DNA of 40,825 nucleotides from an uncultured Gammaproteobacteria bacterium. GTDB taxonomy: Bacteria > Pseudomonadota > Gammaproteobacteria > Pseudomonadales > Litorivicinaceae. The notes under the pieces were generated by a model that made no database searches, had not been told where the DNA came from, and worked only from the letters and a program-made list of their open reading frames with translations. The stretch covers positions 1-40,825 of the forward strand of contig CAJWIY010000013.1 of NCBI GenBank assembly GCA_913042205.1. The letters are read 5' to 3'. Positions 1-40,825 of this stretch are shown here, in pieces (the first letter of the stretch is position 1; every line of letters begins with the position of its first letter). The position numbers were made by a program, and so were the translations under genes.

Positions 1-389
1 AACTATGTAATTTATCGTGTCAGCCATAACAAGTTGCCGGATTCCAGAACCACTTTGCTGGTAAAGCGTTCGAGCGTTTCGTTTCCTTTTAGTGGATTGG
101 AGCGCCAGCCTAGTCTAAGGGCTTAGTGGTCAAAACGACACGTCGGTCTTAATACCTGCTATCTGGAAGATTAAGGCATGGAATTACTAAGGCGGGTAAT
201 TGCGCTCACGGCGATCAGCTAAAGTCACGAAAGGAATCATTTCGGCACCGACCCAAGACACGGTTAATTCGTAATGGACATAGACTCGCAGCCAACAAGC
301 TAGGATCTTTCATTTTTTCCGGTGTGCCGAGAGTGACACTACAACCCCGAACGAAAATTTTACAGCTGAAAGTCAGTCAGCGACTACTT
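1..389. other. Left-edge stretch without a convincing gene
   Basis: No convincing gene is visible. One plus-strand frame is open from base 1 to a TAG at 124-126 (41 codons). It could be the tail of a gene starting outside the window, but its composition is not persuasive. I saw no tRNA-like fold, terminator or repeat. Confidence 0.4.
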
Positions 390-773
390 TCATCGCTTCG
401 CGCGATCAGTCATGTAACTATCTACCTCAAACAAACGCCTGTCGGCATCAAAGTACGGCCGCATTGAATCGTTCAGTCGGCGGACCTCATCACGAATAAT
501 TCCCTCATCGTACTCGGTCCACCGTCGCTCTGTTTGTTGAAGATGATACTCAGCGACCCTCTCCAGTTCCTCAAACATTGCCTCGTTGTGGTATCGCAGT
601 TCAGCCTCTATCTCACTCAAAATATATAAATTCTGAGCCTCCATACGCGCCATTTCAGCAGCCACATCTGCTTCCCACCAGGGCCTCTCAGAGGCGTTAA
701 TAGTTGCAGATTGCACACCGATCAATGCAAGATAAAAAGCATAATTTTTGACACTGTATAAGGAACGAATCAA
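390..773 (-). CDS. Small exported hypothetical protein
   Basis: Function not recognised. Read from a TTG at 773 (another TTG lies at 779), it gives 127 residues. The N-terminus resembles a signal peptide: basic IRSLYSVK, a hydrophobic run YAFYLALIG, and a possible cleavage after INA near residue 26. The rest is strongly charged and probably helical, rich in Glu, Arg, Tyr and Trp, with no cysteines. The frame stays open upstream across the whole opposite dehydrogenase gene, but that extension does not look like protein. The start is unsettled because no ATG or clear Shine-Dalgarno exists, and the chosen start is only 9 bases from the divergent neighbour, leaving no room for a separate promoter. 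Confidence 0.45.
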   Translation of the reverse strand: MIRSLYSVKNYAFYLALIGVQSATINASERPWWEADVAAEMARMEAQNLYILSEIEAELRYHNEAMFEELERVAEYHLQQTERRWTEYDEGIIRDEVRRLNDSMRPYFDADRRLFEVDSYMTDRAKR

Positions 774-782
774 GGACAATTC

Positions 783-1673
783 ATGGCTCTCACTGTAGGT
801 TTTATTGGTCTCGGAACCATGGGACTGCCCATGGCACAACATATTGTGAATCGGGGATTCCGCATAAAACTTTATGCAAGGCGCGCCGAGGTTTTTGAAA
901 CCAGAGCGAAAAGTCTTATCGAACAGGGTGCGACTCCTTGCATGAATCTCGCTGAGGTTGCAACAGATGTTGACATCATTGTCACAAATGTCACCGGGAC
1001 TGACGATGTTGAAGGTATCCTGCTCGGTGAGGGAGGTGCCGCATCCTTCGCCGAAACTAACACTCTCTTCATCGATCACTCGACCATCGATCCAGCTCGT
1101 ACGACAGCGATCGCACAGATACTTTACACACTCGGTATGGATTTTGTCGATGCACCCGTCTCTGGCGGGGTTTGGGCATCTAAAGAAGGACGGCTCATTG
1201 TAATGCAAGGAGGTTCTGAGGAGGCCTGTGCGCGCGCTAATGAAGTAATCAATTGCTACGCCAAAACGATAACTCGGGTGGGTACCGCAGGACACGGACA
1301 AATCGCTAAACTGAGCAACCAAATAGCACAGACCATCACTATTCAAGGTGTTGCCGAGTGTCTCACATTTGCAAAAAAGCTTGGCGCCGATCCTCATGCT
1401 GTCTTTCAGGCGATAAAGGACGGGATGGGCGGCAGCCAAATGATGTCCCTTATGGCGCCTAAAATGATTGCCGAGGATTTCGATGCAGGGATAGAAGCGC
1501 GGCTGCACGCAAAAGATGTGGGTATTGCCCATGAGACGGCCCTTAATCAGAACCTTTCCCTGCCCTGCCTCGAATTCGTAAACAGGCAATATAACGCCAT
1601 CATGGAGCAAGATCTTGGTATGTGTGATTCTTCAATTCTGTTCGATATGCTCAAGCAAATCAAACCAAGCTAG
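783..1673 (+). CDS. NAD(P)-dependent beta-hydroxyacid dehydrogenase (GarR/HIBADH family)
   Basis: A 296-residue member of the 3-hydroxyisobutyrate / 2-hydroxy-3-oxopropionate (tartronate semialdehyde) reductase family, which oxidises or reduces short 3-hydroxyacids with NAD(P). The Rossmann motif GFIGLGTMG lies at residues 6-14. The substrate-loop motif DAPVSGG is at about 123-129. The catalytic lysine is expected at K176 in GQIAKLSNQ, where the usual paired Asn is replaced in part by Gln. The length is normal for the family. AAGGA seven bases before the ATG supports the start. The gene converges on the ferredoxin reductase and shares the bases CTAG at the stops. Substrate cannot be chosen between tartronate semialdehyde, hydroxyisobutyrate and related acids from sequence alone. 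Confidence 0.85.
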   Translation: MALTVGFIGLGTMGLPMAQHIVNRGFRIKLYARRAEVFETRAKSLIEQGATPCMNLAEVATDVDIIVTNVTGTDDVEGILLGEGGAASFAETNTLFIDHSTIDPARTTAIAQILYTLGMDFVDAPVSGGVWASKEGRLIVMQGGSEEACARANEVINCYAKTITRVGTAGHGQIAKLSNQIAQTITIQGVAECLTFAKKLGADPHAVFQAIKDGMGGSQMMSLMAPKMIAEDFDAGIEARLHAKDVGIAHETALNQNLSLPCLEFVNRQYNAIMEQDLGMCDSSILFDMLKQIKPS

Positions 1674-2401
1674 TCGGTTCGCTGCATGACGAAAGCGCGT
1701 TCCTGGACGAAATCGCCCGGTGATCGATTAGTCCCGTGAACAAACCGAAGGGTCTCCAGTCTTGAACGAAGCTCTTTGTTAAATTCCGGCGAGCCGCAGA
1801 TCATGACCCGATCGTCTGCCTGATGCCAAGGATCGAGACATAAATCACTCCAAAGCGTCCCATCGTCTATCAGGGCCGTGATGCGTCCCTCGGTTCGAAA
1901 TACCTCCCGGGTCACCGTTGGGTAATAAATCACTGGTAACGCACTCAGCAGGTCGTGATAAACCAGTTCCCTAGCCGTTCTTACGGTGTGAGTCACCACG
2001 ACTTGCTCGAATCGTTCAAACGTTTTGGGGTCACGGAGAATCGACAGGTACGGAGCAAGTCCAGTGCCAGTGGCAACGCACCAGAGCCGCTTCGCAGGCG
2101 TCAAATTGTCAACGACTAGGGTACCTGTCGGCCGATCGCCAACCTCAATCTGGTCACCGATCTGGATGTCCTTGAGGCGTTCAGTCAGTGGTCCACCAGG
2201 GACTTTGATCGATAAAAACTCTAGCTCATCAGCGTCCGGGGGAGAGGCGATGCTGTAGGCTCTTAGGACATCATCATCACCCATACCGATCATGGTAAAC
2301 TGGCCGGCTCTGAACGTGCGAATCGCTTCACTGCGTGTCGTCTTAAATGAAAATAATGCATCAGAGTAATGCTTCACATGGAGCACGGTTTCTAAATTCA
2401 T
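1670..2401 (-). CDS. fpr: Ferredoxin/flavodoxin-NADP reductase
   Basis: A 243-residue single-domain ferredoxin-NADP(+) reductase. It would transfer electrons between NADPH and ferredoxin or flavodoxin in the cytoplasm, commonly for oxidative-stress repair, Fe-S assembly or biosynthetic reductases. FAD binding is shown by RAYSIAS at residues 47-53. NADP binding is shown by GTGLAP at 112-117 and CGSPE at 202-206. The C-terminal tail FVQERAFV matches the bacterial subclass whose tail ends in a V-E-K/R-A-F-V-type sequence rather than plant-type FNR. The length is slightly below the usual 248-258. The ATG at 2401 has no strong Shine-Dalgarno. The stop overlaps the convergent dehydrogenase stop by four bases. 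Confidence 0.9.
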   Translation of the reverse strand: MNLETVLHVKHYSDALFSFKTTRSEAIRTFRAGQFTMIGMGDDDVLRAYSIASPPDADELEFLSIKVPGGPLTERLKDIQIGDQIEVGDRPTGTLVVDNLTPAKRLWCVATGTGLAPYLSILRDPKTFERFEQVVVTHTVRTARELVYHDLLSALPVIYYPTVTREVFRTEGRITALIDDGTLWSDLCLDPWHQADDRVMICGSPEFNKELRSRLETLRFVHGTNRSPGDFVQERAFVMQRTD

Positions 2402-2664
2402 GTCGTAAGTGCGGCCCTATCCACGCCGTTTAGCAGTTATGGAAATATATCTTCTGAAACAGTTCGGACAGCGAAAGTTTGCAAGATAATATCTGAAGCG
2501 TCCAATTACTCGAACTAATCTTCCAACAAATGTGAGTGAAAACTACAAACCAACTGTTGGTTGGGCAATCAGATGACAGAAAATGGTCAGATTACCCCTC
2601 CGATTTAGCATTATAACAGGGATACGTCTATCAAGTCCCGTAACGGCGAGGCTTTATGGTCTGA

Positions 2665-3054
2665 TTATTTTTTAGCTTTACCACCGTTTTCACACTGCCA
2701 CAGTGTTGTCACTGTATTCCAATTCAGCTTAGGATCTTTTTCGGCCAGTCGACGAAGTGTCGATGAACGAAACGTTGTCTCACCCATCCTTCCACTAAAC
2801 TTGTCTAAGTGAAAGAAACGGGAGTAGAGGATGTTGACGCGTTGAGTCGACATTGTCAGTAACCCGTCAGAATTCACGATCAGTTTTAGGGGGTCGAGTG
2901 ATCCTAGTTTTTGATGTTTCCAAGCGACGGTCCCATCATTTTGAGGCAAAAAAGTTAAATTCTCACGTTCAGGATCGTCGTGACGACATACCCACGTTTC
3001 AGCAGACAACGACGTGCTTGCGGCAATGCTTAGTACACATAATAGTAATCGCAC
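2665..3054 (-). CDS. Exported hypothetical protein
   Basis: A protein of 129 residues, not recognised. The GTG at 3054 is chosen as start because GGAGG lies seven bases upstream; a TTG further up at 3078 lacks this. The product then begins with a clear Sec signal peptide (RLLLCVLSIAASTSLSA), with cleavage likely before ETWVC. The mature part is about 105 residues with two cysteines near its ends (in TWVCRHD and LWQCENG) that could form one disulphide. The small size and basic C-terminal tail suggest a soluble periplasmic protein. It stands alone, transcribed away from the small gene and hydrolase to its right. Confidence 0.65.
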   Translation of the reverse strand: MRLLLCVLSIAASTSLSAETWVCRHDDPERENLTFLPQNDGTVAWKHQKLGSLDPLKLIVNSDGLLTMSTQRVNILYSRFFHLDKFSGRMGETTFRSSTLRRLAEKDPKLNWNTVTTLWQCENGGKAKK

Positions 3055-3227
3055 AATAATTCCTCCATCTTGAGTCAATCGGTCCTAACAGCTAAAACAT
3101 GATAGCTGAAGCGAGGGATTCGACCACGCAACGCTTGCAGTCGAAATAAAACCTGTGCAGGATACAAAAACCAAGTTGGTACCAACATAGACACGGATCG
3201 TCACTGACCCGCTAGCTGGAGTAGGTG

Positions 3228-3395
3228 ATGAATACAGACCACAACCAAACAGGCACTCTCTATCCGCAACAAATGACCAAAGAGGAATTTGCGCGTTGGT
3301 GGAGCCAAATCAATGACGAGTCGAACGGACCAGAGAAAGCGCCATGTGTCATTTACTTAGGCCACGACTCATTTGAGGAAATTGATTCACTCTGA
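3228..3395 (+). CDS. Small acidic hypothetical protein upstream of a hydrolase
   Basis: A 55-residue reading frame beginning MNTDHNQTG and ending EEIDSL. GGAG seven bases before the ATG supports translation. It ends only eight bases before the next ATG, so the two genes are probably cotranscribed. The peptide is hydrophilic, with two adjacent tryptophans (RWWSQIND) and one cysteine, and has no signal peptide or membrane segment. No family is recognised. Its regular composition, ribosome site and tight spacing to the hydrolase argue for a real gene, but at this length chance cannot be excluded. Confidence 0.5.
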   Translation: MNTDHNQTGTLYPQQMTKEEFARWWSQINDESNGPEKAPCVIYLGHDSFEEIDSL

Positions 3396-3403
3396 GAGCA
3401 CCG

Positions 3404-4210
3404 ATGCTCCTCAAGTTTAGGGCGTCAGATAACACACAGCTGAACTATCTGGATCACGGGCAAGGCCGACTCATAATATTTCAACACGGCTTTGGAATGG
3501 ACCACCAGCAGGTGGTTGATACCTGGCCTAACTTTCGCAACATACGTCTGGTTTGTCTCGATACTCGAGGACACGGGCTAAGTGAGCTTGGGCCAGAATC
3601 CACTCTATCATTCACTCGCGCGGTAACTGATTTGGTCGAACTGATCGACCACCTGGATGAAAGCCCTGTGGCTGTCGGTGGAACGTCTCTGGGGGCAGCC
3701 TTGGTCATGCAACTCAGTAAGCAAATTGCAACATCCCACCTCGTTTTATCGCGTCCCGCATTTGGGATTGATGGCGATACACATAACTTCGAGGTATTTC
3801 GTGTGCTTGAGAGAATTATTCAGGAAAGGTCGAGTTCCGAATGGCTCCAGACACTCGAACAGACTAAAGAATTCCGGGTCCTTGCAACGTCAGCGCCTCG
3901 CAATCAGGAGACCTACAGACGCCTCCTAAATCACCCCCGCTTGGGAGATCTCATGGGTTGGATGAGGGCACTGGATCAAGAGGCATTGTCAGTAGAGGCG
4001 TCTGATATCACTCAATATCAGGGTCGCGTGGATGTGATAGGACAATCTCACGACGCGCTTCACCCGCTACAACTCGCTCTTGACCTAGCGTCTCTCTACC
4101 CTAACGCAAAAGTCCACGAAATTACGCCAGGCTTTGCTTCAGATGATGAAAACCAAGAATCTGTGCGACACACACTGTATGAGATATTGAAATGCTACGA
4201 CTATCTATAA
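3404..4210 (+). CDS. Alpha/beta-fold hydrolase
   Basis: A cytoplasmic hydrolase of 268 residues. The oxyanion-side HG motif is in FQHGFG at about 27-32. The strand-turn DTRGHGLS is at 53-60, and the nucleophile elbow GGTSLG places Ser95 as the catalytic serine. This layout is typical of the haloalkane dehalogenase / esterase / peroxidase-like branch. The acid may lie in the region of GQSHDALHP, but the usual C-terminal catalytic His before a Pro or Ala is not obvious: the tail reads HEITPGFASDD. The substrate therefore cannot be assigned and activity is uncertain. The stop overlaps the convergent DUF1643 gene by ten bases. Confidence 0.75.
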   Translation: MLLKFRASDNTQLNYLDHGQGRLIIFQHGFGMDHQQVVDTWPNFRNIRLVCLDTRGHGLSELGPESTLSFTRAVTDLVELIDHLDESPVAVGGTSLGAALVMQLSKQIATSHLVLSRPAFGIDGDTHNFEVFRVLERIIQERSSSEWLQTLEQTKEFRVLATSAPRNQETYRRLLNHPRLGDLMGWMRALDQEALSVEASDITQYQGRVDVIGQSHDALHPLQLALDLASLYPNAKVHEITPGFASDDENQESVRHTLYEILKCYDYL

Positions 4211-4707
4211 CCGGGAAACAGTTGGAGGGTTGAGTTTTTTGGGAGATACAGCGGATGCTTGGGCTCACCATCTCTTGTCAAGCCAAAGCAGGTAGGATGC
4301 TGGATTGACGAGGCGATCCGCTTTCGAAACGGACAACACCGGCCACCACGACCCCACGCTAATATTGTTTGATCCGTATCGTTGATCGAATTCTGAATCG
4401 ACCGATGATTAATGGCTGAGAGGCGACGGGGTCCTGAGCCTAGGTCGTCAGGATACGGTGTGGATTCTGAGATTAGGTTAACCAGCCAATATCCAGCAAA
4501 TCCCAAGCAAGTTAATAAGCCAATCAGTCTTCGATTCGTTGGGTCATCATATTTATCATCCGCACGCGAGGGATTGAGTCCGATCACACAAGCTATCGGA
4601 CCAGAACCCCAAAAACGACCAAGCCGATAGCGACGTCGTCTGTCATGAGACCATTCGCTATACCGTCGAATTGAATCAGACGTCAGCTTTAAGTCCTTGC
4701 GCCTCAA
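4201..4707 (-). CDS. DUF1643 family protein
   Basis: A DUF1643 protein of up to 168 residues, a family of unknown biochemical role found in many bacteria. Family marks are RRRYRLGRFWG near residue 25, IGLNPSRADDKYDDPTNRR near 42-60, and WLVNLISESTPYPDDL near 73-88. The start is uncertain: TTG at 4707 overlaps the end of the upstream GlcG-like gene by 32 bases and no later ATG exists before the conserved part. The overlap suggests cotranscription with that gene. The final 40 residues are rich in Arg, Cys and Pro. Confidence 0.8.
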   Translation of the reverse strand: MRRKDLKLTSDSIRRYSEWSHDRRRRYRLGRFWGSGPIACVIGLNPSRADDKYDDPTNRRLIGLLTCLGFAGYWLVNLISESTPYPDDLGSGPRRLSAINHRSIQNSINDTDQTILAWGRGGRCCPFRKRIASSIQHPTCFGLTRDGEPKHPLYLPKNSTLQLFPGYR

Positions 4708-5101
4708 CGGCCGCTATCGCGAGTTCCTCATCATTATCTGAGGTGTCGCCTGTCACACCAACAGCGCCAATGATGTTCCCGGATGTATCACGAATCAAAA
4801 CACCACCTGCGACAGGGACCAATGATCCATCACAGATCGCATTTACCGCCTGAATGAAATACGCCTGCTGTTCTGCGCGCTCTCCGAGCTTGCGACTGCT
4901 GATGCCCATCATAACCGCACCATGAGCTTTACCTTTGGCAAGATCAACCCGGATAGGTGACGCACCGTCTTGGCGCTGCGAGCAGATTACGGAACCGCCG
5001 GCGTCAAGCACAACCGCTGTCATAGGTTTAAGGTCGTCACGCTTTTCGGCTGCATTGATGATGTGGTCGACGATATTATTGGCTGTCTTGAGATCAAGCA
5101 T
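4676..5101 (-). CDS. GlcG/HbpS family heme-binding-like protein
   Basis: A 141-residue protein of the GlcG/HbpS (DUF336) family. Members occur in glycolate-utilisation and polyol operons, and the Streptomyces homologue HbpS binds heme and senses redox stress. Family features include AVVLDAGGSVICSQRQDGA near residues 28-46, the helix DLAKGKAHGAVMMGISSR, and the C-terminal GAVGVTGDTSDNDEELA. It has no signal peptide, so it is probably cytoplasmic. AGGAG before the ATG at 5101 supports the start. It appears to be first in a two-gene unit with the DUF1643 gene. Exact ligand and role are unknown. Confidence 0.85.
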   Translation of the reverse strand: MLDLKTANNIVDHIINAAEKRDDLKPMTAVVLDAGGSVICSQRQDGASPIRVDLAKGKAHGAVMMGISSRKLGERAEQQAYFIQAVNAICDGSLVPVAGGVLIRDTSGNIIGAVGVTGDTSDNDEELAIAAVEAQGLKADV

Positions 5102-5714
5102 TACTTACTCCTTTGCTAGAATTACATTGTGAGGCATACGTCTAATCTTTCAATTGGCAATTTTTTTCGATCGATGTATTGACAAATTGGTTACCCCAAA
5201 AACCTGTGGATAACTATTTGGATAAAAAGTTAGAGTAGAAGTCAATACCCCGTACCACGTACCCTTAATGGGTTTGTACAAAATTTAATCAATAAATAAA
5301 AAATCCATATAAACAGTAGTTTATATAAAATTTGTGAGTATTTTTTTAAAAAATTCAGGGAAACGATTCATTTTCGTTTTTTCGCGACTTGACTATTCTG
5401 CTGTGGACATATTTAGCGCCACACTGCGACAGTTACGACACAGTAACAACCCAAATCAGCTCCTATAATAGCTGGTCTCTGTGATCTGAGACGTATATCG
5501 CTCCAACGGTTGGACCACTTCCGCTAGGTGCGTATACTCGACCAGTCTGTTGCACAAGTCGTTGAAACCACTGGAACTTAAAAAGTATTTCACGCTGATG
5601 AAACTGCGCTCAATTAAAGAATGTATCGTCACTGCGCCACCATCAGTTCGCTTAGTGAAATCATGACTTTGCTGATACGGATCAGCTAGACTCTGCGGAC
5701 CGGGAGGAGTTTTA
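5102..5714. other. Long AT-rich intergenic region with a perfect DnaA box
   Basis: A 613-base gap without a credible gene. TGTGGATAA at 5205-5213 is the exact complement of the TTATCCACA DnaA-box consensus, and a 7-of-9 match (TGTGGACAT) lies at 5402-5410. Between them, about 5270-5395 is very AT-rich. A TTGACA hexamer at 5179-5184 has no good -10 partner. A hairpin with stem GCTGAT lies at 5668-5683, upstream of dsbB. This could be a regulatory or DnaA-titrating site. No dnaA, dnaN, gidA or parA neighbours are present, so it is unlikely to be the main origin. Confidence 0.4.
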
Positions 5715-6224
5715 ATGTCTGCGCACAGCCCTCGCATAGCTTTTGTGACCGCATTGATTTGTGTCGGGCTGCTGTCAGCGGCATTCTACTTAGAGTTCAT
5801 CTCAGGATTGGTCCCGTGCGCTCTGTGCCTGGCTCAGCGCGCCATGTTCGCTCTGATAGGTATCGCGTGTCTGCTGTATCTACTGCCGTTCTACGGATCT
5901 CGCCTAATCTTTGGTCTGATCTCTTTCGTTAGCTCAGGCCTCGGTATCTGGTTGGCATCTCGACAGCTTTGGCTGCAATCCCTTCCAGAGGATCAGTCGC
6001 CAGCGTGTGGGCCTGATATCTATTTCATTCTTGAGCGTTTCCCTATTCTCGATGGCCTCAAAATAATGTTCTTTGGATCAGGAAATTGCGCCGAAGTGCA
6101 ATGGATATTTCTCAACCTATCCATCCCCGGATGGACATTGCTATTTTACGTTTTCACCGCATCGGTCTCGGTTTGGTTAATCATGTTTCGTGGACCGCGC
6201 CCATTTCGATTGTTTAAGAGTTAA
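5715..6224 (+). CDS. dsbB: Disulfide bond formation protein B
   Basis: An inner-membrane quinone reductase of 169 residues that reoxidises DsbA, passing electrons from periplasmic thiols to ubiquinone. Four hydrophobic spans are visible. The first periplasmic loop carries the redox pair C35-A-L-C38 (VPCALCLAQR). The second carries C98 and C125 (PACGPD and GNCAEV). This is the complete four-cysteine DsbB set. The basic residue after CALC expected at the quinone site is present (R42). GGAGGAG before the ATG is a strong ribosome-binding site. No dsbA is adjacent in this window. Confidence 0.95.
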   Translation: MSAHSPRIAFVTALICVGLLSAAFYLEFISGLVPCALCLAQRAMFALIGIACLLYLLPFYGSRLIFGLISFVSSGLGIWLASRQLWLQSLPEDQSPACGPDIYFILERFPILDGLKIMFFGSGNCAEVQWIFLNLSIPGWTLLFYVFTASVSVWLIMFRGPRPFRLFKS

Positions 6225-6515
6225 ATGAATATTATATTTTGCAGAGAATAGTCGAGTGACAGTGTTCGACCCTGAGACCCCCGCATACCTGAGAGTAAGT
6301 TGTTGCGTTTGATCGAATTACTAACAAAGTTCCAAATTAAATACCTCAAAGGAGCTCGGTCATCTCAAACTTGCGAGACTTTCCACCGTCAGCCACCGTC
6401 AGTCGATGATAAAATACATATCATCCCACGCTATTTACCCACTCATTCGACCCTCAGAGGCTTCAGAGCAGATAACCGCAACCAACTCCTGAAACCCCCA
6501 ATGCGTGGGTTATAG

Positions 6516-7286
6516 GTGCTTGATAATTTTGCACAATTTCTAGCCCTTACTTGGCTTCAACTGCTGTTAATACCGTGCGCGTTTATTGTCGGTGGTCTCT
6601 GCAAAGGGGCTCTCGGTTTCGGGCTCCCATTCGTAACGGTCTCGATTGTTCCACTATTTGCCCCACTTGAGGTGGCGCTAGCGGTCAACGCAGTGGTCTT
6701 ACCCGTCGCCAATTTTTTGCAATTCACTCGAGGCGGGTTAATCCGTTCAACACTTGATCGACATAAAACAGTCGTGATTGGAATTCTTATCGGGGCCCCA
6801 ATTGGAGCCTACCTCCTAGACGCAATGGCTATCCAAATCATTGAATTAATTCTTGGGGTATTCGTCATGTGCTTTGTGGTTCTTACGCTCTACAACCCAA
6901 GCATGAAAGTTCCACAAAAAAAAGAGAGACGACTGGGCTTAGGGGTGGGACTATTTGCAGGAGTGATCGGCACGATGACCACTGTGAATGGTCCGTTCTT
7001 TATCATGTATCTGTTAGGTCTAAAGATTGATCGACGCGAAATACTGGCTACTTTGGGATTGTTTTTTGTCGTATCAGGTGCCTGTTTCGTGATTTTTTTT
7101 GGTCTATTCGGAATCCTCACTATCGAACGCTTTCAACTCGGGATTGTTTGCTCCATTTTCGCTATAATTGGAATGTGGATGGGTGATAGGATCGTACAAT
7201 ATGTCGATCGAGGCTTCTTTCGGAGACTAGTTCTAAGCGGTCTCTTTATCCTCGGTCTTAATATTTTTTTGAGAGGATTAACATAA
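6516..7286 (+). CDS. TSUP (TauE/SafE) family anion permease
   Basis: An integral membrane protein of 256 residues in the TSUP family, whose members export sulfite, sulfonates or other organic anions. The N-terminus has the family's CKGALGFGLPFV glycine-rich stretch, repeated in altered form in the second half (GVGLFAGVIGTMTTVNGPFF), reflecting internal duplication. About eight hydrophobic spans can be counted. The start is a GTG at 6516 with only a weak upstream purine run. The 291 bases between dsbB and this gene hold no gene I trust. A second member follows 98 bases later in the same direction. Confidence 0.85.
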   Translation: MLDNFAQFLALTWLQLLLIPCAFIVGGLCKGALGFGLPFVTVSIVPLFAPLEVALAVNAVVLPVANFLQFTRGGLIRSTLDRHKTVVIGILIGAPIGAYLLDAMAIQIIELILGVFVMCFVVLTLYNPSMKVPQKKERRLGLGVGLFAGVIGTMTTVNGPFFIMYLLGLKIDRREILATLGLFFVVSGACFVIFFGLFGILTIERFQLGIVCSIFAIIGMWMGDRIVQYVDRGFFRRLVLSGLFILGLNIFLRGLT

Positions 7287-7384
7287 TTACGCGATGAATT
7301 GTAAGTTAGAAGTAGAAATCCTACCGGCACAAATTTTGTCAGAACATAGATAATGACTTTTGCACTCAACGAAGAAGAGTGACC

Positions 7385-8158
7385 ATGGAAATTATCGACT
7401 TCTATGCTAGCGCGGCCAGTTTCTTTTTTTCACTTCTCATGCTGTGGTCAGGTATAGGCGCTGGGCTTTTAGTTATTCCAGTGTTGATCGCTTTGCTAAA
7501 TACCGATCCGCTCGTGGCAATTGCGTCAGGAAGTATGTTTGCGTTTGTCTCAAAGATTTTAATGACGTTCGTACACTCTCAGCAAGGTAACGTCGACTGG
7601 CGACTAGTCTATGTGTTTCTCCGAATTTGTTTGCCAGTTACCCTAATAAACGCGGCTTTTCTTGCTTACCTGTCGGAAAGTAAGCCCCATATCTCCTTCG
7701 AGCTCTATCTGATCATCGGCATCTTACTGGTTGGCTGCCTGGCGCTTGCGGCACTGTTGAGTGACAGCATCAAAGAAATTTTAACCAAATGGCCACTGTC
7801 TTCAATGAGTGGCACCACGGGGATATTGATGGGACTGACCGGCGTCGGGGGCGGTGTTTTGGTTGTTCCAGCATTAGCAACAAGAGGTGGTTTGACAATT
7901 AAAACCGCTGTCGCAACATCGATCCCAATTGGTTTAACTCTGTCACTTGCTGTATCCCTAACCCTTGGTTCTCGTGGTCTTGTGGATTATCAGCTGGTAA
8001 CTTCATTACTGATCGGCACTGTCATCGCAATCCCCATGGGTGTGCGATTATTCCACCTATTTTCAGACAATGTGATTAACCGAGTCACATGCACGCTGAT
8101 CGGCCTAGCGCTTGTCGGACTATTGATAAAAGCAACCAACCTCGCGTACCACCTTTGA
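7385..8158 (+). CDS. TSUP (TauE/SafE) family anion permease
   Basis: A second membrane protein of the TSUP family, 257 residues when read from the ATG at 7385. That start is preferred because AGAAGAG lies about six bases upstream; a GTG at 7379 is an in-frame alternative. The two glycine-rich half-repeats are SGIGAGLLVIPV near the N-terminus and TGILMGLTGVGGGVLVVPAL in the middle, typical of the family. It is clearly diverged from the preceding gene, so this is an old tandem pair and not a recent duplication. Located just before sseA on the other strand, a sulfur-anion substrate is plausible but unproven. Confidence 0.87.
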   Translation: MEIIDFYASAASFFFSLLMLWSGIGAGLLVIPVLIALLNTDPLVAIASGSMFAFVSKILMTFVHSQQGNVDWRLVYVFLRICLPVTLINAAFLAYLSESKPHISFELYLIIGILLVGCLALAALLSDSIKEILTKWPLSSMSGTTGILMGLTGVGGGVLVVPALATRGGLTIKTAVATSIPIGLTLSLAVSLTLGSRGLVDYQLVTSLLIGTVIAIPMGVRLFHLFSDNVINRVTCTLIGLALVGLLIKATNLAYHL

Positions 8159-8227
8159 ACACGTCACTGATGAAATACCTGACAGGTGCTTCTCAATGGT
8201 TATTTTATCCAAACAAAGCCAAACAAA

Positions 8228-9073
8228 TTACCCGGTCTCAACAGGTAGGTCGTCACGACTTCCCCATTCAGACCATGATCCGTCATAAAGTTTTGGCTCG
8301 GTCAGTCCAGCGACCTCTAGTCCGAGTGCGAGAACACAGGCAGTCACTCCCGAGCCACAAGTGACGACCACAGGCCTGTTATCAAAACCGGCCTTTCCGA
8401 ATCGCTCACGAACTTTATCCGCTGGTTTAAACAAGCCAGTTTGACTGTCTAATAGTTCGGTAAATGGCATATTAGTACTATGGGGAATATGACCCGAACG
8501 CGTGCCAGGCCGTGGCTCAGCAACATCACCGCGGAACCGAGGTTTCGCTCGAGCATCTAGGACCAGATATTCGTTCGAAGTGATATTCTCTTTGAGATGT
8601 TCGGTGGTAGCTGTCCAATCTGGGTGCTGTTTTGATTTAAACGGATATGGAGGCGGTTGAACTTTCCCACGTCCGGATTCGGTGGCACACCCCGCCGCTA
8701 TCCAGGCTGGTAAACCTCCGTCCAAGACAGCTACCTCGTAATGTCCAAAGTATCGAAACATCCACCACGCTCTGGCCGCTGAAAAAAGACCCACACTGTC
8801 GTAAATGACGACTTGCATTCCTTTACCGACACCTAAGTCTTGCATCGCTGCGTCAAAATCTTCAGCACTTGGCAGCATGTGTGGTAGATCTGACCCTTGG
8901 TCCGAGATCTCTTCAATATCGAACCTTACCGCCCCAGAAATGTGCTGCTCGACAAATTCCATGTCAGGATCGCGCTGGGCTATCGGAAGATGGTAGGAAG
9001 CGTCAAGCACGATGATGTTGCTATCGTAAAGATGCTCGTTCAACCAATTAACAGAAACCAGGGTATGAGACAC
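8228..9073 (-). CDS. sseA: 3-mercaptopyruvate sulfurtransferase
   Basis: A two-domain rhodanese-like enzyme of 281 residues that moves sulfur from 3-mercaptopyruvate to cyanide or protein thiols. The N-terminal domain (about 1-130) is the inactive rhodanese fold. The C-terminal domain carries the active loop CGSGVTA with C239 as the persulfide cysteine. This loop matches the E. coli SseA mercaptopyruvate type and not the thiosulfate rhodanese type. An Arg in HIPHSTN and downstream loops agrees with the family. The GTG at 9073 follows AGGA nine bases upstream. The HutZ-like gene ends 46 bases before this start and may be cotranscribed. Confidence 0.93.
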   Translation of the reverse strand: MSHTLVSVNWLNEHLYDSNIIVLDASYHLPIAQRDPDMEFVEQHISGAVRFDIEEISDQGSDLPHMLPSAEDFDAAMQDLGVGKGMQVVIYDSVGLFSAARAWWMFRYFGHYEVAVLDGGLPAWIAAGCATESGRGKVQPPPYPFKSKQHPDWTATTEHLKENITSNEYLVLDARAKPRFRGDVAEPRPGTRSGHIPHSTNMPFTELLDSQTGLFKPADKVRERFGKAGFDNRPVVVTCGSGVTACVLALGLEVAGLTEPKLYDGSWSEWGSRDDLPVETG

Positions 9074-9119
9074 GGCAACGGATCCTCGGTCAGTGGTGAG
9101 TGCATGAGTATTTCAAATC

Positions 9120-9635
9120 TTATTTTTGAGGACCCGTCGGTCCTTGTAAATGGTAATCAACCAAAAAAAGTGAAGTTAGTTTCAGTTCATAGGCTTTTCC
9201 AAAGCCAACAACATACCGTCCAGACTGAGGCACCAATAGAAATAAGCGAAAATCTGCGAGACTCGTCAGCGTCTCCACTAACGCGCCCTGCCGATCACGC
9301 AGCGCCTTAATACCGCTCTCCCAGTCGGGATGATCTCGGGGATACTCAACAGACTTCATTTCATACTGTAAACGCTCCCTGACATAAACTTGAGTCGAAT
9401 CTTGTTCATCTCTAATCAGTAAGGATGAGCACGAGCCAGATCTTGAGAGATTTTGCGCATGACCTGCCAGATCACTAACTAATATCCATAACCCAGAATC
9501 ATTGTCAGCGATCGCGAATGGAGTATAGGAAGCGAGTGGTGTTTTATCCTTATGGACTGTAGCAAGCATTAAGCTCTTCATATCGTCGAGAAGTTGTGCG
9601 ATATCATCTTCAATTTGTTGTTTATCTGAATCCAC
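9120..9635 (-). CDS. HutZ/HugZ-like pyridoxamine-phosphate-oxidase-fold protein
   Basis: A split-barrel (PNPOx-like) protein of 171 residues resembling the heme-utilisation proteins HutZ and HugZ, which bind heme and in some species degrade it. Matches include LMLATVHKDKTPLASYTPF near residues 22-40, GHAQNLSRSG near 58-67, the basic VYVRERLQYE segment, FRLFLLVPQSGRYVVGFGKAYEL near 130-152, and a histidine near the C-terminus (VDYHLQG). Heme binding by HutZ uses a C-terminal His, so H163 or nearby is a candidate. The GTG start at 9635 is preceded by GAGG. No heme receptor or TonB genes are adjacent, so a general flavin or heme role remains open. Confidence 0.75.
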   Translation of the reverse strand: MDSDKQQIEDDIAQLLDDMKSLMLATVHKDKTPLASYTPFAIADNDSGLWILVSDLAGHAQNLSRSGSCSSLLIRDEQDSTQVYVRERLQYEMKSVEYPRDHPDWESGIKALRDRQGALVETLTSLADFRLFLLVPQSGRYVVGFGKAYELKLTSLFLVDYHLQGPTGPQK

Positions 9636-9779
9636 AGTTTGTACCTCGGTCTTTCTTCAAATTTTGGAATCATTTACGTAGTACACAAGAGCCTTTTCCA
9701 TCGAGAAACCCCTATCTCTCCATTATCAATCCATTTTTTTCCTAAATACTGTCCGCAGAGATTAGAGGAGGCATCCCCA

Positions 9780-9860
9780 ATGACTGACGAACTTAGTCGC
9801 ATCATATTTGGAATTTGTTTGATAACCAGCGCACTGGTTATCAATCTACAGCTGCCCTGA
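9780..9860 (+). CDS. Possible 26-residue membrane peptide
   Basis: A very short frame beginning MTDELSRII and ending NLQLP, with a hydrophobic run IIFGICLITSALVINL long enough to span a membrane. AGAGGAGG at 9764-9771, eight bases before the ATG, is one of the strongest ribosome-binding sites in the window. The frame contains a perfect hairpin and is followed within 40 bases by a terminator, so it forms a complete short transcript unit. The size and layout resemble single-span small proteins or type I toxin peptides, but I recognise no family. It could also be chance coding within a structured RNA. Confidence 0.4.
   Translation: MTDELSRIIFGICLITSALVINLQLP
9819..9844 (+). other. Perfect 11-bp hairpin inside the short transcript unit
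   Basis: TTGATAACCAG at 9819-9829 and CTGGTTATCAA at 9834-9844 pair perfectly around a four-base CGCA loop. A weaker hairpin (GAGCCA/TGGCTC, 9875-9893) and the terminator follow. Three consecutive hairpins in about 100 bases suggest that RNA structure is under selection. Confidence 0.6.
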
Positions 9861-9895
9861 CGGGAGACTCCGGTGAGCCAATCCCTCTGGCTCTT

Positions 9896-9921
9896 GTCCC
9901 CGGCAGTCCGGGGACTTTTTT
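9896..9921 (+). terminator. Rho-independent terminator
   Basis: GTCCCCGG and CCGGGGAC form a perfect 8-bp GC-rich stem with a CAGT loop (9896-9915), followed directly by six T residues. This is a textbook plus-strand intrinsic terminator ending the short transcript unit that starts before 9764. Confidence 0.9.
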
Positions 9922-10025
9922 AATCAGCCTTACATCATACGTCTCAACGACACGATTTCTCAGTATTTTTTATAAGAATCCATTAGCGACAGGTGTTACT
10001 GCTTACTAGCGATCGAAATGAGCTA

Positions 10026-10292
10026 TTAGTTTCCTAACAGAGTCAGGAAATTAGTCGATTCGCTTAGAGGGTATACGTCGGTGATTTTGGGAACTTCGTT
10101 GACATTACTCATAATCTTAACCTGTTTTCTGGGATAATCCGCGACAATACTTACGCGTACAGCATTCAACAGATCGACGAAAAAAGAGGATGATGAAATC
10201 TGTTTTAGCCACTCAAGCAATCGTCGACTAATCCGATTTGGTTCAGGTAAGTAAAGTGATTGGCGCCTCAAGAGTTCGTCTAAATAAGGCAT
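10026..10292 (-). CDS. Hypothetical protein
   Basis: A frame of about 88 residues read from the ATG at 10292 (a TTG precedes it). The sequence looks protein-like: a leucine- and arginine-rich first half (RRLLEWLKQI), then a region of mixed hydrophobic strands, with no cysteine, signal peptide or clear membrane span. No Shine-Dalgarno is seen and the divergent neighbour starts only 26 bases away. I recognise no family. It may be a genuine small gene or a long chance frame. Confidence 0.3.
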   Translation of the reverse strand: MPYLDELLRRQSLYLPEPNRISRRLLEWLKQISSSSFFVDLLNAVRVSIVADYPRKQVKIMSNVNEVPKITDVYPLSESTNFLTLLGN

Positions 10293-10318
10293 CAAAGATT
10301 TTTAATCGGTAATAACAT

Positions 10319-10840
10319 ATGAAGACATTCATCAAAGGTTTGGTTGCTTTGGTCGTTTTAGCGGCGGGTTCGGGCGGCATCTACGCGTATCTCGAGTCCG
10401 AAAAAGTAGATCCCTCAAGCCTTCTAGGCTCAAGCTATTGGGGTGATTTCTGTGGCCTCTCGCCAACAGGGTTCTTAATCTGCAAAAACACATCAGAGAC
10501 CAGATTCGATAAATGTGTAGCCGAGGATTCGACATACCGACTGAAAGTAAGTGTGGTTGAACCGATGTACACTCCGATCTCTCTTGAGATCTGGACCGAG
10601 AATCCTCGGAGCTACAAACAACTAACATCAACCGAGATTTATGATGACGGTGATGGACGCTGCTACTACCAAGGATATAGATTTTCCGATCTCGATATTC
10701 AAATACACAGAGCTATGCCCTGTGATAAACCTATTTCGAGCCTTGAGGACCCTTTTTTAATGTTCCACGTGACCTATCGGGACAACCCTCCCATTGCCTG
10801 CAGAATCAGTGAAACGCCTGAAGCTATCGATACGAACTAG
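10319..10840 (+). CDS. Membrane-anchored or periplasmic hypothetical protein
   Basis: A 173-residue protein of unrecognised family. Residues 1-25 (MKTFIKGLVALVVLAAG, then GIYAYLES) form a signal anchor or uncleaved signal peptide with a basic start. The remainder is predicted to be outside the cytoplasm. Its six cysteines (in DFCGLS, LICKN, DKCVAE, GRCYY, MPCDK and IACRIS) are an even number that fits three disulphides, matching the presence of DsbB in the window. The ribosome site is weak. It converges on purT, 34 bases away. Confidence 0.65.
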   Translation: MKTFIKGLVALVVLAAGSGGIYAYLESEKVDPSSLLGSSYWGDFCGLSPTGFLICKNTSETRFDKCVAEDSTYRLKVSVVEPMYTPISLEIWTENPRSYKQLTSTEIYDDGDGRCYYQGYRFSDLDIQIHRAMPCDKPISSLEDPFLMFHVTYRDNPPIACRISETPEAIDTN

Positions 10841-10874
10841 GGAATTGATTTAAAAGACTCTACATGGACCCCTA

Positions 10875-12068
10875 CTAAAACTTGACCTCCACCTTATCGG
10901 CGACCGCTTTTGCTTTCTTAAGCGCCTCCTCTATGCTTGACCCACGGGCTAGGCCGACACCCATACGACGCCTCCCTTTAATCACAGGTTTACCGAATAA
11001 ACGAATCTGAGTATCAGGCTCAGCAAGTGCCTTGTCCAAGTTCGTAAACTCGGTCTCGCTTGAATCACCCCGGGGCTTGATCACCGCAGAGGCGCACGGG
11101 CCATACTGACGAATATTGGGTATTGGGAGCTCGAGAATTGCCCGGACGTGCAACGCAAACTCAGATAAATCCTGTGAGATCAAAGTCACCAGCCCAGTAT
11201 CATGTGGGCGCGGAGATACCTCATTAAAGAAGACGTCTTCACCCTTTACGAATAACTCCACACCGAAAATACCGCGGCCATAAGCTCCGCACAAAGCGGT
11301 GGTGACGTTATTTGCGATGCACTGAGCTGCTTCAAGCGCGGGTTTGGGCATGGAGTGCGGCTGCCAGCTCTGCTGGTAGTCGCCAGATTCTTGTACGTGC
11401 CCGATAGGCTCACAAAATGACACACCGTCCTTGTGACGAACCGTCAGTAACGTGATTTCATAATCAAATTCGATGAGCTCCTCGACGATTACCTCACTAA
11501 TATCCTTGGTTCGTCCTCCGGTTTGGGCATCCTCCCAGGCCGATTCAACCTCTTCCTTTTGATAAACGATGCTCTGACCTTTGCCCGAACTACTCATAAC
11601 TGGTTTAACGACAAAGGGGAAACCAACCACATCAACCGCGTCCAGATAGGCTTTAAAGGTCTCGCCAAACGCATATTTGGATGTTTTCAGTCCCAGATCT
11701 TTGGACGCGAGTTCACGTATCCCCTTCCGATCCATCGTTAACTTGGTCGCAAGCGCGGTCGGAACTACTCGAAAGCCATTCTTTTCTAAATGAATCAGGG
11801 CATCAGTAGCAATCGCTTCGATTTCGGGAATAATCAGATGCGGACTCTCTGCCTCGATAACAGCACGAAGAGCGAAGGGATCAAGCATATTCAACACGTG
11901 GCTACGGTCCGCCACTTGCATAGCCGGGGCATTCGCGTAGGAATCGAGTGCGATGACTTCAACACCAAGTCGCTGTAACTCAATCACGACCTCTTTACCA
12001 AGCTCGCCGGAGCCACATAGGAGGGCTCTTTTTGCAGTTACTGTAAATGGTGTTCCAATCTCGCTCAC
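10875..12068 (-). CDS. purT: Formate-dependent phosphoribosylglycinamide formyltransferase
   Basis: The ATP-grasp enzyme PurT (GAR transformylase 2), 397 residues, close to the 392 of E. coli. It converts glycinamide ribonucleotide, formate and ATP into formyl-GAR in purine synthesis. Seen features are the N-terminal nucleotide-fold start [17 protein letters not shown], the ATP-grasp segment [19 protein letters not shown], the metal- and substrate-binding stretch [28 protein letters not shown], and the C-terminal [10 protein letters not shown]. The start is a GTG at 12068 with AAGGAG seven bases upstream. The gene stands alone. Its use of formate provides a link to one-carbon metabolism but no direct link to the CO locus. 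Confidence 0.97.
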
Positions 12069-12196
12069 GAGTAAACTCCTTTTGTTATGGAAAAGTTCAG
12101 AGGGCCCTGTAAAGACTTGAGAAGCACAAAATTAGAGTCTTCGGATCGTAATACCATAGCGCAAGCTTAATTATATTTTTCGATGAAACAACGCTG

Positions 12197-12772
12197 ATGA
12201 TCGAAATTGGAAAAACGTTAGTAATCAGACGAAATAGATCACTTAGTAAGTTGATATGTACCAAAACGTCACAACCTCAACTAGAGAATTCATTTTGGAA
12301 ACTTACTTTGGTTGACCCAGAATTTTTAAAAGAACTGATAACCGATCACGCAAATCAGCCAAGAAATCAAAGGCATCTAGAACAGTACACTTGTAAATGT
12401 ACCGGTAAAAATCCGCTCTGCGGTGACGAGGTTTCACTTGAGATTGATGTCGATGAAAAATCTGATGTTATAAACGATATTGGCTTTAGGGCTCGCGGAT
12501 GTCCAATTTCCCGGGCATCCGCATCGATAGTCACAGAAACTTGCCTAGGAATGCCCTCAGAAAACGCTAAACTACTAGCCAGACATTTACGCGAGACGTT
12601 AACAGAGCAGTACCCTTCACCGGTGCCGGATCAGCTTTTATCGGCTTGGAGCCAAGTAACCCCCCTCACTGCAATTCAAGTCAACCCAGCAAGGATAAAA
12701 TGCATCACCTTGGCTTGGCATACGCTTTGCCATGCGCTGGACAACCCTGGCTCGAGTGAGACAGTCGACTAG
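12197..12772 (+). CDS. SufU/NifU-N type iron-sulfur scaffold protein
   Basis: A 191-residue IscU/SufU-fold protein. The three scaffold cysteines and the conserved aspartate are all present: C75 and D77 in NPLCGD, C102 in GCPIS, C169 in ARIKCITLAW. The long spacing between the second and third cysteine motifs fits SufU better than IscU. In Bacillus, SufU relays sulfur from SufS, while IscU-type proteins assemble clusters. The first 37 residues are not usual for the family, so the real start may be later, for example near LVDPEF. No sufS, sufB or iscS is nearby. It converges on the last gene of the cox locus and shares the CTAG stop bases. Confidence 0.8.
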   Translation: MIEIGKTLVIRRNRSLSKLICTKTSQPQLENSFWKLTLVDPEFLKELITDHANQPRNQRHLEQYTCKCTGKNPLCGDEVSLEIDVDEKSDVINDIGFRARGCPISRASASIVTETCLGMPSENAKLLARHLRETLTEQYPSPVPDQLLSAWSQVTPLTAIQVNPARIKCITLAWHTLCHALDNPGSSETVD

Positions 12773-13797
12773 GCACTTTCTATCAAACCGTGACTCACGA
12801 CACGGTTCGAATCCATACGAGAATGTTTACCCCTTAAGAGCCCACCCACACCCATCGCTTGGATATCACTAGCGGAAACCTCAAATCCTGCCATCAAGCG
12901 GTCGAGAATCAGGTCCAAACCATTCATTGCGGGTGACCGAGAACAGCCGGGTAACCCTATCACTTTTATTTGACCTACCTCTCCAAGAAGAAGCAAATTC
13001 CCAGGATCTACGGGCATGCCGAAATAGATCACGGTGCCTCCCGCTTCCTCTATAGCAGTTGGAATCACATCGTGGCGATCGCAGATTGCAGATGCTCCGA
13101 GGATCATCAGCACATCCAGCGCGTCTTTGGTTGCCCTAGAAATAGCGCTCTCAAGCCCAACAAGATCATGGGTCGACCGATAATCGAAAAGTTTATCAAT
13201 GCCATAAGCCCTCAAACGAGACTCCTGAACTGCCAGAGCTTTTTTTTGAATTTTTGATGTAATCGTGTCGTTCGAGGTTTGAATCAGTCCTATTTTCAGA
13301 TGCGATTGCCACGACCTGACTGTTAAATTAATCTTTTGTAGGACTAGTTCAACAACAGACACCAGAGATTCGGACACATAGAACGGGATGATTTTCAATG
13401 TCGCGATCTGATCGCCCGCTATCACGGATGCGCCTGGCAGACAAGTCGCGAGGGTTATTTCCTCCGACAGGGCATTGAACGCATCAATATCAGCCCGCTC
13501 AAAGTCCACGAAACCTGAATGTGAGGCATAAACATTGTATCGACCACCGTTGGCCTTTTTAAACACGCATCCGGCCCACGTTAGTGAGTGAATCAACCTC
13601 TCAGAAACCAAATCCTCAGCAATTTCGTTAGGATCAGGCACCACCACGTCAACCGTGGCCACGCCAGCATCGACCAGTGAGGCTATGTGAGATTCCTTTA
13701 GAACTGTTGCCTTGGCAACGCGACCTCTAGCACCTAGTTGTGAATGTGCGAGCTGCAGGCCGGTCGCCTTATCAACCTCTACCCGCAGCAACCTCAC
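12769..13797 (-). CDS. Molybdopterin-binding domain protein of the cox locus
   Basis: A 342-residue protein with a MoaB/Mog/MoeA-like molybdopterin-binding domain in its C-terminal half: a nucleotide-fold start VRSWQSHLKIGLIQTSND, a central DVLMILGASAICDRHDVIP, and GTVIYFGMPVDPGNLLLLG. The final part (IGLPGCSRSPAMNGLDLIL) is typical of proteins accompanying molybdenum hydroxylase clusters. The N-terminal 170 residues hold the KATGLQLAHSQ type start seen in such proteins. It probably handles molybdopterin or its cytosine dinucleotide form during CO dehydrogenase maturation. The GTG start overlaps the previous gene by four bases (GTGA), so the two are translationally coupled. It is the last gene of the operon. 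Confidence 0.8.
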   Translation of the reverse strand: MRLLRVEVDKATGLQLAHSQLGARGRVAKATVLKESHIASLVDAGVATVDVVVPDPNEIAEDLVSERLIHSLTWAGCVFKKANGGRYNVYASHSGFVDFERADIDAFNALSEEITLATCLPGASVIAGDQIATLKIIPFYVSESLVSVVELVLQKINLTVRSWQSHLKIGLIQTSNDTITSKIQKKALAVQESRLRAYGIDKLFDYRSTHDLVGLESAISRATKDALDVLMILGASAICDRHDVIPTAIEEAGGTVIYFGMPVDPGNLLLLGEVGQIKVIGLPGCSRSPAMNGLDLILDRLMAGFEVSASDIQAMGVGGLLRGKHSRMDSNRVVSHGLIESA

Positions 13798-14795
13798 GTC
13801 TTACCCCGAGAAACCTGAATTAATTGGGCAACAATAGAAACGGCAATCTCGGCGGGTCCCTTAGCACCGATAGAGAGGCCAATCGGTGTTTTCAACGTAT
13901 CGATCACTTCGCTTGTGAGCCCATCCGCAAGTAGCCTTTCTCTGCGAGCTTTAGCGGATTTGGTTCCGCCAAGCGCCCCTACATAAAATGCACTTGATTT
14001 AAGGCCCATGGATATTGCCTTGTCATCAAACTTTGGGTCATGTGTTAATGCGACAATTGCGGTGTCCTTATCGATGCCAATTTCGGTTAGTGCATCCTCG
14101 GGCCACGCACTTACAATTTTTGTATTGGGAAAGCGGTCGGGGTTAGCCCACACAGTTCTCGGATCTACTATGATGGTCTCAAAGTCCAGCGAGTCCAAAC
14201 TCTCGACCAATGCCTGTGCTATGTGCACCCCCCCAATGATGATGACTCTTTTTTGTGCGCTGAATGTTTGGAAAAAAACCTCACCTGATTGATTAAACCC
14301 AGTCTCCGCACCATAGTCTGAATCACGAGCAGTTAACCATCTTTTGTCCGCAACGGAGTTAACACTCTCACGGCCAAGGTTGAGAACCCTGACAAGCGTC
14401 GATTGTTCTCGTTTCTCTATTCTGTCAAATGCTTGCGATACCCAATGTCCATGGTCACAGGTGGATGGCTCAATCAATATTTGTATCTGTCCGCCGCACG
14501 CTAAACCTATGGTGATTACATCCTCATCCGAAACACCAAACTCAATAAGACTCGAGCATTTGGTCTCAATCGCATGTTGAGCGGCGACTACAACGGCGTT
14601 TTCTACGCAACCCCCTGACACAGAACCATAGAACTCTCCAGAGTGTTTCACCACCATGAACGAACCAATATCCCTTGGTGCCGAACCCCAAGTTGACAAT
14701 ACGGTCGCGGTCGCAAAATCAACGGCATTTTTTGTCCATCGATTTGCAATCTGCAACAGGTCTCTGTCGCGGAAACTCATTATCCTGTCTCTCAT
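13794..14795 (-). CDS. XdhC/CoxI family molybdenum-enzyme maturation factor
   Basis: A 333-residue XdhC-like protein. Such proteins carry or protect the molybdenum cofactor and help its sulfuration before insertion into molybdenum hydroxylases. The N-terminal CoxI domain includes STWGSAPRDIGSFMVV near residues 34-49, GSVSGGCVENAVV near 57-69 and IGLACGGQIQILIEP near 95-109. The C-terminal Rossmann-like XdhC domain starts at RVIIIGGVHIAQAL near 184 and includes DPKFDDKAI and YVGALGGTKSAKARRERL. The protein is full length and carries the conserved cysteines of both CoxI motifs. The start overlaps the upstream oxygenase gene (ATGA). A second, shorter XdhC protein lies earlier in the operon. Confidence 0.88.
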   Translation of the reverse strand: MRDRIMSFRDRDLLQIANRWTKNAVDFATATVLSTWGSAPRDIGSFMVVKHSGEFYGSVSGGCVENAVVVAAQHAIETKCSSLIEFGVSDEDVITIGLACGGQIQILIEPSTCDHGHWVSQAFDRIEKREQSTLVRVLNLGRESVNSVADKRWLTARDSDYGAETGFNQSGEVFFQTFSAQKRVIIIGGVHIAQALVESLDSLDFETIIVDPRTVWANPDRFPNTKIVSAWPEDALTEIGIDKDTAIVALTHDPKFDDKAISMGLKSSAFYVGALGGTKSAKARRERLLADGLTSEVIDTLKTPIGLSIGAKGPAEIAVSIVAQLIQVSRGKT

Positions 14796-15475
14796 GATGA
14801 AGCGTATTCGGAGAGAGCATTACTCTGACCAATACGGCCAACTCCTGCGTTGAATGAGATGATCACCCGGTCGCGATCGCCCTGATAGGGCATAGCTTGA
14901 TGCGGTAACCATGATGGGAAAATGATCAAACGACCGGGTATTGGATCAAAATCTGCAGTGGCGTTCTGCAGATAAGCATTTCCAAAATCAGAATAAGCTC
15001 CTCCAAGTCTTTCAAAAAGCGGACTGTAGAATCTTGTAACCCCATTCATAGCTCCATAGCTTGGGTGCGAAATCCGCCGCTCGTGCTCATCAACGTCCAC
15101 AATGTAAACGGCAGACCACGAGCAGTTTCCATGGGTATGGATATCATGGTGCACGCCGCCGTTCGAAATCTGAAACCAAATACCCTTGATTTCAATTTGT
15201 AAATCAACCGATCCTTCAGGCCACACCCCAACATTCGCAAGCTTGGCAGAATCTCTAATAGCCGCCACACCAAAATTTACAAAGTCAGTCCACTCGTTGA
15301 GTTTCACACGATTCAGAAGATCATCTCGGCTGGCATAGAAAGGATTATTTTGGCTGTCATAGTCATCTGTCACCCGCATCGTATGAAAAATTTTTCTAAA
15401 GAGAGGGTTTACATTTGACGCCATCTCGTAATGATGGATACCTATATGGGTTGGCCAGACTTCAAGCGACTCCAC
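14792..15475 (-). CDS. 2-oxoglutarate/Fe(II) oxygenase-like protein in the cox operon
   Basis: A protein of about 227 residues resembling the TIGR02466-type family of putative 2-oxoglutarate/Fe(II) oxygenases. The metal motif is seen in HHDIHTHGNCSWS, with an aspartate following in AVYIVDVD. The downstream histidine sits in WLPHQAMPYQGDRDRVIISFN, where the arginines expected to bind 2-oxoglutarate also lie. The GTG at 15475 is preferred because GAGG lies about seven bases upstream; a TTG at 15517 would add 14 residues. It overlaps the mocA-like gene by 14 bases and the XdhC gene by 4, so it is an integral operon member. The target is unknown. It is not one of the classical cox genes. Confidence 0.75.
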   Translation of the reverse strand: MESLEVWPTHIGIHHYEMASNVNPLFRKIFHTMRVTDDYDSQNNPFYASRDDLLNRVKLNEWTDFVNFGVAAIRDSAKLANVGVWPEGSVDLQIEIKGIWFQISNGGVHHDIHTHGNCSWSAVYIVDVDEHERRISHPSYGAMNGVTRFYSPLFERLGGAYSDFGNAYLQNATADFDPIPGRLIIFPSWLPHQAMPYQGDRDRVIISFNAGVGRIGQSNALSEYASS

Positions 15476-16151
15476 TACGGGCCTCACTGTTACACGGCAT
15501 CCGCAAACTTTGTCCAAGACGCTTCTCTACTTCGGCCACATCTTCAGGTGTATCGAGATCTACGACGTAGCGACTATTATCCGTACGCCACGCAAGGCAC
15601 TCAGTAGGATGCTGCTTCCACCAACTCCTACACATCGGATCGTTTGACTTGTTACCGAGGTCAACTATCGAGTGGTCGAACACAACGGGATTGCCGGGTT
15701 GCTCGCTTACAACCGGTCGAGCCATACAAATCCCATCCTCACGACCCTTGAAGGCGCTAATCAGATCTATGTAATCCTGACCACCAAGCAAAGGCATATC
15801 ACTTGGGACCACTAGCACCGCGTCTAATTTTCCGTGTAGAGCGGCCACTCCCTCCCTGACCGAGATCCTTTGCGACGACCACGATTTCTCGGGGAGATCT
15901 ACTATCGTTATGGGAAACTCTTCAATTACCGGGCGAATTTGATCACCGTAATGACCAAGAACAACCACAACCTCGTCGATCCCCGCACCTGATAGCGCAA
16001 TTAGTTGGCGACGAATCATGGGGATGCCTCCGACTTCGATAAGTGATTTAGGCAGATAACCCAATCTTGAACCTTGACCAGCCGCGAGAACTACCGAGCC
16101 GATAGCGAGACGGTTATAGAGACCACCCCCACCTTTTAAAATGCATCCCAT
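15462..16151 (-). CDS. MocA-type molybdenum cofactor cytidylyltransferase
   Basis: A nucleotidyltransferase of 229 residues. The signature VVLAAGQGSRLGYLPKSLIEVGG (about residues 21-43) is the nucleotide-binding loop of the MobA/MocA/IspD group, and VVPSDMPLLGG near 112-122 supplies the metal-binding aspartate. In this context it most likely makes molybdopterin cytosine dinucleotide, the cofactor form used by CO dehydrogenases and other bacterial molybdenum hydroxylases. A role in MGD synthesis by a MobA relative is less likely. The ATG overlaps the stop of the preceding XdhC gene (TGATG). The first 15 residues contain a run of glycines and may not be part of the fold. Confidence 0.85.
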   Translation of the reverse strand: MGCILKGGGGLYNRLAIGSVVLAAGQGSRLGYLPKSLIEVGGIPMIRRQLIALSGAGIDEVVVVLGHYGDQIRPVIEEFPITIVDLPEKSWSSQRISVREGVAALHGKLDAVLVVPSDMPLLGGQDYIDLISAFKGREDGICMARPVVSEQPGNPVVFDHSIVDLGNKSNDPMCRSWWKQHPTECLAWRTDNSRYVVDLDTPEDVAEVEKRLGQSLRMPCNSEARSGVA

Positions 16152-16924
16152 CAGGCCACCTGCCCTGTCGTTGTTCGAGCCAACTCTCTCAACTTTTCGC
16201 GGGTATCCTTGATTATACTGGCAAGGATCGACACCGCGATTTCATCGGCGGTTTCAGCGTGAATCTCAATACCTGCAGGCGCACAAATACGGTTAATATC
16301 AGACTCCATCACACCATCATCGATAAGTTGTTCTTTTAATTTTTTAGCTTTTTTGGAGCTGGCAATGAAGTAGATTTTTCCAACCGTGTACCGGAGTGCT
16401 TGCTTCAGACCGTCTTTATCCTTTTTTCCCTGAGTAGCAACTACAGCAACTTCAAAGAGACCGTTCGGGTCAGTCCCATCCTCAAAACGTACAAGTGGTA
16501 TAGACAGCATCGGTGCAACAGTTTCCAATTTGTCAGCCACGGGAGTCGCACCCACCAACAACACAGATCGACGACGGAGTCTTGGCTCGACTAGAAGTTC
16601 AATACTTCCACCAGAGTGACACGCCATGTGCACGTCACGTACCCCATTCTCCGTAACCGTTTTCCCGGTCGACGGAGAGATCCGCACGACCATTGGCTTT
16701 CCATCGCTTAACACATCAGCCACAGCTTTCGTAACAACGGGTTGCGCACATCCACCACCTATCCATCCAAAAATATCACCATCAGGTGAGATCACGGCCT
16801 TGTCACCAGGTTTCCCTGAAGAGGGGGATTCAGCCCGAATTACAGTCGCTATGACGTAAGGCTGGTTGGCCAATTCAAACGCATTGAGGGCGTCCAACCA
16901 ACTTGTTATCTTTGGTGCGTTCAT
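16151..16924 (-). CDS. coxF: CoxF, XdhC family maturation factor
   Basis: A 257-residue XdhC-family protein in the position of coxF, directly after coxE. It contains TVIRAESPSSGKPGDKAVI near residues 27-45 and the GWIGGGCAQPVV motif near 53-64 with one conserved cysteine. A second motif, VHMACHSGGSIELLVEP, lies near 98-114. A compact Rossmann-like C-terminal half begins at RRSVLLVGATPVA. CoxF is thought to take part in building the Mo-Cu centre of CO dehydrogenase, probably by handling the molybdenum cofactor. GGAGAG precedes the ATG. It is shorter than the second XdhC in this operon and clearly diverged from it. Confidence 0.85.
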   Translation of the reverse strand: MNAPKITSWLDALNAFELANQPYVIATVIRAESPSSGKPGDKAVISPDGDIFGWIGGGCAQPVVTKAVADVLSDGKPMVVRISPSTGKTVTENGVRDVHMACHSGGSIELLVEPRLRRRSVLLVGATPVADKLETVAPMLSIPLVRFEDGTDPNGLFEVAVVATQGKKDKDGLKQALRYTVGKIYFIASSKKAKKLKEQLIDDGVMESDINRICAPAGIEIHAETADEIAVSILASIIKDTREKLRELARTTTGQVA

Positions 16925-16939
16925 GTCTCTCCGCTCCGT

Positions 16940-18127
16940 TCACTTGAGAGAAGTCACAGACTTCTGGATTTCCTTAAGATTTGCTGCGCTATGCCATTCA
17001 TTAACTAAGGGCTTGATCAACTGGATACAACGACTCATGCCGGCGACTGATCTATTCGGATAAAACCAGTCAATGGTACCTCCTTTGCCCCTTACCCTGC
17101 GCATTACATTATGAAGAGCAGTGGGATCGTCTGTATCGTAGCCATCCGAGAATATCCAAAGTCGAGTTCCCCTAGTCAACCTGGCCCCATCCGCATCGAA
17201 ACAAATTCGTTTCAGGTTTGACGCAATTTTTGTACCCCCCTGAAAACCAGCTGCTATCGTATTAATTTTAGCGTGCATCTTTGGATTATCTTTAAGCAAA
17301 AGTTCGGTTACCTCGGCAGACTGCACATGAAACACGAACACTCGAATCGGAAGCCACCGAGAGAATGCCCGCGCTAAACGTAGATAGAATTCTGCGTAGG
17401 CTTCCATTGAACGAGAAACATCGATTGCCATGACAATATTCGGTGTCTCTTTCCGTTGCTTTTGCCACGCCGGTATCACTCCATCACCACCGAACCGCAA
17501 CATACTCTGAGTGGTCTTCCGGAGATTCAAAAATCGTCCACGGTCAGAAACGTTCCAGCGTCGGGTGGGTACATTAAGTAGTTGGCTCCTCACTGTTCTG
17601 GCACAGCGCTCCAAAAGCGCTAGATCAGCTGGCATCCAATTTGTCTCAGTATCCTCCGTAGAGGGATCTGTTAGGCTCGCACCGCCTGTTGCCTTCTGTT
17701 TTGTTTTAGACATATTTTCTTGGTCAGAGCAGGCTGGATTGTCACCGGTTTGTGGCAGACCACCGGGTGCTGACTCACCCATTGATTTCGATTTCGCAAT
17801 CGCTTGCTGCAGAGTAGTCGACCGACGTGTCGTGCCGGTGACTTTAACGGAACCTTTCAAGGTTTGTGGAAACCAAAACGCGTTAAAGAGCCCAGACCAG
17901 AGACGCCACTCCTGAACCGACTGGCAAATTATTGGTCGCCAGAGCTGCTCAACTCGCCTACTAGTAAGCGGTCCATCACAGAATCCGAGTACTTCAACTA
18001 AGAGCGAAGCATCTTGAATCGAAGTTCGGATACCGTTTTCCCGCAAATAGTCACAAAACTCGACTATGCGTTCTGTGGGAAGACTAGGGTCCGCCAATGA
18101 TTCTTCGAACCGTATCGTCACTGACAT
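16940..18127 (-). CDS. coxE: CoxE, von Willebrand factor A domain maturation protein
   Basis: A 395-residue VWA-domain protein. The metal-ion-dependent adhesion site is in VMAIDVSRSM, with D236, S238 and S240, and the fold continues through VFVFHVQSAEVTEL and GTRLWIFSDGYDT. Residues 105-165 form a low-complexity Ser, Thr and Gly linker. CoxE partners the AAA+ protein CoxD, much as MoxR ATPases partner VWA proteins, in introducing sulfur and copper into the active site of CO dehydrogenase. The assigned ATG overlaps coxD by 44 bases; a later TTG near 18100 is possible because conserved sequence begins about residue 17. Confidence 0.9.
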   Translation of the reverse strand: MSVTIRFEESLADPSLPTERIVEFCDYLRENGIRTSIQDASLLVEVLGFCDGPLTSRRVEQLWRPIICQSVQEWRLWSGLFNAFWFPQTLKGSVKVTGTTRRSTTLQQAIAKSKSMGESAPGGLPQTGDNPACSDQENMSKTKQKATGGASLTDPSTEDTETNWMPADLALLERCARTVRSQLLNVPTRRWNVSDRGRFLNLRKTTQSMLRFGGDGVIPAWQKQRKETPNIVMAIDVSRSMEAYAEFYLRLARAFSRWLPIRVFVFHVQSAEVTELLLKDNPKMHAKINTIAAGFQGGTKIASNLKRICFDADGARLTRGTRLWIFSDGYDTDDPTALHNVMRRVRGKGGTIDWFYPNRSVAGMSRCIQLIKPLVNEWHSAANLKEIQKSVTSLK

Positions 18128-18965
18128 CGCTTCTATCTCGCGCGGTTTTAATCAGGCAACTCAAGGATTGCTTGATTACTTCAATGTCATCGGGAAGCTC
18201 TCTCAAGCCAAAAAGTGTCAGGGCCCTCAGCCAGTCGATTGCCTCTGCAATACCTGGTCTTTTCTCCAGGTCCTCTTTGCGAAGTGCGCTAACAAATTGC
18301 GCCGCCCGGTTGACCAAGTTCAAGTCCGCCTCAGGTACTTTAAGTCGCAAAATTTCGGTCTCTCGTATGACATCAGGATAATCAAGAAAGTGGTAGAGGC
18401 ACCTCCGTCTCAATGCATCTGATAAGTCACGGGTCCCGTTACTGGTCAGAATAACCACGGGGGTTACTACCGATGACACTGTTCCGAGTTCAGGTATAGA
18501 CACTTGATATTCCGATAACGCCTCCAACAGGTAAGCCTCAAATGCCTCGTCGGATCGGTCAATCTCATCTACAAGTAGAACGGCCCCAGTATCATCTTGC
18601 AGCGCCCTGAGAATAGGTTTCTTAATTAAGAAATCTTCTGAATAGATGGTTGCCGACTCGACAGACTCAGACTTTGACTCTGCTAGCCGGATCTCGGTCA
18701 ACTGACGGCCATAATTCCACTCATAGACTGCGTCATGATGATCAAGACCCTCGAAACATTGAAGACGTATTAACCTGCGCGAAGTTACTTTTGATAACGC
18801 ATGAGCCAGCTCTGTTTTTCCAACCCCTGCATCTCCCTCGATCAACAGTGGACGCTGCAAAGTCAGGGCTAAATATACTGAACCCGCGAGCTGTTCATCG
18901 CACAAGTATCCGGAGTGAAATAAATCACTCCGGATTTTTTTGATTTTTGGTTGCAAGGCATCCAT
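18084..18965 (-). CDS. coxD: CoxD, MoxR-type AAA+ ATPase
   Basis: A 293-residue AAA+ ATPase of the MoxR class. Walker A is GDAGVGKT at residues 44-51, Walker B is LLVDEID at 130-136, and sensor 1 is in VVILTSNGTRDLSD, with arginines in LRRRCLYHFLDYP. The Oligotropha CoxD protein is needed for post-translational sulfur and copper loading of the CO dehydrogenase active site, and this gene is in the matching place. The ATG at 18965 follows the coxG stop by 11 bases without a good Shine-Dalgarno, suggesting translational coupling. Codons 11-19 form a perfect hairpin. The 14-bp palindrome CTGCTAATTAGCAG (18974-18987) covers the coxG stop. Confidence 0.93.
   Translation of the reverse strand: MDALQPKIKKIRSDLFHSGYLCDEQLAGSVYLALTLQRPLLIEGDAGVGKTELAHALSKVTSRRLIRLQCFEGLDHHDAVYEWNYGRQLTEIRLAESKSESVESATIYSEDFLIKKPILRALQDDTGAVLLVDEIDRSDEAFEAYLLEALSEYQVSIPELGTVSSVVTPVVILTSNGTRDLSDALRRRCLYHFLDYPDVIRETEILRLKVPEADLNLVNRAAQFVSALRKEDLEKRPGIAEAIDWLRALTLFGLRELPDDIEVIKQSLSCLIKTARDRSDVSDDTVRRIIGGP
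18910..18941 (+). terminator. Terminator-like hairpin antisense to coxD
   Basis: CCGGAGTGA (18910-18918) and TCACTCCGG (18925-18933) pair perfectly around a six-base AATAAA loop. On the plus strand they are followed by an A and a run of T, the form of an intrinsic terminator. The element lies inside the first 20 codons of coxD. On the coxD mRNA the same stem forms, but with an A-run before it, so it would act there as structure or a processing site and not as a terminator. Confidence 0.6.
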
Positions 18966-18976
18966 GACGGTAACTG

Positions 18977-19573
18977 CTAATTAGCAGGATTTTTTCCGAA
19001 AAGACCCCCAAGCCAGTTTTTAAGTAGCGCCCAGACGATGCCCAGACCGTTGAGTTCTTTGGAAGACTCACCGGTTTGGAGGGCTGTTGCCGAAGAGTCT
19101 GTCAATGTATCCGGCCCATCCAGTGCCCGCGCCTTAGATATGAAGTTATCTACAAACTGGTTCAAGATGACGTCTGATACCTGGACCATCATCCTCCCCC
19201 CAAATTGTGCGAACTTGCCGTTAACTATGACGACAGCTTTTCCGATCAAAGTAGCTTCTCCATTTCCATCATCCTCAATGACAGCCTCGAGCTCCATGGA
19301 TGCTGACGATCCACCCTTATCAGCGCCCTTACCCTTCAGTGTCATGGATCGGTTAGCCTCATCCACCTCCAGAATTGCGACCTCACCACCAAACTGGGCA
19401 GTCGCTGGTCCGACTTTGACTTTTACCGATCCTCTGTACGCGTTATCTCCTAGGCGCTCGCCAAGGCTGGCGCCTGGCATACAAGAGGCTATCTCTTCCA
19501 GATCCGAAAGGATGGCCCACGCCTTGGCGCAGGACACACCCAATTGGTAGCGTTTGTCGAGTTTGACTTCCAC
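18977..19573 (-). CDS. coxG: CoxG, SRPBCC-fold CO dehydrogenase membrane partner
   Basis: A 198-residue protein of the SRPBCC/CoxG family. Residues 1-145 form the lipid-binding fold, with the family start RYQLGVSCAKAWAILSDLEEIASCMPGA and the GSVKVKVGPATAQFGGEV strand pair. A Ser/Thr-rich linker leads to a C-terminal amphipathic tail (GIVWALLKNWLGGLFGK) suited to membrane attachment. CoxG recruits CO dehydrogenase to the membrane, and published work on other bacteria indicates that it delivers quinone to the enzyme. AGGAG precedes the GTG start at 19573. Here it follows coxL directly, before the maturation genes, so it would be made in step with the enzyme. Confidence 0.9.
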   Translation of the reverse strand: MEVKLDKRYQLGVSCAKAWAILSDLEEIASCMPGASLGERLGDNAYRGSVKVKVGPATAQFGGEVAILEVDEANRSMTLKGKGADKGGSSASMELEAVIEDDGNGEATLIGKAVVIVNGKFAQFGGRMMVQVSDVILNQFVDNFISKARALDGPDTLTDSSATALQTGESSKELNGLGIVWALLKNWLGGLFGKNPAN

Positions 19574-19582
19574 TCAGTTCTC

Positions 19583-21994
19583 CTACAATTGAACACCTTC
19601 TTCCTTTAGTTTCTTCCATATCCGATATGACGTATGTGGCATATCGATATGGCTTACACCAAGGTGAGCAAATGCATCGACGACGGCTGAGGTGAAAGTT
19701 GGTATCGATCCCACGTGTGGAGATTCGGCTACACCTTTCGCCCCGATAGGATGGTGGGGAGACGGAGTTACTGTGTAGTCCGTTTCCCATGCCGGAGTCT
19801 CGACCGCAGTCGGTAAGAAATAATCCATCAAAGTATTACCTAATAGATTCCCTTGCTCATCGAACGGCATCTGCTGTCCCATCGCGACAGCGAATCCCTC
19901 GGTTAGTCCGCCGTGAATCTGGCCATCGATGATCATCGGATTGATTCGGGTACCGCAATCATCCAACGCATAGAAACGACGAATGGATGACTCGCCTGTC
20001 CCCTTATCGATGTCGACAACACACAGATAAATACCAAACGGGTAGGTGAAATTCGGTGGATCATAATAATGTACCGCTTCAAGACCCGGCTCTAAACCCT
20101 CTGGCGGCTGCTGGTATGCCGCGAAAGCGATGTCTGCCATCGTTTTAAATTGGTCCTCATTACCGCGAACTTTAAACCGATCGATCTCCCAATCGAGGTC
20201 AGACTCAGAAACCTCAAGAAGATGCGCGGCGATCTTTTTGGCCTTCGCATGGATTTTCCTCGCAGCCATCGCAATGGCTGCACCAGCTACTGGAGTCGAC
20301 CGTGACCCGTAGGTCCCCAGACCATAGGGAGCGGTGGACGTATCACCCTCCTCGATCTGAATGACCTCGCTTGGGATGCCCAGCTCACTCGCAATTATTT
20401 GTGCGTATGTCGTCTGGTGTCCCTGTCCTTGGGTGATAGTGCCCATACGAGCGATCGCGCTACCAGTTGGGTGTATCCTTATTTCACAGGAATCAAACAT
20501 CCCAACCCCTAGGATATCGCACATTTTTGTTGGACCAGCGCCGACCACCTCGGTAAAGGTCACAAGACCAATACCCATCAGCGTTGGACTATTGGGATCA
20601 TTCCGTTTTTCTTGTTGCTCTGCCCTCAAGGCTTTGTAATCCACGGCGTCGAGAACTTTCTCAAGGGCGGTGTGGTAATCGCCTGAGTCATACTCGAACC
20701 CGAACGGACTGGTATACGGGAACTGGTCCTTACGGATAAGGTTTTTCCGACGTATCTCAGCTTTGTCGATGTCAAGCTTCTGCGCGAGCACGTCAACCAT
20801 TCGCTCGATCAGGTAGACAGCCTCAGTCACACGGAAAGAACAACGATAGGCCACTCCACCGGGTGCCTTATTGGTATACACGCCCTTCACACTGCAGTGC
20901 GCGGCCGAAATATCATAACTTCCTGAGCAAATATGGAAGAGACCTGCGGGGAATTTTGTTGGGTCCGCACACGCGTCAAACGCGCCGTGATCGGCGACAA
21001 CGTCAACCTTTAAACCCAAAATTTTTCCATCTTCCGTCGCGGCGAGGTGTCCATCCATATGATAATCCCGGGCAAATGCGGTGCTGGAAATATTTTCGAT
21101 TCTGTCCTCCGACCACTTCACCGGCTTGCCCAGAACAATTGAGGAGACGATCGCACACACATATCCCGGGTAGACACCAACCTTGTTTCCGAAGCCCCCA
21201 CCAATATCTGGGCTAATGATACGGACCTTTGACTCGGGGACGCCGCTCAGCATTGAGACCACAGTCCTGACAACGTGCGGTGCCTGAGAGGTCATCCAGG
21301 TAGTTAACTCACCCTTGATCGGATCGAAACTAGCCACACAGCCACAGGTCTCGAGTGGACATGGATGCACTCGTGGATAGAGCATGTGTTGTGAGACTGT
21401 TACAGGGGCCGATGCGAATACATCATCGGCGGCTGACTTATCCCCCGCCTCCCAGGTAAAGATATGGTTATGATGCTCCCGCGGGCCGTGGGCGCCCTCA
21501 TTTTTGCCGGCAAGATCCTCTCTTAGAACAGGCGCATCGGCCTCGAGGGCAGCGTAAGGGTCCATCACCACAGGCAGTTCTTCATATTCAACTTCAACTG
21601 CCTCTACACCATCGGCTGCAATATAACGGTCATCGGCGATCACAATCGCAACTTCCTGCATTTGAAAATGGACCTTTTCGTCCGCCAAGACTGCCGCAAC
21701 GTCGCCGGCTAAGGTTGGCATCCAATGGAGATTGAGAGGTTTTAAGTCATCGGCCGTAAGTACAGCATGCACGCCCGGAATCGCAAGTGCATCGTCTTTT
21801 TTTATGTTTTTGATTCGACCATGAGCTATCGGTGACCGGACAATATCCATGTGCAGCATGCCAGGTAATTTGATGTCATCGCAGTACTGACCTTTCCCTT
21901 GTATGAAGCGCGCGTCTTCTTTACGAAGTCGCGAGTCTCCCATACCCTGCAGTTCGGCCTGTCGCTCTTCAGGTGTCTTTACTGGTGCGTTCAT
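19583..21994 (-). CDS. coxL: Form I aerobic carbon monoxide dehydrogenase large subunit
   Basis: The catalytic Mo-Cu subunit, 803 residues against about 809 in Oligotropha. It oxidises CO with water to CO2, two protons and two electrons. The active-site loop reads AYRCSFR, with C385 as the expected S-Cu ligand; this is the form I signature, unlike the AYRGAGR of form II. The glutamine near the molybdenum is Q237 (TSQAPH), and the catalytic base is E757 in GVAESP. The cofactor segment GQGHQTTYAQ is intact. GGGAG lies six bases before the ATG. The gene is 13 bases after coxS and 9 before coxG. All key residues are present, so activity on CO is strongly expected. Confidence 0.97.
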   Translation of the reverse strand: MNAPVKTPEERQAELQGMGDSRLRKEDARFIQGKGQYCDDIKLPGMLHMDIVRSPIAHGRIKNIKKDDALAIPGVHAVLTADDLKPLNLHWMPTLAGDVAAVLADEKVHFQMQEVAIVIADDRYIAADGVEAVEVEYEELPVVMDPYAALEADAPVLREDLAGKNEGAHGPREHHNHIFTWEAGDKSAADDVFASAPVTVSQHMLYPRVHPCPLETCGCVASFDPIKGELTTWMTSQAPHVVRTVVSMLSGVPESKVRIISPDIGGGFGNKVGVYPGYVCAIVSSIVLGKPVKWSEDRIENISSTAFARDYHMDGHLAATEDGKILGLKVDVVADHGAFDACADPTKFPAGLFHICSGSYDISAAHCSVKGVYTNKAPGGVAYRCSFRVTEAVYLIERMVDVLAQKLDIDKAEIRRKNLIRKDQFPYTSPFGFEYDSGDYHTALEKVLDAVDYKALRAEQQEKRNDPNSPTLMGIGLVTFTEVVGAGPTKMCDILGVGMFDSCEIRIHPTGSAIARMGTITQGQGHQTTYAQIIASELGIPSEVIQIEEGDTSTAPYGLGTYGSRSTPVAGAAIAMAARKIHAKAKKIAAHLLEVSESDLDWEIDRFKVRGNEDQFKTMADIAFAAYQQPPEGLEPGLEAVHYYDPPNFTYPFGIYLCVVDIDKGTGESSIRRFYALDDCGTRINPMIIDGQIHGGLTEGFAVAMGQQMPFDEQGNLLGNTLMDYFLPTAVETPAWETDYTVTPSPHHPIGAKGVAESPHVGSIPTFTSAVVDAFAHLGVSHIDMPHTSYRIWKKLKEEGVQL

Positions 21995-22007
21995 ATGGTT
22001 CTCCCGA

Positions 22008-22499
22008 TCAGGCCGAGGCCGTTTCCTTATCTTGCAATTTCGTCGCCGCAGATTGCACGGCTTTTATAATGTTCTGGTACCCGGTACAGCGACATAGATT
22101 GCCGCTGATTCCGGTACGAATCTCATCTTCAGTTGGGTTGGGATTCTCCTGGAGGAATCGATAGGAGCGCATCAACATTCCGGGTGTGCAGTAGCCGCAT
22201 TGTAGTCCATGCTCCTCATAAAACGCCTCTTGCACAGGGTGCAAGACGCCATTTTCTGCGAGTCCCTCTACCGTCTTCACATCCGAACCGTCGCATTGGA
22301 CCGCCAAGTGCGTGCAAGCTTTGACGCTCTCGCCATCAATATCGACCGTGCAGGCCCCGCATTGACTGGTCTCGCAACCAATGTGTGCGCCCGTCAGATT
22401 CATTTGCTCTCTGAGGAAATGAACCAACAGAGTCCTACTATCTACCAATTGCTCGACCTGCTGACCATTGAGTGTCATCTTTACTATTTGCTTTGCCAT
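22008..22499 (-). CDS. coxS: CO dehydrogenase small iron-sulfur subunit
   Basis: A subunit of 163 residues carrying two [2Fe-2S] clusters that pass electrons from the molybdenum centre to FAD. The plant-ferredoxin-type cluster is bound by C42, C47, C50 and C62 ([10 protein letters not shown] and KAC). The second is bound by C101, C104, C136 and C138 (QCGYCTPG and NLCRCTGYQ). All eight ligands are present and the length matches the family. The upstream GGATG is only a moderate ribosome site. The gene lies between coxM and coxL, the usual form I order M-S-L. Confidence 0.96.
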
Positions 22500-22518
22500 T
22501 GTTCACATCCTTATTCAA

Positions 22519-23382
22519 TTAGTTTGCTCTAGAGAGCGCCTCCGCGATGGCACGCTGGACCATCTGTCCCGCCATCGCTGTTTTATATTCAACATCACCC
22601 CGTAGATCCTCTGCAGGATCACAAATTGCCATCGCTTTCTCGGCCGCGTGTTTTATCAACTCATCAGTCACTGCCTGACCCGAAAGGACCGCCTCCGCGT
22701 CATGAGCACGAATCGCCGTCGGTCCCAGATTGGTTAGTGTGATCCGGATGTGGGAAACTTTGCCGCCTGACAGAGCAACGACAACTGCACATGCGGCTGT
22801 GGCCCAATCACCTGTTTTGCGCTTCAGTTTTCGATACGAATAACCTGCCCCGTCTGGGAAAGCCTTGACCGTGATGGCGGTCAATATGTCGTCATCATTC
22901 AGCGCGGTCCAGTAGGTTCCAAGGAAAAATTCTGACGCAGGGATCTGACGTGCGCCGGCTGGCCCCACGACAGTCATCACCGCGTCACAGGCGAGTGCAA
23001 GGGCCGGATGATCGTTCGCAGGATCTCCATGAGCAATATCGCCGCCGATGGTGCCGCGATTCCTGACCTGTGGGTCGGCAATCAATTTCGCTGCCTCAGG
23101 AAGGAGGGGAACTTTCTCGTTCAAGATTGGGTCTGCTATAACGGCGTTTTCAGTCGTCATCGCTCCAATAGTAATATTATCACCGACGACTGATACGCCG
23201 CTCAGTTCTGATATTCTGTTGATGTCGACAAGATGCTCGGGCATCGCGAAACGGAGCTTCATCATTGGTAGCAAGCTATGGCCACCCGCCAGTATTTTTG
23301 CTTCAGACCCGAGGCTCGACAACAAGCCAACAGCTTCCTCAACTGTGGACGGGCGATGATACTCAAAGCTAGGAGGGATCAT
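22519..23382 (-). CDS. coxM: CO dehydrogenase medium FAD-binding subunit
   Basis: The flavoprotein subunit, 287 residues, which receives electrons from CoxS and hands them to the respiratory chain. FAD-binding motifs are AGGHS at residues 32-36, followed by LLPMMKLR, and TIGGD at 111-115, followed by IAHGDPAND; both match known CoxM proteins. The C-terminal domain from about residue 180 is the usual CO-dehydrogenase flavoprotein C-domain. The ATG at 23382 has GGAG seven bases upstream, and that GGAG sits in one arm of an inverted repeat. This is the first gene of the operon. Its promoter should lie between 23383 and about 23560. Confidence 0.96.
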   Translation of the reverse strand: MIPPSFEYHRPSTVEEAVGLLSSLGSEAKILAGGHSLLPMMKLRFAMPEHLVDINRISELSGVSVVGDNITIGAMTTENAVIADPILNEKVPLLPEAAKLIADPQVRNRGTIGGDIAHGDPANDHPALALACDAVMTVVGPAGARQIPASEFFLGTYWTALNDDDILTAITVKAFPDGAGYSYRKLKRKTGDWATAACAVVVALSGGKVSHIRITLTNLGPTAIRAHDAEAVLSGQAVTDELIKHAAEKAMAICDPAEDLRGDVEYKTAMAGQMVQRAIAEALSRAN

Positions 23383-23386
23383 GGTA

Positions 23387-23414
23387 ATCTCCAGTTGTTT
23401 TAATTATTGGAGAT
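23387..23414 (-). promoter_or_regulatory. Inverted repeat enclosing the coxM ribosome-binding site
   Basis: In the coxM leader, ATCTCCA pairs perfectly with TGGAGAT across a 14-base A/T-rich loop. The second arm contains the GGAG that serves as the coxM Shine-Dalgarno. The fold would hide the ribosome site; as DNA, the same repeat could be a protein-binding site. Confidence 0.5.
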
Positions 23415-23574
23415 CGTCCAGATTGAACGTCTTTGTTCTAATGCTTCCCTGCTGAAACCTCGACGATCTCAGGACCCTGTAAAGATGCCCTCTTTTTAAT
23501 CAATAGACAAGCCCTCATTTACAGTTTTGTTGGTGAACGAATACAATTTGACGGGGATTTTAGGGCGAGCAGAA

Positions 23575-23751
23575 ATGAGTGACGAAAAACTTACACGGAT
23601 CGGCCGCTACCAGACCGCATGGAATCGATCCGATTTAGAAAGAGAGCTGCGTGATGAAGATCAAGGAGACCCTGCTAAGATAGAGGCACTCCGGGAGATC
23701 GGCCGTAAACTTAAGCCTGAGACGAGGGATCCAGAGGGGAAAACAGATTAA
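23575..23751 (+). CDS. Small charged hypothetical protein divergent from coxM
   Basis: A 58-residue protein beginning MSDEKLTRI, read from the ATG at 23575; an upstream in-frame TTG at 23527 is less likely. It is very hydrophilic, with alternating Glu, Asp, Arg and Lys (SDLERELRDEDQGD), no cysteine and no membrane span, and is probably helical. An AGGG lies about nine bases before the ATG. It is divergent from coxM with about 190 bases between, so the two could share a control region. No family is recognised. Confidence 0.5.
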   Translation: MSDEKLTRIGRYQTAWNRSDLERELRDEDQGDPAKIEALREIGRKLKPETRDPEGKTD

Positions 23752-23797
23752 CCGCACACTTCTTGTTTTTATCGACTGACAAAAACACGCGTGAGCA

Positions 23798-24943
23798 TTA
23801 GGACTCAATGCTCCTAAACTCAGAGAAAATATTCCGATCAATCCCTAGATGGTGCCGTAACGCAAACTCGAAAACTGATCGGTAATCTGTCTTAAAGATC
23901 AGGTCTCCCTTTTTCAATTTTTCGAGATCAGCCATACCACCATGGATACCACCTCTGACGTGACCACTGATATAAAAGTGTGGAGCAGCGGTACCATGAT
24001 CTGTGCCACGCGCACCATTTTCCGCCACCCGTCTACCAAACTCAGAGTAGGTGATGATCGAAACTCTATCCCACACTCCGATTCGTTTGAGTGCGGCGAC
24101 TGTGTCTGTCAGGGCCTCGTCAAGCTCACGAAGCAAATTACGGTGCTGATTTCTCTGATTCACGTGGGTATCAAAACTACCGAGCGTTACCTTGAAGACG
24201 GGTATCTGAACGTTTGCACTGATCAAATTGCAAACGGTCCTCAATTGTCCCCCCAATTGTCTCCCACGAACTCTAAACATCGTCTTGTCGGCTTGGAGTT
24301 TCGATGCAATAGACGTGGCCCGCCTGTTATGGTTTTTCTGGGACTGCTGAATCGACGCGAGAAGCGCATTTCTTGCGGATACAGAAGACTTGCCTATCGA
24401 GGTACCTTGGTCCTTAGACGACAGGATCTTACCGATTGAATGCGGCCCCAGATAATGCTTACCGCCAGCAAAAATATTACCTGTTCCCCCAAGATAGATG
24501 CCGGGCGCATCGAAACGATCGACACCCAATCTCGCTAGCTGCTTAACCAACCAACCCTCTCTGCCATTTGCTCGCCCATCGCCACCGCGCTCCCAAATCT
24601 CGATAGAACGAAAGTGGCTTTGTATCTGTTCGGGATACCCAACGTTTTGAAAGATCCGCAAATCACCGGACTCATATAAGGATCTGATTCCCACCAAAGA
24701 GGGATGAAGACCCTGATCGTTATCCAACGAGAGGACGTCCTTTTTTGGGATGCCAATTTCCGGACGCAAAGAGTAGTAACGATCGTTTTTAAATGGTACG
24801 ACGGTATTCAACCCATCATTGGCGCCTGTAAGCTCGACCAAGATAATGTGACCATCGATGTCACCAGAGGCGCCACAGATTCTGGGTGCCGAGAGTGCAG
24901 CAGACGCAAGAAATGCGTTTAAGCAGAATTCTCTCCTGTCCAT
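23798..24943 (-). CDS. DUF1501 family exported protein
   Basis: A DUF1501 protein of 381 residues, related by fold to the sulfatase / alkaline phosphatase superfamily. The N-terminus DRREFCLNAFLASAALSA resembles a twin-arginine signal, though the consensus is weak. Family features are ILVELTGANDGLNTVVPF near residues 33-50, DNDQGLHPSL near 73-82, FQNVGYPEQIQSHF near 98-111, and a late segment with FGRRVAENGARGTDHGTAAPHF. It lies 10 bases after a DUF1800 lipoprotein gene. This DUF1800-DUF1501 pairing is common in proteobacteria and planctomycetes, with unknown function at the cell surface or periplasm. Confidence 0.88.
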   Translation of the reverse strand: MDRREFCLNAFLASAALSAPRICGASGDIDGHIILVELTGANDGLNTVVPFKNDRYYSLRPEIGIPKKDVLSLDNDQGLHPSLVGIRSLYESGDLRIFQNVGYPEQIQSHFRSIEIWERGGDGRANGREGWLVKQLARLGVDRFDAPGIYLGGTGNIFAGGKHYLGPHSIGKILSSKDQGTSIGKSSVSARNALLASIQQSQKNHNRRATSIASKLQADKTMFRVRGRQLGGQLRTVCNLISANVQIPVFKVTLGSFDTHVNQRNQHRNLLRELDEALTDTVAALKRIGVWDRVSIITYSEFGRRVAENGARGTDHGTAAPHFYISGHVRGGIHGGMADLEKLKKGDLIFKTDYRSVFEFALRHHLGIDRNIFSEFRSIES

Positions 24944-24953
24944 GCCAAAGCCC

Positions 24954-27080
24954 TCACTTCAATTGAAAACTGTCTGATAAAACTAATCGCTCCAACGCGT
25001 TGGCTCCCGATCCCAGTAACCCCTCGGGCAACTGTGCAGAGATCCAGTCGTCGGTTCTGTTAGCGCTGACCGAGAGCTGCTGGGAAATACCTTCAATAGG
25101 CCGAGACCACGAACTGTGGGCCCTGCTTGATAGCACGTGGCCGCAAAGTCCACCCTGTTTGCGATCCTGCTTGAGAAGTATAACAGGTGGCAACACCTTC
25201 CCGTCCTCATCTTTTAAGTCATTAAACGGGGCCCTAGATCGCTGACTCGTCAGCCAGTCCATCCACGCACTCTCATTCTCCGGCCCTCCTCTGTGGAATA
25301 CGCGCCCGTTACCCACCGAATCTGGAAGTAGGTGCACCAACTGGAACAACCGTCTGAGGAGCAACCGATCCTGCCCAGATATCGATGCCCACCGCTCCTT
25401 CAACCAGGGTTTGGGCCCGCCACTCTGGAAAGGCGACACTTCAAAGCCTCTGACTCCGCGCCAATCAGAATCATAGCCCTTTTTAAAGTTCGAAATACAG
25501 GCTGGGCTACAGCTATTTTCATAGAACGAAACGTTCGCGTAGTTATGCTTTTTATTTAGCCCTATCCGTATGTTCATCCCATCCCAGCTCTTATCACCGA
25601 GGTGTACCCCCACAAGATTAAGGGTCATTTTTGGGTGCCGTCTCTTCTTCATATCTTCTGAGACTGAATCGAAGACCGCCGCCTCGATAATAAGTTGTTC
25701 AGGATGCGCACGTGTCTTAACTCGATGCAGTTTCCTACGATATTTTGCCAACCGTTTCCGTTCATCGGCCTGGAAGCCCAAGAAAAGCTGTCTTTTGTTC
25801 TCAAAATCAAAATCAAAGTCATCGTCGAGTAACAAACGACTTAAAACCTCTTTGCGTGTATTGAAGAGACCACCATCCACCCAGGACATCCCGCCCTCAT
25901 AACCGGCGACATTCGGTGGATCAAGCAGTGAGTAATTCATCCTCGTAAAGAGCGCGCTGAAGTCTCTCGTGTCGTATTCCGACGTGTTGTCATAGCCTAG
26001 TGTCCGGAGAGAACCTAGGATGATGTCGACGGGATCTTTAATCAAACCCAAACGATTCTCTTCCGCCCAGAAATCTGGCGTCGATAGAGTCCCGCGCAGC
26101 AGATCTGTTATCTCGAAATTAGATTTAAAATACCTAGCAGCTATTTTCTCCACCGTTTCTTCACTGGGGACATTTAAACTGATGTACTCACGGTAAAACT
26201 TTTTTGCCAAGAAACGTGCGTGGGCTGGTTGCTGCAACACGAGGTCCACCGCCTCGATAGGCCTCTTGATTTCTCGCCCAAGAACCAGTCTGTTGAGCGA
26301 AGATTTCGCCGATCTGAATTGCTGATATTTTTGCGAAATTGGATTGACAGATTCTCCCGCCAACACATAGGCAAGGTTTCTGATGTCTTGTTCCGTGTAG
26401 TTTCCCTCACCAAGAGTAAACAACTCTAGGTACTCCCTCGCCAGGTTCTCGTTTATGTTCGCTCGCGTATTCAGATCATTGTTTAGATAAACAAGAACCG
26501 CCGGGTCCTGCAAAACCGCGGCAAGAAAGTCGCGCATGTTCCCAACAGAATGCTTTCTAATAACCTGATGATGTTGTGCGTACGTTTCAGCGGATTGATA
26601 GGTCTTATAGTCACTAACAAAGATGTTGCTAAAAAGAAGTACCAACCGTTCGTGCGCAGGTGCCTCCGAGGTCAGAATGTTATTCATCCATCGGGTCTCT
26701 ACGTCACCAATACGCACCTGCGACGACAATCGATGACAATATCGCCAGGAGTTATCCAAAAAAGTTATGTTCGGATGGCTCAACCAAGCAGGTAACTCCC
26801 CGAATATTCGACGATCTGAGGCAAGGTCTTCAAGGATCATTTCAATGGCCTCGGCGCGCGTCTTACCGATAAGTCGCTCGACTCGGTATTTTGGTGAACC
26901 GATGCCCACCCGGCGCTCTAAATGAATCGCGTCTGCAGTATCCATGACCACCGACAGATGGCTGTCGTCTCCCGTCTGGACTACGCTAAAAACCTCTGCC
27001 GCCGGACTCACAGGTTTTGTTGACTGTTGGCACCCAGAGAGCATCACAATCACAGAGATACATAAGCCTAATTTATGCAT
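24954..27080 (-). CDS. DUF1800 family lipoprotein
   Basis: A predicted lipoprotein of 708 residues. The signal peptide ends in the lipobox LSGC, giving C17 as the lipid-bearing residue. The DUF1800 core is seen in RLVLLFSNIFVSD, VGNMRDFLAAVLQDPAVLVYLN and NENLAREYLELFTLGEGNYTEQDI, within about residues 60-420. The last 280 residues go beyond the usual core and include a stretch (MTLNLVGVHLGDKSWDGM) that looks like a beta-sandwich strand set. That makes it longer than many family members of roughly 450-600 residues. Biochemical role unknown; cotranscribed with the DUF1501 partner. Confidence 0.87.
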   Translation of the reverse strand: MHKLGLCISVIVMLSGCQQSTKPVSPAAEVFSVVQTGDDSHLSVVMDTADAIHLERRVGIGSPKYRVERLIGKTRAEAIEMILEDLASDRRIFGELPAWLSHPNITFLDNSWRYCHRLSSQVRIGDVETRWMNNILTSEAPAHERLVLLFSNIFVSDYKTYQSAETYAQHHQVIRKHSVGNMRDFLAAVLQDPAVLVYLNNDLNTRANINENLAREYLELFTLGEGNYTEQDIRNLAYVLAGESVNPISQKYQQFRSAKSSLNRLVLGREIKRPIEAVDLVLQQPAHARFLAKKFYREYISLNVPSEETVEKIAARYFKSNFEITDLLRGTLSTPDFWAEENRLGLIKDPVDIILGSLRTLGYDNTSEYDTRDFSALFTRMNYSLLDPPNVAGYEGGMSWVDGGLFNTRKEVLSRLLLDDDFDFDFENKRQLFLGFQADERKRLAKYRRKLHRVKTRAHPEQLIIEAAVFDSVSEDMKKRRHPKMTLNLVGVHLGDKSWDGMNIRIGLNKKHNYANVSFYENSCSPACISNFKKGYDSDWRGVRGFEVSPFQSGGPKPWLKERWASISGQDRLLLRRLFQLVHLLPDSVGNGRVFHRGGPENESAWMDWLTSQRSRAPFNDLKDEDGKVLPPVILLKQDRKQGGLCGHVLSSRAHSSWSRPIEGISQQLSVSANRTDDWISAQLPEGLLGSGANALERLVLSDSFQLK

Positions 27081-27223
27081 ACCGCGAGTCTACATCGTTC
27101 ATCTTCAGAACAATAATTCAGTCACAACTGAAATAAAAGCGCGTATCGCGCCGCAATCATTTCACAAGCTTGAAACAGCAATCAGGACGCCTACACGTTC
27201 ATCGACCTCGTAGACGGGACAAA

Positions 27224-28021
27224 TCACCTGGAATTTAGACTAGCTTCAGCAATGATCCGATCCAACTCTTTGATCAACTCATCTATGAATGCATCGTTAG
27301 TTGCAGCCTCGTCAATGGAAGCAAAACGACCGGAATCGTTGTCAAAATATTCACCGGTTCGCTTCGAGTATTCGGGATCGTTCACAAACCGAGCCAATAT
27401 GTCAGAACCAATGTTGACGTCATTTCCTTCGATCCCAAACCCCTCCTTAACCATTTTCGTTGCAAGTAGTGATCCCGGATTGACCGCTACAACAGAGGGA
27501 CCACCCTTAAATTCTCGCCCCATTGCAAGGGACCATGCGGTAATCGCAAGCTTACTCTGTGCGTAGGCCTCCATATCGCTCATCTCCCTAAACTCCCGCA
27601 ACGCCCTCATGTCGACAGGCCGCTGTGCCGCGGAAGAGAGGTTGATCACAATGCCGTCACTATTAATTATCGGCAAGAGCTCACGAGTAATCAGATACGG
27701 TGCTACTGTATTGACCTCAAAACGAATATCACGATTCGACGTGGTACGCGTCTGGCTGGTCTTTAAAACGCCGGCGTTATTAATCACCGAATCCAGCCGG
27801 TTAACACTTTTTTTAATCTCCTGACACATCAACGTCACCTCCTCCAAATTTGAGAGGTCTGCAAGATATGTCTCGAGCACTCCGGCTATCTTCCTTGATG
27901 CGTGCTCAAGTTTCTGTGGGTCTCGTCCATGGATGAAAAGCCGGTGCCCCTGAGCTCCAAGCTGTTGGGCCGCAACGAAACCTATCCCGTCTGTCGCACC
28001 GGTCAAAAATATGGTCTTCAC
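27224..28021 (-). CDS. Short-chain dehydrogenase/reductase
   Basis: A classical SDR of 265 residues. The cofactor loop is TGATDGIG at residues 8-15, NNAGVLK lies near 80, and the structural N of FEVNTVAPYL is near 107. The catalytic serine is in VINLSSAAQ and the catalytic pair is in AYAQSK. HGRDPQK after the second strand suggests NADP preference through its arginine, although that is inference. PGSLLATKM resembles the retinol-dehydrogenase-like branch of SDRs. The start is a GTG at 28021 with no clear Shine-Dalgarno. Substrate unknown. Confidence 0.87.
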   Translation of the reverse strand: MKTIFLTGATDGIGFVAAQQLGAQGHRLFIHGRDPQKLEHASRKIAGVLETYLADLSNLEEVTLMCQEIKKSVNRLDSVINNAGVLKTSQTRTTSNRDIRFEVNTVAPYLITRELLPIINSDGIVINLSSAAQRPVDMRALREFREMSDMEAYAQSKLAITAWSLAMGREFKGGPSVVAVNPGSLLATKMVKEGFGIEGNDVNIGSDILARFVNDPEYSKRTGEYFDNDSGRFASIDEAATNDAFIDELIKELDRIIAEASLNSR

Positions 28022-28118
28022 AATTTTTGCCTATAATCCACCCCATCCAAAATCTTTTACACAATTTAAATCCGGGAATTACCAGAGGACAATCACTAAC
28101 GATTAAAGACAATGGATT

Positions 28119-28343
28119 TTAAGAAAATTTTGTTATTATAAATTTGGTAATAGACTCCCCGAGCGGTGCCAGATAAATCACGGCCAATGCAGCAATCGGC
28201 CAACCGAACAACCAACCTTTAACCCACCGCGAGACAAAATCATCGCTAAGACCAACGTTTAACCAAGTGATAAAACCAGTAACAAAAAAGACCACCATAA
28301 AACTCATAACTACTGGCCCTACATGCTTAGGGTGCAACTGCAT
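28119..28343 (-). CDS. DUF2798 family small membrane protein
   Basis: A 74-residue protein with two membrane spans, fitting the DUF2798 family: MSFMVVFFVTGFITWLNVG, then a loop with FVSRWVKGWLFGWPIAALAVIYLAP. The ATG at 28343 is chosen because GGAG lies six bases upstream; a TTG four codons earlier overlaps that site. Function of the family is unknown. Confidence 0.75.
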   Translation of the reverse strand: MQLHPKHVGPVVMSFMVVFFVTGFITWLNVGLSDDFVSRWVKGWLFGWPIAALAVIYLAPLGESITKFIITKFS

Positions 28344-28549
28344 CGCGATCTCCAAATATTATGCGCCTGATAAGTAGCCTAACCTGCACGCGTCGGCAGT
28401 AAAAGATTGCGGCACGTCTCAGGACAAAGATTCATCCATCGACAAAGACTATTGACCTTAAGTTTTCTGGCTGGGTTGAATTCGGGGACGAAAAATCAGT
28501 TAGTCAGGAGGCGCCATAACACACCTGTAAACCTAAACAGATGCTCATT

Positions 28550-29014
28550 CTAAAGCACAACGCGATCTACCAAATCAATCAGATCAAAAATTGATGCTGA
28601 TTCTTCTGGAAAGCTTATCGCTATGAGATTACCGCCCAAGGTGATGATCAAAAAACAAACCGAGAAGACCAACGTACAAACGTTAGCAAAAGACTCGGAG
28701 TAGGATACTCTTCCACCCAATTTTCGTGAAATAGTCAAATCATCAGACTCGATTACGTTCATAGACTTCAGCTTGCCCTTAATCCAAATCCGCAAAAAAT
28801 AGAACCCCGGAATAAAGGCCGCTACCGAGAACCAAAGGTACTCTGGTGCGTAGCTCAGAAACAGCTCGTGTGAGAGACACCCGGTCAGGAGACCGAGTAA
28901 GATCGCCATCCCTACGGGTCTGGATGCTACTTCCTCTTCTGGGATATCCGTCATTCCTAGTCCTGTTTTCTTTAAAGCTATTAGAGCGTACACTGATAGC
29001 TCGATTCCGGCCAC
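28550..29014 (-). CDS. Membrane protein of unknown function
   Basis: A 154-residue protein with about four hydrophobic spans: IELSVYALIAL, AILLGLLTGCLSHELFL, YLWFSVAAFIPGFYFLRIWI and VCTLVFSVCFLIITLGGNLIA. A charged loop with KLKSMNVIESDDL lies between the third and fourth spans. The GTG at 29014 is the first ordinary start after an in-frame stop, yet it cuts into the first span; ATC or ATA codons just upstream would give a fuller one, so the start is uncertain. No family is recognised. It may be cotranscribed with the MAPEG gene, which ends 84 bases upstream. Confidence 0.55.
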   Translation of the reverse strand: MAGIELSVYALIALKKTGLGMTDIPEEEVASRPVGMAILLGLLTGCLSHELFLSYAPEYLWFSVAAFIPGFYFLRIWIKGKLKSMNVIESDDLTISRKLGGRVSYSESFANVCTLVFSVCFLIITLGGNLIAISFPEESASIFDLIDLVDRVVL

Positions 29015-29098
29015 AAATGCCCATGCTATGATCTTCTAGGCTGCCCATGCACGAGTGACGGATAAGATCTATCGCAGGTACCCAGCTGTTTCGTTGTT

Positions 29099-29488
29099 CT
29101 AGGCGGCATAACGCATCAACACTAGAACCGCTAGACCTAATATAGACCCAAGCGTTAACGCGGTACCACCGACCCTGAGAATCGGGCTGTGCTTAAGGAA
29201 TCCGAAGCACAAACCGTGCATCAATCGGGCAACGAGGAAGACTATCCCATAGCTATGGAGGGCGGTTTCTTTAAGTCCGCCCGTTTCAGCGACCAGCATA
29301 AGAATCAGGAAAATCGGAGCATATTCGATCAAATTACCGTGGCCCCTGATGGCCCGCCGGAGGCTTTCTTCACCATCGTTACCGAAAGCGAACCATTTAA
29401 ATATGGGCGTACCCCTTAAAGCGATCACCCGGCAGGATAGAGTCACCAACAATAGCGCCAGTAAAGATGCGTATGTTCCGGTAATCAT
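29099..29488 (-). CDS. MAPEG family membrane protein
   Basis: A protein of 129 residues with four membrane spans in the MAPEG family, which includes microsomal glutathione transferases and many uncharacterised bacterial members. The signature is ESLRRAIRGHGNLIEYAPIFLILMLVAE at about residues 40-67, containing the R-x(3)-H-x-N-x(2)-E pattern for thiol or glutathione binding. ARLMHGLCFGF follows in the third span. GGAGT six bases before the ATG supports the start. Bacterial homologues are often annotated as glutathione-related, but the reaction is not known here. Confidence 0.88.
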   Translation of the reverse strand: MITGTYASLLALLLVTLSCRVIALRGTPIFKWFAFGNDGEESLRRAIRGHGNLIEYAPIFLILMLVAETGGLKETALHSYGIVFLVARLMHGLCFGFLKHSPILRVGGTALTLGSILGLAVLVLMRYAA

Positions 29489-29631
29489 TATTTACTCCGT
29501 GCAATTGTAATTTGCTTTCAATTAAAGATATCAGACCCTCATTATGTTCACTACACCACTGTAAATTTAGGTGTAAAAAGTTGAGCGTAAGGGGCTTGAA
29601 ACATGGCCAGCGGTCTTTAACCCAAAGTCCG

Positions 29632-30606
29632 TTAATTGAGTTTAAAAGACGTAATTGGTGAACCCGTATTATCATGCCAAACAACCTTGTCTAGCCCGTC
29701 GTTATTAATAGAAAGCACCGCGAAATGGTCCTCCCTAACCGGTGCCCCAATTTGGTTAGGTAAGTATTCATCAGATCGGGTCCACGCCATGTTTAGAGCA
29801 CTTGAGGTGATTTCTGTAAAACGCTCTCCCGCGTGTTCGATCTGATAAATACCGCCTATGTGACGGTCGCCGGAGACTAAAAGCACATCACCCTGAGAGC
29901 GTCGACGTAACAGATCGAGCAAGCGTTTGCGTTCATGAGGGAGATTACCCCAGCGTTCCCAACCGTGGCCCTCGGCTATTACCTGAATCGAGCTCATTAC
30001 GATCCGAATATCGGCGGGTATCTGTAACTGCTCCTCAAACCACTTCCACTGTGCTTCGCCAAGCATCGACTGATCGATATCAGAGTTTGGCACATACCGC
30101 TCTGCACCCGGCTTGTCACGAACCAAGGTCGGCTTGAGCCGCCCGCGAAATGATCTCGTATCCAAGGCAATAAATTGCACTTCATGGCCTTCGATAGTGC
30201 GTATAGCCACGTTATAAACACCATCGGGTGCAACCTGTGCGGCCTCCATTCGGGGGCCAAAGAACTGCCAAAACAAGCTGAGGCTTAATGATTTTTGACT
30301 GAAACTTGCTCCGCCATCATTTTGACCAAAATCATGATCATCCCACGTGGCCTGAATAAACCCAAGCCGGTCCCAGGGGATGACAGCATCTGCTTTCGCG
30401 TAGGCAGACATGAGGCGATCTCGACTAAATCCGCGGGAGGCGTAGACGTTGTCGCCCAGAAACAAAAATCCATCGAGGTCCGCATTACCGATTGCGTTCC
30501 AAATGGAATGATTTTTTTCCTGGTTAAAGCATGAGCCCAGACCGATACGTGCCTCTGCCGCGACTCCTAACGAGTAGATCCAGAGAATAAAAAATAACCA
30601 GCGCAC
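29632..30606 (-). CDS. PhoD-like exported phosphatase
   Basis: A metallophosphatase of about 324 residues in the PhoD-like group. Starting at the GTG at 30606, with GGGAG about ten bases upstream, gives a clean signal peptide (RWLFFILWIYSLGVAAEA); an in-frame start at 30654 would add 16 residues and bury it. Metal-site motifs are GSCFNQ, FLFLGDNVYA, ATWDDHDFGQND and VSGDRHIGGIY, the order typical of PhoD-like enzymes. It probably acts on phosphodiesters or phosphomonoesters in the periplasm. It is shorter than classical PhoD and lacks its N-terminal domain. It is preceded by a 150-base gap after dhaKL. Confidence 0.85.
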   Translation of the reverse strand: MRWLFFILWIYSLGVAAEARIGLGSCFNQEKNHSIWNAIGNADLDGFLFLGDNVYASRGFSRDRLMSAYAKADAVIPWDRLGFIQATWDDHDFGQNDGGASFSQKSLSLSLFWQFFGPRMEAAQVAPDGVYNVAIRTIEGHEVQFIALDTRSFRGRLKPTLVRDKPGAERYVPNSDIDQSMLGEAQWKWFEEQLQIPADIRIVMSSIQVIAEGHGWERWGNLPHERKRLLDLLRRRSQGDVLLVSGDRHIGGIYQIEHAGERFTEITSSALNMAWTRSDEYLPNQIGAPVREDHFAVLSINNDGLDKVVWHDNTGSPITSFKLN

Positions 30607-30806
30607 TATTATTTTACTCCCACTGCGAATGGATGAAGTGCAATCGGTGACCAATTCTTAACCGACTGAATTGAAGTTGATCGCCAAAAATCTTCGGCGT
30701 AAAACAAATAGCAGTGCATCTTAAGAATGCCTAAAAATGCCCGACCTAGGTTTGGAGTTTTTTCCGGGAGCCGCATTTGTCCCACAAATGAAACTATGGT
30801 GAAACC

Positions 30807-32429
30807 TCAGTGGCGCTTTGCAAGATACTCAAAAAGCTTAGCCACGGCCTCTGCGCCTGGATCTTTGTTTCCTTGCAGTTGATCAGCCGATAGATAGGTG
30901 GCTCGACCAACTCTCGCTCTCACCATTTTCGCGGTACCTTCTGCGCCCTCACGTGCCGCTTTCGCAGGATCAGCATCGTTAACGATCGCTTTCAAGCCCG
31001 GTTCCAGCGCATCTACCATCGATCTGTCTCCCAACTCGGCGCCACCAATCTCCTTCATCCGCTTCAGACCATCAATGAGTGCATTAGGGATATCGGAACC
31101 ATTTGACAGAGAATCCCCTGCAGCCGCAAAGAAAATCGCCAAAAGAACGCCAGATGAACCGCCCATCGTTTGACTCAATTCCTGACCTAACGCCCTAAAC
31201 AGCTGTGTGTGATCAGCAAGCGGAAGCTCGTCGACTTTAGAAATCAGTGCTCGTGCAGCCCCTGCCAACGTGGAACCTGTATCCCCGTCGCCTGAAAACG
31301 CGTCCAAGGTATTAAGCTCGCGTTCGCAGTCAATCAGGACCTCACAACAACCCACGATCAGCTCTTTGGTCTGTGAGTGGGCAGATGGTACCGGTGGCTC
31401 TGCTCGCAGACCGTCTGGCATTTCAACTACCTTTTCTGGGTCAACCGAGTTACATCCGGGCCACGAAAAAAGCCCCACTGATGTCCGTAAATATTGCAGT
31501 TCTTCAGCATTAACTGGGCACACCGTGATTGAAAATCCTTTCATATCTAACGAGGTCATCAGACAAGAAGGTCCTATCACCCAAGATAGGCGATCACCGA
31601 GTTGTGAACTGAAGACTTCGTTGGCCACGATACTCATTTCGAGATTAGAAACCCCACCAAGATTGTTGATCAATGCGACTAATTCGCCCTGTCCAACGCT
31701 CTGATCGAGTTTATCAATCATAACCGAGACCGCGGCTTTGACACCTGAATAACTTATTTGCTCGATGCCTGCCTCCCCGTGTATGCCAAGACCTAATTCG
31801 GCGCATCCAAATGGAATTCTGTCAATTTTTTCAGATCCCGGAACAAGACACGTGTCAAGTGATAAGCCAATTGTTTTAACTTTAGCGATGATCCTTTCTG
31901 TTACAGCTGTAATGGTCTCGAGAGACGCTCCCTCTTCCGCCATCGCTCCAGAAATTTTGTGGACAAACAGTGTTCCAGCTAATCCTCTTGGTTGAGGTAT
32001 ATCGGGTAATGCAATGTCGTCATCTACCACGACCATACTGACTTTAAGTCCGATGCTTCTTGCACGCTCCGCCGCAAGACCAAAATTCAATCGATCTCCC
32101 GTGTAGTTCTTCACAATCAACAGACAGCCTTGCGGTCCGGTCACCGCGAGGATCGCGGCCAGAACAGCATCAACAGACGGAGATGCAAAGACATCGCCAC
32201 AAACCGCGGCCGTGAGCATACCTTGGCCCACGAATCCGGCATGGGAGGGTTCATGTCCTGATCCCCCACCCGAAATTAAGGCTACCTTGCTTCTATCCCA
32301 ATCGCTTCGCACAACCACTTTGATATGAGGATACCCATCGAGCCGTGACAATCTTCCCGACGATCCCTGGATTAGGCCGTCAATAGCTTCAGTTACTACG
32401 TTATTTTTTTCGTTAATAAATAACTGCAT
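30807..32429 (-). CDS. ATP-dependent dihydroxyacetone-type kinase, DhaK-DhaL fusion
   Basis: A 540-residue kinase joining a DhaK domain (about 1-330) and a DhaL domain (about 355-540). DhaK holds SGGGSGHEPSHAGFVG near residues 53-68 and the substrate-binding histidine H217 in GLGIHGEAG, which forms a hemiaminal link to the ketone. DhaL holds the ADP/metal aspartates D376, D381 and D383 in LDAFSGDGDTGS. This fused form uses ATP, unlike the PTS-linked separate subunits. It phosphorylates dihydroxyacetone or a related C3-C4 ketose such as erythrulose. It is the last gene of the uptake operon, 15 bases after an ATPase gene, with GAGG before its ATG, so its substrate probably derives from the transported compound. 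Confidence 0.93.
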   Translation of the reverse strand: MQLFINEKNNVVTEAIDGLIQGSSGRLSRLDGYPHIKVVVRSDWDRSKVALISGGGSGHEPSHAGFVGQGMLTAAVCGDVFASPSVDAVLAAILAVTGPQGCLLIVKNYTGDRLNFGLAAERARSIGLKVSMVVVDDDIALPDIPQPRGLAGTLFVHKISGAMAEEGASLETITAVTERIIAKVKTIGLSLDTCLVPGSEKIDRIPFGCAELGLGIHGEAGIEQISYSGVKAAVSVMIDKLDQSVGQGELVALINNLGGVSNLEMSIVANEVFSSQLGDRLSWVIGPSCLMTSLDMKGFSITVCPVNAEELQYLRTSVGLFSWPGCNSVDPEKVVEMPDGLRAEPPVPSAHSQTKELIVGCCEVLIDCERELNTLDAFSGDGDTGSTLAGAARALISKVDELPLADHTQLFRALGQELSQTMGGSSGVLLAIFFAAAGDSLSNGSDIPNALIDGLKRMKEIGGAELGDRSMVDALEPGLKAIVNDADPAKAAREGAEGTAKMVRARVGRATYLSADQLQGNKDPGAEAVAKLFEYLAKRH

Positions 32430-32444
32430 TTTATTGTCCTCGTA

Positions 32445-33440
32445 TTAAATTCGTTTTCCATCTGAATCAAAAAAGAAAGGATCTTTTGGTTTGATTGATA
32501 GCGAATCGCCAGCCTTCAAATCCGTATGCGGATCGGTCACTGTGACAATACTCAATTCGCCAAGACTTAAATGAAGGCGGGTTTGATCACCCAAACGCTC
32601 GACCCGCTTCACGAAAGTGTCTAACCCTCCACCACCAAGCTCTAATTGTTCAGGTCTAAAACCGATTAACTTGGCCTTTTTGGGACTTCCTGGAAAAACA
32701 GATGCGTCAAGAATATTTATTCTAGGTTGACCCAAACGAGCAGCCACGCTTACAGATGAAGGATCGTCATATACCTCTTTGGGCGTTCCGAATTGGATCA
32801 ATTTGCCCTTTTCCAAGACTCCAATATGCGTCGCCATCGTCATCGCCTCAATCTGATCATGAGTGACGTATAAAAAAGTACCACCTATATCTCTCTGGAT
32901 CCGCGTGAGTTCAACACGTAGCTCAGATCTCAGTTTTGCATCGAGGGAGCTGAGGGGCTCATCCATCAGATAAATGTTAGGATTCCGAACCAATGCCCTA
33001 CCAATTGCGACCCTTTGCATCTCCCCGCCAGACAGCTCGGTCGACTTGTTAGACAGCTTGTGATCGATCCTCAGAGTCTGAGCAATAGTCTCTATTTTTT
33101 GATTAATTTCGGACTCGGTCACAGAGAGCATTCGAGATTTCAATGGAAAAGCAAGATTCTCTCTCACCGACATGTGCGGATACAGCGAATACTGCTGAAA
33201 CACCATTGCCACATTTCGTTCGGCAGGCGTTTGCCCGGAGCAGTCTGTGTCGTCGATAAATACACGCCCAGAGTCTGGCCGCTCCAAACCCGATATCAAC
33301 CGCAGTAATGTAGTCTTCCCGGCGCCAGTAGGGCCTAACAAGACAACGAAAGAACCATTAGGGATGGCCAAATCAATTTCTGAAAGAGCAAGATTGTCAC
33401 CAAAGCTTTTGGTCAGCTTCTGAACTAGGATGTTAGCCAC
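32445..33440 (-). CDS. Carbohydrate ABC transporter ATPase (second)
   Basis: An ABC ATPase of 331 residues in the MalK/UgpC class. The start is the GTG at 33440, chosen because GGGAGGTG lies seven bases upstream; an earlier frame extension is not needed. Walker A is GPTGAGKT near residues 36-43. The Q-loop is in VFQQYSLYPHM, the signature is LSGGEMQRVAIG, Walker B is IYLMDEP and the H-loop is in VTHDQIEAMTM. A short TOBE-like regulatory domain (GFRPEQLELG) follows. It overlaps the preceding ATPase gene by eight bases. Paired with that ATPase it could form a heterodimeric motor. Confidence 0.93.
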   Translation of the reverse strand: MANILVQKLTKSFGDNLALSEIDLAIPNGSFVVLLGPTGAGKTTLLRLISGLERPDSGRVFIDDTDCSGQTPAERNVAMVFQQYSLYPHMSVRENLAFPLKSRMLSVTESEINQKIETIAQTLRIDHKLSNKSTELSGGEMQRVAIGRALVRNPNIYLMDEPLSSLDAKLRSELRVELTRIQRDIGGTFLYVTHDQIEAMTMATHIGVLEKGKLIQFGTPKEVYDDPSSVSVAARLGQPRINILDASVFPGSPKKAKLIGFRPEQLELGGGGLDTFVKRVERLGDQTRLHLSLGELSIVTVTDPHTDLKAGDSLSIKPKDPFFFDSDGKRI

Positions 33441-34536
33441 AAGCAAGCACCTCCCGATTCCCCTCACTTTGCAAAGCTCTGCCGGACGAATGATCGAAAA
33501 GCGAGATACTTCGATAATCAAAAATCAGGTTGATTGACGATCCAACGGAATATTCTTCTGTCGAAGAAACTCGGGACTTCAAGATCGCTTGATCAATTTC
33601 TACCGAAACGATTTGCGTAGTTCCCAAGTACTCAGAAGCCACAACGGTCGCTGGTATACCCCCAGGTTCACGCGACAGTCTTATATGTTCAGGTCGAACA
33701 CCAACGTCTAAACTTCCGTCAAATTCCTCCAAACAAGCGGGGACGTCTATTTGATAATCTTTGTAGGCTACAAACGTGTTACCGACACTGACTTTGTGAT
33801 GCCCTAGGGGCAGGAAATTCATGGCCGGAAACCCTATGAAGTCCGCTACAAATTTAGTGGCTGGCCAATCATAAATCTCCTGCGGTGCGCCAAATTGTTC
33901 GATCACACCATGGTTCATCACGACAATTTTGTCGCCCATCTGCATCGCTTCCAACTGGTCGTGGGTCACGTATATTGTGGTAGCTCCCATTCGGTCATGA
34001 AGGGCCCTTAACTCTTCAGCCATTTCTTCGCGGAATTCAGCGTCCAATGCACCCAATGGTTCGTCCATAAAAAAGGCCGATGGGTCCCGCACTATAGCTC
34101 GCCCAAGCGCGACTCTTTGTCGATCCCCGCCTGATAGCCGACCGACTGGCGAACTTAACAGGTGGCTTATCTTCAAAATCTTGGAGACCTCGGCTACTTT
34201 TTCATGAATCAGCGACGCAGGGTTACCTTGGCTCCTCAATGGATACTCAAGGTTCTGTCTAACATTTAAATGAGGGTATAAGGCGTACATCTGGAACACG
34301 AATGCGATATCACGATCGCGAGCGCGCTTGAAGGAAACATCTTCGCCATTAATCAGCACCTGTCCCGAAGTTGGCAATTCTAGTCCGGCCATCATCCTAA
34401 GCGTGGTAGTTTTCCCGCACCCCGAAGGCCCAAGAAGCATAAAAAATTCACCGTCCTCTACCTTAAAAGTAGAATTTTCGACCGCGACAAACTCATCAAA
34501 TTCTTTACGAAGATTTTTAATCTCAATTTCAGCCAT
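33433..34536 (-). CDS. Carbohydrate ABC transporter ATPase (first)
   Basis: An ABC ATPase of 367 residues, also MalK/UgpC class. Walker A is GPSGCGKTT at residues 36-44 and the Q-loop is in VFQMYALYPHL. The signature reads LSGGD at 134-138 instead of the common LSGGQ. Walker B is FFMDEP near 155-160 and the H-loop is in VTHDQLEAMQM. The TOBE region includes GVRPEHIRLSREPGG. AAGGA lies before the ATG at 34536, four bases after the small membrane protein gene. The Q-to-D change in the signature and the presence of a second, canonical ATPase gene suggest an asymmetric pair. Confidence 0.93.
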   Translation of the reverse strand: MAEIEIKNLRKEFDEFVAVENSTFKVEDGEFFMLLGPSGCGKTTTLRMMAGLELPTSGQVLINGEDVSFKRARDRDIAFVFQMYALYPHLNVRQNLEYPLRSQGNPASLIHEKVAEVSKILKISHLLSSPVGRLSGGDRQRVALGRAIVRDPSAFFMDEPLGALDAEFREEMAEELRALHDRMGATTIYVTHDQLEAMQMGDKIVVMNHGVIEQFGAPQEIYDWPATKFVADFIGFPAMNFLPLGHHKVSVGNTFVAYKDYQIDVPACLEEFDGSLDVGVRPEHIRLSREPGGIPATVVASEYLGTTQIVSVEIDQAILKSRVSSTEEYSVGSSINLIFDYRSISLFDHSSGRALQSEGNREVLACG

Positions 34537-34540
34537 CGGT

Positions 34541-34729
34541 CTAGTCCTTAAAATGACTGCAGATGAGATACATGACGGTTCCAGTCAAAATCACCGAAAA
34601 AGAATAGGTAAAAATAACCAAATAAAACGGCTGCATAAGCATCAAAACGCCCAGCGCTATCAAGACCGAAGCAACTGCTTCCCATGGACTTCTTTGGAAC
34701 GAAATTAAACCCTTAACAAATTGTTTCAT
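34541..34729 (-). CDS. Small two-span membrane protein of the uptake operon
   Basis: A 62-residue protein starting at the ATG at 34729, which overlaps the permease stop by four bases (ATGA), and ending four bases before the ATPase gene. Two hydrophobic spans are visible (VASVLIALGVLMLM and FYLVIFTYSFSVILTGTVMYLI), with a basic N-terminus (KQFVKG). No domain is recognised with confidence. A small membrane protein gene also occurs in the glycerol ABC operon of rhizobia (glpU), which likewise has two ATPases and two permeases, so a transporter-accessory role is inferred. Confidence 0.7.
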   Translation of the reverse strand: MKQFVKGLISFQRSPWEAVASVLIALGVLMLMQPFYLVIFTYSFSVILTGTVMYLICSHFKD

Positions 34730-35664
34730 TTTCGGATCGCCCCAAATGTGATGCCTCGGAGCAAGTGCTTCCGTAGGAGAACGGTAAATACCATAACGGG
34801 CACCAGAAACAGGGTTGCTCCAGCTGCAACGGCGGGCCAATCCTTACCACTTACACCAATAATCGTTGGAATGAACGGGGGCGCAGTTTGCGCATCTCCA
34901 GAGGTCAGAAGGACGGCGAAAGCATATTCATTCCAAGCGAAAATCAGACAAAAAATCGCGGTTGAGGCGATTCCCGTAATGGCCTGGGGCAGGACTACCT
35001 TGATAAATGCTTCAAACCTTGTGTAACCGTCAATTAGTGCCGCCTCCTCGTATTCAACTGGAATCTCGTCCATGAATCCTTTCAGGAGCCAGACCGATAA
35101 CGAGAGGTTTACGGCTGTGTAGAGCATGATCATGCCAAAATATGTATCGTTCAAACCCAAATTTTTGAACATCAAAAATATGGGTATGGCTACAGCGATG
35201 GGCGGCATCATTCTGGTTGAAAGAATGAAAAATAAAAGGTCGTCCTTGAGAGGGACCTTGAAGCGACTAAAGGCATATGCCGCAATCGTCCCCAAAAACA
35301 TACATAAAGCGGTTGAACCAAACCCGATGACAGTCGAATTCAAAAATCTTTCGCCATACTTTGAGGGCTCGGCAATTATCTCGCCTTTTTTATAAACGAT
35401 CTCTTCATACCATGTCATCGATGTTGTGTCTTTTGGTGGCTGATCTGACGGGATCCTTGTCCGGGTGGTAAATAGATTGACGTACCCTTCCATGGTTGGC
35501 TCAAACAGAACCTTCGGAGGGTAGTGGATCGAATCCTGGCCAGACTTGAAGCCGGTAGCTATGATCCAAAGAAGTGGAGCCAGAGTAACCAACGCGTAGA
35601 GACCAACGATTAGCCCGGATATGAGTTTAGTCCGTGGAGATGGAGCAGTGACTGAAAAACTCAT
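34726..35664 (-). CDS. Carbohydrate ABC transporter permease (MalG-like)
   Basis: An inner-membrane permease of 312 residues with about six spans, of the MalG type. The coupling motif EEAALIDGYTRFEAFIKVVLPQAITGI (about residues 207-233) is the EAA loop that docks on the ATPase. The first span is ISGLIVGLYALVTLAPLLWII and the last is LFLVPVMVFTVLL. An unusual long periplasmic stretch lies between the first and second spans, about residues 40-100. The ATG overlaps the preceding permease stop (ATGA), indicating coupled translation. Confidence 0.92.
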   Translation of the reverse strand: MSFSVTAPSPRTKLISGLIVGLYALVTLAPLLWIIATGFKSGQDSIHYPPKVLFEPTMEGYVNLFTTRTRIPSDQPPKDTTSMTWYEEIVYKKGEIIAEPSKYGERFLNSTVIGFGSTALCMFLGTIAAYAFSRFKVPLKDDLLFFILSTRMMPPIAVAIPIFLMFKNLGLNDTYFGMIMLYTAVNLSLSVWLLKGFMDEIPVEYEEAALIDGYTRFEAFIKVVLPQAITGIASTAIFCLIFAWNEYAFAVLLTSGDAQTAPPFIPTIIGVSGKDWPAVAAGATLFLVPVMVFTVLLRKHLLRGITFGAIRK

Positions 35665-36608
35665 CGGTCTTTCACCTTATTGAGAGCTTTGACGTATATT
35701 GAGGCCAGACCGAAAACCGTCACGAACAAGATCACCGCATAGGCTGACGAGTACCCCGTCTTCCATTTCTCAAACGCTTCACGTTTAAGATCAATCGACG
35801 AGAGTGTCGTCAAGCTGCCAGGACCTCCCCCTGTTAACTGTACGACCAAGTCAAACATCTTAAAGTTTTCAATCCCCCTGAAGAGAACTGCAAGCATCAA
35901 AAACGGCAGGACCATGGGGATCGTGATTGTCCAGAACTGGCGCCACTGAGAAGCTCTATCGCACTCAGCTGCCTCGTATATTGAATCTGGGATCGATCGT
36001 AACCCAGCAAGGCAAATAAGCATAACGAACGGTGTCCACATCCATGTATCCACGATTACTATCGCCCATGGCGCGAGATGCACGTCCCCGATCATGGAGA
36101 AAGAGCTAGCATCAACACCCGAGAAAAAACTTATCGCATAGTTGAAGAGCCCGATCTGGGGCTGATAAAGGAAGGTCCAGAAGTTTCCGACAACAGCCGG
36201 ACTTAACATCATTGGAAGCACGATAAGCGTGGTCAGAAGATCATTCCCCTTAAATTTCTTATTGATGAGGAACGCCAAAGTAAATCCGATAAGCACTTGT
36301 ATTACGAGCGTCGAAACGAGGAAATGCGCGGTCGCTTGCATTGTCTGCCAAATATCGCTGTCACTAAGAATCCGTTCGTAATTTCTTAGATCGATCCACT
36401 TTACGTCCCTATTTGGCCTGTTTACACGATAATTGGTGAAACTCAGATAAATCGTCCATAGCAATGGAAAGATATTGATTGCTAAAAGTAAGATGATCGT
36501 CGGACTGACAAACAACCACGCCAATTTTTTGTCTGACAATCCCCTGACATGTTTTGAAACACCTCGGGGTGTCTTAAGGGCGAGTTTGTTAACCAAAAGC
36601 TTCAACAC
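35661..36608 (-). CDS. Carbohydrate ABC transporter permease (MalF-like)
   Basis: A permease of 315 residues with six spans, of the MalF/UgpA type. The EAA loop is in SIYEAAECDRASQWRQFWTITIPMVLPFL, about residues 213-241. The first span, WLFVSPTIILLLAINIFPLLWTIYLSF, follows a basic N-terminal segment. The GTG at 36608 has GGAG six bases upstream. It forms the heterodimeric channel with the next permease. The gap to the preceding binding-protein gene holds a strong hairpin, probably setting different expression levels. Confidence 0.92.
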   Translation of the reverse strand: MLKLLVNKLALKTPRGVSKHVRGLSDKKLAWLFVSPTIILLLAINIFPLLWTIYLSFTNYRVNRPNRDVKWIDLRNYERILSDSDIWQTMQATAHFLVSTLVIQVLIGFTLAFLINKKFKGNDLLTTLIVLPMMLSPAVVGNFWTFLYQPQIGLFNYAISFFSGVDASSFSMIGDVHLAPWAIVIVDTWMWTPFVMLICLAGLRSIPDSIYEAAECDRASQWRQFWTITIPMVLPFLMLAVLFRGIENFKMFDLVVQLTGGGPGSLTTLSSIDLKREAFEKWKTGYSSAYAVILFVTVFGLASIYVKALNKVKDR

Positions 36609-36647
36609 TTTCAGCTCCTTCAGATCATATTCTTTGACAGATTTGAG

Positions 36648-36693
36648 CCAAAACGGGGTTGCAAAGCACGAATGAGGTGCAACCCCGCTTTGG
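36648..36693 (-). other. Strong intergenic hairpin after the binding-protein gene
   Basis: TGCAACCCCGTTTTGG pairs with CCAAAGCGGGGTTGCA, a 16-bp stem with one non-Watson-Crick position (a possible G-T pair) and a 14-base loop. It sits directly after the binding-protein stop codon. No T-run follows on the minus strand, so it is more likely an RNA-stabilising or partial attenuation element, as seen after other ABC binding-protein genes, than a full terminator. Confidence 0.75.
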
Positions 36694-36702
36694 TATTATC
36701 CC

Positions 36703-38022
36703 TTAGAGTTTACCCTCATCCTGAAGAACTTCTGTCCAATCCTTGACCAGTCCATCCAGAGCCTGTTGGGCGGTACCCTTTCCTGCAATGACGTAATCGT
36801 GAATGCGTTCTTGCATTGGGAGCAACAGATCAGCGTAAGCTGGCTCCGCCCAGAAATCCTTAACAATGGCCATCGAATCTAAGAATGTTTTTGCGTATGG
36901 CTGACTGGATACGAAGCCAGGATCTTCAACAACGGCCCTAAGGGCTGAATAACCACCAGCTTTCCACCACTTATCTTGGACCTTCTTTTGAGCGAACCAC
37001 TTAATGTACTCCAGCGCCGCTTCTCGCTTATCCGAGGCCGCGACCACAGAAATACCCTGGCCGCCAAGTTGTGCAAAATGACCGCCTGGACCAGGAGGGT
37101 TGGGGAAGTAGCCTGATTTTCCCCCACCAACATTTGGGTCCGCCTCGACGCCTGGCCAAATGAATGCGAAGTTCATTTGCAGCGCGACCTGACCAGACTT
37201 GTAGGCATCGATGTTTTCACCCATGTACCAATTTGAGGAACCGGGAGGCGTGGCTGTGTCATAGAGTTCTTTATAATATTCTAGCCCAGCCGCAGCCTCC
37301 TTTGAATTAACAAATCCCTTCAAGTCATAAGGTTTGGCAGGGTTCGAGTACTCAAACCCGTAATTGTAAAGCGCGTTAGTGACACCCATCGTGATCCCTT
37401 CGGATCCGCGCTCTGTGTAAATTGCAGCTCCATAGACCGTTTTGCCGTCGATTTTTCTTTTTTGGAAAAATTGAGCAATATCTTTCAATTCGTCGAGATT
37501 ATTCGGCACATCTAAATCGCGCCCGTATTTTGCCTTATATTCCTTCCGAAGTTCAGGACGCTCGAACCAGTCTTTACGGTAAGTCCAGCCAACTACATCC
37601 CCAAATGCCGGCAAAGCCCAATAATTGGGTGTCCCCTTCGGCCACTCAGAGTAACCAGTGACTGTCGCGGGAATGAAATCGCCCATATCGATCCCTTCTT
37701 TAGCGAAGAAATCGTTTAACTTTATATAGTGTCCGTTCTCTGCCGCACCACCGATCCACTGGCTGTCGCCAATCATCAAGTCGCACAAGCCACCTCCGGA
37801 ATTCAATTCATTCAACATTCTGTCCGCGAAGTTTGGCCACGGAACGAACTCGAAGCTCATTTTGTGGCCACTCTCTGCTTCGAAGTCTTTACTTAACTCG
37901 ACCAAAGCGTTTGCTGGATCCCACGATGCCCAGCACAAAGTTAAATCATCTGCTACTGCCGTCTGGATCGCTCCAGCCATGACAGCGCCCGCGATTACTT
38001 TGACTCCTGTTTTAACGTTCAT
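36703..38022 (-). CDS. Carbohydrate ABC transporter substrate-binding protein
   Basis: A periplasmic binding protein of 439 residues, family 1 (MalE-like). The signal peptide KTGVKVIAGAVMAGAIQTAVA is probably cleaved before DDLTLCW. The mature protein shows FEAESGHKMSFEFVPWPNFADRML near residues 48-71, DLMIGDSQWIGG near 81-92, and many aromatic residues (WALPAFGDVVGWTYRKDWF) suited to sugar or polyol binding. AGGAG before the ATG is strong, fitting high expression. It is the first gene of the operon and faces the LacI regulator. The ligand is not known; the downstream kinase points to a ketose, glycerol-like or small polyol substrate. Confidence 0.92.
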   Translation of the reverse strand: MNVKTGVKVIAGAVMAGAIQTAVADDLTLCWASWDPANALVELSKDFEAESGHKMSFEFVPWPNFADRMLNELNSGGGLCDLMIGDSQWIGGAAENGHYIKLNDFFAKEGIDMGDFIPATVTGYSEWPKGTPNYWALPAFGDVVGWTYRKDWFERPELRKEYKAKYGRDLDVPNNLDELKDIAQFFQKRKIDGKTVYGAAIYTERGSEGITMGVTNALYNYGFEYSNPAKPYDLKGFVNSKEAAAGLEYYKELYDTATPPGSSNWYMGENIDAYKSGQVALQMNFAFIWPGVEADPNVGGGKSGYFPNPPGPGGHFAQLGGQGISVVAASDKREAALEYIKWFAQKKVQDKWWKAGGYSALRAVVEDPGFVSSQPYAKTFLDSMAIVKDFWAEPAYADLLLPMQERIHDYVIAGKGTAQQALDGLVKDWTEVLQDEGKL

Positions 38023-38111
38023 GATTACTCCTTTTATTTTTGTAAATCGGCTTACTCGATTTGGTTAGGATGTGGATCGCATTCTATACGCCCCGACCCT
38101 AACAAACTAAT

Positions 38112-38127
38112 TGAGGTACGTACCTCA
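38112..38127. promoter_or_regulatory. LacI-type operator, perfect palindrome
   Basis: TGAGGTACGTACCTCA is a perfect 16-bp palindrome with a central CG, the usual layout of LacI-family operators. It lies 90 bases before the binding-protein start and 31 bp centre to centre from a near copy. Confidence 0.85.
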
Positions 38128-38142
38128 TGTCAACCACTTTAC

Positions 38143-38158
38143 TGAGGTTCGTACCTCA
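38143..38158. promoter_or_regulatory. LacI-type operator, second copy
   Basis: TGAGGTTCGTACCTCA differs from the first palindrome at one base. Its 31-bp centre spacing puts both on the same face of the helix, suited to two dimers binding together. It ends 42 bases before the assigned regulator start. Confidence 0.85.
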
Positions 38159-38199
38159 ATTATGATTTGGTCACAGATTGTCGGGGAAATTCAGGGAAA

Positions 38200-39225
38200 G
38201 TGAAGCCAACCACCAAAGATTTAGCTCGTGCAGCAGGTGTCAGCTTGGCAACCATCGATCGAGTTCTCAACGATAGACCCGGTGTCGCTAGTAAGACCAA
38301 GACCGCAGTTGAAGAGGCGGTTCGAAAACTTGGTTATGAACGCAACCAAGCTGCTGCAGCTCTGTCCCGTAATCGCTATCTGAGATTTATATTTGCATTG
38401 CCAAGTGCGCAAGGTGACTTTGTTATGCAAATCAGGAAGAGCGTCAATGAAATCGAGTCCAATGGATTTGGCTCGATGTTGCGTTACGACCTTTTGAATA
38501 TTGACGAAACGAAGCCACACGACGTCGCCACAGCTTTGAGCAAATTATCAAAAACTAACTGCGATGGGTTGGCGATCATGGCGATTGAGCATCCCGAGAT
38601 TAGGGACGCCATTACTCGACTGACAGAACGCGGGGTACCTGTCATTTCACTGGTCTCCTATCAATCGGCTGCAAACGTTTCAGCATTCGTTGGGATACCC
38701 AATTTGCAAGCTGGACAAACTGCGGGACAGCTTATGCTTCGCTTCCAGAAAAATATATCCGGGTCAATAGCGGCTATCACCACGACAATTAGTTCGAATG
38801 ACAGCGTCGAAAGGCGAAGGGGTGCTGATCTCGTCTTCTCAAATCAAAAAACATTTCAATTACTCCCGACGACCGAGCATTTTAACGACCCTCACAGAGC
38901 TGACGACATTGTCCGCAAATTAATTAAAACAAGACCAGATCTATGCGGTATCTACATCTTAGGTTCGGAGGCAAGGCTTCCGCTCGAGGCTATGAATAGA
39001 TACGCGAATGACAAAAAATTTGTAGTAATCGCGCACGAACTCACCGAGTTCACTAAAACTCAACTAGCCGACGGACACTTGGATGCCGTGATATCCCAAA
39101 ATACAGGGCACTTGGTAAGAAGCTGTGTTAGACGCCTGAAGGCTATGTATGAGGGAACCACGCCCATCTCATCTCAAGAGCAAGTCCGAATCGAAATTCT
39201 TATTAAAGAAAACACCTATTACTAG
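38200..39225 (+). CDS. LacI-family transcriptional regulator
   Basis: A regulator of about 341 residues. From the GTG at 38200 it begins KPTTKDLARAAGVSLATIDRVLNDRPGVASKTK, the LacI helix-turn-helix with its second helix at the AGVSLATIDRVLN stretch. LGYERNQAAAALSRN follows as hinge helix. The effector domain (about 60-341) is a periplasmic-binding-protein fold of the group resembling sugar and polyol regulators. A TTG at 38167 is an alternative start. AGGGA lies close to the GTG. It is divergent from the uptake operon with two palindromic operators between, so it most likely represses both that operon and itself, released by the substrate or its derivative. Confidence 0.92.
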   Translation: MKPTTKDLARAAGVSLATIDRVLNDRPGVASKTKTAVEEAVRKLGYERNQAAAALSRNRYLRFIFALPSAQGDFVMQIRKSVNEIESNGFGSMLRYDLLNIDETKPHDVATALSKLSKTNCDGLAIMAIEHPEIRDAITRLTERGVPVISLVSYQSAANVSAFVGIPNLQAGQTAGQLMLRFQKNISGSIAAITTTISSNDSVERRRGADLVFSNQKTFQLLPTTEHFNDPHRADDIVRKLIKTRPDLCGIYILGSEARLPLEAMNRYANDKKFVVIAHELTEFTKTQLADGHLDAVISQNTGHLVRSCVRRLKAMYEGTTPISSQEQVRIEILIKENTYY

Positions 39226-39243
39226 CGAGATCGGAATGAAGGA

Positions 39244-40825
39244 TCAACGTGAGGAATTAAACTCTCCGAATTGTAACTCGACCATCTGCGCATAGATTGC
39301 ATTGCGGGTCATAAGCTCACTATGTCTCCCTACATCGAGGATTCTGCCGGTGTTCAAGACCACTATTTTGTCAGCTTGAACCACTGTCGCGAGTCGGTGA
39401 GCAATGACCAAGGTGGTTCTGTTCTTCTGCAAGGTGTCTAATGCGGATTGAACCAGGCGCTCACTTTCTGAATCCAAAGCGCTGGTCGCTTCATCGAGCA
39501 ACAAAATGGCCGGATCCGCAAGAACTGCGCGAGCAATAGCTACTCGCTGTTTCTGGCCCCCGGATAGTCTGATTCCCTTCTCTCCCAAATAGGTGTTGTA
39601 CCCGTCGGGAAGCTGACGAATAAAATCATGGGCTAAAGCTGCCTTAGCCGCCTCAATTACCTGAGTATCGGTCACGTTTGGATGACCAAAACGGATGTTT
39701 TCCACCACGCTATCACCAAAGATCACACAGTCTTGAGGAACCATCGCGATGGCGGATCTTATGTCCCTAGGATCCGCAAGATTGATGTCGATACCGTCAA
39801 TACAAATCTCGCCAGAATGAGGGTCATAAAATCTCAGTAGAAGCTGAAAGATAGTACTTTTACCAGCACCCGACGGCCCAACAATCGCAACATGTTCGCC
39901 TGGCTCAATATTGAGAGAAAAATCTCTGATAGCAAATTCATTTTTTCGAGACGGGTAGCCAAAATTCACCTGCTCAAAACTGACTGCACCCTTGCAAGGC
40001 TTGGGGAACTCGACAGGGACTTCGGGCGTCCGTATATTCGATTTCATCCGCAACAACTCTGTCAGTCGCTCCATCGCACCCGCTGCTCGCTGGATCTCAC
40101 CCCAAACTTCACTTAAGGATCCTGCAGCAACACCAACAAACATCGCATACAAAACAAATTGACCAAGTTCACCACCGGATATTGTCCCTGCCAGCACCTC
40201 CTTCGCACCTAACCACAGTACGAATATCAATGCGCCAAATACGCTTACTGTCCCAACCATCGTTAACAGCGCCCGCACTTTTATTCTTCGGACAGCTGTT
40301 CGGAAGCTTTTCTGGATGGAGGCCGAAAACCGCTTTATCTCAAGATGTTCTGCAGTGAACGACTGCACCGTTTCTGCGTTCCCAAGTATTTCAGCGGCCT
40401 GACCGCTAGCGTCTGCGATTCTGTCTTGGCTGTCGCGTGAAAGTCTGCGTAACCACCGCCCCACGACGATGATTGGCAGCACAATTAATGGAAAGATAAT
40501 TAGTAAAATGCCCAATAGCTCAATACTGGTATAGCCCAGCAATATCAGGCCACCGATAAATTGAATCGATGACCTTAGAACGATCGAAATACTTACGCCG
40601 GATACAGATTGGATGAGAGTTGTATCTGCTGTAAGACGCGATAAGACCTCTCCGATTTTTGTCGTCTCAAAGAATGTGGGGTCCATATAAATGACGTGAG
40701 AAAAGACCTTACTACGAAGATCAGCGACCACTCTTTCCCCGAGCCAGTTCACGAGAGAGGCTCGCCTCGCACCGAAAAATCCGATGATGAGGACGAAAAA
40801 CAGCAAGATAAAAAAGAAGAAGATA
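39244..40825 (-). CDS. MsbA-like ABC exporter, 5' end outside the window
   Basis: The C-terminal 527 codons of a fused membrane-ATPase ABC exporter; the frame is open to the window edge and typical members have about 590 residues. The membrane domain runs to about 250 residues from the edge. The ATPase domain has Walker A GPSGAGKST, signature LSGGQKQRVAIARA, Walker B ILLLDEATSALD and the H-loop AHRLATVV. FPKPCKGAVSFEQVNFGYPSR marks the domain start. Relatives export lipids, peptides or drugs, so the substrate cannot be stated. It converges on the LacI gene, 18 bases away. Confidence 0.92.
   Translation of the reverse strand, partial: IFFFFILLFFVLIIGFFGARRASLVNWLGERVVADLRSKVFSHVIYMDPTFFETTKIGEVLSRLTADTTLIQSVSGVSISIVLRSSIQFIGGLILLGYTSIELLGILLIIFPLIVLPIIVVGRWLRRLSRDSQDRIADASGQAAEILGNAETVQSFTAEHLEIKRFSASIQKSFRTAVRRIKVRALLTMVGTVSVFGALIFVLWLGAKEVLAGTISGGELGQFVLYAMFVGVAAGSLSEVWGEIQRAAGAMERLTELLRMKSNIRTPEVPVEFPKPCKGAVSFEQVNFGYPSRKNEFAIRDFSLNIEPGEHVAIVGPSGAGKSTIFQLLLRFYDPHSGEICIDGIDINLADPRDIRSAIAMVPQDCVIFGDSVVENIRFGHPNVTDTQVIEAAKAALAHDFIRQLPDGYNTYLGEKGIRLSGGQKQRVAIARAVLADPAILLLDEATSALDSESERLVQSALDTLQKNRTTLVIAHRLATVVQADKIVVLNTGRILDVGRHSELMTRNAIYAQMVELQFGEFNSSR

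What the first reader, a model, noticed from the sequence alone, without database searches (positions are those of the whole stretch)
14792..15475. 2-oxoglutarate/Fe(II) oxygenase-like gene embedded in the cox operon
It sits between the cytidylyltransferase and XdhC genes with overlaps on both sides, so it is cotranscribed and probably translated with the maturation factors. Classical cox clusters do not include an oxygenase. Hypothesis: it hydroxylates a CO dehydrogenase subunit or maturation factor, or senses oxygen or 2-oxoglutarate to tune maturation. This is the best candidate in the window for an undescribed component.
Basis: partly seen in the sequence, partly recalled or inferred. Interest (0 to 1): 0.65.

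Follow-up and report, generated by a model that had tools for sequence, protein, structure and literature searches.

The report
Likely CO dehydrogenase arginine hydroxylase
A small iron-type oxygenase gene sits inside the gene cluster for a carbon-monoxide-oxidising enzyme in many water bacteria, and it is a strong candidate for the unidentified enzyme that adds a hydroxyl group to an arginine at that enzyme's active site.

Summary
The gene is real, on the minus strand (14792-15475, 227 aa). It overlaps the MocA-like gene by 14 nt and xdhC by 4 nt, and belongs to TIGR02466/PF13759. The linkage is not a local oddity: 77 of the 80 best relatives in named genomes lie beside cox genes. In Hydrogenophaga, all 13 genomes with this CoxL type have it. 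A distant Deinococcus cox cluster holds it too. The classical cluster on pHCG3 of O. carboxidovorans lacks it, and so do 17 of 17 other CoxL-bearing genomes in an even Pseudomonadota sample.

The window CoxL is nearest to the H. pseudoflava enzyme. That enzyme is reported to carry 4-hydroxyarginine next to its catalytic Cys385. The window CoxL has Arg at 384 and Cys at 385. My searches found no paper naming the hydroxylase. Best explanation: this oxygenase hydroxylates CoxL Arg384 during maturation (0.6). Activity is not shown, H. pseudoflava's own genome could not be checked, and the metal motif is H-x-H...H, not the predicted H-x-D...H.

The parts
14792..15475 (-). TIGR02466/PF13759 oxygenase, 227 aa, GTG start; proposed CoxL arginine hydroxylase
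   Evidence: AlphaFold model pLDDT 81.4, pTM 0.83; PDB neighbours 3bvc, 2rg4, P. putida P4H, PHD2
15462..16151 (-). MocA/MobA-like nucleotidyltransferase, directly upstream, overlaps the oxygenase by 14 nt
   Evidence: PF12804 91.3 bits; TIGR03310 83 bits, below its cut-off of 186.45; directly upstream of the oxygenase in the 77 of 80 loci where it was found
13794..14795 (-). XdhC-family protein (second copy), downstream, overlaps the oxygenase by 4 nt
   Evidence: PF13478 124.5 bits, PF02625 73.1 bits
12769..13797 (-). MoeA-like protein with a weak molybdopterin-binding domain match
   Evidence: PF00994 20.8 bits, below cut-off 26.6; kept next to the cluster in same-genus loci
16151..16924 (-). 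XdhC/CoxI-family protein, CoxF position
   Evidence: PF13478 67.2 bits, PF02625 62.4 bits
16940..18127 (-). CoxE-like VWA protein
   Evidence: PF05762 105.9 bits
18084..18965 (-). CoxD-like AAA ATPase
   Evidence: PF07728 46.6 bits
18977..19573 (-). CoxG-like protein
   Evidence: PF06240 58.4 bits
19583..21994 (-). CoxL, form I (AYRCSFR); proposed substrate
   Evidence: best PDB match 1ffu/1ffv (H. pseudoflava) 1652.6 bits against 1261.8 for O. carboxidovorans 1n5w
20840..20845 (-). codons of CoxL Arg384 and Cys385, the proposed hydroxylation site and the copper-site cysteine
   Evidence: residue numbers; coordinates counted from the CoxL start at 21994
22008..22499 (-). CoxS-like small subunit (named by position and sequence, not scanned)
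   Evidence: open frame
22519..23382 (-). CoxM-like medium subunit (named by position and sequence, not scanned)
   Evidence: open frame

Best explanation
The gene encodes a dedicated protein hydroxylase of form I CO dehydrogenase maturation, of the TIGR02466 branch of the Fe/2-oxoglutarate oxygenase fold. It most likely binds apo-CoxL while the active-site loop GGVAYRCSFR is still exposed, between MCD cofactor supply (MocA-like gene) and cofactor and metal insertion (XdhC, CoxDEF), and puts a hydroxyl on C4 of Arg384, the residue before the copper-binding Cys385, using O2 and 2-oxoglutarate. Shown here: family, fold, fixed operon place, association with the Hydrogenophaga-type CoxL, presence of the arginine. 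Taken from print: the 4-hydroxyarginine in the H. pseudoflava enzyme. Inferred: the substrate, the cosubstrate, the timing, the iron ligands.
For: (1) 77 of 80 best relatives lie beside cox genes, 61 with coxL on the same stretch; the MocA-like gene is directly upstream in the 77 loci where it was found. (2) Hydrogenophaga: 13 of 67 genomes have this CoxL, all 13 have the oxygenase, 14 of 67 have the oxygenase in all, and the fourteenth lies on a short contig with cox accessory genes. Burkholderiales sample of 399: strong orthologs (E <= 1e-100) in 2 genomes, one of them the chosen centre, both with CutL-type CoxL and none in the 392 CoxL-negative genomes. (3) The window CoxL and those of this clade are the H. 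pseudoflava type; papers state that the H. pseudoflava large subunit has 4-hydroxyarginine just before Cys385 and list no other CO dehydrogenase with it (passages). (4) Arg384 is kept in 59 of 59 full-length CoxL from oxygenase-bearing loci. (5) The O. carboxidovorans cluster on pHCG3 has no such gene. (6) A Deinococcus cox cluster with a distant CoxL (56%) has the oxygenase at another place, between coxG and xdhC. (7) The nearest folds after two uncharacterised relatives are protein hydroxylases, P. putida prolyl hydroxylase and PHD2, Z about 15. (8) Cox-linked oxygenases form one clade apart from 42 other family members, support 100/97.
Against: No activity or mass data. The genome of H. pseudoflava itself was not in any collection I could reach; none of 13 CoxL-bearing Hydrogenophaga genomes matches its CutL fully. 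The modification is reported from one species. The canonical H-x-D/E...H iron site is absent; the family has H-x-H...H. One close relative of the clade, G519, has CoxL at 83% identity and no oxygenase, and form I clusters without the gene are common, so it is not essential. No CoxL column sets oxygenase-bearing clusters (Deinococcus included) apart from others. Four actinobacterial copies are not beside coxL, and one of their genomes, G100, showed no CoxL. Solirubrobacterales loci L107 and L116 are not cox-linked.
Confidence: 0.6

Rival explanations
1. A cox-dedicated protein hydroxylase with another target: a different CoxL residue, CoxM or CoxS, or a maturation protein such as CoxD, CoxE or XdhC.
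For: The linkage evidence says cox-dedicated but names no residue; no CoxL column covaries with the gene.
Against: The only hydroxylation I saw reported for this enzyme is Arg384 in the clade that carries the gene; it would leave that modification without an enzyme.
Confidence: 0.2
2. It hydroxylates a small molecule or the molybdopterin cytosine dinucleotide cofactor, or acts as an O2 or 2-oxoglutarate sensor that tunes maturation.
For: Its fixed place after the MocA-like gene; the fold search also returned the oxygen sensors PHD2.
Against: The nearest characterised folds all act on proteins (which lists only Foldseek's best matches); the cofactor in solved CO dehydrogenases is, as recalled, plain MCD; clusters without the gene work.
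Confidence: 0.12
3. The hydroxyarginine in H. pseudoflava is made without an enzyme, by oxidation at the Cu-Mo site, and the oxygenase is unrelated to it.
For: The arginine touches a redox-active metal site; the modification rests on one species.
Against: Does not explain why the gene is kept in cox clusters of this CoxL type and was taken up by a Deinococcus cluster.
Confidence: 0.05
4. A passenger gene kept only because the cluster moves as a block.
For: Cox clusters are thought to transfer horizontally (PMC3471820, passages).
Against: Overlapping reading frames in the window, conserved catalytic residues, different place in Deinococcus.
Confidence: 0.03

Closest known systems
TIGR02466 / PF13759 putative 2OG-Fe(II) oxygenases (PDB 3bvc, 2rg4; cyanophage homologs)
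   Same: Sequence family, fold (Z 19.8 and 19.3), H-x-H...H...R residues in 67 of 67 rows.
   Different: A separate cox-linked clade with its own fixed residues, e.g. D111 in 25 of 25 cox-type rows against 5 of 42 others, and Q102 in 25 of 25. The solved relatives are deposited as uncharacterised proteins.
Bacterial prolyl-4-hydroxylase (P. putida, PDB 4j25, 4iw3 with EF-Tu) and PHD2
   Same: Double-stranded beta-helix oxygenase fold that hydroxylates a protein side chain (Z about 15).
   Different: 12-13% identity; H-x-D in place of H-x-H (their motif is recalled); different substrate.
YcfD, the ribosomal L16 arginine 3-hydroxylase
   Same: A bacterial oxygenase that hydroxylates one arginine of one protein (passage in PMC3750175).
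   Different: C3 not C4 product; no match to it among the listed fold or sequence hits.
NDUFAF5, arginine hydroxylase of complex I NDUFS7
   Same: Hydroxylates an arginine at a metal-enzyme site during assembly; the authors note that the site resembles the CO dehydrogenase loop (passages in PMC4938201).
   Different: A SAM-dependent methyltransferase-type protein, another fold.
Classical cox cluster of O. carboxidovorans pHCG3
   Same: coxM, S, L, D, E, F, G and XdhC genes.
   Different: No oxygenase there.

Membership tests
TIGR02466 / PF13759 | Score above curated cut-off | tested here: met
   57.5 against 27 bits; 64.9 against 62.5 bits
Fe(II)/2-oxoglutarate oxygenase superfamily | Double-stranded beta-helix fold | tested here: met
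   Model pLDDT 81.4, pTM 0.83; P. putida P4H Z 15.0, PHD2 Z 15.0
Fe(II)/2-oxoglutarate oxygenase superfamily | H-x-D/E...H facial triad | tested here: not met
   H113-x-H115...H192 in 67 of 67 rows; D111 precedes H113 and is not family-wide. Ligands not measured on the model
Fe(II)/2-oxoglutarate oxygenase superfamily | Arg for the 2OG carboxylate on the last strand | tested here: met
   R203 in 67 of 67 rows; its role is inferred from position
Fe(II)/2-oxoglutarate oxygenase superfamily | Fe(II)- and 2OG-dependent turnover | not testable with these tools
   needs enzyme assay
Protein-arginine C4-hydroxylase of CoxL | Presence in the species with hydroxyarginine CO dehydrogenase | tested here: inconclusive
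Protein-arginine C4-hydroxylase of CoxL | Product 4-hydroxyarginine at CoxL 384 | not testable with these tools
   needs mass spectrometry
Form I cox cluster | CoxL active-site motif AYRCSFR | tested here: met
Form I cox cluster | Maturation genes coxDEFG | tested here: met

The most novel reading that the evidence does not exclude
A first bacterial protein-arginine C4-hydroxylase, dedicated to one metalloenzyme, that modifies the arginine beside the copper ligand of CO dehydrogenase, works with a three-histidine iron site in place of the usual two-His-one-carboxylate, splits form I CO dehydrogenases into hydroxylated and unhydroxylated classes, and makes CO oxidation dependent on 2-oxoglutarate and O2 at the maturation step.
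Probability: 0.3. Interest if true: 0.85.

Novelty: new variant of a known kind. Interest (0 to 1): 0.72.

Why it matters
The 4-hydroxyarginine next to the copper-site cysteine of CO dehydrogenase is reported with reference to a structure paper of 2000, and in those passages no enzyme is given for it. This gene gives that open question a named, testable candidate, assigns a role to a branch of a family without known function, and adds a part to CO dehydrogenase maturation in abundant aquatic bacteria (Litoricola, Limnohabitans, Hydrogenophaga). It also offers a natural comparison set: form I enzymes with the gene, without it, and with alanine in place of the arginine.

Tried and rejected
Chance frame: rejected by conservation and linkage. 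Local linkage only: rejected. General feature of all form I clusters: rejected. Same-order homologs at 36-44% identity (L012-L016) as cox parts: no cox gene within the stretches looked at, about 10 kb each side for four of them and a 5.9 kb contig for the fifth. CoxL columns that covary with the gene: none. Co-occurrence in Actinomycetota as support: not usable. Of 43 CoxL-bearing genomes in 296, 3 have a strong match (G099, the chosen centre, G642, G650) and one a weak one (G596); CoxL-negative genomes of that sample were not searched, so there is no background rate. Alanine at position 384: 11 of the 30 full-length actinobacterial CoxL compared; none of their genomes has the oxygenase, but most Arg384 genomes there lack it too, so this is weak. 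PDB sequence search with the profile found only the two uncharacterised relatives at E below 0.001. Papers: searches gave no paper naming the hydroxylase or this gene in cox clusters; they cover only openly licensed papers. 'Find' in PMC13240472, PMC11771112 and PMC6794299 gave no occurrence of 'oxygenase' or 'oxoglutarate'. The J Mol Biol 2000 structure paper itself was not seen; that O. carboxidovorans structures show a plain arginine is recalled. YcfD-type (JmjC) folds did not appear among the listed fold matches, which excludes nothing. The 192 weaker relatives of the genome scan were not examined (80 of 272 kept). The large sample searches scored only the best few candidates in each genome. 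Not used: the second structure job, the viral fold library, the viral-contig scans.

Full report
What is there. The gene runs on the minus strand from GTG at 15475 to the stop at 14792 and encodes 227 residues. It overlaps the MocA-like gene upstream by 14 nt and an XdhC gene downstream by 4 nt. Read along the minus strand the cluster is coxM, coxS, coxL, coxG, coxD, coxE, coxF/xdhC, mocA-like, oxygenase, second xdhC, moeA-like (coxM and coxS named by position). CoxL carries the form I motif AYRCSFR with Arg384 and Cys385. The protein scores above cut-off for PF13759 and TIGR02466. Its genome is 2.02 Mb and has one further, distant family member.

Linkage. Ten of 22 genomes of the genus, the window's own included, hold a close copy (64-100% identity), and all ten lie beside cox genes. 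One of the named relatives is Gammaproteobacterium HIMB30 and two are titled Litoricola. CoxL was searched in 19 of the 22: 9 have it, 8 of these 9 have the oxygenase, and in the ninth, G004 (60% complete), the contig ends inside coxE. A scan of 84,980 species genomes gave 272 relatives, of which the best 80 were kept. Of these 80, 77 have at least one cox or mocA-like gene on the fetched stretch and 61 have coxL. Exceptions: L101, which starts 42 bases from its contig end, and L107 and L116 from Solirubrobacterales. In the 77 loci with the MocA-like gene it is directly upstream: gap -14 to 97 nt, one value of 410 from a cut alignment.

Presence against CoxL. Hydrogenophaga: 13 of 67 genomes have CutL-type CoxL (E <= 1e-200); 14 of 67 have the oxygenase (E <= 1e-30); all 13 are among the 14. 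Both lie on one contig in 9 of the 13. The fourteenth, G141, has it on a 4.7 kb contig with mocA-like and xdhC genes. Pseudomonadota, even sample: 18 of 398 have form I-like CoxL, the window's genome included; of the other 17 none has an ortholog, one (G259) has a weak partial match at 4.8e-7. Among the 17 is G519, CoxL 83% identical, whose cluster lacks the oxygenase and shows no coxF match. Burkholderiales sample: 7 of 399 have CoxL; 35 of 399 match the family at E <= 1e-5, but only G096 (the chosen centre) and G1089 at E <= 1e-100, the rest above 1e-12; both are CoxL-positive. G1167 and G1099 there have the same coordinates as G519 and G475 and are probably the same genomes. Plasmids: 19 of 72,556 records hold CoxL at E <= 1e-200, 2 hold an oxygenase relative, one record both: Deinococcus sp. 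AJ005, with the order coxG, oxygenase, xdhC, moxR, VWA. pHCG3 of O. carboxidovorans OM5 has the classical cluster without it.

Trees. In a CoxL tree of 77 rows the Pseudomonadota rows with the gene form one well-supported group with a single exception, G519; Deinococcus stands apart on a long branch. In an oxygenase tree of 67 chosen rows the cox-type proteins, with Deinococcus and four actinobacterial copies, are one clade (100/97) apart from 42 other family members. The four actinobacterial copies nest among betaproteobacterial ones, which suggests transfer as a single gene; none lies beside coxL. G099, G642 and G650 have a form I CoxL on another contig; the CoxL of G642 and G650 were checked and have arginine in the motif. 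G100 showed no CoxL. G642 and G650 were found by searching CoxL-positive genomes, so their co-occurrence is not evidence.

Structure and residues. The AlphaFold model has mean pLDDT 81.4 and pTM 0.83. Best PDB matches are 3bvc (Z 19.8) and 2rg4 (Z 19.3), both uncharacterised, then P. putida prolyl-4-hydroxylase and PHD2 at Z 15.0. H113, H115, H192, R203 and W100 are present in 67 of 67 rows, 42 of them outside the cox type. So the family's motif is H-x-H...H...R. D111 is in 25 of 25 cox-type rows and 5 of 42 others. I could not measure ligand geometry: coordinates are not given.

The target. The window CoxL matches H. pseudoflava CutL (1ffu, 1ffv) at 1652.6 bits and O. carboxidovorans CoxL (1n5w) at 1261.8 bits. 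Three papers, seen in passages, state that the H. pseudoflava large subunit carries 4-hydroxyarginine: PMC3750175 and PMC4938201 place it just before the catalytically essential cysteine (Cys-385), PMC11603075 says at the active site. They cite Hanzelmann 2000, which I did not see. The first two, of 2013 and 2016, list very few proteins with hydroxyarginine and no second CO dehydrogenase. None of the passages names an enzyme for it. In 59 of 59 full-length CoxL from oxygenase-bearing loci the motif reads YRCSFR. Form I CoxL from 11 actinobacteria have alanine there, and none of their genomes has the oxygenase. A family with a protein-hydroxylase fold, tied to the CoxL type in which the modification was seen and absent from the pHCG3 cluster, is the simplest candidate for the missing hydroxylase.

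Limits. No enzyme assay or mass data. H. pseudoflava itself was not found among the Hydrogenophaga genomes held: its CutL fragments match at best 93-100% (L146). No CoxL column tracks the gene. Most form I clusters sampled lack the gene, so it tunes or protects and is not needed for activity as such. I set 0.97 for 'a conserved part of one type of form I cox cluster', about 0.8 for 'a protein hydroxylase', and 0.6 for 'acts on CoxL Arg384'.

Noticed in passing
L192, L194, L195, L198, L200, L202, L203, L206, L207, L214, L216: Actinobacterial form I-like CoxL read AYACSFR: alanine replaces the arginine beside the copper-site cysteine in 11 of 30 full-length sequences compared.
   Followed up: partly
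L227 (G519): A cox cluster with CoxL 83% identical to the window's shows neither the oxygenase nor a coxF match; its sisters in the CoxL tree keep the oxygenase.
   Followed up: partly
L107 10001-10627, L116 2154-2780, L267 9131-9799, L273 2935-3561: Actinobacterial copies of the cox-type oxygenase lie away from coxL and nest within the betaproteobacterial clade, as if a single gene was transferred.
   Followed up: partly
window 12197-12772 (+): Open frame that looks like a NifU/SufU-type scaffold (recalled resemblance, not scanned), next to the end of the cox cluster on the other strand.
   Followed up: no
window 23798-27080 (-): Two large frames upstream of coxM that look like a DUF1501/DUF1800 pair (recalled resemblance, not scanned).
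   Followed up: no
G000:C39:3540-3869 (L002) and same-genus relatives: A second, distant TIGR02466-type protein without cox linkage; its clade is separate in the oxygenase tree.
   Followed up: partly
L033 4001-4612 and cyanophage records: Distant relatives occur in 26 phage records, most of them cyanophages; their role is unknown.
   Followed up: no
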